Source of the DNA: Rickettsia tillamookensis
GTDB lineage: Bacteria > Pseudomonadota > Alphaproteobacteria > Rickettsiales > Rickettsiaceae
DNA length: 64,000 bases
Reading direction: 5' to 3'
Assembly (NCBI RefSeq): GCF_016743795.2
Contig: NZ_CP060138.2
Coordinates: 806,001-870,000 of the forward strand
The notes under the pieces were generated by a model, which was not told where the DNA came from, did not search any database, and saw nothing but the letters and a program-made list of their open reading frames with translations. Below, piece after piece: positions 1 to 64,000 of the stretch (positions are counted from its first letter, which is position 1; each line of letters begins with the position of its first letter). A program made the translations under genes and the position numbers.

Positions 1-640
1 AAATCATGCCGGTTCAATATTAAATAATGCAGAATTAGGTGAACAACCTTCTACTAGTTCAAATACCGCTAGCTCTAATAGAGTAGAGTTTAATGTTAAA
101 GAAAGTATTAATGAAATCAATAAGTTAATAAAAAATTACAAAATAGTAATCAGTGAAGAATATATAAATAGAGTCTTAGAAACCGAAGATGCAGAGATAA
201 TAGATCAAGCTTTAAATAAGCCTCACTTTATTAAACAAGAACTTCTCATAATAGTAGGAAATCTTACGAAATCATTAGGTAGTCATTATGCTTCTCTGAA
301 TTTTGTAAGTAAGTCTTTATTTGTAGAGTCAGATGAGTTTCAAAATTTAGCAGAATTTATAGAAGATTTACTACCTATATTAGATAAAGAAAGTAAAGCT
401 CTAAAATATGAATATTGTAAAGTAATAACAGAAGGAACAAGTAATCCATTACAAGTATTAGGCTCTATGTTTGGTGGAGAACCATTAAATCCATTAAAAA
501 CAGCAGCAGAAACATATATAAAATGGTATGAAGAAAACTTTTCTAGAAGTGAAAATTTTGAAATTACCGGAAGCAATTTAAACAACCATGAAGTCGATTC
601 TTTAGGCGATACTTTACAGGCTGATCTTGATTTAGATTAA
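1..640 (+). CDS. Hypothetical protein, 5'-truncated by window edge
   Basis: The reading frame is open from base 2 to the TAA at 638-640, so only about 212 C-terminal residues are visible and the start lies outside the window. The visible part starts with a Ser/Asn-rich stretch, continues with mostly helical, Leu/Ile/Glu-rich sequence and ends in an acidic tail (LQADLDLD). I see no signal peptide, membrane segment or recognisable motif in this part. A hairpin follows the stop. I do not recognise the family. A neighbouring unknown gene at 852 ends with a very similar hairpin, which suggests related 3' ends, but the proteins are not obviously similar. Confidence 0.6.
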   Translation, partial: NHAGSILNNAELGEQPSTSSNTASSNRVEFNVKESINEINKLIKNYKIVISEEYINRVLETEDAEIIDQALNKPHFIKQELLIIVGNLTKSLGSHYASLNFVSKSLFVESDEFQNLAEFIEDLLPILDKESKALKYEYCKVITEGTSNPLQVLGSMFGGEPLNPLKTAAETYIKWYEENFSRSENFEITGSNLNNHEVDSLGDTLQADLDLD

Positions 641-657
641 GTCTTCAAATCTTAAAT

Positions 658-694
658 ATCATAACTTTCTTTGCTTTATAAGGGAAGTTATGAT
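658..694 (+). terminator. Stem-loop after first gene
   Basis: Inverted arms ATCATAACTT (658-667) and AAGTTATGAT (685-694) enclose a 17-nt loop, 18 nt after the stop. The following bases are only moderately T-rich. Its arms and loop resemble the hairpin at 1402-1436. It is probably a transcription terminator. Confidence 0.5.
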
Positions 695-751
695 ACTTGT
701 CTTTCTTCTTAAAAATAATTAATAATTTCTACACACAAATCTTATATTTTA

Positions 752-780
752 TTGACAAAATTTTACAAATTCTATATATT
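752..780 (+). promoter_or_regulatory. Sigma70-type promoter for the gene at 852
   Basis: TTGACA at 752-757 and TATATT at 775-780 are separated by 17 bp, near-consensus boxes. A start is expected around 787, giving a 5' UTR of about 65 nt that contains the palindromic box at 803-815. The same arrangement occurs at 9800-9828. Confidence 0.65.
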
Positions 781-802
781 TCCGTTTTCAAAAATTCAGA
801 AT

Positions 803-820
803 CCATATTCCATGGTTTTT
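803..820 (+). promoter_or_regulatory. Palindromic CCATATTCCATGG box in the leader
   Basis: CCATATTCCATGG followed by a T run lies 22 nt downstream of the -10 box. An almost identical box (CCATATTTCATGG plus T run) sits exactly 22 nt downstream of the -10 of the gene at 9902. A shared operator or mRNA leader element is inferred. Confidence 0.45.
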
Positions 821-851
821 AAGATTTAAATTTAAATAAGGATATATTTTT

Positions 852-1379
852 GTGAAAGAGTCATTGGTTGAAAAATTAAAAAAAGATACAGTAAAACCGC
901 TAGAAACGACAGATTATTTGAGCATACTTATCGAAATTAGAAAGTTTATTGAAGCTAGTAATATTGATAATATAGCGTTAAGGCAAGGCTTGTTGTCCTT
1001 AGAGCAGGTTTCAAAAGAAGCAAAAAATAATAATGAAGCTATTATAAAAGGTAAGGACATATTAGAGTTACCTGCTCAAAATTTACCGGTAACTAAAAGC
1101 GATCCATTAAAAGCAGAAATATTTCACATACTACTAAATGATTGTAGTGATTATTATAGAAATAATGAAGATGTTAATAATACATATCAATGGCTTAAAG
1201 AAGTTGGCGTAAGATTTAATGCGGTTAGAGCTGCAAATTTAGATGAAGAAACATTAATCTTAGAAAATTTTAACTTTAATAAAAAGTCAGCTGAGTTAGA
1301 GCCTGTAGTAATAGAACTTGAACAAATATTAGAAACATTAGGTATTACTAAAGATAATTGTGATGCTAATGATTTATAA
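852..1379 (+). CDS. Hypothetical protein, 175 aa
   Basis: The GTG start at 852 follows an AAGGATAT ribosome-binding stretch and a near-consensus promoter. The product is soluble, acidic and mostly helical, with no signal peptide or membrane segment. I recognise no domain. The leader carries the CCATATTCCATGG box shared with the gene at 9902, so the two may be controlled together. A hairpin follows the stop. Function unknown. Confidence 0.65.
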   Translation: MKESLVEKLKKDTVKPLETTDYLSILIEIRKFIEASNIDNIALRQGLLSLEQVSKEAKNNNEAIIKGKDILELPAQNLPVTKSDPLKAEIFHILLNDCSDYYRNNEDVNNTYQWLKEVGVRFNAVRAANLDEETLILENFNFNKKSAELEPVVIELEQILETLGITKDNCDANDL

Positions 1380-1401
1380 GTAATCTTGTTTGTTTCTTAT
1401 C

Positions 1402-1436
1402 TCATAACTTCCCTTGCCTCATAAGAGAAGTTATGA
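1402..1436 (+). terminator. Stem-loop after the 175-aa gene
   Basis: Arms TCATAACTTC (1402-1411) and GAAGTTATGA (1427-1436) enclose a 15-nt loop. It closely resembles the hairpin at 658-694, including the loop core. Probably a terminator. Confidence 0.5.
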
Positions 1437-1486
1437 TAGGCTAGTTTATCTTAATTAGTAACTCAAGTTATTTTAGCGTTGCCGAT

Positions 1487-2245
1487 ATGGTTTGGGAATT
1501 GTGCCAAAATTGTCATTGCGAACGACTACAAGGAGCGTGGCAATCCAGCAAAACAATACTACTCCTATTATTATCCTTTCTCTTCTTTTCAAATCCGGCT
1601 ATTGCTGATTCTGAAATAGCTGAATCCTTTAAATGTTCAAAACTTTTTCCTTACTTTGAAAAAAAATTTAATATCCCATCTAATATGTTACATTCAATAG
1701 CTTTAAAAGAATCAGGAAAAAAACATACAACCCGTAAAATTAGAGTAGTATGGCCTTGGACGGTAAATGTTGAAGGAAAAGGCTATTATTTTAACACGAA
1801 AAGAGAAGCCGTAAGTTTTGTTAGAATAGAGCTTATAAAAGGGCGAGAGAGTATTGATGTCGGATGTATGCAGATTAACTTAAGACATCATTTAGGGGCT
1901 TTTAATTCCCTTGAACAGGCATTCGATCCAAATAATAATGTTCGTTATGGTGCAGAATTTTTACGTTCAAAATACGATCAGCTAGGAAGCTGGTACAAAG
2001 CTATAGCACATTACCACTCAGCCACTCATTCTTTAGGGTTTAAATATAAGCAAGATGTAGTTAAAATAGCAAGTAATATGGCTCTTTATAAAGCATCCTT
2101 ACATAGTTATCTAAATAATAATGAAGAGGCTTTAGAAGATACAATTCCGGTAAATAATAACAAAATTCAAAAAAAATCACTTTTTAGTGGCAATAAAAGA
2201 TACAGAAGTAGTATTATGGTACCGATTCCTGCTAAAATTAATTAA
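1487..2245 (+). CDS. Lytic transglycosylase, SLT family, secreted
   Basis: The protein (252 aa) has an SLT/goose-lysozyme-like fold signature: the catalytic Glu-Ser at about residues 75-76 (ALKESG), the GCMQIN motif near 127 and AHYH near 172. These enzymes cleave peptidoglycan glycan strands in the periplasm with formation of 1,6-anhydromuramic ends. A hydrophobic run (about residues 24-40) ending in AIA-D is a plausible signal peptide. Residues about 9-21 are encoded by a dispersed repeat (1512-1548), so the extreme N-terminus is repeat-derived. No other ATG occurs in frame before residue 68, so the start at 1487 is the only ATG candidate. Two further exported or membrane-anchored proteins follow. 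Confidence 0.8.
   Translation: MVWELCQNCHCERLQGAWQSSKTILLLLLSFLFFSNPAIADSEIAESFKCSKLFPYFEKKFNIPSNMLHSIALKESGKKHTTRKIRVVWPWTVNVEGKGYYFNTKREAVSFVRIELIKGRESIDVGCMQINLRHHLGAFNSLEQAFDPNNNVRYGAEFLRSKYDQLGSWYKAIAHYHSATHSLGFKYKQDVVKIASNMALYKASLHSYLNNNEEALEDTIPVNNNKIQKKSLFSGNKRYRSSIMVPIPAKIN
1512..1548 (+). repeat. Family B dispersed repeat, half copy, inside the transglycosylase gene
   Basis: GTCATTGCGAACGAC followed by AAGGAGCGTGGCAATCC is one arm of the palindromic repeat seen complete at 45116-45208, 11676-11764 and elsewhere. It is translated as residues about 9-21 of the transglycosylase precursor. Confidence 0.8.
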
Positions 2246-2250
2246 ATTTT

Positions 2251-2859
2251 ATGAGTATACTCGTTGAACTTAAAAAATTGGCTACGTCATCCTACAATTA
2301 CTGCGGTACTCACGTATTAAGTATACGCTGCGTTCCTCGTCTTGTGGATTCCTTGCTCTTTTTCAAGTTGAACTTCGTATACCAGCTTTTCATTTACTTT
2401 TTAATATTAGTAAGTGCGGTAAAAGTAAATGCCGATCTTAACAATATTCAAGATAATTTTGAATATCAGGAAGAGCAGCTAACAATAGAATTACCTTGGA
2501 GCGACTGTACCGAAATTCATAAATTATTAGAGGAAAAATTATCTTTTTCAGAACAACAAATAAAAAAAGAAAATAAAATTCATGAGAAATATAAGCAATT
2601 TTATTTAAAACATAATAATCCTACTAATTTTTCTATGCAATTTCTTGAGAAAAAATCTGAGACTAATGGAGTAGAAACTTTAATATCAGGTTTTTTAAAA
2701 TTTTGTGAAGATAATTTCCAAACTAGTAAAAGTAAATCTAATTCCCTAAATTATTATATTAAAAAACAACAAGATCAATGGTTTAATGATATAAGAAACG
2801 AGAATTACAAAATATATTATAGAAAAAAATACGAAGATAATATCTTTAGAAATAATTAA
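2251..2859 (+). CDS. Unrecognised exported protein with RPE-derived N-terminus
   Basis: The frame gives 202 aa. The first ~43 codons after the ATG (2255-2382) are a full RPE-1-like element. Immediately after it comes a hydrophobic segment (LFIYFLILVSAVKVNA) that reads as a signal peptide, then a charged helical domain with two cysteines (about 85 and 151). No ATG or GTG start is seen between the element and the hydrophobic segment, so the element seems to have landed just behind the start codon and is now translated. I do not recognise the mature domain. The gene begins 5 nt after the transglycosylase stop, suggesting co-transcription. Confidence 0.55.
   Translation: MSILVELKKLATSSYNYCGTHVLSIRCVPRLVDSLLFFKLNFVYQLFIYFLILVSAVKVNADLNNIQDNFEYQEEQLTIELPWSDCTEIHKLLEEKLSFSEQQIKKENKIHEKYKQFYLKHNNPTNFSMQFLEKKSETNGVETLISGFLKFCEDNFQTSKSKSNSLNYYIKKQQDQWFNDIRNENYKIYYRKKYEDNIFRNN
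2255..2382 (+). repeat. RPE-1-like palindromic element, in frame in a coding region
   Basis: The 128-bp element starts TATACTCGTTGAACTT and ends AAGTTGAACTTCGTATA, which are imperfect inverted ends. Its interior (CGTATTAAGTATACGC) is shared with 5844-5969 and, in reverse, with 57232-57356. It is read through as protein. Confidence 0.85.
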
Positions 2860-2926
2860 TTTATTTCAGCACTTGATTCATATATTATTTAATTTATATT
2901 AACTATAATAATATACAGGGTTATTT

Positions 2927-3376
2927 ATGTTAAAGAAATTTATATTAGTATTGTTGTGTATAAGTAGTTATAAATCTCTAGGAGAATCTAATAAGACCGA
3001 GAACAATATTTCAGGGATAGAAAGAAAAAAAGTTTCTAGTAATGATAAACAACTAAAACCTGTCTGCTTAGAGCATTTGGATCTAACTTCGGATTTAAAT
3101 CCTTTAGAAAAAAGCCTGTTGAGTTTAGAACCTTTATCGCCTAATAATAAAAATACGAAACCTATAGTTGTAGGTATTCAAGAGAATTTTGAAGGGCTAG
3201 ATAGAATTAAAGGGGATGATATTCGCACTGCAAAACAGAGAGAACTTATTCAAAATAGTTGGTTAAGAGGAGATCTTATTTCTCGATTCCCGACTAACAC
3301 TTTAGGTCAAAAGATAGAAGATAAATGGAAGGGATTATATATTCAACAGACTAAAGCTAAAAAATCATCGAAATAA
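2927..3376 (+). CDS. Putative secreted protein, 149 aa
   Basis: An N-terminal Lys-Lys followed by a hydrophobic core ([18 protein letters not shown], residues 1-18) indicates a signal peptide. The mature part is polar and Lys/Asn-rich with a single Cys in VCLEHLDL. I recognise no domain. An AGGG ribosome-binding stretch precedes the ATG. It follows the transglycosylase cluster and may be another envelope protein. Confidence 0.55.
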
Positions 3377-3446
3377 TGCAGTAGAGGGGATAAGTAACAG
3401 CTTATTTATCAAGTATGCAGCTAATGATATAATAAGTCGATTAGGG

Positions 3447-4274
3447 ATGATTGATAAGGATTTTTCGGATATTCTAGAAATATCGGCTAAATGCGGTTAC
3501 CTTACAAAATTGTTAAAAACTACCTACCGAAATGCCAACATTACTGCAACGGATATGTCACCTTTATTGCTTGATTCATTTAAGCATGATCGTAAATTAT
3601 TAATTAGACATCTTTCCAAACCAGCTTATAGAGAGGAATTTAAAGGATACACGGAACGCAGCACCGCAGCGTACACGCTAGTACGTGAGGATGCGAGTAC
3701 CGGATCGACGTCTAAATTACCTCTAGAAGCGAAGTTTGGAAAGATGTCTATTGATGATGAAGATTTAGAATTTCCAAACGACTCCTTTGATTTAATTATT
3801 TATTCATTAGGATTACATTGGATAAACGATGTGCAGAGTTTTCTATCTAATATAAGAAAATTTTTAAAACCTGAGGGTATTTTCATAGGTAACTTTGTCG
3901 GCGGAAATAGCTTAAAGAATTTACGGAAATCCTTAATAGATGCCGAAATAGCAAGTGGTTTTAAACATTCTCCTCATATTTCTCCATTTATTCATTTTGA
4001 CCATGTCCCAATGCTATTATCACAAGCAGGATTTGCCGAAGTAATTGTTGATTATGAAAATATAGAGCTAAAATTTGATAATCCTTTAGCTTTAATGAGA
4101 GAAGTAAAAAATATCGGTGAGTCAAATTCACTAAATGCTAGCCATAATTACGCTATTTCTAAAAGGATGTTTTCTTTACTGCAAAATTATACAAACGGTT
4201 TTGAAGATAATATTACTTTAATTAGTTTTATTGCTTCGCCAAATAAGAATAATATAAGATTAAAGTTGTTATAA
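3447..4274 (+). CDS. SAM-dependent methyltransferase, BioC/NDUFAF5-like, N-truncated, with RPE insert
   Basis: The visible protein (275 aa) has a class I methyltransferase layout: a degenerate motif I ([10 protein letters not shown]), ITATDMS (acidic end of strand 2), and [20 protein letters not shown] post-I motifs, followed by [14 protein letters not shown]. This matches the BioC/NDUFAF5 group. Bases 3606-3749 are a 144-bp RPE, adding 48 in-frame residues. Upstream of the first ATG the frame stays open and encodes [15 protein letters not shown], which resembles the part of the family preceding motif I, so the original N-terminus has lost its start codon. The gene may be a decaying remnant or may still use the internal ATG. 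Confidence 0.6.
3606..3749 (+). repeat. RPE (18.5-kb type), in frame in the methyltransferase
   Basis: Perfect 16-bp inverted ends: AGACATCTTTCCAAAC at 3606-3621 and GTTTGGAAAGATGTCT at 3734-3749. The length, 144 bp, is exactly 48 codons. The reverse complement shares the core GATCCGGTACTCG and AAATTCCTCTCTA with the element at 18532-18679. Confidence 0.85.
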
Positions 4275-4298
4275 AGGCGATAGTGGTGTATGGTTTAT

Positions 4299-4435
4299 GT
4301 CATTCCTAGCTAAAAGCAGGAATCTAGGCTTTTTTGTTGTCACCCCGTGGCTTGACCACGGGGTCCAGTTAAAAATGCTAAATTATTAGTATTTTAAGTT
4401 GTTTTCTGGATACCGTGGTCAAGCCACGGTATGAC
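4299..4435. repeat. Composite dispersed repeat: half family C plus complete family A
   Basis: GTCATTCCTAGCTAAAAGCA at 4299 is one arm of family C. From 4338 to 4435 lies a family A palindrome whose ends read GTCACCCCGTGGCTTGACCA and TGGTCAAGCCACGGTATGAC. It lies between the methyltransferase and lpdA. Confidence 0.8.
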
Positions 4436-4462
4436 AACAAGAGGATAATATAAGGTAAAAAT

Positions 4463-5842
4463 ATGCAAGAATTTGATTTAGTGGTAATAGGTAGCGGTCC
4501 GGCCGGTTATACAGGTAGTATTAGAGCTGCTCAGCTAGGTATGAAAGTAGCGTGTATCGAGAAAAATGATACTCTCGGCGGTACTTGTTTAAATATAGGA
4601 TGTATACCGTCGAAAGCTTTGCTTAATTCCTCCGAAAAATATGAGGAAGCTTTAAAGCATTTTGAGAGTATAGGTATTACTACAGATGTAAAATTAGACT
4701 TACAAAAAATGCTCGCTAATAAAGATAAAGTAGTTTCTGACCTTACAAAAGGGATAGAAAGCTTATTTGTTAAGAATAAGATTACTAGGATTAAGGGGGA
4801 AGCTAAAATTATCTCTAGCAATCTTGTTGAGGTAAATAAAGAGCAAATTAAAGCTAAAAATATCCTCATTACTACAGGTTCTAGCGTGATAGAAATACCG
4901 AATATTAAAATAGACGAAGAGTTTATAGTTTCATCTACCGGAGCTTTGAAGCTTTCTAAAGTACCTGAGAACTTAATAGTTGTCGGGGGGGGATATATAG
5001 GCTTAGAACTCGGTTCGGTTTGGCGTCGTTTAGGTGCTAAAGTAACGGTTATTGAGTATGCACCGAGCATTGTGCCTATGCTTGATAAGGAAATTGCTAC
5101 GCAGTTTATGAAGCTACAGCAAAAGCAAGGGATAGAGTTTAAGCTGAATACCAAAGTGTTATTGGCTGAAGTAAAGTCAGGAAAAGTAAATCTGACAATA
5201 GAGGAGGGCGGTAAGAGTTCGGTAGTAACTAGCGATGTGGTATTAATGGCAGTAGGCAGAAAAGCCTATACGCAAAATCTAGGGCTTGAGTCTGTCGGCA
5301 TTATTACAGATAAGCAAGGTAGAATAGAGATTAATGAACAGTTCCAAACAGCAATTTCAAATATTTACGCAGTCGGTGATGTGGTAAAAGGAGCTATGCT
5401 TGCTCACAAAGCCGAAGAAGAGGCTGTAGCTGCCGTGGAAATTATGGCAGGGCAAGCAGGGCATGTTAACTATAACTTGATTCCAAGCGTAATATATACT
5501 TATCCTGAAGTAGCAAGCGTCGGTGAAACGGAAGAGCAGCTAAAAGAAAAAGGCATTAATTATAAAGTAGGTAAGTTTCCGTTTTTAGCAAATAGTAGAG
5601 CAAGAGCAATCGGTAGTACGGAAGGGATGGTTAAAATTCTTGCCGATAGTAAAACCGATAGGGTTTTAGGAGCTCATATTATAGGAGCTGATGCAGGTAC
5701 GCTTATTGCCGAGCTTACCGCTTATATGGAATTCGGAGCAGCTTCGGAAGATATAGCAAGAACCTGCCACGCCCACCCGACTTTAAGCGAAGCTATAAAA
5801 GAAGCAGCACTTAGTGTGGATAAAAGGACGATTAATATGTGA
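4463..5842 (+). CDS. lpdA: Dihydrolipoamide dehydrogenase (E3)
   Basis: This FAD/NAD-dependent enzyme re-oxidises dihydrolipoamide in pyruvate and 2-oxoglutarate dehydrogenase complexes. Sequence marks are the FAD-binding GSGPAG at about residues 10-15, the redox disulphide C42-x4-C47 in GGTCLNIGCIPSK, the NAD-binding GGGYIGLELG near 171, the second FAD motif (YAVGDV) near 308, and the catalytic His-Glu pair in HPTLSE (about 438 and 443). At 459 aa it has the normal family length. It is flanked on both sides by palindromic repeats and by no other E1/E2 gene, so it stands alone here. Confidence 0.95.
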   Translation: MQEFDLVVIGSGPAGYTGSIRAAQLGMKVACIEKNDTLGGTCLNIGCIPSKALLNSSEKYEEALKHFESIGITTDVKLDLQKMLANKDKVVSDLTKGIESLFVKNKITRIKGEAKIISSNLVEVNKEQIKAKNILITTGSSVIEIPNIKIDEEFIVSSTGALKLSKVPENLIVVGGGYIGLELGSVWRRLGAKVTVIEYAPSIVPMLDKEIATQFMKLQQKQGIEFKLNTKVLLAEVKSGKVNLTIEEGGKSSVVTSDVVLMAVGRKAYTQNLGLESVGIITDKQGRIEINEQFQTAISNIYAVGDVVKGAMLAHKAEEEAVAAVEIMAGQAGHVNYNLIPSVIYTYPEVASVGETEEQLKEKGINYKVGKFPFLANSRARAIGSTEGMVKILADSKTDRVLGAHIIGADAGTLIAELTAYMEFGAASEDIARTCHAHPTLSEAIKEAALSVDKRTINM

Positions 5843-5843
5843 T

Positions 5844-5969
5844 TATACTCGGTTAATTTCAAAAATTGGCGTCGTCGTCTAGCAAGTTCTGCGGTACTCA
5901 CGTATTAAGTATACGCTCCGTTCCTCGCCTTGCAGACTCCTTGCTCTTTTTGAAATTAACCTTCGTATA
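5844..5969 (+). repeat. RPE-1-like palindromic element, intergenic
   Basis: Starts TATACTCGGTTAATTTC and ends GAAATTAACCTTCGTATA, inverted ends about 17 bp long. The interior GCGGTACTCACGTATTAAGT is shared with the copy inside the gene at 2251. It begins immediately after the lpdA stop. Confidence 0.85.
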
Positions 5970-5988
5970 ACTATAAAACTACTTAATA

Positions 5989-6537
5989 ATGAACAAACAA
6001 GAGCTGCGGCTTTATTTCAAAGATCTTTTAATAAAAAACCAAGATAAGATTAATTCCGACTTAGTCAAAAACTCCCTAATCAATAAAATTAGCCGATTAT
6101 TACAGGAGTTAAAAGTGCAAAATGTCGGTCTCTATTATCCTCTAAAATACGAAATTAACTTACTTGAAATAACAAATTTACATCCTGAAATAAAATTCTT
6201 CCTACCTAAAATTATAAAAAATGAGATAAAATATTGTCCTTATAATTATAACGATCAGTTGGCTTTAGGGGCTTTTAAAACCTATGAGCCTATAAATAAT
6301 GATTTTTTTATTCCTGAGTTAGTTATTATCCCAGGGCGTGCGTTTAGCAATGAGGGTTACAGACTTGGATACGGCAAAGGACATTTTGACCGATATCTTA
6401 ATAATAACCGAAATATATTGGCTGTCGGAGTTTGTTTAAAAGAGCAGTTAATAGATAATTTTCCTGTTGAACCTCATGATCGTAAACTTGATTTTATTCT
6501 ATGTCATTCCTGCGAAAGCAGGAATCCAGGAAAATAA
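5989..6537 (+). CDS. fau: 5-formyltetrahydrofolate cyclo-ligase
   Basis: The enzyme converts 5-formyl-THF to 5,10-methenyl-THF using ATP. The family signature GYRLGYGKGHFDRYL is present at about residues 124-138, preceded by the conserved IIPGRAF strand, and the N-terminal NKQELR helix starts the protein in the usual way. Length (182 aa) is normal. The last ~11 residues (CHSCESRNPGK) are encoded by the family C repeat that starts at 6501, so the original C-terminal end has been replaced by repeat sequence. Confidence 0.88.
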   Translation: MNKQELRLYFKDLLIKNQDKINSDLVKNSLINKISRLLQELKVQNVGLYYPLKYEINLLEITNLHPEIKFFLPKIIKNEIKYCPYNYNDQLALGAFKTYEPINNDFFIPELVIIPGRAFSNEGYRLGYGKGHFDRYLNNNRNILAVGVCLKEQLIDNFPVEPHDRKLDFILCHSCESRNPGK

Positions 6538-6680
6538 CTTCAATATTGATACAGAGGTTACATAATTTGATAAAATAAATATATAAAAAACTTGTTTTTA
6601 TATATTTATTACTGGATTCCCGCCTCCGCGGGAATGACATACAACGAGCCACGCAACAAATACCACGCGAGAATGACATA
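6501..6680. repeat. Family C dispersed repeat overlapping the cyclo-ligase 3' end
   Basis: Inverted ends ATGTCATTCCTGCGAAAGCA (6501) and CGCCTCCGCGGGAATGACAT (ending 6640). It is followed by an ACGAGCCACGCAACAA tail and another GAGAATGACAT half arm to 6680. Similar tails flank other family B and C copies. The first arm is translated as the cyclo-ligase C-terminus. Confidence 0.8.
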
Positions 6681-6689
6681 GGATAAGAT

Positions 6690-6947
6690 ATGGTTGATAT
6701 AATAAAAAAAATTGTCGTATTGTTCGGTGTACCTCTTGCTTTTTTTGCACAAGCAGTTGGAAATTGGCTAGAAACAGGACAAGTATCCGGCGATACTCAG
6801 ACTAGAGATATTTGCTTTCAATTAGCATTGATAGGAGTAGGGACACTTATCCTCGATCAGGCATTTAGTAACTTGGCTGATGATGTATACAATGAATATG
6901 TCAAAGTAGTACAAGATAGTGAGATACAAGTTACATTAGTTGGCTAA
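6690..6947 (+). CDS. Small unrecognised membrane protein, 85 aa
   Basis: An N-terminal hydrophobic segment (IIKKIVVLFGVPLAFFAQAV) and a second one (FQLALIGVGTLILDQAF) suggest two membrane or membrane-associated helices. An AGGATAAG stretch precedes the ATG and a clean terminator follows the stop, which supports a real gene. I know no function for it. Confidence 0.55.
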   Translation: MVDIIKKIVVLFGVPLAFFAQAVGNWLETGQVSGDTQTRDICFQLALIGVGTLILDQAFSNLADDVYNEYVKVVQDSEIQVTLVG

Positions 6948-6968
6948 TTTTTTTCTATTCATATATAG

Positions 6969-6998
6969 GCTACAAATTATTTGATTTGTAGCTTTTTT
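6969..6998 (+). terminator. Rho-independent terminator
   Basis: Nine-bp stem GCTACAAAT (6969-6977) with ATTTGTAGC (6984-6992), a 6-nt loop, then TTTTTT. It ends the 85-aa gene and lies between convergent genes. Confidence 0.85.
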
Positions 6999-6999
6999 C

Positions 7000-7845
7000 T
7001 TATAAGTTATTACACAAACTTATTATTCCATCTTTATATTTTTGTTTGTGTAAATATTTGCTTTTTAAATTTAGATTTTTAAAATCCTTGTGATTCAATG
7101 GCGGGTATTTACTAAGCTTTATTAAATCTTCATCTAAAATAAAATGCTTACGAGGAATATTTATAGTTTGTGCATTCTCTTCACGATAAGCTGCAAGCAT
7201 TTGAATTTTACGGTTAAAACTCTCATCATCACTTCTATATTTTATTTTTTTCCACGCATTTTTCGGCTCAACCTTATAATTTTTAACATCTAATAAAGAG
7301 CTAAGAGTAGTTTGATATTTATTAGTTAAATTATTTCTAATAATTATATTATTTAGCTCTTTATATATCTTATACAAATACTCCACATCTAACATTGCAT
7401 AATTTAACATATCTACTGTGATAGGGCGTTTTAGCCAGTTAGATTTTTGGTGGGTTTTATCGATAGTAATACCAATTAGCTTATAACAAAGGTCATCATA
7501 GCTTAGCTGTTTACCGAATCCGCAAATATTTGCTGCAATTTGTATATCAAAAACATTAGAAGGTAGTGTTTTAAATAAATTATAGAAAATCTCTAAATCT
7601 TCACGAGGAGCATGAAATATTTTAGTAATATTATTATCTGCAAGCAACTTATTAAAAATATTCAGATCTAAATTGCTTAATCCATCAATTATTCCGCAAT
7701 ATTCTTCTGCTTTAACTTGAATTATACTAAGCTGAGCATAATAGGTATAGCGACGCTCAAATTCCGTATCTATGCTTAAGCATGTCTTATTTGCTAACCT
7801 GTTACAAAATTCTTCTAATGTTTTTTGATTATCAATAATTTGCAT
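7000..7845 (-). CDS. rnd: Ribonuclease D
   Basis: A 3'-5' exoribonuclease of the DEDD family used in RNA (for example tRNA 3' end) maturation. Exo I is SIDTEFER with D26 and E28. Exo II is in FHAPREDLEIF, where the second catalytic Asp lies in REDLE, and Exo III is YAMLDVEYL near residue 150. One HRDC-like helical region follows (QMLAAYREENAQ onward). At 281 aa it is shorter than E. coli RNase D and apparently lacks a second HRDC domain. The gene is monocistronic with the MITE-like element just upstream of its start. Confidence 0.88.
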   Translation of the reverse strand: MQIIDNQKTLEEFCNRLANKTCLSIDTEFERRYTYYAQLSIIQVKAEEYCGIIDGLSNLDLNIFNKLLADNNITKIFHAPREDLEIFYNLFKTLPSNVFDIQIAANICGFGKQLSYDDLCYKLIGITIDKTHQKSNWLKRPITVDMLNYAMLDVEYLYKIYKELNNIIIRNNLTNKYQTTLSSLLDVKNYKVEPKNAWKKIKYRSDDESFNRKIQMLAAYREENAQTINIPRKHFILDEDLIKLSKYPPLNHKDFKNLNLKSKYLHKQKYKDGIISLCNNL

Positions 7846-7851
7846 AAAAGT

Positions 7852-8015
7852 TATAGTAAATTAAATAGTATTAGGTGCAATTTCTACATCATCTTTTAAT
7901 TTTTTAAAAACATATCTCATACCGTAAATGGGTTAGCATTAGCGGTATTCGTTATATCCTTAAAAAAATAAAATATTTCCTATAAATCACACCTAATACT
8001 ATTTAATTTACTATA
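7852..8015. mobile_element. MITE-like element with perfect 26-bp terminal inverted repeats
   Basis: The left end 7852-7877 begins TATAGTAAATTAAATAGTAT and its exact reverse complement forms the right end at 7990-8015. The 112-bp interior has no reading frame of note. If the outermost TA pair is counted as target, it would be a TA duplication. It fills the gap between rnd and the RMND1-like gene. It is unlike the RPE families elsewhere in the window and occurs once here. Confidence 0.6.
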
Positions 8016-8017
8016 TA

Positions 8018-8848
8018 TTATAAAGCTCCGATAATTTTTAAGAAAAGATTAGTGTGAGATAACGACAAGACTACTTCAAGACCGATTAAAATAATAATAA
8101 TCCACTCAAGCTTAGTAGAATGTTTATAATTAAGGTCGTTTGATAGAATGTCTAAAAGCTCGTGAATCATATTAAGACGATGATTCATTATATTTTGTCG
8201 TATTTCTATATCTTGAAACGCTGCCGTCATGAGATATAGAGGCTCATAGCTTGGACGACGCCAAAAGAATTCTGGAGTATCGAATATATCGCTATGCAAA
8301 CTGATTGAATAACGTTCGCTAAATAATATACCTATTTGTTGCAATATCTCTTTTTTAGAAAGCGATACGCTACCGGTTCTAGCTAACTCCTGCTGTATAG
8401 GAGTAGTTTGAGAAATTAAATTACTAACAGATTGCTCAAGAACGCTAAGTTTAACCGACTGTGCAAGAGCATGAGAAATAGAGAGCTTAACAAAAACCGA
8501 TTTATCCGCTAAAATTATTTTGTTTTTCTCTTCATCAATAAAGGTCTTTTCGACTTCCGTATTATATTCAAAATAAATATAATCGGATACCGGCTCTTTA
8601 AGCTTGTTCACGGTTACTAAATCGGTATCGCTTAAAACTATTTTTTCTTGAATTTCATCGCCGCCCCAAATAGTTACGCAGCCAAAGGGAAAGAAAAATA
8701 TCTCTATAAAATCAGAATCTTTATTTATCTCTTTCCGAATATATAAAACATCGTCAAAATGTTGAGGCTCAAGACCAATCTTTTTTAAATTAGTAACTAG
8801 ATCACTTATCTTATATTCGGAAGAAGTACAGTAAGATGAACATCTCAT
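8018..8848 (-). CDS. RMND1/Sif2-like protein (DUF155)
   Basis: The sequence follows the DUF155 layout: IFFFPFGCVTIWG near residue 50, SHALAQSVKLSVLEQ in the middle, then SEYSI-type LFSERYSISLHSDIFDTPEFFW and a C-terminal membrane helix (WIIIILIGLEVVLSL). Eukaryotic members act in mitochondria (RMND1 in translation); the bacterial role is unknown. I choose the ATG at 8848, because an upstream in-frame GTG at 8896 lies inside the likely promoter (TTGACT 8908-8903, TATACT 8884-8879), so the transcript would start downstream of it. That gives 276 aa. The C-terminus ends next to the MITE-like element. Confidence 0.8.
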   Translation of the reverse strand: MRCSSYCTSSEYKISDLVTNLKKIGLEPQHFDDVLYIRKEINKDSDFIEIFFFPFGCVTIWGGDEIQEKIVLSDTDLVTVNKLKEPVSDYIYFEYNTEVEKTFIDEEKNKIILADKSVFVKLSISHALAQSVKLSVLEQSVSNLISQTTPIQQELARTGSVSLSKKEILQQIGILFSERYSISLHSDIFDTPEFFWRRPSYEPLYLMTAAFQDIEIRQNIMNHRLNMIHELLDILSNDLNYKHSTKLEWIIIILIGLEVVLSLSHTNLFLKIIGAL

Positions 8849-8878
8849 GATTATTAAGTTTAATTTATATAAATTTAG

Positions 8879-8908
8879 AGTATAGTAGTTAGGCACCTAT
8901 AAAGTCAA
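8879..8908 (-). promoter_or_regulatory. Sigma70-type promoter for the RMND1-like gene
   Basis: On the minus strand TTGACT (8908-8903) and TATACT (8884-8879) are 18 bp apart. Expected transcription start near 8872 excludes the upstream GTG at 8896 and supports the ATG at 8848. Confidence 0.6.
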
Positions 8909-8921
8909 TAATATTATAATT

Positions 8922-9773
8922 ATGTATGAAATATTAAGTAATAGAGAGATTATCAAAATAATAGGCGTGGATTCGGGAAAATTCTTACAAAATCTTGTGA
9001 CTAATGATATTTGTAAGAGTAAGTATTGCTATACCTATTTGCTTAATAATCAAGGAAGGTATCTATTTGATTTTTTTGTGTATGTTCTAAGTCTTGAAGA
9101 AATTTACCTTGATATTGATAAAAGTAGTAAAGCAGCTTTGATAGATCATTTAAACTTCTATAAATTTCGTGCTAAAATACAAATAATAGATTGTAGTGAA
9201 GAATATGAAATTGTCTACTCACCTCAAAAATTAGATATAGACACGCTAGTCACAGCTCGTGATCCGAGATATGCTAAGCTTGGTTTTCGTTCTATAAGTG
9301 AGGTCGGTGTCATACCGCGGCTTGACCGCGGTATCCATAGTAATATTTACGAGATCCCGTGGTCAAGCCACGGGATGACAATATACCTTGAAGATAAATA
9401 TAATTTCGCAATAATAGACGGTGTAGAAGATTTAATCATGGATAAATCTATTCCAAATATGTATGGTGCTGAGGAGTTAAATGCAGTTAGTTTTGACAAA
9501 GGCTGTTATGTTGGACAGGAAGTAATTTCAAGAGCTAAATATCAAGGGGTTATAAGAAGAAAGATATATAAAGTTACGTCGGAAGAAGATTTATTCTCAT
9601 TAGTTAAAGATGAAGAAATACTCGCAGATAACGAGAAAATAGGCGTAATATGCTCAAGTTATCGTAATAAAGCAATCGCCTTAATCAGAGAAGAAAAATA
9701 TCTTGCCTGTAAAAAATCTGATATCACAGTTAAAGGAATTAAAATAAACTTATCTCTCGCACCTTGGTATTAA
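8922..9773 (+). CDS. ygfZ: YgfZ/GcvT-like folate-binding protein (Fe-S protein maintenance) with in-frame repeat
   Basis: YgfZ (COG0354, related to mitochondrial IBA57) binds tetrahydrofolate and supports Fe-S enzymes. The diagnostic K-G-C-Y-x-G-Q-E motif is present (DKGCYVGQEV, Lys at about 193). The N-terminal part (FLQNLVTNDI) also fits. Bases 9309-9379 are a complete family A repeat translated as roughly residues 130-153 (GVIPRLDRGIH...SSHGMT), inserted before the conserved Gly-Cys-Tyr region. With the insert the protein is 283 aa. The frame is intact on both sides, so the repeat is tolerated or under weak selection. Confidence 0.85.
   Translation: MYEILSNREIIKIIGVDSGKFLQNLVTNDICKSKYCYTYLLNNQGRYLFDFFVYVLSLEEIYLDIDKSSKAALIDHLNFYKFRAKIQIIDCSEEYEIVYSPQKLDIDTLVTARDPRYAKLGFRSISEVGVIPRLDRGIHSNIYEIPWSSHGMTIYLEDKYNFAIIDGVEDLIMDKSIPNMYGAEELNAVSFDKGCYVGQEVISRAKYQGVIRRKIYKVTSEEDLFSLVKDEEILADNEKIGVICSSYRNKAIALIREEKYLACKKSDITVKGIKINLSLAPWY
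9309..9379. repeat. Family A repeat, in frame in ygfZ
   Basis: Ends GTCATACCGCGGCTTGACC and GGTCAAGCCACGGGATGAC form an imperfect palindrome of 71 bp. The same family is intergenic at 4338-4435, 33317-33415 and 43742-43853. Confidence 0.85.
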
Positions 9774-9799
9774 ATAATAGTTAATTTTTTAATAATTAC

Positions 9800-9828
9800 T
9801 TGACGCTCATTAAGTTTTCACGTATTAT
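9800..9828 (+). promoter_or_regulatory. Sigma70-type promoter for the 578-aa protein gene
   Basis: TTGACG (9800-9805) and TATTAT (9823-9828) are 17 bp apart. The geometry, including the downstream box, copies the promoter at 752-780. Confidence 0.65.
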
Positions 9829-9850
9829 ATCTATTATAACTAGACGCAAA

Positions 9851-9870
9851 CCATATTTCATGGTATTTTT
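9851..9870 (+). promoter_or_regulatory. Palindromic CCATATTTCATGG box in the leader
   Basis: The box starts 22 nt after the -10, exactly as at 803, and is likewise followed by a T-rich run. The two boxes differ at one base within 13. A shared regulatory element is inferred. Confidence 0.45.
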
Positions 9871-9901
9871 TATAAAAAATTAATATAAATTGGATACTTT
9901 T

Positions 9902-11638
9902 ATGACTACACCTTTTCAACTTATACAAGAATTTAAATTTACTGAGGCTGTTGGGTTATTAGCATCAACTAATGTAAATGAGCGAGGAAATATAATATTT
10001 CAGCTAAAAAAAGCTGATGGTACCCTACTTCCTTACGCGGCAATTAGTGTTAATGCTTTAGAAGCTTTATGCTTTATGAACTCTGTATTATCTCTAACTT
10101 CTAATTCTTTAGAACAATTAAACGGTAGAGGGATGATATTAAAAAATTGTATTAAAGCTGCATATAATAAAATGAAAAATTATGATAATACGATTTGGGA
10201 TGGAAGAGACAATAATGGTAATACTACAGCTCAGTGGCTTGCTTGGGGCGGAGCTGCAAGAGAGCTTAAAGATTTGTTAAATATATATCCTGATCTTATA
10301 GAAGACGAGAAAAATCTTCCACGTAATGCTTTTAATGTAACAATGGAAGTAGGACATTTAACTGCTAATCAGAAAGAAAAAATATATGAAGTTTTAAGTG
10401 ATATGGGGCTGGCTACGCCACATAAAGCAATAAGATTAGGAAAGTTAGATGCTGCATATAATGTATTAAATGCAAATAATGTAAATGATATAACTACAGA
10501 AGCTTTAAAGATTAATAATGTGCAAGTAATGAGTAATACAAAACTTACCCCATTTACTGCAATTTGTGCGTTATCTCACATAGAGAATTTGCAAAGTAGT
10601 ATCCAAAAATATGCTTTAGAAATGTTTGAGAAAATGAAAAATTTTTCTATTACTGACTGGAAACTAAAGGATTCTGCGAATTGTACTTTGTTTCAATGGG
10701 GAGCTTGGACAAACAGTCCAAAACTAGTTGAGGCTTTTGGCAATCTTGAAAATTCGCAAGAACTTATTAAAATAGAACAACAGGTTCCTAGAAATGTTTT
10801 TGATGTAGTTATGGAACAACCCCATATAACTGAGAAAGAAGCAATAAGTCACATTTTAATTTCTAAAGGAATATTTTTGAACAATATAGACAAATTTTTT
10901 ACTGCACTTAGCAATGCTAAATTGAAAGATATAATATTAAAAGAAATAAACAAACATCCTAAGGAAATATTTTCTCAAGTTGCAGATAAAATAATTACTA
11001 AATATGGCGAATTACTCACTGCTCTTAAGAATGCCAATGTTCGTGATAATAATATGATTGCAAAATACATGCAAGAAGCTAATGAAGTAATTACTGAGAT
11101 ATTTAAGAAAGAAAAAATAGATGTTAAATTATTATTACAAAAAGAAATTGCACCAAATACTAACTATGAATCTACGTTTTTACACTGGTTACTAGAGCTG
11201 GGTAACAAAAATTTAGAAAATCTTGTAAAACAGTATGATCAAGAAAAGCAATTCAATTTTTACGTAAAAGATAGTAGTAATATTACCGTAGCAGAATGGA
11301 TTGCTAATTATAGAATGGATTTGTTAAAATATTTAGCGGATAATGGGTATTTGAATTCAGATAATAAAGATGAGAATATCAAAATATTAACTGCATTAAT
11401 AACAAATACTAGTAAAGTTAATCTTTCAAAGGAAATTGCTCCTTTAGTTAAAAGTTTAACGGAGCATGAGCCTCCTTTATTTTATGATAGGCTTGATTCG
11501 GTAAAAGACGCTATTAATAATAAATCAACTACTTTATCAGGTTTTCCATTAGTCGATTTTCAGTTATGCTTAGGTTACATAAATAACTATGAGTCTAAAA
11601 TGGAAACCCTAGGAAATGACTTTAATCCTTATGATTAG
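9902..11638 (+). CDS. Unrecognised large protein with an internally duplicated domain
   Basis: The protein (578 aa from the ATG at 9902; a TTG at 9890 is less likely) is soluble and helical. Two ~170-residue halves of its N-terminal part match each other: NGNTTAQWLAWGGAARELKD...PRNAFNVTMEVGHLT and ANCTLFQWGAWTNSPKLVE...PRNVFDVVMEQPHIT. A third, weaker unit near the C-terminus has FLHWLLELGNKNLE and TVAEWIANYRMDLLKYL. The W-A/W-G plus short helix pattern is reminiscent of divergent ankyrin-like helical repeats, but I do not recognise a named family. No signal peptide or membrane segment. Its promoter and leader box are shared with the gene at 852. A host-directed or regulatory protein is possible, without proof. 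Confidence 0.6.
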   Translation: MTTPFQLIQEFKFTEAVGLLASTNVNERGNIIFQLKKADGTLLPYAAISVNALEALCFMNSVLSLTSNSLEQLNGRGMILKNCIKAAYNKMKNYDNTIWDGRDNNGNTTAQWLAWGGAARELKDLLNIYPDLIEDEKNLPRNAFNVTMEVGHLTANQKEKIYEVLSDMGLATPHKAIRLGKLDAAYNVLNANNVNDITTEALKINNVQVMSNTKLTPFTAICALSHIENLQSSIQKYALEMFEKMKNFSITDWKLKDSANCTLFQWGAWTNSPKLVEAFGNLENSQELIKIEQQVPRNVFDVVMEQPHITEKEAISHILISKGIFLNNIDKFFTALSNAKLKDIILKEINKHPKEIFSQVADKIITKYGELLTALKNANVRDNNMIAKYMQEANEVITEIFKKEKIDVKLLLQKEIAPNTNYESTFLHWLLELGNKNLENLVKQYDQEKQFNFYVKDSSNITVAEWIANYRMDLLKYLADNGYLNSDNKDENIKILTALITNTSKVNLSKEIAPLVKSLTEHEPPLFYDRLDSVKDAINNKSTTLSGFPLVDFQLCLGYINNYESKMETLGNDFNPYD

Positions 11639-11675
11639 AAGAATTTGATAATAGTCTTATATGTCGTTCCTGCAT

Positions 11676-11764
11676 CGTCATTGCGAGGAGCGATGCGATG
11701 CGGCAATCTCATCAAATATCCTGAGATTGCTTCGTCAAAACTACAGTTTTTCCTCACAATGACG
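11676..11764. repeat. Family B dispersed repeat
   Basis: Ends CGTCATTGCGAGGAG and CCTCACAATGACG, with GCAATCTCATC and CTGAGATTGC forming the inner arms. A CCATACAACAA tail follows at about 11775. Intergenic. Confidence 0.8.
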
Positions 11765-11877
11765 GAAAAACCAAGCCATACAACAACACCATACTTTTTT
11801 AACTCCACAAAAATATTGTTTGTTTCTTTTTTTATCTTTATTATTATTTGCATAGAAAATCCCTATAACTTAACTCT

Positions 11878-14634
11878 ATGTCAAATATAGATCTCCTCAT
11901 TTTTACTAGCTTTTTAGCGATTAATTTGCTAGTTGGACTTCTAAATATCAAAAATATAAAAAATATTCGTGAATATGCGATAGGAAAAAGGAATTTTTCT
12001 ACAGGGACGATAGTCGCAACTCTTATTGCTACTTGGATCGGTACTAGTACTTTTTTAATCGATAATTCAAGAATATATACGGACGGGTTATTTTACTTAT
12101 TACCTAGTATATTCGGTAGCGTCGTTAGTTGGTTATTAATTAGTTACTTTATAGCTCCTCGTTTTGAGAATTTTTTGGGTAGCGTGTCAGCAGCAGAAAT
12201 AATAGGGGAGGCGTATGGCAATAAAGTTCGTATTCTTACGTCGATAGTTAGTATATTAATGTCTATAGGTAGGATTGCCATGCAATTCCACGTAGCAAGT
12301 TTAATATTACAGCTATTCTTTAATATTTCAAATTTTTACATAGATTTATGTATCGCAACCATAATAATAAGCTATTCTGCTTTTGGCGGGGTAAAATCGG
12401 TTACTTTTACCGAAGCCGTACAGTTTTTTACCTATAGTGCAATTATTCCGGTAATAGGAATTGTCGTATGGAATGTTTTTAGCGATCCGCAGATAGTTAT
12501 AGACTCAAACGTACAAACTCGTTTGACTGATTTACAAGGATTATTTCACTATACTAGTCCTAAATTTTGGATTTCTTTAAATATTTTTATATATTTTGCA
12601 ATTCCGTCGCTTGGTCCTTCAATCTTTCAAAGAATATTGATGGCAAAAGACACAAAGCAAATATCAAAAACATTTTTTATTTCGGCAATTATTTGTCTTT
12701 GCTTATCTGCCTTATTTATTTGGATTGTAATATTATTATTATCTCAAGATCCAAGTGTTAACACTAATGAACTGTTTTTACGGATTATTAAAAGTTATAT
12801 AGGATTTAAGGGGTTAATTGTCGGTGTTATTATGGCAATGATAATCTCAAGTACTAACTCTTATATTAACGTTGCAGCAGTAACTTTTACCAATGACATC
12901 ATTAAAAAGACTTCTCTAAAGTATAATTATATAACCGCAATTACTATAGGATTAATAGGTTTTATTATATCACTCTATACGAAAGATTTAATAAATCTAT
13001 TTCTATTGTTAACTAGTATATATTTGCCGCTAATCACTTTGCAGTTAATTTTGTTAATATATGGTTTTAAATCAAGTGCCAAAAGTTTTTTTATCGGTAT
13101 GATTGCTGCAATATTAACTATTATATTGTGGCAGATATTTTCTTTAAGAGCGGTTTTAGGTATTTATCCGATATTGCCCGCAACTATCGTAAATTTAATC
13201 TTTTTCCTTGGAAGCCATTATATTTTAAAGCAACCAGGAGGGTTTAATTCTTTAAAAGAGCCGCTAGCCGTTAAAATAATCAAGCAAGAGAGAAAAAGAA
13301 AATTTTTGACTTTATTTCGTGATCTTAAGAATTTTAATATCTTTAAATATTGGGAAAGTACCCTACCAAATCAAGAAATTACTTATAGTTATGTCGGTAT
13401 ATTTATTTTAATATCGATGTTCTCATCTTTATATACCACCTCAGGTAGTAAAATAATGAACCATTTGGAGATATATAATATTATTTACCATACCACCCTT
13501 ATCACTGCTGCAATATTAATCACTTACCCTTTATGGTCTTTAAAATTTAAAAAGAATTATATTATATCTTTATCTTGGTTTATTGCTACTTTCGTTATAT
13601 TAATATTTTTCGGTAGTTTACTTGTTATATCAAATAGTTTTGATCAGCTGCAATTAATGTGTTCGATAATTAACTTACTTATAATTGCAACGATATTCAG
13701 GTGGCAAGCTACTTTACTTATGACCGTTACAGGCGTGTTTGCTAGTATAGAGTTTTATAAATATTTTATGGATGAGAAGTTATTAATTAGCATAGATAGT
13801 TTTCAATTCAAAGTAATATATTTCCTAACCTTATTTAGTAGCCTTTTAATAGTATTCTTAAAACCAAGGCAGGAGCAAGAAAGATTAGTTAACCTAAAAA
13901 ATACTCATTTAGGTAATAGAGTTAATTATAGAGAACAGGAATTAGAGAAGTTACTTGATTTGAAACATGAGTTCTTACGTAATATAAACCATGAAATCAA
14001 TACGCCGCTAACCGGTATTATTAGCCTTGGTGAAACCTTATGGGCTAATTATGATAAATTTAATGAAGCTCAGCGTCGTGGTGCCGTAGAGATTATAGCT
14101 AAAAGCTCTATTAGATTAAATAGCTTGATAAATAATATTCTAGATTTTTCAAAATTATCCAGTCTTAATTATGAACTAAATAAAGAAAATATAAACTTAA
14201 GTGAATTGCTACATGAAAGGATTAAAATATGTAAGAAATTATATCTAAACGGCAAAACCTTAAATTTTATATCTGATATTGAAGAGAATATAATATTTAA
14301 CTGTGATCCTCATTATATTAAACACACATTCGATAATCTAATAATTAACGCTATTAGCTATTGTAGGGAGGGAATAATAAAAATTGATTTACAAAAGCAG
14401 AAAGACAGTATTGTATTCAGTATAAAAGACGATGGAGTAGGAGTGCTGAAAGAGGAATTGCAGAGTATATTCGGTGTATTTGTCGTAGGCTCTAAAACAC
14501 GCACACCGGCAGGCGGCAGAGGAGTAGGGCTTGCATTATGTAAGAAAGTAATAGAACTGCACGCCGGAAAAATTTGGGCAGAAAACGATAAACAGGGTAA
14601 GACTCAGTTTATTTTCACGATGCCTTATACTTAG
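11878..14634 (+). CDS. Sodium:solute-symporter/sensor histidine kinase fusion
   Basis: The first ~450 residues form a multi-helix SSSF (PutP-like) transporter domain (for example AIGKRNFSTGTIVATLIATW near residue 36). Further membrane helices follow, then a cytoplasmic HisKA-HATPase module: H-box NINHEINTPLTG with phosphoacceptor H705, N-box (DNLIINAISY) near 820, G1 KDDGVGVL near 850 and G2 GGRGVGLALCKK near 878. The design is that of CbrA-type kinases, which couple a transporter-like sensor to phosphorelay. No response regulator is adjacent. At 918 aa it looks intact. The signal it senses is unknown. Confidence 0.85.
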   Translation: MSNIDLLIFTSFLAINLLVGLLNIKNIKNIREYAIGKRNFSTGTIVATLIATWIGTSTFLIDNSRIYTDGLFYLLPSIFGSVVSWLLISYFIAPRFENFLGSVSAAEIIGEAYGNKVRILTSIVSILMSIGRIAMQFHVASLILQLFFNISNFYIDLCIATIIISYSAFGGVKSVTFTEAVQFFTYSAIIPVIGIVVWNVFSDPQIVIDSNVQTRLTDLQGLFHYTSPKFWISLNIFIYFAIPSLGPSIFQRILMAKDTKQISKTFFISAIICLCLSALFIWIVILLLSQDPSVNTNELFLRIIKSYIGFKGLIVGVIMAMIISSTNSYINVAAVTFTNDIIKKTSLKYNYITAITIGLIGFIISLYTKDLINLFLLLTSIYLPLITLQLILLIYGFKSSAKSFFIGMIAAILTIILWQIFSLRAVLGIYPILPATIVNLIFFLGSHYILKQPGGFNSLKEPLAVKIIKQERKRKFLTLFRDLKNFNIFKYWESTLPNQEITYSYVGIFILISMFSSLYTTSGSKIMNHLEIYNIIYHTTLITAAILITYPLWSLKFKKNYIISLSWFIATFVILIFFGSLLVISNSFDQLQLMCSIINLLIIATIFRWQATLLMTVTGVFASIEFYKYFMDEKLLISIDSFQFKVIYFLTLFSSLLIVFLKPRQEQERLVNLKNTHLGNRVNYREQELEKLLDLKHEFLRNINHEINTPLTGIISLGETLWANYDKFNEAQRRGAVEIIAKSSIRLNSLINNILDFSKLSSLNYELNKENINLSELLHERIKICKKLYLNGKTLNFISDIEENIIFNCDPHYIKHTFDNLIINAISYCREGIIKIDLQKQKDSIVFSIKDDGVGVLKEELQSIFGVFVVGSKTRTPAGGRGVGLALCKKVIELHAGKIWAENDKQGKTQFIFTMPYT

Positions 14635-14660
14635 ATAGAACTTCAAAAATTGGCTACATT
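14635..14660 (+). repeat. RPE-1-like fragment
   Basis: GATAGAACTTCAAAAATTGG then CTACA matches the left end of RPE-1-like copies (GATGAACTTGAAAAATTGGC at 22167). Only the left end remains, just after the kinase stop. Confidence 0.5.
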
Positions 14661-14696
14661 TTTTTTAATCTTGAAAGTTTTTAATATATGTGCTAC

Positions 14697-14710
14697 AATG
14701 TAGCTACATT
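14697..14710. promoter_or_regulatory. Probable antitoxin operator
   Basis: AATGTAGCTACATT is a perfect 14-bp palindrome 16 bp before the antitoxin ATG. RelB/DinJ antitoxins repress their own promoters through such palindromes; its use here is inferred. Confidence 0.5.
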
Positions 14711-14726
14711 ATTAAAAGAGAATTTT

Positions 14727-14990
14727 ATGTCTGTTGGTTCTATTGTTCGAGCTCGCATTAATGAAGACGTGAAAGAAGAAGCAACTGTAGTGCTTGCTGC
14801 TATGGGACTTACTGTATCCGATGCTGTTCGTATGCTTCTATTTCGTGTTGCTCGTGAAAAAGCATTACCGTTTGAGCCTCTTATCCCAAATGATGAAACA
14901 ATTAAAGCTATGAAAGCTGCAAGAAGCGGCAAATTAGTTCATGTTGGTAATATAAATAATTTGTTATCTGATTTAAATGAGAACGATTAA
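14727..14990 (+). CDS. Antitoxin, RelB/DinJ family
   Basis: The 87-aa product has the ribbon-helix-helix N-terminus (VRARINEDVKEEATVVLAAMG then LTVSDAVRMLLFRVA) typical of DinJ/RelB and a C-terminal toxin-binding tail (RSGKLVHVGNINNLLSDL). An AAAAGAG ribosome-binding stretch favours the ATG at 14727 over an upstream in-frame ATG at 14688, which would also run through the palindrome. It overlaps the toxin gene by 14 nt, the standard TA arrangement. Confidence 0.88.
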   Translation: MSVGSIVRARINEDVKEEATVVLAAMGLTVSDAVRMLLFRVAREKALPFEPLIPNDETIKAMKAARSGKLVHVGNINNLLSDLNEND

Positions 14991-15258
14991 ACGTACTGCA
15001 CAGTTTAAACGTGACTATAAACGTGAAAAACGTAGAAAACACGGAATAAATTTGGATGATATTTTACTGAAAGCAGTTAAGTATTTAGTTGCTGATATAA
15101 CATTACCTGTACATATGAGAGATCATGCTCTTATAGGTAATTGGAAAGATTGTAGAGATTGTCATATTAAGCCGGATTTAGTATTAATTTATAGAAAACC
15201 TAATACTGACACATTAGAATTAATACGACTAGGTTCACACAGTGAACTTGGTTTTTAA
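14977..15258 (+). CDS. Toxin, YafQ/RelE family mRNA interferase
   Basis: The 93-aa protein follows the YafQ pattern: FKRDYKREKRR at the N-terminus, HALIGNWKDCRDCHIKPDLVLIYR in the middle and LIRLGSHSELGF at the C-terminus, including the catalytic-type His residues. YafQ-like toxins cleave mRNA on the ribosome. No frameshift or stop is visible, so this pair appears complete, unlike the related pair at 23585-24114. Confidence 0.88.
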   Translation: MRTIKRTAQFKRDYKREKRRKHGINLDDILLKAVKYLVADITLPVHMRDHALIGNWKDCRDCHIKPDLVLIYRKPNTDTLELIRLGSHSELGF

Positions 15259-15299
15259 TTATTTTGGAATAAAATAATTCTATATAAAAATCCTTATCT

Positions 15300-16205
15300 A
15301 TGAAAAAAATTATTTTTAACAAACAACGAGATTTGATATCAATTATAGCACCGGCGTCAGGTTGTCCGGATGCTAGCGATAAACTAAAAGAAGCTATTAA
15401 AATACTAACTTTGCATGGTTTTAAAACTTTAATAGATGATAAGATTTTTTTAGGTGATGAATTGCCCTTTTTCGCGGCTCCTAAAGAGGAAAGGCTAAGA
15501 ATGTTTAAAGAAGCTATGGAAAATGAGCAGGTTAAAATAATTTGGGCTTTTCGCGGTGGATATGGATGCAGTGAATTTGTAGAAGATTGTTTTAATATAA
15601 AGCAAAAAGGGGATAAAATCCTGATAGGCTATAGCGATATTACCGTTTTGCATTTATTACTAAATAACCATTATAATATCCCAACTATACACGGTTCAGT
15701 ATTAACCTCGTTACTACCGCCTACTAATCAGGCTATTATGCCTATAATAGATATTCTTGAAGGGAAAAAGAGTGAAATACAACTTATACCTATAAATAAA
15801 ATTAGCGAAGAAAATATAACAGGCAAGATAACAGGCGGCAATTTAACGGTTTTTAGCAAATTGATAGGAACTTCTATTGACCTAAAAAAGGGTAATATAT
15901 TACTGCTTGAAGATATTAATGAAAAAGCCTATGCCGTGCATCGTAATCTAGTTCAATTAAAAAATGTTGGTATATTTGAGGGCATAAAGGCAATAATTTT
16001 TGGTGATTTTACTAAAGGGGATGAGTTTGTAGAACAAGCTATAAAAAGTTTTTGTTTAAATCATATTCCGCATATAGAAGCTTATAAAGTAGTAGGAATA
16101 GGGCATGGAGAGGTAAATCATCCGGTTATTATGAATCATGAAGTAATTATAAACAGTAATGTTTTAAGCTTTACTACCCCTTTTGAAATAGTAGAAAACA
16201 AATGA
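15300..16205 (+). CDS. ldcA: LD-carboxypeptidase (peptidase S66)
   Basis: The enzyme removes the terminal D-Ala from murein tetrapeptides during peptidoglycan recycling, or acts as a MccF-like relative. S66 landmarks: IIAPASG at the N-terminus, RGGYG near residue 80, the nucleophile-bearing [10 protein letters not shown] near 104, HGSVLTS near 125, TGGNL near 179 and [10 protein letters not shown] near 203. Length 301 aa is normal. The last codons overlap hemC (ATGA), so the two are translationally coupled. Fits with the AmiD-like amidase nearby as a recycling route. Confidence 0.88.
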
Positions 16206-17107
16206 TAAATTCTATCAGAATAGGTACAAGAAAAAGTCCCCTTGCTTTAATACAAACTAATTTAGTTATTCAGCGAATCAAACAATATTTTCCTGATATT
16301 AATTGTGAAATAGTACCAATTATTACTAGCGGGGATTTAATCCAAAATAAACCATTATACGATATAGGAGGTAAAGCTTTATTTTTAAAGGAAATAGAGC
16401 AAGCCTTGTTTGATAAAAAAATTGACTTAGCCGTTCATTCTTTAAAAGACGTACCCGGTAGAATACCTGAAGAGCTAGTAATTGCCGCTGTTTTAGAGCG
16501 TGAAGACCCTAGAGATGTTTTTGTATGTTTAAATTATAAATCCATAGAAGAACTGCCGCAAAATGCCGTAATAGGTAGCTCGGCAGTACGAAGAAAAGCA
16601 TTCATCCAAAAAATAAGACCGGATTTAAAGGTAACGTTTTTTAGGGGGAATGTTGATTCAAGAATAAAAAAGTTAATGACTGCCGAAGTTGACGCAACGA
16701 TTTTAGCATATGCAGGGCTTAAAAGGCTAGGGGCGTTTAATCCGGAGTATTGTCACCTTATAGATTATGCTCAGATGCTGCCGTGTATAGGGCAGGGAGT
16801 CATTGCAGTTGAAATACGACAAGATGATAATGCTATGCTTGAGATATGCAACCAAATTAATCACCTTCCTACCTTTGAGCTAATAAAACCTGAAAGAGCT
16901 TTTTTAGAATATCTATATGCTAATTGCCGTACACCGATTGCTGCTTACTCTAAATATTTAGATGCAGATAATATAAAAACCGATTTCATGTTAAGTAACC
17001 TTGACGGTAGTAAAATAACCTTCCATACTGAAACCACAAATACAAAAACCTCAAAAGAAGCAGCTATAAAAGCCGCTAAGGTGATGTTAAATCAGCTAGA
17101 CGAATAG
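16202..17107 (+). CDS. hemC: Porphobilinogen deaminase (hydroxymethylbilane synthase)
   Basis: It joins four porphobilinogens to hydroxymethylbilane in haem synthesis. Sequence marks: [15 protein letters not shown] at the N-terminus, HSLKDVP near residue 81, [11 protein letters not shown] near 145, and the dipyrromethane cofactor cysteine at about 242 ([10 protein letters not shown]). Length 301 aa. Coupled to ldcA by a 4-nt overlap. hemD and hemB lie in other operons of this window. Confidence 0.93.
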
Positions 17108-17404
17108 ACTTCTTAAATATCTAAATTTGAAAGGTATTATCATGACAATACAAATAAAATTTTAGTTATTACCTAATATCTCAGTATCAGTTTGATTTAT
17201 TGATTCATTGAATTCTATAAGCGAACTTTCTGCTGAAATTTGTTTTTCATCAGTAAATTTTTTATTAAAAATATACTAAAAAGGAATTTTAAAAATGCAA
17301 TAGAAATTCAGCTAAGAATATAAATTAAGTAACGTATAATTAATAATTGTAATGAGTAGGGTTTGGTGGTAATGATATAGTAAAAAAATTAATTGAGGTA
17401 TTAT
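17108..17404. other. Intergenic, possible gene remnant
   Basis: No complete gene is seen. On the minus strand, 17162-17273 reads about 36 codons ending QTDTEILGNN and a stop, without a start codon, which may be the tail of a decayed gene. The 3' end holds the GAGGT ribosome-binding site (17395-17399) of the next gene. Confidence 0.3.
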
Positions 17405-18520
17405 ATGAAAACGATTTTACTTGTAGCACTACTTAGTTCTCAATATATAGGTGATAACAGTAATGCATTAGGAATTAGAGCAGCATTAAATGAGGGTTAT
17501 AAGAACAAAGGTTTTGAAGTTGAGAATGTTGATATAAAGATTGAAGAATTAAAGAATACTCAAATAAATACTAATCAGGCAGAAAAGCAAGTTATCTTTA
17601 TAGGTGCAGGACTTGATGGGATCAAAGGATTTGATATCTTAAAATCAATGAAAAATAATAGTAAATTTATTTGGAGCGGGCATCAGCTACCGGTAGAAGT
17701 AAAGGATAATTTAGAAGTTTTAGATACGATATCATTACCTTTTTATGCTTTAAACGAAGAGCAAAAAACACATATTAAGCAAGCAAATCCTGAAATTAAA
17801 TTAATAGAAACTATAGGCATACCTCATAACCTTACACGAGAAGAATGCATAAATGATTATAATGATTTTAAAAATAACGGAAAGATCCCTGCTTCTCCTA
17901 ACGGTTATATAATTACTTGTTTAGCAGGCGATGCACAGGATTCCCAAAGAAATATAAAATTTTATACAGAAGATGAAGCATATGAGTTAGGAAAGCAGTT
18001 GGCTAAAATTGCGAAAGATAAAAATATGATACTTTTAGCAACTAACGGTCCTAGAACCGGTCAATATAATCCGGAAACTAAAGCAAAACTTTCAGTACAC
18101 AAACAAGAAGATCAATTAGATAAAGTTAGTCAAAAATTCTTAGAGGGAGTTAAATCCGAAAAAATAGAACCAATATTTGAAAATTTTGTATTTGGAGTAA
18201 AAAGTGTATTTAACGGGTATTTAGGGGCAGCTTTAGAAAATCCACAAAGCATCGTAATTATTCCAGGCGAATTTTCAACCCAAGTGACCATAGGTACAAA
18301 TTTATTGCCAGGGCAAGTATATATTAAGCCTAATCAGGCAATGAATGATATACATGAATTACAAGTAAATAAATTATTGGAAAAAGGAATAAAAATATTT
18401 AATGGTGATGAAAAAGCATTAACTCCATATCCCTTTACTATAATTCCTAATGATGCGAATATAATAGCAGAGCAGTTTATCGAATCTAATGATACTAAAC
18501 TAATGGGCGATATAGAGTGA
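17405..18520 (+). CDS. ELM1-like (DUF1022) family protein, tentative
   Basis: The 371-aa protein resembles the ELM1/DUF1022 layout: a central HNLTREECIND segment, then a Rossmann-like CLAGDAQDSQRN...FYTEDEAYELGKQLAKIA, ILLATNGPRTG, and GYLGAALENPQSIVIIPGEFSTQ, which matches the place of the PYLAxLAxAD segment of that family. Bacterial members have an uncertain, glycosyltransferase-like role. The ATG at 17405 is chosen because GAGGT lies 6 nt upstream; the TTG at 17393 lies before that site. Assignment by pattern only. Confidence 0.45.
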   Translation: MKTILLVALLSSQYIGDNSNALGIRAALNEGYKNKGFEVENVDIKIEELKNTQINTNQAEKQVIFIGAGLDGIKGFDILKSMKNNSKFIWSGHQLPVEVKDNLEVLDTISLPFYALNEEQKTHIKQANPEIKLIETIGIPHNLTREECINDYNDFKNNGKIPASPNGYIITCLAGDAQDSQRNIKFYTEDEAYELGKQLAKIAKDKNMILLATNGPRTGQYNPETKAKLSVHKQEDQLDKVSQKFLEGVKSEKIEPIFENFVFGVKSVFNGYLGAALENPQSIVIIPGEFSTQVTIGTNLLPGQVYIKPNQAMNDIHELQVNKLLEKGIKIFNGDEKALTPYPFTIIPNDANIIAEQFIESNDTKLMGDIE

Positions 18521-18531
18521 GAATAAGTTAG

Positions 18532-18679
18532 TAAACCTCTTTGGAAATTATCCTTCTATAGGGGCGATTTGTACGTTGATCCGGTACTCGAATCCTCACG
18601 CACTAGAGGTGCACTGAGGTTCGAGGTGAAGTATTTTCTTCAAATTCCTCTCTAAATCCTCGTTTCTGAAGAGGTTTAT
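18532..18679. repeat. RPE, same family as the methyltransferase insert
   Basis: Inverted ends TAAACCTCTT and AAGAGGTTTA. The core GATCCGGTACTCGAATCCTC and AAATTCCTCTCTA is shared with the reverse complement of 3606-3749. Intergenic here. Confidence 0.8.
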
Positions 18680-18723
18680 TACATGGTACAAAAATAGACT
18701 TTAGATAATTAGATATATACTCC

Positions 18724-19677
18724 ATGAAAACGATTATAGAGATAAAAAAAGATTATTTAAGAGATATGGACTTATATCCTCTTTCTCTTGGGCAAGAGGG
18801 AGAAACTACAAACCCTCAACCGGATAAATGTAATAATTTTAACTATAGAAAAAATGATGGAAGCCCAACGTATTTAATGCAGCATTACACGTTTGTTGAT
18901 TTTAATGAGACGATAAAAATATTTACTACTAATGAGTCACTATCAGCTCATTATGTTATAACAAGCGATGGTACGATTCAAGAATTTGTTGCTCCGCAGT
19001 ATAGAGCTTACCATGCAGGACCGGGTAATTTGTCTATAGGTTCTAAATTAAATCCTAATTTAGCTTCTAATATAATAAAAGACGATCTGAATAGTTGGAG
19101 TATAGGAATTGAGAATGTTAATAACGGAAACGAAGAATTTACACCAGAACAGATAGAAGCTAATGTCCTGTTGTGTGAGCATTTATGCAATATGTATTCT
19201 TCTCTTAATCCTAAGCTTATGCTAAGCCATGCAGATTGGCTTTATGACAAAATTGATCCAGGTCCATATTTTCCTTACGAATTATTAGCAAATTCTAGCG
19301 AGAAATATGAGGTAACACGAAATTTTGGTATATATCCTAGAAAAGCTGAATTACAGTTAAAACAAAAACCAGAAGAGGTTTTATCTTATAAAGAGCAAGC
19401 AGCTAGAGAAGATATAGAACATTATCAATCTTTATTAAGAGAATATGGTTATGATATAGATGAAGAAGAAAACGGAGTATTGGGTACAAAAACCTTACAA
19501 GCTGTATTAGCGTATAACCTTCATTTTAATGGACCTGAAATACTAAATGATGAGTTAAAAAAACAAGCATGGAATGATTTATGGTGTAATTTCAGTAATT
19601 ATGAGACACGAATGTTATTAAGTCAATTAACTGAGAATGATGTAAAATGTTTGGCGGATATTTTAGATCAGTACTAA
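18724..19677 (+). CDS. amiD: N-acetylmuramoyl-L-alanine amidase, AmiD-like (rickettsial RC0497 type)
   Basis: An amidase_2 domain opens with LMQHYTFV (Zn-ligand His near residue 54), followed by AHYVITSDGTI and YRAYHAGPG, then SIGIENVN near 122, and LSHADW...DPGPYFP near 170 with the second Zn-ligand His and the catalytic-side Asp. A C-terminal peptidoglycan-binding-like helical region contains the GVLGTKTLQAVLAYN segment. 317 aa, no signal peptide. Such enzymes split the lactyl-amide bond between MurNAc and stem peptide; a homologue in R. conorii (RC0497) has been described. Confidence 0.85.
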   Translation: MKTIIEIKKDYLRDMDLYPLSLGQEGETTNPQPDKCNNFNYRKNDGSPTYLMQHYTFVDFNETIKIFTTNESLSAHYVITSDGTIQEFVAPQYRAYHAGPGNLSIGSKLNPNLASNIIKDDLNSWSIGIENVNNGNEEFTPEQIEANVLLCEHLCNMYSSLNPKLMLSHADWLYDKIDPGPYFPYELLANSSEKYEVTRNFGIYPRKAELQLKQKPEEVLSYKEQAAREDIEHYQSLLREYGYDIDEEENGVLGTKTLQAVLAYNLHFNGPEILNDELKKQAWNDLWCNFSNYETRMLLSQLTENDVKCLADILDQY

Positions 19678-19746
19678 GAGCTCATTTATCTTAAATATCC
19701 GATATTTAGGGATTTTAAATCAATATGTGATCATAATCTTATTAAC

Positions 19747-20595
19747 TTATAATAAGCCTAATTCATTTATATCTTTTGTCAGCCCTGACAATTCTTCATT
19801 AATTCGATCAAAGCAACTTAACCAAGGAAAATGTCCTGTACCATGTAGCTCAATTATTTTGATGTTAGGACGAGACCATTCTGTATTTCCCAAAAATAAT
19901 TTAATAGGAAGTAATCTATCGTCATGACTTCCAATAATTAACGTCGGTAATTTTTCAGGTATCCAGCTATGTTGATACCAGTTATGAAACTCTTGATCAC
20001 CCCATATTCTCGTTTTTATATTATACGGACTCAATTCTAGTATCTTCGTTCCTTCTGTGATTTCGTGTTCACAAAATATATATGGGATATTTGCATAAAA
20101 AAACTTCTTTAATTGATGATCCGTTGGGTTTGTATATAACTCCTTTAGATCATTGCTTATATCCGGTAAATTATATTTAGTAGCAGCTTCTTTTATTAAT
20201 CCAATCCAACTATTATCCGGAGCACTATTCATTATAACTAAGCCTACTAATAATTTTTCTAAACTATCTATGGTTAACGCAAACATACCGCTAAAAGAAT
20301 GGGTAACAAGTATACAAGGGTGTAATTTAGTTACTACTTCTATTAAACCGGACTTCCAATCTTCATAACTTATTTCTTCAGTATTACGATTATCACCATC
20401 TCCAGGAAAATCTCCTATAAATAATGAGCCTTGTAAATCCAATCTTGCCACGAAATCAATCAAATAATTAGCTCCCATACCAGGACCACCAGGAAGAAAA
20501 AGCCAATTAAGTTTATGGACATTGTCTTCTTTTAATTTATTTAGCCTATAATTTTTTATAAATGAATAATCAGTTTTTATTTCTTCCTCTTTCAT
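19747..20595 (-). CDS. Alpha/beta hydrolase
   Basis: The 282-aa protein has an oxyanion-side GGPGMG near residue 36, the nucleophile elbow H-S-F-S-G near 98 and a C-terminal GTGHFPWL with the likely catalytic His; the Asp is probably in GSHDDRLLP. This fits a prolyl-aminopeptidase-like or esterase-like hydrolase. Substrate unknown. It is convergent with the amidase gene and monocistronic. Confidence 0.75.
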   Translation of the reverse strand: MKEEEIKTDYSFIKNYRLNKLKEDNVHKLNWLFLPGGPGMGANYLIDFVARLDLQGSLFIGDFPGDGDNRNTEEISYEDWKSGLIEVVTKLHPCILVTHSFSGMFALTIDSLEKLLVGLVIMNSAPDNSWIGLIKEAATKYNLPDISNDLKELYTNPTDHQLKKFFYANIPYIFCEHEITEGTKILELSPYNIKTRIWGDQEFHNWYQHSWIPEKLPTLIIGSHDDRLLPIKLFLGNTEWSRPNIKIIELHGTGHFPWLSCFDRINEELSGLTKDINELGLL

Positions 20596-20703
20596 ATAAA
20601 TCCCTTATATTGTTTTAACAAAAATAACTATGTATACTAAAAGTATATATAATTCGTTATATAAATTCAACTTATATACCTTGTTTATCTAAGAAAGGTT
20701 GCA

Positions 20704-20976
20704 AAAGAATATTATAACTAGAGAACATTTTTATAAAGACAAGCACAATTAAAAGAGCACCAAGACAGTATAGACGATAGATTATTTAGAAAGCTCCTAG
20801 ACTTTATTTGTGTAACGACAAATGCGTATAAAACTTTTAAAGGTTCGACAACTACCGAAAAAAAGGAATTTTTAAATTCTGTATTTACGAACCTAAATTT
20901 GAAAGGCGGAAACCTTGATTACTTCTTGGCTTTCCCGTTCGATAAGCTACAAGAATTGGCTAGTTGTCCAGACTGG
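20704..20976 (+). pseudogene. Serine-recombinase C-terminal remnant beside tRNA-Ser
   Basis: From 20737 one frame reads AQLKEHQDSIDDRLFRKLLD, then VTTNAYKTFKGSTTTEKKEF and LNSVFTNLNLKGG, matching the C-terminal tail of large serine recombinases. A second frame just upstream (KNIITREHFYKDK) continues the same pattern, so a frameshift lies near 20740. No catalytic domain remains. The frame runs straight into the 3' end of the tRNA-Ser gene, suggesting the scar of an integrated element. Relic, not functional. Confidence 0.55.
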
Positions 20977-21063
20977 CGGATAGGGTGGGATTCGAACCCA
21001 CGGTACGGTTGCCCGTACGCCAGTTTTCAAGACTAGTGCCTTAAACCGCTCGGCCACCTATCC
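20974..21063 (-). tRNA. tRNA-Ser (UGA)
   Basis: On the minus strand a 90-nt class II tRNA with acceptor GGATAGG/CCTATCC, long variable arm, anticodon loop CTTGAAA (anticodon UGA), T-loop GGTTCGAATCC and an encoded CCA. A recombinase relic abuts its 3' end. Confidence 0.96.
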
Positions 21064-21122
21064 AAGAAGATTCATACCAAATAATCTTATATATTTCAAG
21101 GGAAATCTTGAAATATATAAAT

Positions 21123-22115
21123 TTAAATTACAAATCCGAATTGCTCTTTAACTTCGTTAACCGTTTCAGAAGCCCTAATTCTTGCTTTTTCTGCTCCAAT
21201 GCGTAGTATTTTTAATAAATATTCTTTATCATTCATTAATTCTAAATATTTATCACGTATCGGTTGTAGATTTGTAATAATAATTTCTGTCAAATCTTCT
21301 TTAAATTTTGCAAAACCTTGGTTCTGATAATTATTGATTATTTTTTCTAAACTTTCTTCGGATAAACTTCTATAAATATCTAATAAATTACTAATTTCCG
21401 GTCTTGTTTCTTTATCATAGCTAACAAAGCTTAAATGATCGGTTTTGGCTTTTTTTATTTTTTGATGAATAAGATCGTTATCGTCTTTTAAATTGATACG
21501 GGAAAAATCCGAAATATCAGATTTACTCATTTTCTTTAATCCATCCCGTAAGCTCATGATTCTTGTACCTGTTTCACTAATTAAAACCTCAGGAACTTTT
21601 AGAATTTCTTTATCAAATCTCCTATTTATCACCCCTGCAATATCTCTTGTTAGTTCTAGATGCTGTTTTTGGTCTTCACCGACAGGCACTATATCGGCTT
21701 TATATATCAATATATCGGCTGCCATAAGTACCGGATAAGAAAATAATCCAAGGCATGCTTTCTCTTGATCGCTTCCGGCTTTATCTTTAAATTGCGTCAT
21801 TCGCTTTAACCATCCAAGCGGTGTAACACAATTTAGTAGCCAAGCAAGTTCTGCATGCTCTTTTACCATACTCTGGGCAAAAATCGTTACTTTGTCGGGG
21901 TTAAGCCCTGCTGCTAAATAAACGGCAAGAACCCCCATAATTGAATTATTAAGTTCTAAGGGCTTAATATCAACCGTGATAGCATGCAAATCCGCTAAGA
22001 AGAAAAAACAATTATATTCTTCCTGCATTTTAACCCAATTTCTAATTGAACCTAAATAGTTACCGAGATGTAAAGAACCGGTTGCTTGCACACCGGAAAG
22101 AACAGTTTTTTTCAT
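21123..22115 (-). CDS. trpS: Tryptophanyl-tRNA synthetase
   Basis: Class I aminoacyl-tRNA synthetase charging tRNA-Trp. The HIGH-like motif is HLGNYLG (H16-N19) and the KMSKS loop is KKMSKSD near residue 195. Other family stretches are FFLADLHAITVD, AHAELAWLL-type KEHAELAWLLNCVTPLGWL and GEDQKQHLELTRDIA. 330 aa, normal length. Upstream of its start lies an RPE. Confidence 0.96.
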   Translation of the reverse strand: MKKTVLSGVQATGSLHLGNYLGSIRNWVKMQEEYNCFFFLADLHAITVDIKPLELNNSIMGVLAVYLAAGLNPDKVTIFAQSMVKEHAELAWLLNCVTPLGWLKRMTQFKDKAGSDQEKACLGLFSYPVLMAADILIYKADIVPVGEDQKQHLELTRDIAGVINRRFDKEILKVPEVLISETGTRIMSLRDGLKKMSKSDISDFSRINLKDDNDLIHQKIKKAKTDHLSFVSYDKETRPEISNLLDIYRSLSEESLEKIINNYQNQGFAKFKEDLTEIIITNLQPIRDKYLELMNDKEYLLKILRIGAEKARIRASETVNEVKEQFGFVI

Positions 22116-22159
22116 TATAATACCTTAATTTATTTTACTCGCTATAAATTTATGTTATA

Positions 22160-22284
22160 TATACTCGATGAACTTGAAAAATTGGCTACGTTGTTTTTCA
22201 TTTTTAATCTTCACGTAAATTTAACTACGCTGCGGTTAAAAATCTCAAAACGCCTTGCTCTTTTTCAAGTTGATCTTCGTATAC
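22160..22284. repeat. RPE-1-like element, intergenic
   Basis: Begins TATACTCGATGAACTTGAAA and ends TTTCAAGTTGATCTTCGTATA-like. The inner part differs from other copies (GTTTTTCATTTTTAATCTTC), so the interior is more variable than the ends. It separates divergent trpS and plsC. Confidence 0.8.
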
Positions 22285-22310
22285 TAATTATATTAATTTT
22301 TTGTTAAATT

Positions 22311-23036
22311 ATGCTTTGGCGTTTAAGAATTTTATCATTTTACGGATTATTATCATTATTCACATTTATTTTTTTTCTTATATGTTACATACCCGTAACA
22401 TTTTTCAATGTCAACTATCAAATAAGATACAGAATTGCCATTATTTTTTCTTATGCTTTTGTGTGGCTTGCAAAAATTTGTTGCGGTCTTAAATATGAAG
22501 TAGAGGGGCTTGAGAAATTACCGAAAACAATCTCAGTAGTCGTGTCTAATCACCAATCCTTTTGGGATCAAATGTTTATGCAGCTAATTATCCCTAAACA
22601 TTCTTGGGTATTAAAGCGTGAATTATTTAACATACCTTTGCTTGGTTGGGGGCTTCGGATGGTTAAACCTATTGCGGTTGACCGTGGTACTAATAGCTCG
22701 GTTGCTCAGATTTTAAGAGAAGGTCAGGAAAAAATAAAAGAAGGGCTATGGTTAATAATATTTCCGGAATCAACCAAAGTCCCACCTGATAGAACAGTAA
22801 AATTTAAGCCAAGTGCCGTAAAGCTTGCTTCAATTACTAAAGTTCCAATTGTAATGATGGCTCATAATGCCGGTTTATTTTGGCCTAGAGGGTTTTGGTT
22901 TAAGCAGCCTGGAACTATAAAGGTAAAGATTATAGGTGTAATAGAAAAAGAAGAAATAGAACAAACAGACGTACGTATACTTAATGACAAGGTTGAGCAA
23001 ATTATTAACAGTGAAAAGCAAAAATTATTAAATTAA
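22311..23036 (+). CDS. plsC: 1-acyl-sn-glycerol-3-phosphate acyltransferase
   Basis: Makes phosphatidic acid from lysophosphatidate at the membrane. Contains NHQSFWD (residues 80-86, the NHx4D block) and FPESTKVPP (E153, block III). Two N-terminal membrane helices (LLSLFTFIFFLICYIP and the next). 241 aa, normal. Start at the ATG 22311. Confidence 0.9.
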   Translation: MLWRLRILSFYGLLSLFTFIFFLICYIPVTFFNVNYQIRYRIAIIFSYAFVWLAKICCGLKYEVEGLEKLPKTISVVVSNHQSFWDQMFMQLIIPKHSWVLKRELFNIPLLGWGLRMVKPIAVDRGTNSSVAQILREGQEKIKEGLWLIIFPESTKVPPDRTVKFKPSAVKLASITKVPIVMMAHNAGLFWPRGFWFKQPGTIKVKIIGVIEKEEIEQTDVRILNDKVEQIINSEKQKLLN

Positions 23037-23100
23037 TATTAGGTTTTAAAAATAATTAGTATTATCATAAAATTACAACCTAGTTCTTATGGAGGTATTT

Positions 23101-23541
23101 ATGGTAAGTACAGCACCGTTAAAATTAATTGCAGTTATCGATAGTAAGCAAATGATGCTTTACGACGCGTTGGGGATTAAAATTACTACTAATAAACCTT
23201 TAAAATTATCTTTGGATTTAGAGGAGCATCACCACCATAGAGAAAAAAGACAAAGCCTTTACCAAAATAAATCTACACCGGCTTCGTTATTTGAGCCGCA
23301 TACTTCGCTAAAAGATATAGAACATAAAGAAGCAGCAAGGAGCGTTATTAAACATCTAGAGAAAGTAACTACCGCTGATCAAGCTAAATATAAGGAATTG
23401 ATTATTGTAGCAGAACCGCAAATGCTTGGATGTATTAGACAAGAGCTTAAAAACGGTTTAAAAAAGATGATTACTAAAGAAATTGCTAAGGATTTAGTGC
23501 AACATAGTGCAGATGCAATAGAGCGAGCAGTATTCTCTTAG
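23101..23541 (+). CDS. Host attachment family protein (PF10116-like)
   Basis: 146 aa. The fold signature of this family is visible: LKLIAVIDSKQMMLYDALG at the start, ASLFEPHTSLKDIEHKEAAR in the middle, LIIVAEPQMLGCIRQELKNG, and a C-terminal IAKDLVQHSADAIERAV. Members were named for a protein required for attachment to host cells, but the biochemical role is uncertain. The ATG at 23101 is preferred because GGAGG lies at 23091-23095; that site itself lies within an alternative upstream ATG at 23089. A long hairpin follows the stop. Confidence 0.75.
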   Translation: MVSTAPLKLIAVIDSKQMMLYDALGIKITTNKPLKLSLDLEEHHHHREKRQSLYQNKSTPASLFEPHTSLKDIEHKEAARSVIKHLEKVTTADQAKYKELIIVAEPQMLGCIRQELKNGLKKMITKEIAKDLVQHSADAIERAVFS

Positions 23542-23550
23542 ATAATAATG

Positions 23551-23580
23551 AATAGCAAATTACAAAAGTAATTTGCTATT
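23551..23580. terminator. Long perfect hairpin between convergent genes
   Basis: AATAGCAAATTAC and GTAATTTGCTATT form a perfect 13-bp stem with an AAAA loop. No T run follows on either strand, so a Rho-independent mechanism is not certain. It separates the attachment-family gene from the toxin relic. Confidence 0.55.
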
Positions 23581-23584
23581 GGTC

Positions 23585-23851
23585 TTAAAATAAATCGGAA
23601 TGAGTGCCGGTACGATATAAAATAATTATATCTTTTTTTATTTCATATATTAATAGCCAATCAGGTTCAATATGACATTCCCATTTTGGGTAATGATCAC
23701 CTGTGAGTTTATGAGGTCTATATTTTTGTGGTAAAGTAATATTGTTTATAAGCATATTCACTATTGCTTGTATTTTTTTGATATTTTTACCTCTTTTAAC
23801 CAATCGTTTTTAATCGCGATTAAAAATTACTGTAGAGTGAATTTGTTTCAT
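23585..23851 (-). pseudogene. YafQ/RelE-type toxin gene with a nonsense codon
   Basis: The ATG at 23851 overlaps the antitoxin stop (ATGA). Codons 1-13 read MKQIHSTVIFNRD, then a TAA, then KRLVKRGKNIKK... and the rest of a YafQ-like toxin ending YRTGTHSDLF. The stop occupies the place of the Tyr in the family pattern F-x-R-D-Y-K, so a single base change explains it. Downstream translation could only restart at a non-ATG codon near 23803 and would lack the N-terminus. Probably inactive. Confidence 0.75.
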
Positions 23852-24114
23852 TTAGCTATGTCGTCTAAAAATTTTTCAAATTGTTTTAAATTATAGCTTT
23901 CAAACTCACCGTTTTCTGCCTGCTTAAATGATTCTAATGTTTCTTTATTAGGAATCTTAATATGTGGTTTGAAAGGCAAACCACCGCTATTTATACATTG
24001 ATTTAGGAATATCCTCATAGCTTCCGACATAGTCATCCCCATTTGCTTAAATATTTCTTCTGCTTCTGTCTTTGTATCTGCTGAAATACGTAATCTAATA
24101 TCTACCGTATTCAT
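23848..24114 (-). CDS. Antitoxin, RelB/DinJ family
   Basis: 88 aa with the ribbon-helix-helix part (IRLRISADTKTEAEEIFKQM, MTMSEAMRIFLNQ) and the FKPHIKIPNKETLESF linker typical of DinJ. Its partner toxin has a nonsense codon, so this antitoxin may survive alone. It is divergently oriented from the hydrolase gene at 24279. Confidence 0.85.
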   Translation of the reverse strand: MNTVDIRLRISADTKTEAEEIFKQMGMTMSEAMRIFLNQCINSGGLPFKPHIKIPNKETLESFKQAENGEFESYNLKQFEKFLDDIAK

Positions 24115-24278
24115 AATATAACTCTATTCAATTATTATCCGCTATTCTAGCATATATGGCGGCATGCGTCAATACAATCGATTATTTAGTGATAGTGTTT
24201 TAAAATATAAGAATAGTTGCACTAATAAGAAAAAGTGGTAAAATATCATATCAAACAAATTAAATATTATGAATAATT

Positions 24279-24998
24279 ATGCCGCAAATTTATTTTAACG
24301 GTCCGAAAGGACGAATTGAAGGAAGATATGCAAAAGCTACCTCACCTAATGCTCCTATTGCATTAGTTCTTCATCCTCATCCTTTATATGAGGGTAATAT
24401 GAATAATAAAGTAGTTTATAATGCCTATAAAATTTTAGCAGATAACGGTTATACCGTCTTACGTATTAATTTTAGAGGAGTAGGGGGATCGCAAGGTAAA
24501 TTTGATAATGGAGTCGGTGAAGTTGTGGATGCTGGGGCAGCTCTCGACTGGTTACAGCAGAATAACCCAAATGCTCAGTCTAATCTGATATTAGGATTTT
24601 CTTTCGGAGCATGGATAGCTATGCAGCTTGTAATGAGACGTCCGGAAATAAATCATTTTATTGCTATTTCGCCGCCGGTTAATACAATTCATAAATATGA
24701 CTTCTCATTCCTTTCACCTTGTCCCATCCCGGGATTTATATTACAAGGAGATAATGATAGTATAGTATCGGCAGATGATGTAAAAGACCTAGCAAATAGA
24801 TTATCTAAGCAACAATCCCATATTAAAGTTGATTATAAAATTATCAATGGGGCTGACCATTTCTTTCGTTATAAAACTGAAGAATTTTCTAAAGCAATAA
24901 ATGATTATTTAATAACGATCCAATCTAATTATCATCACCATAATAACAATGTAAATGAAGAAATTAGTAAGAGCCAAAAGAAACTATTTTTATATTAG
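24279..24998 (+). CDS. Alpha/beta hydrolase (COG2945-like)
   Basis: 239 aa. LHPHPLYEGNMNNKVV near residue 32 and VLRINFRGVGGSQG near 62 are typical of this group. Nucleophile elbow G-F-S-F-G near 108. The acid is likely in QGDNDSIV and the catalytic His in GADHFF near 198. Substrate unknown; these are often called serine esterases or dienelactone-hydrolase-like. Monocistronic, followed by repeat sequence. Confidence 0.8.
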   Translation: MPQIYFNGPKGRIEGRYAKATSPNAPIALVLHPHPLYEGNMNNKVVYNAYKILADNGYTVLRINFRGVGGSQGKFDNGVGEVVDAGAALDWLQQNNPNAQSNLILGFSFGAWIAMQLVMRRPEINHFIAISPPVNTIHKYDFSFLSPCPIPGFILQGDNDSIVSADDVKDLANRLSKQQSHIKVDYKIINGADHFFRYKTEEFSKAINDYLITIQSNYHHHNNNVNEEISKSQKKLFLY

Positions 24999-25050
24999 GT
25001 TTTGTCTTATCCGTCATTGCTAGAAGACGTTGTTGTGTAGGTACCCAAGT

Positions 25051-25144
25051 CGTCATTGCGAGGAAGTTACGTAAGTAATTGACGAAGCAATCCAGTTATT
25101 ATTTTTCTGGATTGCCATGCAGCCTACGGCTGCTCGCAATGACG
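25051..25144. repeat. Family B dispersed repeat
   Basis: Ends CGTCATTGCGAGGAAG and GCTGCTCGCAATGACG, inner arms GAAGCAATCCAG and CTGGATTGCCA. A CCATACAACAA tail follows at about 25171. Intergenic. Confidence 0.8.
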
Positions 25145-25192
25145 ATTTGCTATCCACATGGGAATGACATAAAAGAATCCATACAACAACCC

Positions 25193-26197
25193 CTATAATT
25201 CTAAATAAGCTTCTATTGCCAAAATTAATATTTCATCTTTTTTAGCATCTAACTCTTGAGTTAATTCTTCGTAAATTTGCCTATCTGATAGAGAAGTAAA
25301 TTTTTTAAATAGCTGCACTAATTTTAAAGATGGAGTAATACGAAAAGCATCTTTTAATATTTTGGTCTTTTTATTAATATTAAGCTTATCATTTAAATTA
25401 AAGTAAAATTCTAGTAATTCGTCATTATAAAAATTTAAATCTATAGCTGTTTCCAAATAATCTATAGCATTAGCTGTATTATTACTTTCTACTTCTTGCT
25501 TTGCTGCTAATAAATAATACTCAGCAATTTCCGGCATAGACTCATGTTTGTGAAATTTTGCGAGCTTATTTGTTATAAAAGTAAATTTTGTCCATAGAGA
25601 AAGTCTAGCGTAACAACGCATTAAAGTAATTAAATTGTCACTATCAAGTTCATTGAAATTATAAGCCTTTGTTGCGTAATTTTCTGCTTTCTCATACAAG
25701 GATTTATCATAATAAAGTTTTGCTAGGTTTTTGCTACCGTAAAAAACAAATTCTTTAGATGTAATAAGTTTTTGAAAATAGGAAATTTTTCTATCTACAT
25801 CCTCTTCAGTTACGGCTAAGATTAAATTATGGAATTCTTGTGAATCTTTTAGATCTTCAGAAGATAAATTTTTGCGGGCAATAGAAGCAGATTTAGCTTT
25901 ATTATTCATAATATATTCGGCAAAAGCTAAAATTAAAGTATATCTATCATGATTAATTTTTCGTTTATTAAAAATATTATGTATTTTAGACGGTAAATCG
26001 ATAATTAATATTAAAAATCTAATTACAATAAAACAAGAAACTAATGTTAATAATCCTAAAATAAGACTAAAGAATAAAGTAGTTTCAATATTATAATCGT
26101 ATAAACTAATAAAAACTTTTGAATCAAAGCTCTCTATTAAAGTAAATCCGAAATAAAGCAATAAAAAAGCAGCACATATTAGCAATAACCTAAACAT
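25193..26197 (-). CDS. hemY: HemY-like TPR membrane protein
   Basis: 334 aa with two N-terminal membrane helices (LLLICAAFLLLYFGFT; LFFSLILGLLTLVSCF), then a helical TPR-like region (LAKLYYDKSLYEKAENYATKA; YYLLAAKQEVESNNTANAIDY). This is the HemY_N/TPR layout found after hemD in many proteobacteria; its exact role in haem synthesis is unresolved. The start overlaps the previous gene by 8 nt, so it is co-transcribed with hemD and the Mic60-position gene. Confidence 0.78.
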   Translation of the reverse strand: MFRLLLICAAFLLLYFGFTLIESFDSKVFISLYDYNIETTLFFSLILGLLTLVSCFIVIRFLILIIDLPSKIHNIFNKRKINHDRYTLILAFAEYIMNNKAKSASIARKNLSSEDLKDSQEFHNLILAVTEEDVDRKISYFQKLITSKEFVFYGSKNLAKLYYDKSLYEKAENYATKAYNFNELDSDNLITLMRCYARLSLWTKFTFITNKLAKFHKHESMPEIAEYYLLAAKQEVESNNTANAIDYLETAIDLNFYNDELLEFYFNLNDKLNINKKTKILKDAFRITPSLKLVQLFKKFTSLSDRQIYEELTQELDAKKDEILILAIEAYLEL

Positions 26198-26963
26198 CTT
26201 TATTTACAAACTCCTGCATAAATTTTTCTGAATAAAGAAAATCGATTAGATAGTTTAATTTCTCTAAAATTAGAGCTTTATCCTGTTCTTTTGTCGTTAT
26301 ATCGGAAGGTTTTTTCTCAATTTTGATAAATTTCTCTAGCCATTTATGATTAATGGGGGAAATTACTTTCGTACTACTTGATTTTGAGAAAAGATAATTA
26401 TTATTATATGCTTCTAAGTTCGTTAAAATATTCTTTATATCTATAGGTAACCAGTTGAAATATACTGTTTTTAGTTCTTTACTATAATCCTTATCTTGCA
26501 TGAAATTATATACTAATAAATTTACGTTTAATAAGTAATTAATATAATCTAGAGTAGATATTTTTGAAGTATCTGCGGTATAATCAAGTGATTTGAATAT
26601 GATTACTTTATCATTTATCGCTTTCCTATTAGCTATAGGCTTTGCTTCTTGCTCTTTATCTCTGGATGAAACTGAAATAGTTTCTAGTTTCTGTTCAGGC
26701 AACGCTTCAGGAAACTTTAAAGAACTTACGTAATTTAAAAGCGACTTAGTAGATAATAGAGGGGCTACTTCCTTTTCTTCTGCAGTATTTTCTTTATTTT
26801 CTACTGCTTGATCAGGAATTTGACTTAAATCTTTATTTTCACTTTTAAACAGTTTTAAAATATCGGCTCTATTATGATAAAAAGTAAAAGAAGATAAGAC
26901 AAATATTACTATTGCTATAAAAAAGATGTTTTTGCTTTTAAATAAACTATCAAATTTTTGCAT
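26190..26963 (-). CDS. Membrane-anchored protein in the Mic60/mitofilin position, divergent
   Basis: 257 aa. A single N-terminal membrane helix ([17 protein letters not shown], about residues 13-29) is followed by a charged, low-complexity periplasmic linker and a helical C-terminal domain ([41 protein letters not shown]). In alphaproteobacteria the gene between hemD and hemY usually encodes Mic60, which bends the inner membrane. Here the long coiled coil is missing, and only a faint mitofilin-like C-terminal pattern remains. Bases 26564-26582 match 19 nt of the RPE end in hemD. Overlaps hemD by 14 nt. Confidence 0.5.
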
Positions 26964-27744
26964 TTTCGGATAATAACTTGATTATATCGTTATGGTTTTG
27001 ATCATCACAATAAACCACATTTTTTATAAAAGGTCTAACTATATTTGCGACTTTCAAACTTATAGCTACAACTAAACTATCTTGTAAGTATTCTAGTAAA
27101 TTATTTTGAAGTAATAATCTTAAAAAAGTTTTAGCACTATTCTGAGAATAAAGAAGTATAAAGTCAATATTGTTTTCAAATTCTTTTACAATAGATACGG
27201 GCAACTCATTCAAATATTCTACATTATAAATGATATGTCTAGCTATTTTATTAGGCAAATCTTTAGTAATTTCATTTGAAGATAAATATATAGCCTGCTC
27301 ATATAAATCAGGAGGAAAATGCTTAATCAAATCTTCCACGTTTTTAGCGGTATAGACTACTTTCTTGCCTAATAATCGTTTTGACTTACTACCTACTACC
27401 CAAATATCTTGCTTTAAGTCATATACCTTTGATACTTCAAGATTTGGTACGTCAAATTTCGGGATTCGCCTGTGCTCACGTATTTTTATACGCTGTGCAG
27501 ACTCACCGCTTATTTGACTTCCAACGTTTGAAGTATCTGCGGTATACTTAGCTAGGATATTTGCCGCATATTTACTAGTAATTATTATATTTGAATAATC
27601 GTTTAAAATATCAATATTAAAATCTAGGGGTTCATATTTAATTAAAGGACAATGAATATAACGTAAATCTAAATTATATTGATTTATTTCCTTTATAGTT
27701 TCATTATTTTCTTTAATGCTTCTAGTTAATAAAACCGATTTCAT
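26950..27744 (-). CDS. hemD: Uroporphyrinogen-III synthase with in-frame RPE
   Basis: It closes hydroxymethylbilane to uroporphyrinogen III. The N-terminus [17 protein letters not shown] and the C-terminal [16 protein letters not shown] (usual FxSxxxV/AxxF region) fit this poorly conserved family. Bases 27425-27544 are an RPE translated as ~40 residues (VSKVYDL side to TADTS), inserted in the N-terminal half. Without it the protein is about 224 aa, a normal size. I use the ATG at 27744; an upstream in-frame start at 27774 lies in the exporter relic. First gene of hemD-Mic60 position-hemY. Confidence 0.8.
27425..27544. repeat. RPE, in frame in hemD
   Basis: Inverted ends ACCTTTGATACTTCAA (27425) and TTGAAGTATCTGCGGT (27528), total about 120 bp = 40 codons. 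The core TGTGCTCACGTA and ACGCTGTGCAGACT is shared with the element in the antitoxin relic (41071-41180). Confidence 0.8.
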
Positions 27745-28359
27745 ACAATATTTGTACCCCAATATAAAAAGCAACCGCCCAAATAATAATAGCAGCTATT
27801 TTATTAATTATGGTTAAAATCGTACTACTTTTATTTAGCTTTCTGATATTATAACCTGCAACTGCTAAAGAAAAAAACCATATCCAAGATATAAGTATAC
27901 AAGTTAAGTAAACATAATTTTTGCAATACCGTTATACTTTAAAGCACTAGTACCTATTACTATAATCGTATCCATAATTGCATGCGGATTTAATATTGAC
28001 ACCGATATAGCAAATAATATTTGTTTTTTAGCTGAAAAAGCCCCGGAATTCGTTGTAAGATCAATAGGCGGTTGATTCCAAGTATTATATCCCATATAGA
28101 GTAAAAAAATAAATCCAACAATAAATATAGTTAATTTTAATGTAGGAATTTCAAAAATTATCAAAGATAGACCAAGAACGGCAATACATATAAGGACAGT
28201 ATCACACACCGAAGCAGCTATTATACTAGGTAAAGCTTTTTGAAACTTTGGCTGTGTAGCCCCTTGGTTGAATATAAAAATATTTTGTACTCCAAGCGGT
28301 ATAATCAAACCTAGAGCTAAAATTATTCCATGTAAAAAAGCATTTAATATGTCGTTCAT
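27722..28359 (-). pseudogene. LysE/ArgO-family exporter, frameshifted
   Basis: The first frame (28359 to 27904) encodes 151 aa with LGLIIPLGVQNIFIFNQG and ILNPHAIMDTIIVIG, the hallmarks of LysE/ArgO amino-acid exporters. After a one-base shift near 27905 the family sequence continues in another frame: [35 protein letters not shown], ending at 27722. The whole gene is thus present but broken by a single frameshift. It overlaps ampG upstream by 4 nt. Loss of amino-acid export is inferred unless the sequence has an error here. Confidence 0.8.
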
Positions 28360-29609
28360 TGTAATTTATTTTTTATTTTTAATAATATCAACAAAGAGGG
28401 GATAGTTATAATAGTAGTAAATAAAAAGAAATTTTGCCAGCCGAAATTTACTACCATATAGCCTGAAATTATAGGAAAAATTGAGCGCGAAATCCCCATC
28501 ATTGATGAAAGAAAAGAATATTGGGTAGCTCGGAACTTACCTTGACAGAGTGAAGAAATAAAAGCAATGTAAGCTGTCATTGTCATACCGCCGGTAATAC
28601 TTTCTATTCCTATCGTAATAAATAATAATAAAAAGTTTTTACCGTTTATTTCAAGAAAAATAAATAAAATATGTCCTAAAGCGTGAATAATCCCAAATAA
28701 AAATATACTATTTAATATATTTTTATGTTTCATAATAAAGCCGCCAAGTAGTCCGCCGATTATCGCTCCTACAACACCCCAAAACTTTCCAACACTTGCT
28801 ATTTCAAAAGCATCATACTCTAGATGAAGTAAAAACGGATTAATCATAACATTGATTAAGTTATCCGGTAATCTATATAATACTAAGAAAATTAATATAA
28901 GAATAATGAAATAAACAGAACCTATAGGTTTTAACGCATTATATATAAAATTTATTATGTTTTTTTTATTTTGATTATTTTTTATATCATTCTTGATTAT
29001 CTGTATATGTATGTTCTCGTTTAAATAACAATACTTAATTCCTACAATCAATAAAATTAAATAAATAAATATTAAGCCGGCAAAGATTTTATATATTTCA
29101 TTAAATGTAAAATAAATAGATAAATAAATAGCTCCGGAACCGGCTAAAAGCATACCGACCCGATAACCGAATATATATATTCCTGAAGTAAAACCAAGCG
29201 ACTCTTTAGGTACTATTTCCGTTCTTAAAGCACTTAATATAGTATCTTGGGCGGCACTAAAAAAAGAAATAATTAAAGCCGTAAAGGTAAATAATACTAG
29301 ATTAGTACGAGGATCTAGAAAGCTGAAAATATATATAAGAAATATTAACGCAGTACTAGTTAAGCAAATCCAAGCTAATCTATGACCGAATATTTTGTTT
29401 AAATATTTAATTTGCAGAGAATCAAATATTGGTGCTAACAAGAAATTAATAGAGTAGGGGAGAGTTATAAATGATAATATACCGATTGTTTGCAGTGCTA
29501 TATCTTCTTTAGCAAGCCAATAATTTAAAGTATTACCGGTAATCATTAGATTAAAACCGCTAATAAGCCCAAACAACCAAATAATAAGTAAATGAGAGTT
29601 ATTTAACAT
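28356..29609 (-). CDS. ampG: AmpG-type MFS transporter
   Basis: 417 aa with about 12 membrane helices. The start IIWLFGLISGFNLMITGNTL, the YWLAKEDIALQTIGIL segment, FFSAAQDTILSALRTEIVPK and ESITGGMTMTAYIAFISSLC are typical of AmpG permeases, which import anhydromuropeptides. Rickettsiae carry several AmpG paralogues, some of which may import other substrates. Together with the AmiD-like amidase and LdcA it could form a muropeptide-recycling route. The last 4 nt overlap the exporter relic. Confidence 0.8.
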   Translation of the reverse strand: MLNNSHLLIIWLFGLISGFNLMITGNTLNYWLAKEDIALQTIGILSFITLPYSINFLLAPIFDSLQIKYLNKIFGHRLAWICLTSTALIFLIYIFSFLDPRTNLVLFTFTALIISFFSAAQDTILSALRTEIVPKESLGFTSGIYIFGYRVGMLLAGSGAIYLSIYFTFNEIYKIFAGLIFIYLILLIVGIKYCYLNENIHIQIIKNDIKNNQNKKNIINFIYNALKPIGSVYFIILILIFLVLYRLPDNLINVMINPFLLHLEYDAFEIASVGKFWGVVGAIIGGLLGGFIMKHKNILNSIFLFGIIHALGHILFIFLEINGKNFLLLFITIGIESITGGMTMTAYIAFISSLCQGKFRATQYSFLSSMMGISRSIFPIISGYMVVNFGWQNFFLFTTIITIPSLLILLKIKNKLQ

Positions 29610-29614
29610 GAATT

Positions 29615-29995
29615 TTATATATGTATTAATTTTATGATGTGGGTCTTATTGCATGATTCGGAAAACCTACTCGATGTCATCCCCGCATAGGCGGGGATCC
29701 AAAAAAATAACTTCAATAAGTTTTTTATAGATTTTACTGGATTCCCGTCTACGCAGGAATGACATAAAACGAGCCATATAACAAAGCTTATGATGTGCGA
29801 CCATGACAATTGTTGTGACACTGTCACAACAATTTGTTGAGAAGGATATAATTTGGAGAATTTAACCATACGTGAAAGGTTAGCAAAATCAAAACCATTG
29901 CCGTATAAAATTGTTAATCTTTTAGCTATTTGTGATAATATTTGCTCTCCATACTCAGCTTTATTATTAGGTGTAAGCTGTTTTTTAGAAGGCAT
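29615..29995 (-). pseudogene. YhcG/DUF1016-family fragment interrupted by a repeat
   Basis: Residues about 13-70 (AEYGEQILSQIAKRLTILYG; GFDFANLSRMVKFSKLYPS; QQLSWSHII) match the DUF1016 N-terminal domain of YhcG-like PD-(D/E)XK nucleases. The family's earlier N-terminus is missing, and after SWSHII the frame runs into a family C repeat (29674-29766). The catalytic nuclease domain is absent. A remnant, possibly still translated. Confidence 0.65.
29674..29766. repeat. Family C dispersed repeat
   Basis: Ends ATGTCATCCCCGCATAGGCG and CCCGTCTACGCAGGAATGACA form an imperfect palindrome. An AACGAGCCATATAACAAAG tail follows, as at 6641. It truncates the DUF1016 fragment. Confidence 0.8.
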
Positions 29996-30188
29996 TGTTA
30001 TTTGATAAAATTAAAATGAATAGTTTAAAGTATATACGATTTAAGTTAAGAAGAGAAAGAAAAAATAGTTATAATCTTTTAGTTAAATTGATAATACGCC
30101 TTTAATATAAGCATCGCCACTTGTAATAATTATTGCTCTTTTTGTTATTAATTGTTAAAATCCGTACATTAATTTTTTATAAATATAA

Positions 30189-31727
30189 ATGTCTCGTACG
30201 AATTTAATATTATCCTTTTTTATTTTTCTACTGATAATAGTTATTACTACTTTTTTCATAAGTAATTACAGAATGCATAAAAATACAAGTTGTGTTATGG
30301 ATATTGGGACTTATAGTTATAAAAAGTTCTATAGTATAATACGTGAAGATCAATTAAATTTTGATCTAGTACTTGAGCAATTAGAAGATAGCGAAACTTT
30401 AAACTCAAGAAATAAAGCAAGGTTAGAAAAAATTTGCTCTTTTCAAGTAGAAGACGGAATGGTACGTTTAGAGGTAGCAAAGGGTTATGATTGCTTATTA
30501 TCTAGACAAAAATGCTACTCTAGTTCAGCAATATAAAGCGATTAAAAACGGTAGTTACGGTTTAGATACTTTATATACTAAAAAAGCTGCGATTAATTTA
30601 GCTAAACTCATTATTTTAGGTCACGAAGGAAAAGTAAAAGAAATATTAAAAATAATGATGATTTCCTAAAATATTATAGCGGTTATACAGCGGATGAGAT
30701 TCCTTTTTTAAATAGTTTAATCTCTCTTAATATACCGGAACTTACTGCTAGATGCTTATATAGGCTTAGCTTAATTCACTTACTAGGCAGGTCATCTTTT
30801 AATGAAAAAACTATACAAACTGATTATAAGCTTGCTATAGAAGAAATACAAAATGTAATTAAGTTAACCGGTATAAGACAAAATAACATACTCGATATAG
30901 CATTAACTATTAATGATAAGTTTGCTATTCATGCCGGTGCAGTAATAGCCTCTAGTTTACTAAATAGCGATTTAGATAGTTTCTATAGATTTCATATTGT
31001 TATGGATTCTAATGACCATGTTAGTCAAGAATCAATGGAAAAATTAGCTTCCATGAAATATATCCGAGATTATTCTATAGATTTTACTACTTTTCCTGAA
31101 AATATATTAAATCAAGCTTTAAAAGATAAGAAAATAAAATTTTCGGATAATTGGCCTAGTTTAGTAATGTATAGGTTATATTTTGATCAAATCTTTCCTC
31201 ATCTAGACTCTATATTATATCTTGATGCGGATATTGTAGTGTTGCATGATTTGAATTCTCTTAAAAAAATAGATATGAGTAATTATATTGCCGCAGGTAG
31301 CATCGATACAGGTATTACATATTGTAATCATAAATTGATAAAAGAATGTAAAAGAAATATGGCTCATTCTTACAAAAATAGCGGGATAGTATTTTTAAAC
31401 TTAAAAAATATGCGAGAAAAACAAACTGAATCTGCGATATTAGAAACTATAAAAAAATCAGAATGTGACTTTTCCCTTCCTGATCAAGATGTGTTAAATA
31501 TAGCTTTTCATGATTACATTTATCCTTTGTCGATGAGATGGAACTTTTGTACATATTTTGAGAATCAAAGCCCTTATTTTTCTTACTTCATTTTACACTA
31601 TGCAGGACCTAAGCCATGGACTACCGATAAGCATGAACTATGGAAGACAAATCAGGACAAATTAGATAAAATCACAAAATATTACTGGCAATATAGAGAA
31701 ATAACACCTTGGAGTAGTATAAATTAA
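30189..31727 (+). pseudogene. Glycosyltransferase family 8 protein, two frameshifts
   Basis: Three overlapping frames make one protein. Part 1 (30189 to about 30490) has an N-terminal membrane helix (LSFFIFLLIIVITTFF). Part 2 (about 30490-30645) reads YYLDKNATLVQQYKAI onward. Part 3 (about 30645-31727) returns to frame one: DDFLKYYSGY, LDIALTINDKFAIHAG, SSLLNSDLDSFYRFHIVMD, the DxD motif in LYLDADIVVLHDL and HYAGPKPW. The last part is a clear GT8 domain (sugar transfer, LPS galactosyl/glucosyl type). Two compensating shifts suggest a recent pseudogene; the C-terminal 241 aa could still be made from the ATG at 31002, but would lack the first strands. Confidence 0.8.
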
Positions 31728-31795
31728 TTATTTTAATTGACTTTAGCACTTAAGAGATTTAAAAGTTAACTTTAATATGTAAGGTTACAATAAAA

Positions 31796-33301
31796 ATGTT
31801 ACCGCCTAAAATTTTCTTTGAAAAAGTTAAAGAAATAATTTGGCCTATAGAAAGGAAAGAATTAAAGCTATTTATACCTATGGCTTTAATGATGTTATGT
31901 ATCCTTTTTAATTTTGGGGCTTTAAGATCTATCAAAGATAGTTTAGTAGTACCCTCTATGGGGGCCGAAATTATTAGTTTCTTAAAATTATGGTTAGTAT
32001 TACCCTCGTGCGTAATTTTTACCGTACTTTATGTTAAGCTTAGTAATAAATTAAATTTTGAATATATTTTCTACATTATAGTCGGCAGTTTTTTACTATT
32101 TTTCTTATTATTTGCCTATATTATTTATCCCAATCAAGATATTTATCATCCTAATGATGAAATGATAAATAATTTAATTGCTTCATACCCTAATTTTAAA
32201 TGGTTCATTAAAATAGGTAGTAAATGGAGTTATGCACTGATGTATATTTTCTCGGAATTATGGAGTGCAGTAGTCATAAACTTAATGTTTTGGCAGTTTG
32301 CCAATCACATTTTTGATACCTCTAAAGCTAAAAGATTCTATCCAGTTCTTGGAATGGTCGGTAATATAGGTCTTATAATAGCAGGCAGCGTACTTGTCTT
32401 TTTCTCAAGCGGGCAGGATGTCATTGATTCAGAATTATTACCGGATTCTTTTAATTCATCTGCCGGAAATGCTATAATGCTTCAGCCAATCATGTCAATT
32501 ATTGTTGCTGCAGGAATAGTTGCTATGCTTCTATTTAGAATAATAAATAGATTTATTTTAACGGATTCCATAAATGTTTTAGATACAAAAAAAGTTACGG
32601 CTAAAACGAAAACAAAACTTTCGGTAATTGAAAGTATCAAATTAGTAATTCACTCAAAATATATAGGTCGTATTGCTTTACTAATAATTTGTTATGGATT
32701 ATTAATAAATATAGTCGAAGGACCTTGGAAAGCAAAAATAAAAGAATTACATCCAAACACTATAGACTATGTTAACTTTATGGGCAGGTTTAATATTTGG
32801 ATGGGGATATCATGCGTTACTTTCATGGTAATAGGCAGCAATATCCTTAGAAGGCTCGGTTGGCTCATTTCTGCATTATTAACTCCTATTATGTTGTCTA
32901 TTACCGGCTTGATGTTTTTTATCTTTATAATTTTTATTGAAGAAATAGGGGCATGTTTCGGTGATTTTAATCTTCTATATGCAGCGATTATTGTTGGAGC
33001 TATTCAGAACATACTTAGTAAATCGTCCAAATATTCATTATTCGATTCAACAAAAGAAATGGCGTATATTCCTTTATCTTTAGAGCTTAGAACTAAGGGA
33101 AAAGCTGCCGTAGAGGTAATAGGTACTAAATTCGGTAAATCGCTTGGAGCATTTATCCAGTCTTTGATATTTATTATTATTCCGACTGCTACCTTTGATT
33201 CTATTATAATATATTTATTAGTAATTTTTATAGTTATGATGAGTTTATGGATTTGGAACGTTATAAAATTGAATAAGGAATATATAGAGCTGTGTAAATA
33301 A
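31796..33301 (+). CDS. tlcD: Tlc-family nucleotide translocase
   Basis: 501 aa with about 12 membrane helices. It matches the obligate-intracellular ATP/ADP translocase family: FNFGALRSIKDSLVV near residue 37, SYPNFKWFIKIGSKWSYA, FWQFANHIFDTSKAKRFYP, YGLLINIVEGPWKAKIKELH, SKSSKYSLFDSTKEMAYIPL. Rickettsia has five paralogues. Tlc1 exchanges ATP/ADP, and Tlc4 and Tlc5 are reported to move other nucleotides. From memory of the paralogues and the neighbouring ispB I favour Tlc4 (tlcD), but the subtype is uncertain. It imports host nucleotides across the inner membrane. Confidence 0.9.
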   Translation: MLPPKIFFEKVKEIIWPIERKELKLFIPMALMMLCILFNFGALRSIKDSLVVPSMGAEIISFLKLWLVLPSCVIFTVLYVKLSNKLNFEYIFYIIVGSFLLFFLLFAYIIYPNQDIYHPNDEMINNLIASYPNFKWFIKIGSKWSYALMYIFSELWSAVVINLMFWQFANHIFDTSKAKRFYPVLGMVGNIGLIIAGSVLVFFSSGQDVIDSELLPDSFNSSAGNAIMLQPIMSIIVAAGIVAMLLFRIINRFILTDSINVLDTKKVTAKTKTKLSVIESIKLVIHSKYIGRIALLIICYGLLINIVEGPWKAKIKELHPNTIDYVNFMGRFNIWMGISCVTFMVIGSNILRRLGWLISALLTPIMLSITGLMFFIFIIFIEEIGACFGDFNLLYAAIIVGAIQNILSKSSKYSLFDSTKEMAYIPLSLELRTKGKAAVEVIGTKFGKSLGAFIQSLIFIIIPTATFDSIIIYLLVIFIVMMSLWIWNVIKLNKEYIELCK

Positions 33302-33316
33302 AAGTCATTGCTGGGT

Positions 33317-33415
33317 GTCATACCGTGGCTTGTCCACGGTATCCAGTAAAACAACTAAAAATACTAATAATATTAGTATTTTTAACTGGATCCCGTGAAT
33401 AAATCACGGGATGAC
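33317..33415. repeat. Family A dispersed repeat
   Basis: Ends GTCATACCGTGGCTTGTCCA and CGTGAATAAATCACGGGATGAC; inner arms TATCCAG and CTGGATC with a small inner stem ACTAATAATATTAGTA. Intergenic. Confidence 0.85.
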
Positions 33416-33433
33416 AACTGAAACAATTTAAAG

Positions 33434-35089
33434 ATGAAAAAAATTCTTAAAATAATATTATTTATAACTATCTTTATTATACTCGCATATAGTGGGCTAT
33501 GGTTTGCTATTATGTTCTCTTTATCACACTCTATAAATCAAAAATATGCCGATACTAACCTTAATATAGAAGAGGCTGATAATAATCCTAATCAGCAATA
33601 TCTTATTAAATTTTCTAAAGTTCAGCCATATGGTTTTCCTTTTAAATTAGGTATTTCGGTAATTAATTGGCAAGAAGAGAGTATTAATAGAGCAATTGAA
33701 TTCACCACACCGATAAATATCGGTTATGATTTACTTAAGCAGAAATTATTTATAAATTTTTCCGGAGAAGCATTCGGAAAATTTAAGCCGGTTCAAAGAG
33801 GCTTTGGAGTAAGATTTTATAATGAGAACTGTATATTATCAACAAAAATACCGTTAAATTTTAAATTATTTGAAATAGTACGATCAAAAAAAGATTTATT
33901 TGAAGTTATAAATTTAATAGAAAATATTAAATTTACTTCCGGTAAAACAGAAATTTTTGACTTAGTCGATAATCAAAAATTATATGAAGAAGATCATACT
34001 ATACTTACTATGTTATTTGACAAAAGTAAGTATTATATAAGTAAACAGGATTTCCTTGATAATATACCGCAAAAATTAGAAATTTATTATGAAACCGAAA
34101 TAGTAAAAAGTAACCTTGAAGATAGAATAATACCTGCCGGCTTATTATTATATAGACCCGCTTGGAATAATAATTTCAAATTTTCCGGTAATTTCTTGAT
34201 TAGTACTAGTAGTTTGAATTTTAAAAATATTGCTAAAGATTTAACAATTGAAGTTACTAATGCAAAAATAAATAGTAATAACTTTGAAAATAATATTAAT
34301 TTATTATATAAAGGTAAGTTAAACGATTTCGGCAATAATAATATTGATCTTTTGATAGATTCGCAATTTAAGCTAAAACCGGGTTTTATAATAGGTTCAT
34401 TAGAATTTATAAAGAAATATTACGATAGGCAAACCTATCTGTTTAAACTTTCCGATAATAATCTATATAAAGATTTTAATAATGAACTAAGCTATATTTT
34501 AAATAATAATAAACAATATAATTTTAGTATTTTTGAAGATAGGCAATATAATTTTAATTTAAATATTAATTTAGTTACTGAATTAAATAAATTAACTAGA
34601 GCACAGATAAATGCTTTAAGTCTATATTCAAACGCATCGGGATTTAATATAACAAATGAAACTATAGTAAATGCTCTTAAAGATTCTTACAGTAAAGGTA
34701 CGATAGTAATTAATGATTACTCCAAAATAATAGATGTTTTAAGTCTATATGTATATAGCGTAGGTGATTTTAAAAACTTATCCAACGAGAGCAAAGAAGT
34801 ATACGGAGATGCTCTAAAATCATTTTTAAAAACCATTTCCGATCACCCGAATTCATATAATTTAATTGATGCTAGCATTGAGTATGAGTTTAATTTATCC
34901 GATTTAAACAAAGCTAAAATAGGTAATATAGATGATATAAATAAAATTATACCTTTATATTATTTATCTTTATATCAAGCAGCAGTAAAAAAAGTGAAAC
35001 CCGGTGAAAATGTAAAAGAAAAAATTATGGAGTTAATTCCTAATATCAATCAAAAAATATTAGAGGAATGTATACTCGATGAATTTTAA
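33434..35089 (+). CDS. DUF2125-like exported or anchored protein
   Basis: 551 aa. An N-terminal hydrophobic segment (IILFITIFIILAYSGLWFAIM) acts as a signal anchor. The rest is beta-rich with FSKVQPYGFPFKLGISVINW and IPLNFKLFE, which resembles DUF2125 proteins of alphaproteobacteria. Function unknown, probably envelope. The last few codons (CILDEF) lie in an RPE-1-like remnant TATACTCGATGAATTTT, so the original C-terminus has been altered. It is followed at once by a family A remnant and ispB. Confidence 0.65.
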   Translation: MKKILKIILFITIFIILAYSGLWFAIMFSLSHSINQKYADTNLNIEEADNNPNQQYLIKFSKVQPYGFPFKLGISVINWQEESINRAIEFTTPINIGYDLLKQKLFINFSGEAFGKFKPVQRGFGVRFYNENCILSTKIPLNFKLFEIVRSKKDLFEVINLIENIKFTSGKTEIFDLVDNQKLYEEDHTILTMLFDKSKYYISKQDFLDNIPQKLEIYYETEIVKSNLEDRIIPAGLLLYRPAWNNNFKFSGNFLISTSSLNFKNIAKDLTIEVTNAKINSNNFENNINLLYKGKLNDFGNNNIDLLIDSQFKLKPGFIIGSLEFIKKYYDRQTYLFKLSDNNLYKDFNNELSYILNNNKQYNFSIFEDRQYNFNLNINLVTELNKLTRAQINALSLYSNASGFNITNETIVNALKDSYSKGTIVINDYSKIIDVLSLYVYSVGDFKNLSNESKEVYGDALKSFLKTISDHPNSYNLIDASIEYEFNLSDLNKAKIGNIDDINKIIPLYYLSLYQAAVKKVKPGENVKEKIMELIPNINQKILEECILDEF

Positions 35090-35164
35090 GTGTCATACCG
35101 TGGCTTGTCCACGGGATGACAGCGATGAAATTGATCCACGCAATAATACCTTCTCGCAATGACG
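35068..35164. repeat. Nested repeat remnants before ispB
   Basis: A 17-bp RPE-1-like end (TATACTCGATGAATTTT, 35071-35087), a shortened family A unit (35092-35120, GTCATACC to GGGATGAC) and the final arm of family B (CTCGCAATGACG, 35153-35164) lie in tandem. They supply the end of the preceding protein. Confidence 0.6.
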
Positions 35165-35184
35165 AAAAAATTTATAAAAATACC

Positions 35185-36168
35185 ATGAACATTATAGTAA
35201 AAATACAGCAAGATTTAAAAGATGAAGTAACTAAGTTAAACGATTTAATCATTAGCTGTTTAAAAAGTGATGAAGAGTTAATAGAAAAGGTCGGTAAATA
35301 TTTACTAGAGGCGGGTGGTAAAAGAATTCGTCCGCTTTTAACTATAATAACCGCTAAAATGTTTGATTATAAAGGTGATAACCATATAAAGCTTGCAAGT
35401 GCCGTTGAATTTATTCATACCGCTACATTACTTCATGATGATGTAGTAGATGAAAGTACCTTAAGAAGATTCAAGCCCACGGCTAATGTTATTTGGGGGA
35501 GTAAAACAAGTATTTTAGTGGGTGATTTCCTCTTCAGCCAATCTTTCAAATTAATGGTAGCTTCCGGCTCTATTAAAGCTATGAATGTTCTAGCTAAAGC
35601 TTCGGCAATTATTTCCGAAGGGGAGGTAGTACAGCTAGTTAAGCTAAATGAGCGACGCATTATAACTATCGAAGAATATCAGCAAATAGTTAAATCTAAA
35701 ACCGCCGAACTATTTGGAGCTTCTTGTGAAGTTGGAGCTATTATAGCAGAGCAGGCGGATCATATTTCTAAAGATATGCAAGACTTTGGGAAATTACTCG
35801 GAACGATATTTCAGGTTATAGATGATGTACTTGATTATTTGGGTAATGATAAACAGGTCGGTAAAAATATCGGTGATGATTTCTTAGAAGGAAAAGTTAC
35901 ATTACCGCTGATTTTTTTATATAATAAGCTAGAGCAAGATAAGCAGCTTTGGCTTGAAAATATAATTAAATGCGATAAGCGTACTAATGATGAGTTTATA
36001 CAAATACGTGACTTAATGATAAAGCATGAAATCTACAATGAAACAGTTAATTATTTGAGTAACTTAGAAAATGAAGCAAATAAATTATTAAATAAAATTC
36101 CGGTTCAGAATATTTATAAAGATTATTTGTTTTCGATTATTAGATTTATTTTGGATCGCTCTTATTAA
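35185..36168 (+). CDS. ispB: Polyprenyl diphosphate synthase (octaprenyl type)
   Basis: It builds the isoprenoid side chain of ubiquinone from FPP and IPP. First Asp-rich motif LLHDDVVDESTLRR (D85 region), second QVIDDVLDYLG (D213 region), and GGKRIRPLLT near residue 48. The frame is open upstream to 35116, but that segment is repeat-derived (family A and B arms). The ATG at 35185 starts just where family homology should begin (MNIIVKIQQDLKDEV), giving 327 aa. Fits with ubiX for quinone synthesis. Confidence 0.92.
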   Translation: MNIIVKIQQDLKDEVTKLNDLIISCLKSDEELIEKVGKYLLEAGGKRIRPLLTIITAKMFDYKGDNHIKLASAVEFIHTATLLHDDVVDESTLRRFKPTANVIWGSKTSILVGDFLFSQSFKLMVASGSIKAMNVLAKASAIISEGEVVQLVKLNERRIITIEEYQQIVKSKTAELFGASCEVGAIIAEQADHISKDMQDFGKLLGTIFQVIDDVLDYLGNDKQVGKNIGDDFLEGKVTLPLIFLYNKLEQDKQLWLENIIKCDKRTNDEFIQIRDLMIKHEIYNETVNYLSNLENEANKLLNKIPVQNIYKDYLFSIIRFILDRSY

Positions 36169-36207
36169 TCGTTGTTGCGTATAGGTTGTCTACATAGATA
36201 TTCAAGA

Positions 36208-36301
36208 CGTCATTGCGAGGAAAAACTGTAAGTTTTGACGAAGCAATCTCAGGAGCATTATTTCATGAGATTGCCACGTCGCTTCGCTCCTCGCAATGAC
36301 G
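36208..36301. repeat. Family B dispersed repeat
   Basis: Ends CGTCATTGCGAGGAAAAAC and CTTCGCTCCTCGCAATGACG, inner arms AGCAATCTCAGG and ATGAGATTGCC. Lies between ispB and tRNA-Arg. Confidence 0.85.
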
Positions 36302-36338
36302 ATTTGGTATCCGCACACAATAACGAATAACAACATTT

Positions 36339-36415
36339 GCATTCGTAGCTCAGCTGGATAGAGCATTGCCCTCCGAAGGCAAAGGTCGTTGGTTCAAATC
36401 CAATCGAATGCACCA
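36339..36415 (+). tRNA. tRNA-Arg (CCG)
   Basis: A 77-nt tRNA with acceptor GCATTCG/CGAATGC, D-arm GCTCAGCTGGATAGAGC, anticodon loop CTCCGAA (anticodon CCG), T-arm TTGGTTCAAATCCAA and an encoded CCA. Confidence 0.95.
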
Positions 36416-36670
36416 TCACTATAATAAAGCAATGAATCTAGATAACAATAAATTTGAAAATGTTTTAATTAGTGAACATATAAAAGAACATTTACCAATA
36501 AAAGAACATTTACCAATATATTCATTTTCCATAATATAGATTATGGAACTTTTATAATTGCACTAATATATATATTAATGCCCTTTCATGCGATGCTCAA
36601 ATTTAGTCCTGTCGAAACTTCTTTCAGCTTTACCCTCTTTATATTTACTTTTTTGATTTAACTTCAGTAA
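36416..36670. other. Intergenic, with a doubtful small ORF
   Basis: A 35-codon frame at 36432-36539 ([20 protein letters not shown]...) contains an 18-bp tandem duplication (about 36480-36515, unit ATAAAAGAACATTTACCA). No ribosome-binding site is evident. I see nothing else certain; it may be a remnant. Confidence 0.25.
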
Positions 36671-37390
36671 TCATAAAGCTTTCAATTTTTTGTCTTTTGC
36701 AATAAATTCTTCAATACCAAAAATTGGTGTGTGCTTTGGTGGCCAAATAATTGCAAGATCGTTAGTTGAGCCGTAAGCACCTCCTGTACCGGTTTTATTG
36801 CCAACTATCCAACCATTTGGAATACTTGAACGAAAATCTCTTTGAGGTCTATCTAAAGTTTTATCTGCTGGCCAATCATTATCCTGTCTAAACGAGGTAT
36901 CGCCTATAGAGCGGGCAAAATCATTCATGCCCTGAATGCCACCAATTGTTTTTAATAAAAGATTCATAGCTGTATTATCAGAAAAACTTATTGCAGCAGA
37001 ACACAGTTCTTTAACTGTCATTCCCTCAGAAACATGTTTTTCCGTGATAGGACTCCATCCACCTAATTCAAAATCTTTTTTTGAATAGGTAATTCTCTGT
37101 AAAAGCAACGAAGGATCTGACATGCTCTTTTTTAAAACTGCAGCAACACCTATTGTTTTAGATGTACATTGAGTGGGGAAAATTTCATCAGCACGATATT
37201 TTATAATATGCCCATTTTCTGTATTAATAGCAAAAACACCTAAACGCCCTTCAGTATTAGATTCAATGTTTTTTAATTTATCTGAAACAGAAGAGTTAGT
37301 TTCAGCGAATGCGTTTAAAGTAACTCCAAAGAAAGGTAGCATTACCAACAGAATTAGCTTTGTTATATTTAATAAGGATGATTTAAGCAT
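36671..37390 (-). pseudogene. Class A beta-lactamase, degraded
   Basis: 239 aa. A signal peptide (ITKLILLVMLPFFGVTLNAFA) is followed by a class A fold: SDN at 137-139 (SFSDNTAMN) and KTG at 199-201 (VGNKTGTGGAYGSTND). The S-x-x-K motif reads C-T-S-K, with TGT at the place of the catalytic Ser (residue 75; Lys 78 is kept). No Glu is present where the omega-loop Glu166 belongs, and about 40 residues between SDN and KTG are missing. The C-terminus is atypical. I infer a non-functional relic, though the frame is open. Flanked by tRNA-Arg and tRNA-Gln. Confidence 0.75.
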
Positions 37391-37425
37391 TTTTTTTTAT
37401 AATTAAAATATTGAAAATTGACGAA

Positions 37426-37500
37426 TGGCTGGGACGGGAGGATTCGAACCTCCGAATGACGATACCAAAAACCGTTGCCTTACCACTTGGCGACGTCCCA
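37426..37500 (-). tRNA. tRNA-Gln (UUG)
   Basis: A 75-nt tRNA on the minus strand with acceptor TGGGACG/CGTCCCA, anticodon loop TTTTGGT (anticodon UUG), T-arm GGAGGTTCGAATCCTCC and an encoded CCA. Confidence 0.95.
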
Positions 37501-37554
37501 ATGTAGAAATTAGAAATGTATAGACTTTATACCAATAAATAGCGGAAACGTCAA

Positions 37555-39378
37555 TTACAATAATGATTGTAAAAATAAATTTATTTCATTATTAAGCCAA
37601 TCCCTCGCTTGCGGAGATAATAAATCATAAATTTTAGCTCTAATTTTGTTATAATATTCCTTAATATAATTTATTTCATCAATATTAAGTAGTTTCACAT
37701 CAATCAATTTACTAGCATAAGGTGCTAGGCTTAAGGTCTCAAACTCAAGCCAACCATTATTTTCTTTTACATACATTAAATTCTCGATTCTAATTCCGTA
37801 TTTTCCCGGAATATAAAAACCTGGTTCGTTAGATAAAATCATACCTGCTTTAAGTATTGTTTTATTACGAATATTTATGCTTTGCGGTCCTTCATGCACA
37901 CTTAAGAAGGTCCCTACCCCATGACCAGTACCGTGTGGATAATCTAGCATTTCTTGCCATAAATATTGCCGAGCTAGTATATCAAGATTAGCTCCTGCGA
38001 TGATATTTTTTGGGAATATTGCTTTAGCTAAAGCAATATGTCCTTTTAGTACTTGCGTATAACGCTTTTTCTGCTCATCAGTCGGCGTACCTATCACGAT
38101 TGTCCTTGTTATATCGGTAGTAGCACCTTGGTACTGACCCCCAGAATCTATTAGTAATATCCCCTGCCCTATAATTTTTTTAGCACTTTCCAGAACAGCT
38201 CTATAATGAATAATGGCACTATTCTTCTGAAATCCGCAAATAGCAGAAAAACTATCCGAAACATACCCCTCTTGTTTAGCTCTATATTCGGTAAGTTTTA
38301 AACCGAGGGTGTGTTCGGTCAATTCGTCATTGTGAGCATTCATAGAATGCGTAGCAATCTCATTATCCCTTTCTGAGATTGCCACGTCGACACTTTGTGT
38401 CTCCTCGCAATGACGGATATTTTTATCCAAATCAGCAAAAAACTCGCATAGAGCTACTGCATCTTTAATATGAAAATCAATTGCATGTTTAATTTCTACA
38501 TCATTCTTACACGCTTTAAGCGTTAAGCATGGATCGGTAATTTTTCGTACTTTTTTATCAGCTATTAAATCCATTATATGAATAGATGCTATAGTATCAT
38601 CAATAAAAATATTGTTATGACTCTTTAAAATATTTTCAAATTCTTCTTCCGGTAAAATTGTTATTTCAGGACGTGCATTAATAATTTTGGCATCGATTCT
38701 TGTAGGATTTATAAACAAATATAGTTGTGTAGAAGTGAGTATAACTTTTGCAAACATTAAAGGCGTATAAACAACGTCACTAGCCCGCAAATTTAGTAAC
38801 CAACATATGGAGGAGCTGTCTAGAATGATTAGGGCATATTGCTCGGTGTCATCCTGCGGCTTGACTGCGGGATCCAATGACAAAGATAAAATTTCACGAC
38901 ATTTACTTATTTTATCAGTATAACTAACACCCGCAAATTTAATATCATGTAAATAAACTTTAGAGTTTGGCTCTGATGGCTGATTATGCCAAATCTTATC
39001 AACTAAATTTCCGTTAATCTTCTGAAAATTGAACTTTAAATTTGATATGGCGGGATAAGTAAATAATTCAGGATCGTAACCTATTTTTATGTCTTTACTA
39101 AAATTAGATATATCTTTTAAATCAAAAACCTTAAAGACCTCTAAATCAAGTTCTTTGTTTGCTTGCTCTAAATAACGCCCGTCGGTAAAAAATAATGCTG
39201 AATCCTTATATATGATAACCATGCCGTTTGAACCGGTAAAACCTGTGATATATTCAAGCCTTTTAGCATAATCGGGTACATATTCACTCATATATTTATC
39301 GTTAGACGGTATTATATAACCGTCTATATTATATTCCGTGAATAAGTTTCTAAGTAGATTAATGCGGATTTTTGTCAT
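37555..39378 (-). CDS. pepP: Xaa-Pro aminopeptidase (M24) with two in-frame repeats
   Basis: Removes N-terminal residues before proline, dinuclear metal enzyme. Three-domain layout: creatinase-like N-domain (YIIPSNDKYMSEYVPDY; RLEYITGFTGSNG), second domain, then the pita-bread fold with metal ligands in LLIDSGGQYQGATTDITRT (two Asp), HGTGHGVG (His), SNEPGFY (Glu) and RIENL (Glu). Two dispersed repeats are translated: family A half (38848-38882, DPAVKPQDDTE) and a complete family B (38325-38415, CEETQSVDVAISERDNEI and on). I use the ATG at 39378 (MTKIRINLLRNLF), since upstream codons belong to another repeat. All metal ligands are intact. Confidence 0.9.
   Translation of the reverse strand: MTKIRINLLRNLFTEYNIDGYIIPSNDKYMSEYVPDYAKRLEYITGFTGSNGMVIIYKDSALFFTDGRYLEQANKELDLEVFKVFDLKDISNFSKDIKIGYDPELFTYPAISNLKFNFQKINGNLVDKIWHNQPSEPNSKVYLHDIKFAGVSYTDKISKCREILSLSLDPAVKPQDDTEQYALIILDSSSICWLLNLRASDVVYTPLMFAKVILTSTQLYLFINPTRIDAKIINARPEITILPEEEFENILKSHNNIFIDDTIASIHIMDLIADKKVRKITDPCLTLKACKNDVEIKHAIDFHIKDAVALCEFFADLDKNIRHCEETQSVDVAISERDNEIATHSMNAHNDELTEHTLGLKLTEYRAKQEGYVSDSFSAICGFQKNSAIIHYRAVLESAKKIIGQGILLIDSGGQYQGATTDITRTIVIGTPTDEQKKRYTQVLKGHIALAKAIFPKNIIAGANLDILARQYLWQEMLDYPHGTGHGVGTFLSVHEGPQSINIRNKTILKAGMILSNEPGFYIPGKYGIRIENLMYVKENNGWLEFETLSLAPYASKLIDVKLLNIDEINYIKEYYNKIRAKIYDLLSPQARDWLNNEINLFLQSLL
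38325..38415. repeat. Family B repeat, in frame in pepP
   Basis: Ends CGTCATTGTGAGCATTC and CTCCTCGCAATGACG, inner arms AGCAATCTCATT and TGAGATTGCCACG. Encodes about 30 residues between the second domain and the catalytic domain. Confidence 0.85.
38848..38882. repeat. Family A repeat, half copy, in frame in pepP
   Basis: GTCATCCTGCGGCTTGACTG then CGGGATCCAATGACAA is one arm of family A, translated as about 12 residues of the second domain. Confidence 0.7.
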
Positions 39379-39417
39379 GTTTATTAGTTCTCTTATGTCG
39401 TTCTCTTGCTTGCGAAT

Positions 39418-39508
39418 CGTCATTGCGAGGAAATTACGTAAGTAATTGACGAAGCAATCTCAGGATGTTTAACTAGATTGCAGCAAAGCTTCGCTCCTCG
39501 CAATGACG
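39418..39508. repeat. Family B dispersed repeat
   Basis: Ends CGTCATTGCGAGGAAATTAC and CTTCGCTCCTCGCAATGACG. Between pepP and the permease. A GGGAATGACAT arm (about 39533) is read as the permease C-terminus (KCHSRL). Confidence 0.85.
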
Positions 39509-39524
39509 GTTCAATAGACAACGC

Positions 39525-40808
39525 TCATAGACGGGAATGACATTTATACCATAAATAATATAGAGGTATCCCTGCCACTGTAAAGGAGCTAGCTATAATC
39601 AGAGTTTTAATAGGTGTTTCATAGATAACCCATACACAAAAGATAATCGATATTATGGCTATAAGTAAATAATAATAAGAAAAATTTTCTTTTGAACTAA
39701 AAATCACCTTTAAGAAAGCTAAGCTACAAATTAAATAGACGAATAAGAATGTTATTGCCGAAAAATCTATTATTTGTGTAATCTGTTTTGCAAAATTATC
39801 ATTTGCCGTAAAGACTAAGAAAGGCACAATGCCAAGGCAGCTTACAATAATTCCGTAAGTTGGAGCGTTATTGCTATTTTTCTTAGCAAAAAATTTCGGT
39901 AATAATCCGTCTTCTGCAAGCCCAAGAGCTATCTGTCCGCTAGTTAGCACCCAAGCATTGAGTGTACCTATACATATAATCGAGGCTATAACCGTAATTA
40001 CGCTTGACCATTTACCCCCAAATAATAATGTAGCGGCATCGGCATAAGGAGCTTTAGAGCTAATAAGTTCAGAAGCAGGGATTAATCCCATTATACCTAT
40101 GCTATTGATAATATATAACACCGCCACGCAGAAAGTTCCAACTATTATGGCTCTTGGAATGGTTTTTGCTGGATCTTTTACCGCTCCTGCCGTAGTAGTT
40201 GCACACTCAACACCGATAAATCCCCAAAAAGTGAGAAGTGCAACTCTTCCCATAATAGTTGGAATGCTTAAAACTTCTACTTCCTCGGCAATAGCTATAT
40301 TATCTATATTAAAATGAGATAATGCACATAAACCTACTATTAACAAAGGTACAAACTTCAGTAATGTTAAATAAAACTCTGCTTTTCCTGCTACTTCAGG
40401 ACCTTTTAAATTTAAGACCGTAATAGCAGCTAATAATATTATCTGTAATATTAAATCTAAAATCGCTTGTGATTTAAAAAAAGGTGTTAGATAACCTATC
40501 GCTGAAATAACAACTATACTAGTACTGACAAAGGATATAACCCAGTAAGTCCAACCGGTGAAGAAAGCTATCTTATCCCCGAAACTCTCCCGTACATAAA
40601 CGTGCGGACCACCTGTTTTAGGAAATTTTGCACAAAGGGTAGAAAACACGAGTGCTATACTCATAGCACCGAATAATGAAAGTACCCAACCCCAAATGCT
40701 GTATATACCGAACGGTGCTAAACTTAACGGCAATATAAAAACGCTAGTACCGATTTGACTGCCAGTCACTAAGGCAAAAACTGCCCAGAAACCTAATTTT
40801 TTTGACAT
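39525..40808 (-). CDS. Amino-acid permease, APC superfamily
   Basis: 427 aa with about 12 membrane helices. The TM1 motif GSQIGTSVFILPLSLAPFG, then FPKTGGPHVYVRESFG and FIGVECATTTAGAVKDPAKT near residue 200 are typical of APC amino-acid/polyamine carriers (AdiC/YjeH side of the family). Substrate not predictable. Likely imports host amino acids. The last residues (CHSRL) come from a repeat arm. Confidence 0.83.
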   Translation of the reverse strand: MSKKLGFWAVFALVTGSQIGTSVFILPLSLAPFGIYSIWGWVLSLFGAMSIALVFSTLCAKFPKTGGPHVYVRESFGDKIAFFTGWTYWVISFVSTSIVVISAIGYLTPFFKSQAILDLILQIILLAAITVLNLKGPEVAGKAEFYLTLLKFVPLLIVGLCALSHFNIDNIAIAEEVEVLSIPTIMGRVALLTFWGFIGVECATTTAGAVKDPAKTIPRAIIVGTFCVAVLYIINSIGIMGLIPASELISSKAPYADAATLLFGGKWSSVITVIASIICIGTLNAWVLTSGQIALGLAEDGLLPKFFAKKNSNNAPTYGIIVSCLGIVPFLVFTANDNFAKQITQIIDFSAITFLFVYLICSLAFLKVIFSSKENFSYYYLLIAIISIIFCVWVIYETPIKTLIIASSFTVAGIPLYYLWYKCHSRL

Positions 40809-40875
40809 ATAACCTAATTTAAAGAAACAGCTTTAAAATAGCTGAAATAATGATTTTTAGCAATAGATAAAAAAT

Positions 40876-41235
40876 CGGCTTTTTATGGGTGTGCTGTAAT
40901 TGCTAGAATAGTGATGTTATCAAAGAATTTTAAAGGTCATCATCTAAATATTTACTGAAATCTTCTATAAATTTAACTTGTCCTTTAGCAGAATCTTTAA
41001 TACCGTTATTTTAATTGTGTTAAGGGCTTTTTATTATTAAAGAGCCAATTTTCTTTAAAGGTACAGCGTCATTCACAAAGCTTGATACAGGCGAATTTTT
41101 CGAGTTAAGTCTGTGCTCACGTACTATTGTACGCTCCGCAGACTTACTATTAAATTCATCCTGTCTGAAGCTTTGTGAATTTAGCTGTATTTCTGTATAT
41201 GGTTCGACCGGTTTTAATATACATGTTTGAGTCAT
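40876..41235 (-). pseudogene. Relic of a duplicated RelE-like TA pair, carrying an RPE
   Basis: Compared with the intact pair at 42233-42788: the antitoxin relic starts [10 protein letters not shown], jumps to EPYTEI (about 30 codons missing), is interrupted by an RPE (41071-41180) and resumes with [18 protein letters not shown] only in a shifted frame. The toxin relic keeps just MMTFKIL joined to NITILAITAHP out of frame, so about 74 internal codons are deleted. Both genes are inactive. Confidence 0.8.
41071..41180. repeat. RPE inside the antitoxin relic
   Basis: Inverted ends ATTCACAAAGCTTGATACAG and CTGTCTGAAGCTTTGTGAAT. The core TGTGCTCACGTAC and ACGCTCCGCAGACT is shared with the hemD insert. 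It interrupts the sequence between EPYTEI and PLKE of the parent antitoxin. Confidence 0.8.
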
Positions 41236-41269
41236 ACAAATTATATTTTAATCAAGTGGGATTCGTAAT

Positions 41270-42175
41270 CTACACAATCATTCCATCTAATAATTTACCT
41301 AATATTTCTGGCTGATTACCTAAAAAACAATTACCATTCGGATTTTCATAGAATACAATTTCATTATCCTGAAACTTATCTAAATGTCCGGTTGTGTTTG
41401 TATTATTAACATATTCATAATGCCCGCTAGTATCTTTTCCACCTGTAATATGACTGTTTTTTAAATCATATATTTTCATAGAAAAGCAAAAATATGAAAA
41501 TATTTTTGCGAATATCTCTTGAAAGGTAGAGGCTGCTCTTAAATCAAAACCTATATTTTCTATATTCTCTGCAATAATGGAAAAAGGGACTCCTTGATTA
41601 TTAAATTTAAGATTTCCTCCAACAACGGCAGCATTAGAATCTAGAGCTTTAATATTGCTGACATTTAAAACATATTCAGCAGATTCTAATCCGTCAACTT
41701 TAATATTGTAAACCGAATATCCATATTCTTGCTCAATCTTTATTCCCTCCATATTATCAAGGTCATGTACTTTATTACCTTGAATTATTTTGATTCCATG
41801 CTCATTTTTATTAAATAATATAAACCGTCCTTGGTGAAATTTAGACAAGGTTAAAAACATCCGAAGTAGCAAATCAGATGAAAAATTAGAAAACATCATA
41901 TTACCTAGATGGATCTGTTTATAATACTGAAGATCAAGGAGAATGTAAGGGGCATTTGCTTTAATATCTTGTAGTGATTTTACTATTGCTTCTAGAATAG
42001 AGCTTTTATCAACTTCGATATCAGCATCTCTCATCAGTTTAATTTTAGCCCTGTTTTCTTTTTCTTCTTTACTAAGCGTAGGAAAGAGTACAATTCTTTT
42101 TTCTAGTTCTTTTTGTAAGCTTTCAATATTAGGTGAAAGATAAGAGAATATTTTATTATAAATCCAGTTTAACAT
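41270..42175 (-). CDS. Unrecognised 301-aa protein within an inserted segment
   Basis: No domain recognised. N-terminal MLNWIYNKIFSYLSPNIESL looks amphipathic, then a charged helical part (KRIVLFPTLSKEEKENRAKI), and a mixed alpha/beta remainder with IKIIQGNKVHDLDNMEGIKI and AAVVGGNLKFNNQGVPFSII. No signal peptide. The gene fills a ~0.94-kb segment (41264-42199) that splits a duplicated iscA-tail/TA block, so it probably arrived as an insertion. It is preceded by no clear promoter. Function unknown. Confidence 0.55.
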   Translation of the reverse strand: MLNWIYNKIFSYLSPNIESLQKELEKRIVLFPTLSKEEKENRAKIKLMRDADIEVDKSSILEAIVKSLQDIKANAPYILLDLQYYKQIHLGNMMFSNFSSDLLLRMFLTLSKFHQGRFILFNKNEHGIKIIQGNKVHDLDNMEGIKIEQEYGYSVYNIKVDGLESAEYVLNVSNIKALDSNAAVVGGNLKFNNQGVPFSIIAENIENIGFDLRAASTFQEIFAKIFSYFCFSMKIYDLKNSHITGGKDTSGHYEYVNNTNTTGHLDKFQDNEIVFYENPNGNCFLGNQPEILGKLLDGMIV

Positions 42176-42199
42176 ATTTTAATTATATAATTGTTATGT

Positions 42200-42224
42200 A
42201 CTAAAAGATTTGCCGCAGCCGCAA
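42200..42224 (-). pseudogene. Duplicated 3' tail of iscA
   Basis: ACTAAAAGATTTGCCGCAGC then CGCAA is identical over 25 nt to 42989-43013 inside iscA (the CGCGKSFS end). It directly precedes the TA pair and marks one edge of a tandem duplication. Confidence 0.75.
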
Positions 42225-42232
42225 CCTGCTTT

Positions 42233-42532
42233 TTATGGATGTGCCGTAATTGCTAGAATAGTTATGTTATCTTTGTTTGGTCCGTAATGCCAAAAAATTC
42301 TATAAGCAGCAGGAGTATTATTTTCAGCATAAGCTTCAAATATTTCCTCTCCGTTATTTCCTTTAACAGATTTATATTTATGGGTATTTAAACTAGGATG
42401 GCGAGGATTTACTTGTAGATATGCCAGTGTTTTTTTCACTGCTTTTAAACGTTTTTCTAATCCCTTATTATTTTCAAGTTCTTCCAAATCTTTACTAGCC
42501 TGAATAGTAAAAAGAATTTTAAAGGTCATCAT
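42233..42532 (-). CDS. RelE-like toxin
   Basis: 99 aa. [20 protein letters not shown] at the N-terminus, then YLQVNPRHPSLNTHKY, YAENNTPAAYRIFWHYG and ITILAITAHP form a RelE/ParE superfamily pattern with the usual basic/aromatic core. It overlaps the antitoxin gene by 14 nt. A wrecked copy lies 1.3 kb away. mRNA cleavage or gyrase inhibition cannot be told apart from sequence alone. Confidence 0.7.
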   Translation of the reverse strand: MMTFKILFTIQASKDLEELENNKGLEKRLKAVKKTLAYLQVNPRHPSLNTHKYKSVKGNNGEEIFEAYAENNTPAAYRIFWHYGPNKDNITILAITAHP

Positions 42533-42788
42533 CTAAATATTTACTAAAGTCTTCTATAAATTTAACTTGTCCTTTACCAGAATCTTTAATACCGTTGTTT
42601 AATTGTGTTAAAGCCTTTTTATTATTAAATAACCAACTTTCTTTTAAAGGTATTTCCGTATAGGGTTCTAAAATAATTTGTCCTTTTTTACTATTAACAA
42701 TAACATGAAAGCTACTTACCCCTTTAGCTAATTTACCAAGTGTTATTCTTCCTTTAGTATCCGGTTTTAATATACATGCTTGTGTCAT
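42519..42788 (-). CDS. Antitoxin of the RelE-like pair
   Basis: 89 aa. [20 protein letters not shown] resembles an AbrB/MazE-like swapped-hairpin start (GRITL), followed by a C-terminal helical toxin-binding part ([17 protein letters not shown]). Upstream of the toxin and overlapping it by 14 nt, the usual TA order. The same start and end occur in the relic at 41235-40923. Confidence 0.7.
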
Positions 42789-42813
42789 ATAAATTACTTT
42801 TTATATCATATAT

Positions 42814-42943
42814 ATACTCAAATGATTTAGAGAATTGGAATGTAAAACGAGAAGCAAGTACGCACAGCCTATATTTAATAGGTGAGCATGCGAGAGTCCT
42901 CCGAAGTTTTACAGAAACAATTCTAGAGAGCAGCAGAGTATAC
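42814..42943. repeat. RPE-like element between iscA and the TA pair
   Basis: Ends TATACTCAAATG and CAGCAGAGTATA; inner arms GAATTGGAATGTAAAAC and GTTTTACAGAAACAATTC. The centre resembles other RPEs (ATTTAATAGGTGAGCATGCG). It separates the shared TAATCAAGTGGGATT spacer from the antitoxin start. Confidence 0.65.
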
Positions 42944-42982
42944 TTATAGAATAATACATAGTGGGTAATTAATCAAGTGGGA

Positions 42983-43315
42983 TTATACACTAAAAGATTT
43001 GCCGCAGCCGCAATTAGCTTTTTCGTTGGGATTGGTGAAAGTGAATTGGGATTTGAATTTAGTCTCTACATAGTCCATTTCAGAACCTAGAATATACATT
43101 AATGCCTTTGGGTCGATTAGTATCCGTACGCCCTTTTCTTCAACTACTTCATCGAATTGATTTTTACTATCGGCATATTCAACATAATAAGTCTGACCGG
43201 CACAACCGCCTGACTTAACCCCTACCCTAATACCAAAGGTAGGCTTGGCTCGTTTTTCTATTAGCAATTTTACTTGCTTTGCAGCAGAATCAGTTAATGA
43301 AATAACATTTTTCAT
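42983..43315 (-). CDS. iscA: Iron-sulphur cluster assembly protein IscA
   Basis: 110 aa A-type carrier. Cluster/iron ligands are the Cys in SGGCAGQTY and the C-G-C pair in NCGCGKSFSV. ITL-type start ISLTDSAAKQVKLL. Last gene of the isc operon; separated from iscU by 3 nt. Confidence 0.93.
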   Translation of the reverse strand: MKNVISLTDSAAKQVKLLIEKRAKPTFGIRVGVKSGGCAGQTYYVEYADSKNQFDEVVEEKGVRILIDPKALMYILGSEMDYVETKFKSQFTFTNPNEKANCGCGKSFSV

Positions 43316-43318
43316 GTT

Positions 43319-43714
43319 TTAAAAGTCTTTTTTGCTTTCTTTTTTCTGTTTGTAATCGGCTATAGCTGCTTTTATTGCATCTTCAGCAAGTAGTGAGCAA
43401 TGTAATTTTACCGGTGGAAGCGACAATTCTTTTGCTATTTCGGTATTTTTAATCTCTCCAGCATCATCTATCGATCTTCCTTTAACCCATTCAGTTACTA
43501 AAGAACTTGAAGCAATAGCCGAACCGCAGCCGAATGTCTTAAATTTAGCATCCGTAATAATACCATCATCATCAACTTCGATTTGTAACTTCATAACGTC
43601 ACCGCAAGCAGGAGCTCCAACTAGTCCCGTTCCGACGTTTTTTTTCTCTTTATCAAGTGACCCAACATTACGAGGATTTTCATAATGATCTATCACTTTT
43701 TTGCTATAAGCCAT
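43319..43714 (-). CDS. iscU: Iron-sulphur scaffold IscU
   Basis: 131 aa. Conserved scaffold cysteines in GAPACGDVMKLQ, KTFGCGSAIASSS and KLHCSLLAEDAI, and the HscA-type LPPVK motif (SLPPVKLHC). The ATG at 43714 (MAYSKKVIDHYENPRNVG) fits the family start and has AAAGAGAA upstream; the frame continues further upstream into a repeat. Confidence 0.95.
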   Translation of the reverse strand: MAYSKKVIDHYENPRNVGSLDKEKKNVGTGLVGAPACGDVMKLQIEVDDDGIITDAKFKTFGCGSAIASSSLVTEWVKGRSIDDAGEIKNTEIAKELSLPPVKLHCSLLAEDAIKAAIADYKQKKESKKDF

Positions 43715-43741
43715 TGTTATTCTCTTTTTATTTTTATAGGG

Positions 43742-43853
43742 CGTCATACCGTGGCTTGTCCACGGTATCCAGAAAAAAGCGAGATAAATCGAGCTTTTAA
43801 CTTTAAAAATTATTTTTTAATTACTGGATACCGTGGACAAGCCACGGTATGAC
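43742..43853. repeat. Family A dispersed repeat in the isc operon
   Basis: Ends GTCATACCGTGGCTTGTCCA and GGACAAGCCACGGTATGAC, inner arms TATCCAG and CTGGATA. It lies between iscS and iscU and is therefore probably part of the operon mRNA as a long hairpin. Confidence 0.88.
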
Positions 43854-43857
43854 AGCG

Positions 43858-45090
43858 TTAATGTGCAGCCCACTTAATCTTCTTCAAATCAATACCCTCT
43901 TGCATCATTTCCCAAAGAGGACTTAATTCTCTTAATTTATCGATTTTTGAACATATTAAATCTACTGCGTAGTCAACTTCCTGCTCGGTAGTAAATCTAC
44001 CTATGCCAAACCTGATCGAAGTATGGGCAAGCTCTTCACCGATTCCCATGGAACGCAAAACATATGACGGCTCTAGAGAGGCAGAAGTACAAGCAGAACC
44101 GGAGGAAACCGCCAAATCTTTAATAGCAAGGATAATTGACTCTCCCTCTACTCCGGCAAAGCTTAGATTTAGATTGCCTTTATATCTTTGATCTTTATCG
44201 CCGTTTAAATAAACTTCTGAAATTCGGTTGTGTATATTATTCAAAAACCTATCAAATAAGTAATTTACGTGCTTAGTATCTTTTTCCATCTCACTATACG
44301 CTATTTCAGCAGCCATGCCAAGCCCTACGATTAAAGGAGTCGGTAATGTACCCGAACGCATCCCTCTCTCCTGCCCACCGCCGTTTATCAGCGGCGTAAC
44401 ACGCACACGAGGTTTTTTCCTTACATATAAGGCACCTATTCCTTTCGGACCGTAAATTTTATGCCCTGAGATACTAGCAAGATCAATATTAAACTCGTTA
44501 ACATCAATTGGAATTTTACCGAATCCTTGAGCAATATCGGAATGAAAAAAAACGGCTCTTTCACGGCAAATTTTCCCAATTTCCTTTAAAGGCTGAACAA
44601 CACCTATTTCATTATTAACCGCCATAACTGAAACTAACATAGTCTGATCAGTAATGGCATTTTTTAGAGTTTCTAAATCGATTATTCCATTTGGTTTAAT
44701 TGGTAAGTATGTGATTTTTATACCTTCTTGCTCTAAGTGCCTGCAAGCGTCAAGTACGCATTTATGTTCACTGACTATAGTAATAATGTGATTCTTTTTA
44801 TTGCCGTAAAATTTTGCTATTCCCTTTATTGCAAGGTTATTGGATTCGGTTGCACCGGAGGTAAAAATAATTTCTTTAGCATCCGCTCCTATTAACTTTG
44901 CTACTCTACTCCTTGCCTCTTCAACGGCGTTTTCTGCTTCCCAGCCGAAAGAATGACTACGTGAATGAGGATTCCCGAATTTGGTAGTGAAATACGGCAG
45001 CATCTCATCCATTACCCTTGGATCTAGTGGGGTTGTTGCCTGATAATCCATATATATCGGCAAGGTTAAATTGTTTAATTGTTGGTTCAT
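43858..45090 (-). CDS. iscS: Cysteine desulfurase IscS
   Basis: 410 aa PLP enzyme that moves sulphur from cysteine to Isc[16 protein letters not shown] start, [11 protein letters not shown] near residue 77, PLP lysine in [10 protein letters not shown] near 211, and active Cys in [21 protein letters not shown] near 334. Preceded by the NifS-like paralogue and followed by iscU. Confidence 0.95.
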
Positions 45091-45115
45091 ATGGTTTATT
45101 AAATTAATTTTTTTT

Positions 45116-45208
45116 TGTCATTGCGAACGACTGTAAGGAGCGTGGCAATCTCGTCAAATATCCTGAGATTGCTTTGTCAATTACTTCGTAATTTTCCTCG
45201 TAATGACG
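45116..45208. repeat. Family B dispersed repeat overlapping the nifS-like 3' end
   Basis: Ends TGTCATTGCGAACGACTG and TTCCTCGTAATGACG, inner arms GGCAATCTCG and TGAGATTGC. Its last arm is translated as the C-terminus of the NifS-like protein (SVITRKITK). Confidence 0.85.
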
Positions 45209-46329
45209 GAGTTGGAAAGTTCATATTCGTAAATTTCTTCAAAAGCTTCTATAAAAGCCTCTATATCACTTACCGTATTAGTATGGCTCAAAGATACTCT
45301 AATAGAGGAGTTTGCCTCTTCTTCTCCTATACCCATATTGGTTAATACGTGTGATTTAGATATTTTTCCTGATGAGCAAGCAGAGCCGGAACTTATGCAA
45401 ATATTACGTAAATCAAACCCGATTAATTTCACTTGTGCATCCGTATTCGGTATAGTAATTAAGGTAGTATTAGGTAATCTCGCTACGCTATTACTAACAA
45501 TATTTACGTTTGGATATTCTTTTAATTTTTTCTCTAAAATTTCTTGTAAGCTTTTGATTTTTATATATTTTTCTGAGATATCTTTTGTTATTAATTCAGC
45601 TACTAAACCAAAACCTGCAATAGCTAAAACATTTTCAGTACCTGAGCGTACTGACTTTTCCTGCCCTCCTCCTATAATTATTGGAGTAACTTGAAAGTTA
45701 GAGTTAGAGATTAAAGCAGCACCACCCTGCCCCCCTCCTATTTTATGCCCTGAAATTGTCACAAAATTTAATCCTAATTCTTTGATATTTATAGGTATTC
45801 TACCAAAACCTTGCACTAAATCGCTATGAAATCTAGCATCATATTTTTTAGTTATTTTGCCTATCTCCGCTATATCTTGTAAAACTCCGCTTTCATTATT
45901 AGCCATCATTACAGAAACTAGTTTTTTACTAGTATTACTTTGAGCTAACAACTCTTCTAAATGTTCTAAATCAACTAGCCCTTGCGTATTAACTCTTATA
46001 ATTTTAATATTTGGAGCATGCTTTATATGGTTATATATCGATAAATGTTCAATAGCTGAAATAAAAATATCGCCGTCGTAAAAATTTTTCATTATTAAAT
46101 TATTACTCTCAGTCCCTGATGAGGTAAAAGTAATATCATATTCTCTAGATGATAGGGTTATACCAAGAGCTGTCGCTATTTGCGAACGTGCCGTTTCTAT
46201 AACATTCTTAGCAAATCTACCTGAGCTATGTGCTGATGAAGGGTTAAGCTCCTTGTCCATTAAACTTATGATATATTCTTTAATCTTAGGATCGATGAAG
46301 GTAGTAGCATTATGGTCTAAATATATCAT
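45181..46329 (-). CDS. Second cysteine desulfurase (NifS/IscS-like)
   Basis: 382 aa PLP class V aminotransferase. MIYLDHNATTFIDPKI start, TSSGTESNNLIMKN, PLP lysine in SGHKIGGGQGG, and active Cys in SSGSACSSGKISKSHVL. It lies between iscR and iscS, a layout seen in alphaproteobacterial isc operons. Division of labour with IscS is unknown. The last ~9 residues are repeat-derived. Confidence 0.9.
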   Translation of the reverse strand: MIYLDHNATTFIDPKIKEYIISLMDKELNPSSAHSSGRFAKNVIETARSQIATALGITLSSREYDITFTSSGTESNNLIMKNFYDGDIFISAIEHLSIYNHIKHAPNIKIIRVNTQGLVDLEHLEELLAQSNTSKKLVSVMMANNESGVLQDIAEIGKITKKYDARFHSDLVQGFGRIPINIKELGLNFVTISGHKIGGGQGGAALISNSNFQVTPIIIGGGQEKSVRSGTENVLAIAGFGLVAELITKDISEKYIKIKSLQEILEKKLKEYPNVNIVSNSVARLPNTTLITIPNTDAQVKLIGFDLRNICISSGSACSSGKISKSHVLTNMGIGEEEANSSIRVSLSHTNTVSDIEAFIEAFEEIYEYELSNSVITRKITK

Positions 46330-46333
46330 ATAT

Positions 46334-46750
46334 TTAAATAATACTTAGCTCTAAAGCATCTTTAATTGAGATATTTTCAAAATAATCTCTAATATGCTTA
46401 CCAAGACCTTTCCATAATTTATGCGAATTACATTTTATTGTATCAGGTACACAAGTTTTAACTGACTTCTTATAGCAAGTAGTCATTATAAAATTTTCGT
46501 TAACAGCATCCATAATATCGGAAATTTTTATTTCTTCTAGGTTACCTATTAAAACATATCCCCCTTTCGAGCCTCTAATAGCCTTAACTAAATCAGCTTT
46601 TTTAAGTTTAGAAAATATCTGCTCTAAATAGTTAAGCGATATATTTTGTTTTACGGAAATTTCATTCAAAGTGACCGGTTCGGCACTTGATTTTGCAGCC
46701 ATTTCAAGTATTGCCATTACGGCATATCTTCCTTTCGTCGTCAGCATCAT
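46334..46750 (-). CDS. iscR: Rrf2-family Fe-S regulator IscR
   Basis: 138 aa. Winged-helix start MLTTKGRYAVMAILEMA, SLNYLEQIFSKLKKADLVKA and RGSKGGYVL are typical of IscR. Three cysteines that ligate the 2Fe-2S cluster occur in TTCYKKSVKTCVPDTIKC. An IscR type-1-like operator lies 42-66 bp upstream, so autoregulation is likely. First gene of the isc operon. The second Met (46747) may be the true start. Confidence 0.92.
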   Translation of the reverse strand: MMLTTKGRYAVMAILEMAAKSSAEPVTLNEISVKQNISLNYLEQIFSKLKKADLVKAIRGSKGGYVLIGNLEEIKISDIMDAVNENFIMTTCYKKSVKTCVPDTIKCNSHKLWKGLGKHIRDYFENISIKDALELSII

Positions 46751-46783
46751 ATAACCAACCTATTAAAACTTAAAATTGTTTTA

Positions 46784-46812
46784 TATCTACAATACCCAAG
46801 TAATTTAGTCAA
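46784..46812 (-). promoter_or_regulatory. isc operon promoter
   Basis: Minus-strand TTGACT (46812-46807) and TAGATA (46789-46784) are 17 bp apart. The -35 lies inside the IscR-type box, so bound regulator would block it. Confidence 0.6.
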
Positions 46813-46816
46813 GTAT
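46792..46816. promoter_or_regulatory. IscR type-1-like operator
   Basis: Plus strand ATACCCAAGTAATTTAGTCA then AGTAT. This agrees with the E. coli type-1 consensus at most positions (ATACCC...AGTC..GTAT ends and A/T centre). Position over the -35 and location upstream of iscR support repression by 2Fe-2S IscR. Confidence 0.65.
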
Positions 46817-46869
46817 ATAATTATATTATTTAATAAAAAATTAGCTTGTTAATATAAACTATTATAATT

Positions 46870-47238
46870 ATGACTAAAAACATCTATATTTTAGAAAAAT
46901 TAAAGGTTTTATTATATTTAATTTTTTGTTTTGAATTAACTTCATGTATAATAACTCCTGAATCTCCTCGCTATCATCCAACAGTAATAAGTTTCACGCC
47001 GGCAAGCTGTAGTTATAAATTACTCTTTAAATGATTTACAAGAAGCTACAAACCTTGCTCAACAATTTTGTAGCACGATAAATAAAGATGCACAATATAC
47101 AGGAACACAGTATATAAAAATTGCTGAAGCTGGATTTTTTTCAAATGAAATTCAAGCTCGTCATGCTTTCTTTAATTGTGTAGAGTCAAGTAGAAGTGGA
47201 AAAGATGGTCAGAATATCATAAATAACTTTAAATGAAT
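46870..47238 (+). pseudogene. Small lipoprotein gene with a frameshift
   Basis: The first frame (46870 on) reads a signal peptide with lipobox (LIFCFELTSC) and IITPESPRYHPTVISFTPAS, then stops. After a shift near 47010 another frame continues INYSLNDLQEATNLAQQFCS, QYTGTQYIKIAEAG, ARHAFFNCVE to the stop at 47236-47238. Together they form a ~120-aa lipoprotein. I do not recognise the family. Probably a recent pseudogene. Confidence 0.6.
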
Positions 47239-47244
47239 TCTTCC

Positions 47245-48117
47245 TTATATATAACTCGACAGGCTCTTGTTAATTTGCCAAATAGCGACAAATACTAAAC
47301 AAGTTGTAAACATTTGTAGTAGCTGTAATAATATGCTTAATTCCGGTATTAATATAATAATAACCGGTTGTAATATTATCGGGACTCCGCTTGAAAACAT
47401 TACTAACCTTATAGAAGTTTGTATTGAAGTTTTAGTAGTAAGTAAATTAGCTAAGCTATATACTAATAAAACTATAATACTTCTCTCTAATAAGAATGTT
47501 ACAAACCAAAATAATATAATAGCCGGCATACCGAAATAAATAAATAAATTTGGTGCATATAATAAATTATCGGCAAAATATTTTTTTATTATTTCAGGAG
47601 TTAAAATTACTTCATTTTGTTTGAATATCTCAGAATAGTTAACGGTACTTGGGAAATTTTTCTTAGTATTGGCTACAATTAAATTTATCTTCAGCTTATT
47701 CTCTTCAAGTACAAACGGTATTTTGCTTTTTTCTTTGTTAGAAACTTGATTTTTTGTATCAATGACAACTATTTTATTGTTATTCTTGCTATATAGATAT
47801 ATAGGCCCTACTTCTTCAACTGAAATTTTTGAATTATTATATTTAATTTCCGGTAATTGATTGATAATATATTCAATGTTGTCTGTAACTTTTGATGATT
47901 GTATTCCGTTAAAATAATCTTTTAAAGTTATTATGTAATTTAATATAAAAATACAATAAATTATTGATGGGATAAAAGATAAGGTAAATAAATATCTTAT
48001 TCCGTACCCTTGATAGTTTTTATATACGTCTTTATAAAACTCTATAGAGCTAATTGATAAACGTAATTGACGGAGTAATGCACTTAATCCTCCTAATATA
48101 AATGATAATAAATACAT
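47245..48117 (-). CDS. DUF1189-family membrane protein
   Basis: 290 aa. One N-terminal membrane helix (LFTLSFIPSIIYCIFILNY), a periplasmic-type domain of about 130 residues, then three to four C-terminal helices (LFIYFGMPAIILFWFVTFLL; VMFSSGVPIILQPVIIILI; LLQMFTTCLVFVAIW). This is the layout of DUF1189, an envelope family of unknown role. Convergent with the lipoprotein relic. Confidence 0.65.
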   Translation of the reverse strand: MYLLSFILGGLSALLRQLRLSISSIEFYKDVYKNYQGYGIRYLFTLSFIPSIIYCIFILNYIITLKDYFNGIQSSKVTDNIEYIINQLPEIKYNNSKISVEEVGPIYLYSKNNNKIVVIDTKNQVSNKEKSKIPFVLEENKLKINLIVANTKKNFPSTVNYSEIFKQNEVILTPEIIKKYFADNLLYAPNLFIYFGMPAIILFWFVTFLLERSIIVLLVYSLANLLTTKTSIQTSIRLVMFSSGVPIILQPVIIILIPELSILLQLLQMFTTCLVFVAIWQINKSLSSYI

Positions 48118-48128
48118 GTATAAGTAAT

Positions 48129-48420
48129 TTATTTAAGTTTCTCATCCTCTTCCTTCTTTAATCCGGTTGAGGTAGCTATTAAGTCAGTTCTTGCACAGGC
48201 TTTGATTAAATTTTTGGCTATATTAATTGTGATTTAAGTATTTTTTCTATTTCTATTATATCATTTTGACCAAATTTGGTCAAAGTGTAGAATAAAATTA
48301 ACTCTATTTTGTATGCCATTATAAAACACTAAAGGATATATGAAAGGAAATTTTTTGTTTTTTATTACTTTTATATGATATTCATAAATATTTAACATAT
48401 ATCTAAATAACCGAAAAGCC
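48129..48420 (-). pseudogene. Remnant of an Rpn-type (PD-(D/E)XK) nuclease/transposase-like gene
   Basis: Minus-strand fragments in shifted frames read NKKFPFIYPLVFYNGIQN, LHFDQIWS and finally ACARTDLIATSTGLKKEEDE, ending at a stop at 48129-48131. The PLVFYNG...FDLF-like part is characteristic of Rpn (YhgA-like) recombination-promoting nucleases. At least two frameshifts are present. The 5' end stops next to the group II intron-like fragment at 48431. Not functional. Confidence 0.45.
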
Positions 48421-48430
48421 ATATAATAGT

Positions 48431-48675
48431 GTGTGACACGAGGTTATATCAAAGAGTTATTTCCGCTAGGCAGGAAACCATCTATGTCACTAGATGAACC
48501 TAAGGGTACGAAAAAGAGCTACCCTGATGATGTGATGAAATACCGTTAAGCATAGGGAAAATCTCGTGAGAGTAATTCCCATGATAAAGATATCTGATCC
48601 TTATGCACGATTCTTAGGAGAGTTACAATTGCTGCTTATGGCTTTGCATTTATTGGGTGTCAGAAGAGATTAACA
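48431..48675 (+). mobile_element. Group II intron-like RNA, 5' fragment
   Basis: It starts GTGTGACACGAGG, matching the group II intron 5' consensus GUGYG, and continues with blocks typical of domain I: GGCAGGAAACC, AAAGAGCTACCC and GTGAGAGTAATTCCCATGAT. No reverse-transcriptase gene and no domain V are found, so only the 5' part survives and the 1753-aa gene begins at its far end. A conserved-looking structure with no protein frame. Assignment by motif memory; a structure search would settle it. Confidence 0.5.
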
Positions 48676-51600
48676 TTAAACAATATTACTATTTTCACCC
48701 TTCTCATCCTGCACGTAAAAATCATTTTTTTTATTCAATATATCATCACGGTTTTTGTATAGATATTCAATAAACAAAATAGAGTCCTTTAAAGCTAGTT
48801 GCACGGCTACATTGTCCTTATCATCTCTTTCTATAGGACCTACAAGTTCTTTAACCTTATTAAATGTTTTTTCTATATTAGCTCGAAATTTCGAAGAATA
48901 AGAATTTGATATATGTATTTCTTGCATTTTTTTGGGATTTATTATTTCGTTTTTACGTTCTTGGGTTTTATTAATAGCTATTTTCTTTAAGTTATCGTCT
49001 AAATCTTCCATTCCGATTGTATTGCGAATAATATCGTTTATACTAATTACTTTATTTTCCTCTTTTCTCTCACGCCTTGCTTCTACTATACTGCAAGCCA
49101 AATTTTTTAACTCATCTATTAAGAGATTTTTCATTATTAAATCTAGACTTTTCGATAATATTTTTATTATACCCTCTTTCTCATTAATATTATTTTTAAA
49201 TATTTTAGTTTCAGCAATACAGCAAGCATTTATGATATTTTTTATATTCCAATAAAATGTATTACAGTAATCGTATAATAATGGGTTTTCTTGTGCTAAA
49301 CTTTCAACTTCTCTAAAGATTTCTGCTTTTTGTATTGTTCCACTATCTTTTAGTGTTTTATCGTGGCTATCTATCTTAATTTCATGGGCATCTAATCTTT
49401 TATTTGCTCCAGCATCTAGTAATTTAAAATTACTGGTTTCCAACCTTATTTTCGCATCTTGAATTATTTCGGTTGCAAACTTAAGCTTACTACTATGTTT
49501 AAATATCCGCTTTTCTTCTTCAAGCTTAAGCTTTTCATTCTTAATAAAGCAGTTAAATTGTTCTTGGGATTCTAATTCGTTAAATAGTTGCCCTCTTAGT
49601 TCTTTGTTAATTTCTGCTGGATAAATGGTTGCTATTTTCTTTAAATTATCCTCACCAAATTTATATATTAGATGTTCACCGAAAATACTTCTTTTTTCTA
49701 AGAACATTACGAACTTATCTTTATTATCACCTGCATAAGATAAAAGATATTTTTCAGTAGAAAGTTTGGTGTTGTCATTTGCAATACTACTTACGTAATT
49801 AATATCACTTGCCGCTATTTTAAGAGCTAAACCTTTATTCAGGAATAAAGGTTTATGCGTTTTATACTGCTCTACTAGCGGATCATCTGTTTCCGCAAGT
49901 AATTTAGTTGCAAACTCTTCTAAACTTACTATTTTGCTTGCTGAATTATCGGTTGTAAATATTTCATAACTTCTATCTTCGAATATTATCTGACCTTCTA
50001 TTCCCGATTCTTTACTAACCGATACCGTAAAAGTAAAATTATATTTCTTTATACAATTTAAAATAAACCTACTCTCGTACTCATTTATAACACCGCTTTT
50101 TAATATGCTTTTACATATTTCTTTTAAAAATATTCGTGTTTCACTTATATTCGGTAGTTCGTTAAAACTCTCAGTAAACCATTCTATCACTTCAGGGTTT
50201 TTACTTTTTTCGTACTCTTGAGTAAGGTGGTGGGTTATTTTGTGTAGGGTGGTTTGGGCTTCTAGGTATAGTTCTTTGTAATGGTCTTTTGTTTTAGTTA
50301 AATCAATTATTGTTAATAATTCATTAATTGGCTTATAACTAGCTTTATTAAGTGGTATTACATTCACTACTTCAATTAAGCTTATAGCAGCTGCATAATT
50401 AATATCATCTTTATGATCTATAATTCTATTTTTTATGAAAGCAAAGGCTTTTTGAGTTAAATTTGATTTTATTTTTACTATCTTTGCAATACTCCTAGTG
50501 GCCTCATACTCAACGTTATAAGTGTTATGAGTTGCAATTATCTCTCTCAAAAAAGTAAAGACTTGCTGGGCTAAACTTGGTGCTCCCTTTACTACCAATG
50601 CTATATTTCTAATAAATTCAGACCTGATATTATATCCGGTATCAGGATTTGTAATTACTAATTTCAAGAAAACAAATGCTTCTTCGGCTAAACTTGACGT
50701 CTTTCTTACTATTTCTATTATGCTTCTAGTAACTGTGGGCTTAATATACTGGTTAGTTTTAGGATTTATAATCACTATTTTTAAAAAAGTAAATGCTTCT
50801 TGGGTAGGCATTACTTTTGCTATTTCCGCTATACTTCTAGTCGTTTCAAATTTGACATCGCTGTTAGCTTTAGGATTTGTAAATAGCTCTTTCAAGAAAG
50901 TAAATGCTTCTGGTACCAAGCTTGGCATCATTATTACTATTTTCGATATGTTTTGAGCAGCTATGGATTGGGTATATGGATCAATTTTAGAATTTGTAAT
51001 TACCCCTTTCAAGAAAGTAAATGCTTCTAAGGCTAAATTTGGGTTTATTTTTACCATCATCGCTATACTTTCAATAGCACTAGGCTTAATATCATAGTCA
51101 TTGTCAGGATTTATATTTATAATTATCACTTTCAAAAAAGTAAACGCTTTTTGTGCCAAACTTGATGCCGCTCTTGTTATTTCAACCATACTTTCAATAG
51201 CTCTAGCCTTAATCTCATATTCATTACCGGAATTCGTAATTATTACTTTTAAGAAAATAAATGCTTCTTGGACTAAATCTAACTTTACATTTGCTATCTT
51301 TGCTATGCCTTTAGTAGCTTCAGACTTGCCCTCATAGTTAATTTTAGGATTCGTAATTATTCCTTTCAAGAAAGTAAATGCTTCCGAAGCTAAATTTGGG
51401 CTTGTTTCTACTATCTCTACTATGCCTTCAGTAGCTACAGATTTAAGATTATTTCCAGCATTAGGATTCATAATTTCCTCTCTCAAGAAAATAAATGCTT
51501 CTCGTGCTAAACTTGGTGTCAATTTTATTATCTCAGGCAAATTATTAGCGATTACATGCTTAACCGCACTATTAGGATTTACAAGTAGCTCTTTTAAAAT

Positions 51601-53937
51601 AATAATTGCTTCTTGAGTAGGTATTGTTTTTACTGCCCAAAACAAGCCAGAGGCAGCTGCAAACTTAAGCTCATAGTTAGGTTTTATAAGTAGCTTTTTT
51701 GAGATAGTAATTGCTTTTTGAGTAGGCATTACTATTAATATTTTAACCAAACTACTAGTAATTAAAGTTTCATTTAAGAATTTATTATTTAGTTTGTGTA
51801 CTTGATTTAATACTTCCTCGCCCAAATCAGGTACAATAGTTATTATTTTGGCTAATATTATTTTTATATATTTATTTAATATCTCTTTATTTAATAACGG
51901 TACTATTTTTTTTAAACTTTCTCGTACTACTTTTTCATCTATTGTCTCATCTAATATTTGTGCTAATTTTTGTAATACTAACTCCTTTAATTGCTTATTT
52001 TTAATTTTTAACAAGCCGATTAATCTTGTATAAACTTTAGTTTTACTACCCCATTCATTTCTATTTGCTAAGCCTGTGATTATTTCTGTAGATGTTTTAA
52101 ATTCTTGAAATACAGCTTCTTTATTTTGTAATTTTTCATTTACTGTTTTAATTATTTTTTCCGATAAATAGCCGCTGTCTATTATATGTTGTTCCCAAAT
52201 TGTAATATCTTTTAGTACAATATCATCTATTAAATTTTGGATTTGTGTTAGATTTGGTATCCTGTTGTCAAATTTCCCATTAATTTTGCTTTGAGCTAAC
52301 AAGTGCATTAATAATATAATCTTTCTTTCAATTCCTAGCTCTAATATTCCGTTAACGTTACATGTTATGGCTTCCCAAAATATTTCTATTAACTCTTGAT
52401 TATCATCATTATTTACTATTCCGGCTAAAAACTTTAAAGTCATTAGATATTTGGGGTCGTTTCGATGCTCACCTATAAAAGCTGCTTTTTCGTTTTTAGT
52501 ATGATTATCTAATAATTGATTTTTTAAACGGAGTGCGGCTAAAAATTCTTGAAATGTTAAATGAATAAATTGATAATTTATTCCTTCTCTTTTTAATAAT
52601 CCTTGTTCTATAACTTCATCTATATCTAATGTATCTCTCTTATCTTCTACTAATTTCCTTTCAACTAATTTACCTGTTGCAACGAGTGACTCATAGGCTA
52701 TCTGCTCTAAAAATCTCATTATGTTTTTTAAGTGATTATTAGCTTCTGTTTTATTCTTATATTTATGCTGGGTTTTTGCTAGATGCCTATTATTAAGCCA
52801 ACTTACTACTTCATGATATAGTTGACTTATATTAAAATCTTCATCACTGTTTTTTTGAAATTTATCCCTTATATCTTTATCGCTCCAAACCAAACATATT
52901 AATGCAGTATTGATAGGAACTACGCATATTTCTTTTATTTGGCTATGAGTATCCAAAAAGCTTTTTAATTGCACTCCTAACTCTTTATCATACTCAAAAT
53001 TTTTATTTACATATTGCTCTATTCCCTCACTATCCCAGCCTGTATTTTCTACTTTCCGCTCAAACCTGTTACTCATTTCTTCTACAACCGCATTAGGTCT
53101 AGAAGTCATTATTACGTTTTTATATTCTAATATTTTATCTATTAACTTTTTAAATTCATCTCGAATATTTAAATGTGCTACTTCGTCATACCCGTCAAGT
53201 AATAACAATATCTTATCTTTATTTTGGATATCCATTATTTCTTTAACGCTTAACGTACTTTCACTACCGCCTAAACAATAATGGATAAAACAATTAAGCT
53301 TACTTTGAGATAAATTATTAATATCAAAATACCCACTATAACCGTCTTTCCAACTTTCATTTAACAATTCCTTTAACTTAACTCTAAATACGTACTCAAA
53401 TTTATTATTCCATAAATTTCCTTTTCCCCATTTATAAGATAGATAATGCATTAACGTGGTTTTACCTATTCCTGCACTACCGAGTAATAATACTTTACCT
53501 ATATCTGATTGAATTCTGCTTATTGATTCAGCTATATTTTTTATTTCCGATTCACTTTTATTAGGTAGATTCCTGCGAAGTATATCAAACTTTTTTTTCT
53601 CATTTTTTTCTTCGTTTAGTAATTCAACTATATTATCAATCTCATCATACTTATTAGGTAGCTCTTTCTTAAGCAGCTCCCTTATCTTTTTTCCCGTATT
53701 TATAGCTTTAAAAATTTTCTCTATTTCTACCGGTTTCTTTTCTCCGACAACTTTATCGCGTAATGCTGCTTTATCTGCTTCATCGCTTTCACTCAGTAAT
53801 ATCTGTAATTTTACATAATATTCCTCTAACGATTGAGCTTTGATTTTCTCATCTTCTATTAGCTTTGGTAAAGTATTGTGAGAGCTATATAAGGTTCTTA
53901 ACTTGTCAGTTAATGATTTTGAAGTAGAAAGCTTCAT
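48676..53937 (-). CDS. NACHT-domain STAND NTPase with HEAT-like repeats
   Basis: 1753 aa, the largest gene here. A helical N-terminal region (1-145) precedes a NACHT NTPase: Walker A GSAGIGKT (153-160), Walker B LLLLDGYDE (about 244-252), and VIMTSRPN (275-282). Helical domains follow, with FIHLTFQEFLAALRLKNQL near 465, as in NLR-type winged-helix regions. From about 735 to 1200 at least 12 HEAT-like repeats of ~39 residues (pattern P-L-A-x-E-A-F-x-F-L-K-x-I-I-x-N-P) form a sensor-like solenoid. The C-terminal ~550 residues are helical and not recognised. Such proteins are known as bacterial antiphage NLR relatives; here a role against phage or as a host effector is open. No stop or shift is visible. 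Confidence 0.85.
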   Translation of the reverse strand: MKLSTSKSLTDKLRTLYSSHNTLPKLIEDEKIKAQSLEEYYVKLQILLSESDEADKAALRDKVVGEKKPVEIEKIFKAINTGKKIRELLKKELPNKYDEIDNIVELLNEEKNEKKKFDILRRNLPNKSESEIKNIAESISRIQSDIGKVLLLGSAGIGKTTLMHYLSYKWGKGNLWNNKFEYVFRVKLKELLNESWKDGYSGYFDINNLSQSKLNCFIHYCLGGSESTLSVKEIMDIQNKDKILLLLDGYDEVAHLNIRDEFKKLIDKILEYKNVIMTSRPNAVVEEMSNRFERKVENTGWDSEGIEQYVNKNFEYDKELGVQLKSFLDTHSQIKEICVVPINTALICLVWSDKDIRDKFQKNSDEDFNISQLYHEVVSWLNNRHLAKTQHKYKNKTEANNHLKNIMRFLEQIAYESLVATGKLVERKLVEDKRDTLDIDEVIEQGLLKREGINYQFIHLTFQEFLAALRLKNQLLDNHTKNEKAAFIGEHRNDPKYLMTLKFLAGIVNNDDNQELIEIFWEAITCNVNGILELGIERKIILLMHLLAQSKINGKFDNRIPNLTQIQNLIDDIVLKDITIWEQHIIDSGYLSEKIIKTVNEKLQNKEAVFQEFKTSTEIITGLANRNEWGSKTKVYTRLIGLLKIKNKQLKELVLQKLAQILDETIDEKVVRESLKKIVPLLNKEILNKYIKIILAKIITIVPDLGEEVLNQVHKLNNKFLNETLITSSLVKILIVMPTQKAITISKKLLIKPNYELKFAAASGLFWAVKTIPTQEAIIILKELLVNPNSAVKHVIANNLPEIIKLTPSLAREAFIFLREEIMNPNAGNNLKSVATEGIVEIVETSPNLASEAFTFLKGIITNPKINYEGKSEATKGIAKIANVKLDLVQEAFIFLKVIITNSGNEYEIKARAIESMVEITRAASSLAQKAFTFLKVIIININPDNDYDIKPSAIESIAMMVKINPNLALEAFTFLKGVITNSKIDPYTQSIAAQNISKIVIMMPSLVPEAFTFLKELFTNPKANSDVKFETTRSIAEIAKVMPTQEAFTFLKIVIINPKTNQYIKPTVTRSIIEIVRKTSSLAEEAFVFLKLVITNPDTGYNIRSEFIRNIALVVKGAPSLAQQVFTFLREIIATHNTYNVEYEATRSIAKIVKIKSNLTQKAFAFIKNRIIDHKDDINYAAAISLIEVVNVIPLNKASYKPINELLTIIDLTKTKDHYKELYLEAQTTLHKITHHLTQEYEKSKNPEVIEWFTESFNELPNISETRIFLKEICKSILKSGVINEYESRFILNCIKKYNFTFTVSVSKESGIEGQIIFEDRSYEIFTTDNSASKIVSLEEFATKLLAETDDPLVEQYKTHKPLFLNKGLALKIAASDINYVSSIANDNTKLSTEKYLLSYAGDNKDKFVMFLEKRSIFGEHLIYKFGEDNLKKIATIYPAEINKELRGQLFNELESQEQFNCFIKNEKLKLEEEKRIFKHSSKLKFATEIIQDAKIRLETSNFKLLDAGANKRLDAHEIKIDSHDKTLKDSGTIQKAEIFREVESLAQENPLLYDYCNTFYWNIKNIINACCIAETKIFKNNINEKEGIIKILSKSLDLIMKNLLIDELKNLACSIVEARRERKEENKVISINDIIRNTIGMEDLDDNLKKIAINKTQERKNEIINPKKMQEIHISNSYSSKFRANIEKTFNKVKELVGPIERDDKDNVAVQLALKDSILFIEYLYKNRDDILNKKNDFYVQDEKGENSNIV

Positions 53938-54255
53938 ATTTTTACTTAATGGTAGAAAATATATTTGTATTAGAAAACCTAATTAGATTAAAACAATTAT
54001 AGGTATGAGTTTAAGAATTTAAATTTGTTTAAGCAATTTAAAATTGATTAACCAAAATAATTTATTTTTTTATTTATTGCAACTAATAATTATCAAGTTG
54101 CAATAATTATTATGGGATTAGAGCTAAGTAAAATTTTACGAAGAAAATAATTTTAATTAGGGGTAGTATTAAAGTTCAATATTATATATAAGTTTGTTGA
54201 TAAAAAATGATTTATTTACTAATATCTATATTTCCATAAATAATATTAGTTTTAT
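53938..54255. other. Divergent intergenic region with an inverted repeat
   Basis: No gene. TTATTGCAACT (54074-54084) and AGTTGCAATAA (54096-54106) form a perfect 11-bp inverted repeat with an 11-nt gap. It may be an operator or a hairpin. The region must carry promoters for both the NACHT gene and nuoN, but I see no convincing boxes. Confidence 0.4.
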
Positions 54256-55632
54256 ATGCTACTGCTACTTCCTGAAATAACTTTGACTTTAATAGCACTT
54301 TTAGGGCAGTTTTTTGCCGTAATGATCCCAAATAAAAATAGAATTATTTCTAATATCATTATTTTATTATGTATATTATCAATTTTTCTTACCTTTAAGT
54401 ACTCAAGCTATGAAGGAGTATGGTACTCATTTGCTACCGGAATAAATATCGGTATTAGTAAAAGCATAGTACTGCTATTCACTATTATATCCATGATTAT
54501 ATACCGTGATTACTCTATTCTTGTTGCTGAGGAATTAAAATTTGAATTTATCACTTTAATATTATTATCGGTCGTAGGTATTTTTGTTGCAATTTCATCA
54601 CGGAATTTTCTATTATTATTCTGTGGTATGGAGCTTACTGCTTTAACTTCATATGCACTTGCAGGATTCAAATTAAATGATATTAAATCATCGGAAGGTG
54701 CTTTAAAATACTTTATCTTAGGTAGTTTAGTTAGTTGTTTATCATTATTCGGGATTTCTTTTATATACGGATTCGGCGGAAGCCTACAATTTGAGGATAT
54801 CTTATATAAACTAAATGATAATTCTGGGATGAATCTTGGTTTAATAATCGGTATTGTATTATTTTTAAGTAGTATTTTCTTTAAACTCTCAAGCGTTCCA
54901 CTCCATTTTTGGGTTCCTGACGTATATGAAGGATCACCGATTAGTTCGGTTACTTATTTCACCGCTGCCTCAAAAATAGGTATGGTTATTGTTTTATTAA
55001 ATATTAGCAAATTAATTATAGGTAATTACTATCCTATTAATTATAATTTAATAAAGATAATTGCTATATTATCTATGCTGTTTGGAGCTTTTGGAGCTAT
55101 TCGTCAAACTTCTCTAAAAAGATTAATGGCTTATAGTACTATTTTAAATATCGGTTATGTATTAATTGGCGTTCTTCTGCATAATCAAGAAGGGTATAAA
55201 GCAGCTTTACTATATATTCTAATATATGCGGTAGGAAGTATAGGATTTTTTACTTGCTTAATCATGCTAATCGGTAAAGACGCCGATAAAGCTAGTTTTA
55301 AAACTATACAAGGAATTGCAGAGAACCATAAAACTATAGCTGCCGTAATTAGCATAGTTATGTTCTCGATGATCGGAATTCCTCCTCTCACAGGATTTTT
55401 TGGTAAATATTACCTTTTTTACCAAGCAATTAATCAAGAAGAATTCGTATTAGCTTATTGTGGTATTTTTACCAGCGTAGTTGCTGCTTTTTATTATCTT
55501 AAAGTAGTAAAAGCCATGTATTTTTCTAAAAAGATTGAGATAATTAAGCTTCCTATGCAATATGGGCTTTTACTGATTAATTACTTAGTTGTAGGCTTCT
55601 TGTTGCTCGGTTCATTTATTATCTCGTTTTAG
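54256..55632 (+). CDS. nuoN: NADH-quinone oxidoreductase subunit N
   Basis: 458 aa, about 14 membrane helices, an antiporter-like proton-pumping subunit of respiratory complex I. Family stretches: [56 protein letters not shown] (with conserved Lys), [15 protein letters not shown]. Other nuo genes are not in this window, so it lies apart from an operon or at its edge. Its 3' end overlaps the convergent kinase-like gene by 14 nt. Confidence 0.93.
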
Positions 55633-57160
55633 CCGGTGTAGACTTTTTATTAACAACATTAGACGAAGTAATTTTTGTAGGCTTCATAACCTTTTCTTTT
55701 AGATTCTTTATATGTTTTAGATCTTCTTCATCTAATTTTAATAAATCTTGGTCTTTCTGTTTAGCTTTTCTAACCAAACCTAATTGACTTGGAGTAACAC
55801 TAACAATATCATCCGTTCCGACTTCTTTCTTAAATTTTTCTAGAGCGTCTACATATTCTCTATTTGTATCTATATTTGTCTTTACAGATTTTTGTTTTGG
55901 TTCTTTCTTTATTTTATCAGAAGAATCAGCTAAATTTCTTTCATCTTTAATATCTTCATTTAAACTTTTTATTGTCTTTATTAAATGTTTTTTCGCACTA
56001 TCCCTAATACCGAGTATTTCTAAAATTCTTGCAAAACTAGTAGTAATTTTATTTCTTAATTTAAGTTTTTGTCCTCCTTTTTTTCTTTCTTCATAATTAA
56101 GAATTTTCTCAAAATAATCAGGATAATCTTTCATTAATGTTTTTAATCCTTGCTCTTTCACTTCGTAATAAGGAAAACTATATTTTTTAGAAATTAAACT
56201 ATTTACTTTAATTTCTAAGCCGTATTCCTTTAAGGATTCTTGCCTTTTTTTCATTGTATCTATTAAACTAGCCTTAATTTCTTCAGGCGTTATTTCTTTA
56301 GACTTTTTATTATTAAATTTCTTTGGCATTGCTTGTTTTGCAAATTCTGCAATTGCTTCATTACTATAATATTTAGTTAATTCATCAAAACTTTTATCAA
56401 TGGTTTTGCTTAAATCAATTTTAGAAGCTGCAAGTAAGCTATCGGCAAAATTAGGATTTTTTGTTCTTAAATTAGAAGGGAATTCTCTAAAATGATTAGT
56501 GGAACCGAATCCAGGCAAATGTTTGGCTCTTGAATGCGGGTAGATATTATTTGTTAAATTATCAAAACTACCGGCAAAATCAATTCTTACTAATTTAGGT
56601 AAAGTTTTTGGATTTTTTTGATCTCTGATAACTCCTATATTTCCAACATGTATATCAAAATCGCCGATCAATAAACTTGCCGGCATAATGTTTTCAAAGT
56701 TCTGATACTTAATTTCCTTAAAAGCATTTTCTAAGGTTCTAAATAATTTATTTCTAGCTCCCATAAAAAGCGGTCTACCACCGTCCTTTCTAAACCAAGA
56801 ACTCGGTTTAGTTTTAGCAGACATATGTTTATCCATGTCCACATACATATCACTACTATAATTCTCAAAAAATTCAGATTTGACATATATTTGTGAATCA
56901 ACGGCTTTAGATTTATTAAAATCATCAGGAGCAATTAAATTAACCTTTGCTCCATTTCCGGGACTTATAGCTTCAAAAATTTGGGATCCTAAAAACTCGG
57001 CTATATTTTTTGAGCTTGAAGCCTCTTTTTTTATCATCGCCGTAATTTTACCGTCTGAGCTTTGATATACGCCGCCATGCTCTCCTGCTTCATTAGCTCC
57101 GCCTCCTTTAGGCTTTAAAAAATTCCAACCTTTAAATACTGATTTTTTATCTTTAGTCAT
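55619..57160 (-). CDS. Kinase-like protein, candidate secreted effector
   Basis: 513 aa from the ATG at 57160 (GGAGAG lies 8 nt upstream; an earlier frame start at 57181 lies before that site). It has a kinase-like N-lobe: glycine-rich [19 protein letters not shown], then TAMIKKE (candidate ATP Lys) and [12 protein letters not shown] (candidate helix-C Glu). The catalytic motif G-D-F-D-I-H-V-G-N (near 172-180) and the metal motif R-I-D-F-A-G-S-F (near 198-205) follow the PI3/4-kinase-like pattern (GDxDxHxGN...DFG). A Lys-rich helical C-terminal half and charged tail follow. No signal peptide. Resembles rickettsial and Legionella kinase-fold effectors; Risk1 of R. typhi is a possible relative, unverified. 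Confidence 0.65.
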
Positions 57161-57231
57161 TTTTTTCTCTCCATAATACAAAATTTGGATTTAAGTATAT
57201 TTAATTCCAATTAAATAAAATATATATTATA

Positions 57232-57356
57232 TATACGAAGATCAACTTCAAAAAGAGCAAGGAATCCACAAGACGAGGAGCGGAGCGTATACTTAATAAG
57301 TGAGCACCGCAGTACTTGTAGGATGACGTAGCCAATTTTTGAAGTTCATCGAGTAT
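57232..57356. repeat. RPE-1-like element overlapping the hemB stop
   Basis: Reverse copy: starts TATACGAAGATCAACTTC and ends GAAGTTCATCGAGTATT. The core GGAGCGGAGCGTATACTTAA is shared with the reverse of 2255-2382. Its end supplies the last codons of hemB (NNTR then TGA). Confidence 0.85.
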
Positions 57357-58332
57357 TATTTAATATTTCAGCTACTTCAAGAGCAGCATAGGTAAATATA
57401 CCTGTTGCACCGGCACGTTTAAAACTAATTAATGACTCCATCAAAGCTTTCTCCCAATCAATTGCCCCTGCTTCTGCTGCAAATTTTAACATTGCATATT
57501 CTCCACTAACCTGATATGCAAAAATTTTAGCATTAAAATTATTTGCCGCTTCACGAATAACATCCAAAAACATCATACCGGGCTTCACCATAACCATATC
57601 GGCTCCCTCTGCTATATCATGCTCAATCTCAAGCATTGCTTCCTTAATATTACGTACATCCATTTGATAGCTTGATTTATCTAAATAATTCTTTTTATTA
57701 CTCTTAACAGCATCACGAAACGGACCGTAAAAGCTTGAAGCATATTTAGCGGCATAAGCAAGAATTCCAACATTTATAAACCCCTCTTTGTCAAGATATT
57801 CCCTTATAGCCCCGATTCTTCCATCCATCATATCGGAAGGTGCAACAATATCTACTCCGGCTTTTGCTAGCACTAATGCTTGATTACATAAAGCTCTTAC
57901 CGATCTATCATTATCAACTTCCCCATGATGCACAATACCATCATGACCGCTTGTAGTATAAGGATCAAGTGCTACATCGCATATTATACCAATATCGATA
58001 TTAGCGTTTTTAATGCTTCTAATAGTTCTACATATTAAATTATCTAAATTATAAGCTTCATCGGCATTTTCACTTTTTAGACTTTGATCAATACTAGGAA
58101 ATAATGCAATAGCATTAATACCTAGCTCTGCTGCTTTTTTTGCCGTCTCTACTATTTGATCTATAGAGTAGCGATATATACCGGGCATAGTTTTAATTTC
58201 TTGTCTTTCATTATGTCCTTCAACAACAAATAAAGGCAACACTAAATCATTAACCGATAAGCTACTTTCGGCTATTAATTCTCTAAGCCAAAAAGCTTTT
58301 CTATTTCTTCTAAGTCTAATAAGGGGGTACAT
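57346..58332 (-). CDS. hemB: Delta-aminolevulinic acid dehydratase
   Basis: Condenses two ALA to porphobilinogen. MYPLIRLRRNRKAFWLREL start, DPYTTSGHDGIVHHGEVDND (metal/allosteric region), SFYGPFRDAVKSNKK with one active-site Lys and ADMVMVKPGMMFLDVI with the Schiff-base Lys near 250. I choose the ATG at 58332; a GTG at 58341 is also in frame. 328 aa. The C-terminus ends in RPE sequence. Monocistronic. Confidence 0.93.
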   Translation of the reverse strand: MYPLIRLRRNRKAFWLRELIAESSLSVNDLVLPLFVVEGHNERQEIKTMPGIYRYSIDQIVETAKKAAELGINAIALFPSIDQSLKSENADEAYNLDNLICRTIRSIKNANIDIGIICDVALDPYTTSGHDGIVHHGEVDNDRSVRALCNQALVLAKAGVDIVAPSDMMDGRIGAIREYLDKEGFINVGILAYAAKYASSFYGPFRDAVKSNKKNYLDKSSYQMDVRNIKEAMLEIEHDIAEGADMVMVKPGMMFLDVIREAANNFNAKIFAYQVSGEYAMLKFAAEAGAIDWEKALMESLISFKRAGATGIFTYAALEVAEILNNTR

Positions 58333-58516
58333 AAAATTCACATCTCATTTTAGTTAATAACTTGGATTCTAATATATAAAATATATAACCTAATTATCTT
58401 ATAGTAAAAATATTGCATTACAAAAAGAAATTTTGCTTGCAATTTATAAAAAATTTAAGCAAACTAACGAAAATAAAAATATGGTTTAATTATGTAAATA
58501 AATATAGGAGCTTAAT

Positions 58517-59548
58517 ATGGCAGAAGATAATATTCCAAAATCAGTAAAAGATAGAATAAAAGAGTGGGAAAACAAAACAAATATGTCAGATACCCCACCA
58601 AAAAATACAAAACCGGCTGTTCCTCCAAAACCTACTCCTGAGAAAATAAAGGAATGGAACGAGACACATAAAAAAGAGACTGACTTAACTACACATTCCC
58701 AAGCACTTGATATATTTGTTGATAATCCATCTCCACAAGTGGAAACCCAAAAGCCTATTATTTTTTCAAAACCCGCTCCGGAACAAACAAAAGTATCGGA
58801 AGAAACACCTAAAAAACAATCTAATTTAAGCATACAAGAAAAAATAGAGAAATTTTTTAAAGATCATAATATTGATACCAAAGATGCTTTTATTCCGGAA
58901 TTTAGCCGCTATATAGAATTAAGCAATTCTATGGCAGGAAAGCGTCTTGACGTTACTGTTAAAGCTTATGAACAATCATTAGGTCGACTAATAAATCAAG
59001 TAGGAGTACCTCAAAAAGAGTTTGTTTCTTTTATAGAAGATGATCTAATAAAGAATCATCCGCACAAAGATAAATTTGAGAAAATCAATCAACATTATAA
59101 ATTACCTGAGCCACCTAAATTACCTGATATAATTGATAATCTTAGAGAATTAGTAAACAATGATGATATAATAGGTCATTTAAAACAAAGTAGAAAACAC
59201 ATTGAATTTAAAGAAAAAGTAAATAACCTTATTCAAATTTATGATGATAATAAACATAATCCAGCTGCTATAACTAAAGTTGAAGCAAAACTGAAAGAGG
59301 TAGGTAAATGGTGTGAAGAAACTACAAAAATGGATAATAATCCTATTTGGAAAAATATTGGTAATTTTATAAAATATTCATTTACCGGAGATAAAGCTAA
59401 AGCTGCTTTTTATAAAGATGCTATAAAAAATTCTACTCAAAATACTAAAAAAGCTATAGCAGAAATACAAAAATCTCTTACTAATCCTTCCCCTCATTCA
59501 TCTAATGTACCACCATCGAAGAATAAAGGAGAAAGATATAGAAGCTAA
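58517..59548 (+). CDS. Proline-rich unrecognised protein, candidate effector
   Basis: 343 aa, hydrophilic. Residues 1-110 are disordered and Pro/Lys/Thr-rich with PPKP stretches ([15 protein letters not shown]) and repeated KEW motifs; the rest is helical ([39 protein letters not shown]) and the tail is Ser/Pro-rich and basic. No signal peptide or membrane helix. AGGAG precedes the ATG. PxxP motifs can bind SH3 domains in eukaryotic hosts. Composition fits a type IV secreted effector, which is inference only. Convergent with priA with a 4-nt overlap. Confidence 0.6.
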
Positions 59549-61491
59549 TAAAAACTTTTAGGATCAATATCTATTTTTAGATGGCAAAAAGAAGGAATTT
59601 TTATAAGGCTTAGCCAAAATTTTAAATATTTCTGCAAATTAAATTTCTTATCGGCTATAATAAGTATCCGGTAACGATATTTACCGGCGAGCTTTGACAT
59701 TAATGAGCTTGCCGGTCCTAAAATTTTCACGTTTGCTTTTGGTGCAATTCGGACCATAGCTCTAGCAATCTCTAAAATTTTAGACTCATTGGAACCTGAT
59801 AAAATTATCGATGCTGTTTTAGAAAATGGCGGCATATCTGCTGATTTTCTTATTTCAAGTTCATTTGCAAAAAAACTATCTTCATCGCCGGCTTTAACAT
59901 AACTAAAAATTATATTATCAGGATAATAGCTTTGTAAATATACTACACCTTTACCATCACCCCTACCCGCTCTACCGCCTACTTGATGCAGTAGCTGAAA
60001 AGTTCGCTCAGATGCTCTAAGATCGGCATTATTACTACCAAGGTCAGCATCTATTACTCCAACTAAAGTAAGATTCGGAAAATGATAGCCTTTCGTTATC
60101 ATTTGCGTTCCTATTAATATATCAATTTCTAGATTTTCCATTTGATGTAGAAGCTGTGCTATTTTTTCAGGGTTTTTAGCATGATCTTTACTTATCACCG
60201 CAATTTTATTCTCAGGAAAGAGTGCTTTCGCTTCTTCCTCTATTCTTTCTATACCTGGACCACAGATAGTTAATGTTTCATCCTCTAGACATTCAGGACA
60301 AGAACTAAAAATTTTACTTTGATAACCGCAATGATGACATTCAAGTTTTTTAGTCGCTTTATGTACTACCATCCAAGAAGAGCAGAATTTACAGGTAAAT
60401 CTGTGACCGCAAGCTTTACATAGCATGAGCGGAGCATAACCACGCCTATTAAGAAATAATAATACTTGCTTTTTATTATCTAAATTATCTTTGATAGCTT
60501 CTATAAGAAGCTTGGATAAATAGGAATTCTTAGCTAGCTTTTCTTTAGTCATGTCGATTATTTCTATATTTGGCAAATCGACATCTTTATATCTATTAAC
60601 CAATGTAACCAGTTGATATTTACCTGTTTCTATATTATATATCGTTTCAATAGACGGTGTTGCCGAACACAAAACGATTTGTGCTTTATCAAATTTACCT
60701 CTTACGATGGTCGTATCCCGAGCATTATATAATATACCGTCATCTTGTTTATAGGAATCGTCATGCTCCTCATCTATAACTATTAAACCAAGATTTTTAA
60801 AAGGTAAAAACAAACTACTTCTAGCCCCAATTACTACTTTAACTTTATCGCTTAATATACCTCTTAAAATCATTTTCTTTTGAGCTTTGGTAACGCTTGA
60901 GTTCCATATGATAGGCTCAAAACCGAATCGCTCTATAAAACGATTAATAATTTGTGTACTTAAAGCAATTTCAGGCAGCATAATAAGCACTTGTTTACCT
61001 TTTACTAAGTAATCTGCTATTAGATGAAAATATATTTCTGTTTTACCTGATCCCGTAACACCTTTAATAAGTGTTGGCTTATTACTTTCATTCAAAATTG
61101 TTACTGCTTGTTTCTGCTCTTCCGACAAATCAGGTAGCACAAAGCTATTATTTACTTTCTGCTCTTTAACTTTAATCGGTTTTTCAGCAATATCTATAGG
61201 TAATACTAACTTGGCTATACTCCCAAGTTCTGACATATAGTAGCTACTCATCCATTTAATTAATTCTAAAACTTCTGAAGTAATACTTAAATCTAGCGGT
61301 ACTTTTTCTTTTACGGTTTTTAGTCTCGATGCTTCAGGAATAGTAGCAAACTCCCATACTATGCCGGTTAATTCTTTACTTCTAAAAGGCACGATGACAA
61401 GATCGCCGATATTTAAAACTAAACTTTCAGGGATTAAATAATCTAGAGGGAATAATTTTGCTGCCGGTAATAATATTTTTGCTATTCGCAT
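59545..61491 (-). CDS. priA: Primosomal protein N' (replication restart helicase)
   Basis: 648 aa. An N-terminal 3'-DNA-binding domain, Walker [10 protein letters not shown] near 140, DEEH box ([14 protein letters not shown]) near 240, zinc-binding Cys cluster C-K-A-C-G-H...C-K-F-C...C-H-H-C...C-P-E-C near 355-405, and helicase motifs in [14 protein letters not shown] and [13 protein letters not shown]. Restarts stalled replication forks by loading DnaB; dnaB itself lies 1.4 kb away. Shorter than E. coli PriA in the N-domain. Confidence 0.93.
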
Positions 61492-61554
61492 ATATAATGT
61501 ATTTTATAATTTTTTTTTTATTATATACTAAACTGATAAATTATAGAAACCTAG

Positions 61555-62124
61555 ATGAATAAAGATAAAAAAATTATTATAGCAATTTCCGGAGCATCAG
61601 GTGCTATATACGGTATTCGTTTGCTTGAAGTACTAAAAGAACAAAATATCGAAACTCATTTAGTTATTTCAGAGGGAGCAGCTCTTACTATAAAGCTTGA
61701 AACTAAATATTCTATAGATGAAGTTAAGCTACTTACAAATTATTATTATGACGATAAAGATTTAGGTGCTACTATTTCAAGCGGCTCTTTTAAAACTTCA
61801 GGCATGATAATAGCCCCTTGTAGTATGAAAACCTTAGCAAGTATCGCTCACTCAATGGAAGATAGTTTAATTAGTAGAGCGGCAGGTGTTGTACTTAAAG
61901 ATAGACGAAAACTTATTTTAATGATCCGTGAAACGCCTTTGCATATTGGACATTTAGAAAATATGTTAAAAGTAGCGAATTACGGCGGTATCATAGCACC
62001 GCCCGTACCGGCTTTTTATAATAACCCTAAAGCAATAGATGATATAGTAAATCATTCTATTACTAGAGTTTTAGATTTTTTCGATATTGAAACTAATTTA
62101 ATTAAACGCTGGGGGAGTGTTTAA
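61555..62124 (+). CDS. ubiX: Flavin prenyltransferase UbiX
   Basis: 189 aa. Makes prenylated FMN for UbiD-type decarboxylation in ubiquinone synthesis. [17 protein letters not shown] start, [38 protein letters not shown] and [13 protein letters not shown] are diagnostic. The divergent priA lies upstream. A palindrome follows the stop. Confidence 0.94.
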
Positions 62125-62136
62125 TTAAAAATTGGT

Positions 62137-62174
62137 TACTAAAAATAATAATAGTACTATTATTATTTTTAGTA
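62137..62174. promoter_or_regulatory. 38-bp perfect palindrome upstream of vapBC
   Basis: Half-site TACTAAAAATAATAATAGT is followed directly by its exact reverse complement, with no gap. It ends 42 nt before the vapB ATG and begins 13 nt after the ubiX stop. VapB/AbrB-type antitoxins bind such operators; it could alternatively be the ubiX terminator, though a G/C-poor stem would be weak. Confidence 0.6.
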
Positions 62175-62215
62175 TAATATATAGTTATATATTATTTTAT
62201 GGTTATGGTATATAT

Positions 62216-62461
62216 ATGATAAATAGTGCTAAAATAACTAAAGGCGGTAAAATTTCTCTTCCAGCCTCATATCGGAAACAATTACATTTAAAAGAAGGTG
62301 ATAAAGTAATATTTACTCTCAAAGAAAATGAAGTAGTAATTTCTCCATTAAGTTTTATGTTAAAGAAATCTCGTAATATTATTAATAAATATTATTCACC
62401 CGAAGAAAGTTTAGTAGATAAACTAATTGCTGAACGCAAACAGGAAGCAAAAAATGAATAA
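62216..62461 (+). CDS. vapB: Antitoxin VapB, AbrB-like
   Basis: 81 aa. NSAKITKGGKISLPASYRKQ and LKEGDKVIFTLKENEVVISP are the SpoVT/AbrB swapped-hairpin domain that binds DNA. The C-terminal half (YYSPEESLVDKLIAERKQE) is the toxin-binding part. The ATG at 62216 is preferred to an upstream frame start at 62132, which would translate through the palindrome. Overlaps vapC by 8 nt. Confidence 0.88.
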   Translation: MINSAKITKGGKISLPASYRKQLHLKEGDKVIFTLKENEVVISPLSFMLKKSRNIINKYYSPEESLVDKLIAERKQEAKNE

Positions 62462-62837
62462 TGTAATATTTGATGCTTCCACTCTCTTAGCTCTAATTAA
62501 AAACGAAACTGTTAATCTAGAATTAGAAAAATTCTTAGGAAATATATACATGTCTTCTGTTAATGTTTCCGAAGTAGCAGGAATTTTGTTAAAATCTGAA
62601 ATGTCACTTCACGAATGTAAAAATGCTATAGAACCGTTGATTAATTCCGTTATTAACTTCGATCAAGAACAATCTTTTCTTGCTGCCTCGATTAAAAAGC
62701 AAACCAATCACTTAGGCTTATCACTTGGAGATCGAGCTTGTATTACACTTGGTTTAACTACTGGCTATCCTATATATACTGCTGATAAAGCATGGGCTAA
62801 TGTGCAATTAAATTGTAAAATTATACTTATTCGTTAA
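62454..62837 (+). CDS. vapC: Toxin VapC, PIN-domain ribonuclease
   Basis: 127 aa. PIN acidic residues D7 (VIFDASTLLALI), E40 (VNVSEVAGIL), D93 (LSLGDRACI) and D111 (IYTADKAW) are all present. Cleaves RNA (tRNA or rRNA in known members) when not held by VapB. No frameshift; the pair seems complete. Confidence 0.88.
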   Translation: MNNVIFDASTLLALIKNETVNLELEKFLGNIYMSSVNVSEVAGILLKSEMSLHECKNAIEPLINSVINFDQEQSFLAASIKKQTNHLGLSLGDRACITLGLTTGYPIYTADKAWANVQLNCKIILIR

Positions 62838-62856
62838 TTACTATAAATAAACAACA

Positions 62857-64000
62857 ATGGCACGTAATAAAATAAATAATGACAAAAACATAGCTGCTAA
62901 CGAAGAAGCAGATATTCCTATACCAAGGGTTTTACCTTCAAATATTCAAGCAGAGCAAATGCTAATTGGGGCGATTTTAACCAACAACGAATTACTAAAT
63001 TACGTATCGGAATTTTTACGTGATGAACATTTTTTTGAGCCTATTCATCAAAAAATCTATAACGCAATTGAAAAAATTACCGAAAAAGGTTTGATAGCTA
63101 CACCTATTACTTTACGTAGTATGTTAACTCAAGATGAACTATTTCAAGAAATAGAAGGAGCGGAATATTTAGCAAAATTGATAACTATGTCAATGATGGT
63201 AATAAATCCGATTGATTACGGTAAAATAATATATGATTTAGCAATAAAGCGTAATTTAATAAATATCGGTGAAGAAGTAGTAAATAATGCCTATAATTCT
63301 TCATTAGAAGTTGAAGCAAAGGAACAGATTGAACATGCCGAAGCTAAACTTTACGATTTAGCTAGCGAAGGCTTAAATGAAAAAAGTTTTACCAAAATCG
63401 GTATATCTATTTCAGAATCCCTTGCTAGCATCAATAGAGCTATGAAAAATAACGATCACGTAATCGGTATATCTACCGGTTTGCTTGATCTAGATAATAA
63501 ATTATTCGGCTTTCATAATTCCGATCTTATAATTCTTGCAGGACGTCCATCGATGGGTAAAACAGCATTTGCTATAAACCTTGCACTTAACGCCTGTAAT
63601 AATATGCGTCTTAAAAATATTAGGGATAATCAAGAAGTTCAGTCGGTAGGTTTTTTCTCTTTAGAAATGTCCTCAGAACAGCTAACCACACGTCTACTTT
63701 CAATGTGTGCAGAAATTGATTCTACCTCTCTTCGTACGGGGATTCTAGGTGAAGAAAAATATAACCGTCTTCGCAAAGAAGCAAATACTTTATCGGAATT
63801 ACAGTTTTTTATCGATGATACCCCTGCTCTATCTATTTCCGCTATAAGAACAAGAGCTAGAAGAATGAAACGCAAGCATAATCTCGGTATATTATTTATC
63901 GATTATTTACAATTAATTAGAGGAGTAAGTAAATCTGAAAATAGAGTTAGCGAGATTTCAGAAATAACCCAAGGTTTAAAGGCAATAGCAAAAGAGTTAA
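62857..64000 (+). CDS. dnaB: Replicative DNA helicase DnaB, 3'-truncated by window edge
   Basis: The visible 381 codons cover the N-terminal domain (SNIQAEQMLIGAILTNNELL), the linker and most of the RecA-like domain: Walker A AGRPSMGKTAFA near 228-239, GFFSLEMSSEQLTTRLL, and Walker B LGILFIDYLQLIRG. The frame is open to the window end. No intein is seen up to this point. A ring helicase that unwinds DNA at the fork, loaded by PriA-type restart when forks stall. Confidence 0.95.
   Translation, partial: MARNKINNDKNIAANEEADIPIPRVLPSNIQAEQMLIGAILTNNELLNYVSEFLRDEHFFEPIHQKIYNAIEKITEKGLIATPITLRSMLTQDELFQEIEGAEYLAKLITMSMMVINPIDYGKIIYDLAIKRNLINIGEEVVNNAYNSSLEVEAKEQIEHAEAKLYDLASEGLNEKSFTKIGISISESLASINRAMKNNDHVIGISTGLLDLDNKLFGFHNSDLIILAGRPSMGKTAFAINLALNACNNMRLKNIRDNQEVQSVGFFSLEMSSEQLTTRLLSMCAEIDSTSLRTGILGEEKYNRLRKEANTLSELQFFIDDTPALSISAIRTRARRMKRKHNLGILFIDYLQLIRGVSKSENRVSEISEITQGLKAIAKEL

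What the first reader, a model, noticed from the sequence alone, without database searches (positions are those of the whole stretch)
48676..53937. 1753-aa NACHT NTPase with a 12-unit HEAT-like solenoid in an intracellular bacterium
The architecture (helical N-domain, NACHT, helical region, long HEAT array, large unknown C-terminus) resembles NLR-type immune sensors. In free-living bacteria such proteins stop phages. In an obligate parasite with few phages it may be an abortive-infection system, a defence against plasmids or co-infecting symbionts, or an effector mimicking host NLRs. The C-terminal ~550 residues match nothing I know and may hold a new effector domain.
Basis: partly seen in the sequence, partly recalled or inferred. 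Interest (0 to 1): 0.7.

Follow-up and report, generated by a model that had tools for sequence, protein, structure and literature searches.

The report
Rickettsia NLR-like protein, probably host-directed
A Rickettsia genome carries an intact copy of a giant protein built like the immune sensors of animal cells, and features of its relatives in other bacteria suggest that the family works inside a host cell rather than against phages.

The parts
53563..53937 (-). N-module, residues 1-125: short conserved pre-NACHT segment, no enzyme domain recognised
   Evidence: 36 of 111 relatives match this segment; the aligned range of the model starts at residue 7 with NLRP3 residue 134
52993..53493 (-). 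NACHT NTPase domain, residues 149-315, Walker A and B intact
   Evidence: PF05729 E 2.3e-17; invariant G156 G158 K159 D248 D251 E252
52108..52947 (-). NLR-type helical and winged-helix region, residues 331-610
51772..52107 (-). less regular helices leading into the solenoid, residues 611-722
   Evidence: model secondary structure
50416..51771 (-). 12-pair HEAT-like solenoid, residues 723-1174, putative sensor
   Evidence: helix pairs in the model; 39-residue period; matches to PP2A scaffold, importins, CAND1
49498..50217 (-). C1, residues 1241-1480: conserved beta-rich hub after the HEAT array
   Evidence: C1 profile in 37 of 126 rows that match the NACHT profile; strands in the model
48679..49497 (-). 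C2, residues 1481-1753: helical module shared with TPR-like proteins; 15 of 18 aligned C2 sequences carry a hydrophobic P-x-x-G motif, this copy does not
   Evidence: C2 profile in 17 of 126 NACHT rows and in 11 proteins without C1 and NACHT; alignment; motif scan
54256..55632 (+). nuoN, conserved flank that marks the orthologous site
47245..48117 (-). DUF1189 gene, conserved flank on the other side

Best explanation
The gene encodes a STAND/NLR-type switch that most likely acts in the cytosol of the eukaryotic host, delivered by the bacterium. Shown: NACHT ATPase with intact motifs, an NLR-like predicted core, a HEAT solenoid, then a conserved hub (C1) and a C-terminal module (C2). Inferred: at rest the ADP-bound core is folded against the helical region, as in NOD2 and NLRC4. 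The HEAT array binds a ligand, either a host protein or a product of a competing microbe. ATP loading then drives assembly, and C1 couples this to a C-terminal output. That output would be C2 acting at a membrane (in some relatives helped by host prenylation), or in other members TIR or Ulp1-like domains. This puts the presumed output at the C-terminus, not at the N-terminus as in classical NLRs. In Rickettsia, which has a VirD4-type coupling protein, the route would be the rvh type IV system; that step is inference. The gene is decaying in most of the genus and whole here.
Against: The window protein has no signal-peptide-like start (highest 13-residue hydropathy 0.47) and does not end in a CaaX box (NSNIV); the 19 Rickettsia-type C-terminal hits have none either. 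Family members are related, so the counts are not independent: eight of the 13 export-like N-termini come from one group (P0011-P0024). The charge rule was added after the first look; no trained signal-peptide predictor was run. CaaX is not confined to the C1 family: 4 of 75 other NACHT hits also have one (0.43 expected, P 0.001). The window's C2 lacks the hydrophobic P-x-x-G motif. Most of the genus has lost the gene. Lifestyle of most relatives is unknown; the P0006 source is an alphaproteobacterial MAG not named as a symbiont. A relative sits on a Megaera plasmid among transposases, which suits a defence gene as well. No expression or secretion data.
Confidence: 0.5

Rival explanations
1. 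It is an intracellular defence protein (bNACHT/Avs-like): the HEAT array senses a phage, plasmid or other mobile element inside the Rickettsia cell and the C-terminal domain kills or stalls the cell.
For: NACHT with sensor and output domains is the plan of known bacterial defence proteins (passages); TIR in P0030; plasmid-borne relative among transposases; diversified HEAT array and mosaic exchange between copies; no export signal in the Rickettsia proteins.
Against: No PADLOC model at E up to 1 (library of 2023); no match in 50,697 phage records at 1e-5; flanks are nuoN, an effector-type kinase gene, DUF1189 and isc genes; export-like N-termini, CaaX boxes and C48 domains in relatives.
Confidence: 0.25
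2. It is a decaying relic: the window copy happens to be unbroken but has no function of importance, like the broken copies in sister species.
For: 2 of 23 genus genomes have an uninterrupted copy; the R. [quoted passage not shown] the own genome also holds a short relic of another copy.
Against: A 5.3-kb frame without a stop whose NACHT core shows dN/dS of 0.08-0.12 against relatives is unlikely for a long-dead gene, though recent loss of function would leave the same picture.
Confidence: 0.15
3. It is a recombining self/non-self marker between co-infecting symbionts (bacterium against bacterium).
For: Two sharply different types of NACHT codons 201-300 and near-identical blocks shared with the second R. 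felis copy; synonymous divergence 0.27-0.42 against 0.03-0.05 in the flanking genes, window against R. felis and G166.
Against: No small ORF that looks like an immunity partner directly beside it (ORFs of 90 aa or more only); prenylation boxes in relatives make sense only in eukaryotic cytosol.
Confidence: 0.1

Closest known systems
Animal NLRs (NLRC4, NOD2, NLRP3)
   Different: HEAT instead of leucine-rich repeats; no CARD or PYD seen; extra C1-C2 modules after the solenoid; the family forms its own clade of 44 (support 0.998) that holds none of the four turtle or tortoise NLRP3 hits
bNACHT anti-phage proteins (bNACHT25, bNACHT12)
   Same: single-gene NACHT protein in a bacterium
   Different: by the passages seen of PMC12169576 those carry an N-terminal DNase with NCH1, or SNaCT domains; here the part before the NACHT is about 125-148 residues without a recognised effector, and near relatives look exported
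NACHT protein of the phage WO eukaryotic association module (Wolbachia)
   Same: NACHT in a rickettsial-order symbiont, proposed to act on eukaryotes (PMC5062602, passages)
   Different: that one has ankyrin repeats and a latrotoxin C-terminal domain and sits in a prophage; this one is chromosomal with HEAT, C1 and C2
R. felis NACHT ATPase ORF
   Different: broken into separate ORFs there (658, 127, 138 and 641 aa); PMC4316617 (one passage) names it only as NACHT ATPase
Prenylated effectors of intracellular bacteria (Legionella AnkB, PelC, PelE)
   Same: C-terminal CaaX in family relatives, as in the titles and abstract starts listed
   Different: not NLR-like as far as I recall; the window protein has no CaaX

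Membership tests
NACHT / STAND NTPases | NACHT domain above the curated cut-off with Walker A and B | tested here: met
   63.7 bits against 26.7; invariant motif residues
NLR (animal-type core) | NBD-HD1-WHD-HD2 arrangement | tested here: met
NLR | C-terminal sensor solenoid | tested here: met
   12 HEAT pairs in the model, period 39; sensing itself not tested
NLR / bNACHT | N-terminal effector or signalling domain | tested here: inconclusive
   residues 1-125 have no Pfam, NCBIfam or PADLOC match of their own; that part was not modelled or searched alone
Avs / known defence systems | match to a PADLOC model | tested here: not met
   0 families at E up to 1; the 2023 library may lack bNACHT clades
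bNACHT clades 6 and 14 | NCH1 or SNaCT domain | not tested
   no model of these domains was used
anti-phage defence | protects against phage | not testable with these tools
   needs an assay
secreted host-directed effector | signal peptide or CaaX in the protein itself | tested here: not met
   absent in the window protein (C-terminus read); present in relatives
secreted host-directed effector | bacterium has a suitable secretion system | tested here: met
   VirD4-type coupling protein in the own genome; the other components were not searched
secreted host-directed effector | translocation into host cells | not testable with these tools
   needs an assay
C1-C2 NACHT-HEAT family (named here) | C1 and C2 profiles after the solenoid, in proteins not used to build the profiles | tested here: met
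   the window is itself a row of the profiles; rows not used include P0008 (C1 2.2e-73), P0013 (C1 3.4e-73) and P0134 (C2 2.1e-90), and the Megaera plasmid protein (C1 7.8e-47, C2 1.9e-4)

The most novel reading that the evidence does not exclude
Intracellular symbionts export NLR-like immune sensors into the cytosol of their eukaryotic host, where they are prenylated or membrane-bound and watch, through a fast-evolving HEAT array, for host responses or for competing microbes and viruses: a symbiont-supplied immune receptor with its output domain at the C-terminus. Rickettsia keeps a mosaic, mostly dying version, still whole in this genome.
Probability: 0.25. Interest if true: 0.88.

Novelty: new variant of a known kind. 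Interest (0 to 1): 0.6.

Why it matters
NACHT proteins of bacteria are commonly read as anti-phage systems. A family with NLR architecture whose relatives look exported and prenylated would show that bacteria also place NLR-type switches in eukaryotic cells, and would let one test whether they block, mimic or supplement host immunity. It also gives two modules without a Pfam model (C1, C2) and a clear prediction for where the output lies.

Tried and rejected

Mended on re-check: the NACHT profile, used again, held only two rows (window, P0020) through a fault in my script, found. rebuilt it with 31 rows and repeated the counts, the tree and the N-terminus control; numbers replace those (NACHT rows). 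In one search the hydrophobicity contrast had not been significant (13 of 34 against 6 of 30, p 0.17); with the wider control it is (p 0.011).

Literature: searches with NACHT plus Rickettsia, Rickettsiales and effector, endosymbiont and HEAT repeat, CaaX and Legionella, R. felis, with bacterial NLR and phage, Risk2/NLR and R. tillamookensis listed no paper that I recognised as describing this family as exported or prenylated. I saw listings and abstract starts, and passages of four papers; no paper was read whole.

Full report

Organism. Named loci with the same gene are Rickettsia, and the window's genus, 23 genomes held, matches in 19. The species is not known to me.

The family. A search of about 5.8 billion proteins gave 111 relatives; only the 7,992 candidates sharing most words were scored. 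By segment, 109 of 111 match the NACHT part and 106 the following helical part, 28 match C1 (1241-1480) and 15 match C2 (1481-1753) at E 1e-3. With profiles (31 rows for NACHT, 19 for C1, 18 for C2), 37 of 126 rows with the NACHT profile also have C1 and 17 have C2, repeats of P0030 and P0006 removed; many of these rows were used to build the profiles. C1 without NACHT occurs in 17 rows, all from the C-terminal search: fragments, Rickettsia where a source is named. C2 without C1 and NACHT occurs in 11 of the 12 proteins found with a profile of five Rickettsia proteins; the 11 are 495-782 residues long. TPR support for these: of the five, one passes a Pfam TPR cut-off, and Pfam TPR entries are listed for 4 of the 12; I call them TPR-like. 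Named sources among P0001-P0036 are few: Rickettsia, Tisiphia, a Peranema endosymbiont and a gammaproteobacterial MAG; P0006 lies in an alphaproteobacterial MAG.

What follows C1 in others. In P0030 (Rickettsiales endosymbiont of Peranema) C1 is followed by TIR (1831-1922, E 5.9e-11) and Peptidase_C48 (2128-2260, 23.7 bits against 20.7), without a C2 match. In P0010 C1 and C2 are followed by C48 (2305-2364, 25.0 bits). P0039, a more distant NACHT protein without C1, has C48 at its N-terminus (33.4 bits). P0026 shows a similar motif by eye that Pfam did not confirm. C48 enzymes cut SUMO- or ubiquitin-like proteins of eukaryotes (recalled), which favours a eukaryotic target.

Export-like N-termini. 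Of 35 family members with room before the NACHT part (of 36), 13 have a hydrophobic 13-residue stretch of mean 1.9 or more, 12 of them with a net positive segment before it. Controls: 9 of 65 other bacterial NACHT loci (3 with positive charge) and 5 of 69 remaining NACHT hits (3 with positive charge). Fisher against the bacterial loci: p 0.011, with the charge rule 0.00016. An earlier run with a faulty profile gave 13 of 34 against 6 of 30, p 0.17. Members are related: by the list eight of the 13 are one group (P0011-P0024), two are P0006 and P0009, two are P0012 and P0020, and one (P0007) looks lipoprotein-like. No trained predictor was available.

CaaX boxes. P0006 (CVMQ), P0012 (CVTS), P0020 (CVVS) and P0025 (CVIC) end in the C-a-a-X prenylation signal: 4 of 36, 0.10 expected from internal frequencies, P 4e-6. 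P0012 and P0020 are 52% identical, so about three independent cases. Of the 12 TPR-C2 hits, 2 (P0136 CSVS, P0140 CSIF; 0.03 expected, P 4e-4). Of the other 75 NACHT hits, 4 (0.43 expected, P 0.001), one of them from Legionellales, so the feature is not confined to this family. Of the 19 Rickettsia-type C-terminal hits, 0. Of 67 other bacterial NACHT loci, 0. A same-order protein, L133, ends CILI. P0006, P0012 and P0020 combine a signal-peptide-like start with a CaaX end, which makes little sense for a protein that stays in the bacterial cytosol. This is the main argument for a host-directed role. It rests on relatives: the window protein starts without a hydrophobic segment (0.47) and ends NSNIV.

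Phylogeny. In a tree of 171 NACHT regions (377 columns, FastTree, midpoint root) the family is a clade of 44 (support 0.998). The five Rickettsia-type rows form a clade (1.0), joined by P0005, P0006, P0009, P0010 and P0016 (0.815), then by P0007, P0008, P0013 and the P0011-P0024 group (0.915); P0012 and P0020 lie outside these. A first tree (84 of 87 rows, faulty profile) gave the same neighbours at 0.911. Animal and fungal sequences lie elsewhere, so a recent gain from a host is not supported.

Distribution. By the full protein, 25 of 261 genomes of the order match at 1e-5. The C1-C2 part of L024 matched only the own genome among 385 drawn from the class and 398 from the phylum. A Megaera plasmid carries a 2536-aa relative with C1 and a weak C2 among transposase and integrase genes; no phage record matches.

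History in the genus. 19 of 23 genomes match; in G091 the match is only the C2 of a TPR-like protein, leaving 18. At least ten of the 23, the window included, have the gene or remains beside nuoN; several have a second copy. Only the window and the Omalisus symbiont (1806 aa) are uninterrupted; ORFs were read for five broken genomes, the rest judged. Synonymous divergence from R. felis and G166 pieces is 0.27-0.42, while nuoN and DUF1189 beside the gene differ by 0.03-0.05. Identity along the gene is mosaic: 97-100% to the second R. felis copy at codons 601-800, 98-99% at 1001-1200, but 71-73% at 201-300 and 901-1000. At codons 201-300 there are two types: 93-98% in five copies, 54-75% in eleven. 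This points to exchange between copies, not simple descent; HEAT bins are less certain because repeats can align out of register. Within the gene dN/dS is 0.08-0.12 in the NACHT core and 0.51-0.54 in HEAT and C2 against Omalisus and R. felis; against G166, where the NACHT core could not be compared, HEAT is 0.37 and C2 0.34: a conserved switch with faster-changing ends.

Mechanism. Shown: sequence and predicted fold of an NLR-type switch, a conserved hub, and varying C-terminal modules. Inferred: ligand binding by HEAT, ATP-driven assembly, output by C2 at a membrane, delivery to the host. The window copy lacks the hydrophobic P-x-x-G motif found in 15 of 18 aligned C2 sequences (kept in P0003), so its output may differ or be weakened.

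What it works like and what it is. It works like an NLR on present evidence. It is a member of the NACHT/STAND family and, by C1-C2, of a NACHT-HEAT family for which I found no name. It is not shown to be a bNACHT or Avs defence protein, nor a proven effector. The precedent closest in idea is the NACHT protein of Wolbachia phage WO, proposed to act on eukaryotic cell death (PMC5062602, passages). The R. felis paper (PMC4316617, one passage) had noted the ORF and its loss in other Rickettsia.

Noticed in passing
window 55619-57181, minus: LepB_N-type gene (PF18640, 128.8 bits), of the Risk2 lipid-kinase effector type described in PMC11077975 (passages), separated from the NACHT gene only by nuoN.
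   Followed up: partly
own genome G000:C1:413252-413380: Short relic (residues 1390-1433, one stop) of another copy of the NACHT gene, perhaps what is left of a second locus as in R. felis.
   Followed up: no
window 53038-53337 (codons 201-300) against the copies in L109, L115, L112, L023, L026, L028 and others: Two sharply different sequence types of the NACHT core among Rickettsia copies (five at 93-98%, eleven at 54-75%), cutting across species and loci.
   Followed up: partly
L024:3311-7333: Neighbour of the P0006 gene: 1340-aa ORF with a signal-peptide-like start and leucine-rich-type repeats by eye, a second candidate exported protein.
   Followed up: no
L103 and L104: Neighbouring TPR-like ORFs in the Omalisus symbiont, one in each stretch carrying C2.
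   Followed up: partly
L102:11920-19530: 2536-aa NACHT protein with C1 and weak C2 on a Megaera plasmid among transposase and integrase genes.
   Followed up: partly
window 43858-46329: Two iscS-like genes in tandem next to an iscR-like gene, about 33-40% identical to each other by cross-matches; the gene names are recalled.
   Followed up: no
P0005, P0035, P0036 (sequences): Internal stretches GCCTVL, SCIVC and SCIVM that look like former CaaX ends with sequence added behind; read by eye.
   Followed up: no
P0055: A Legionellales NACHT protein outside the C1 family also ends in a CaaX box (CVVM); its precomputed Pfam list includes PF01764, a lipase family as I recall.
   Followed up: no
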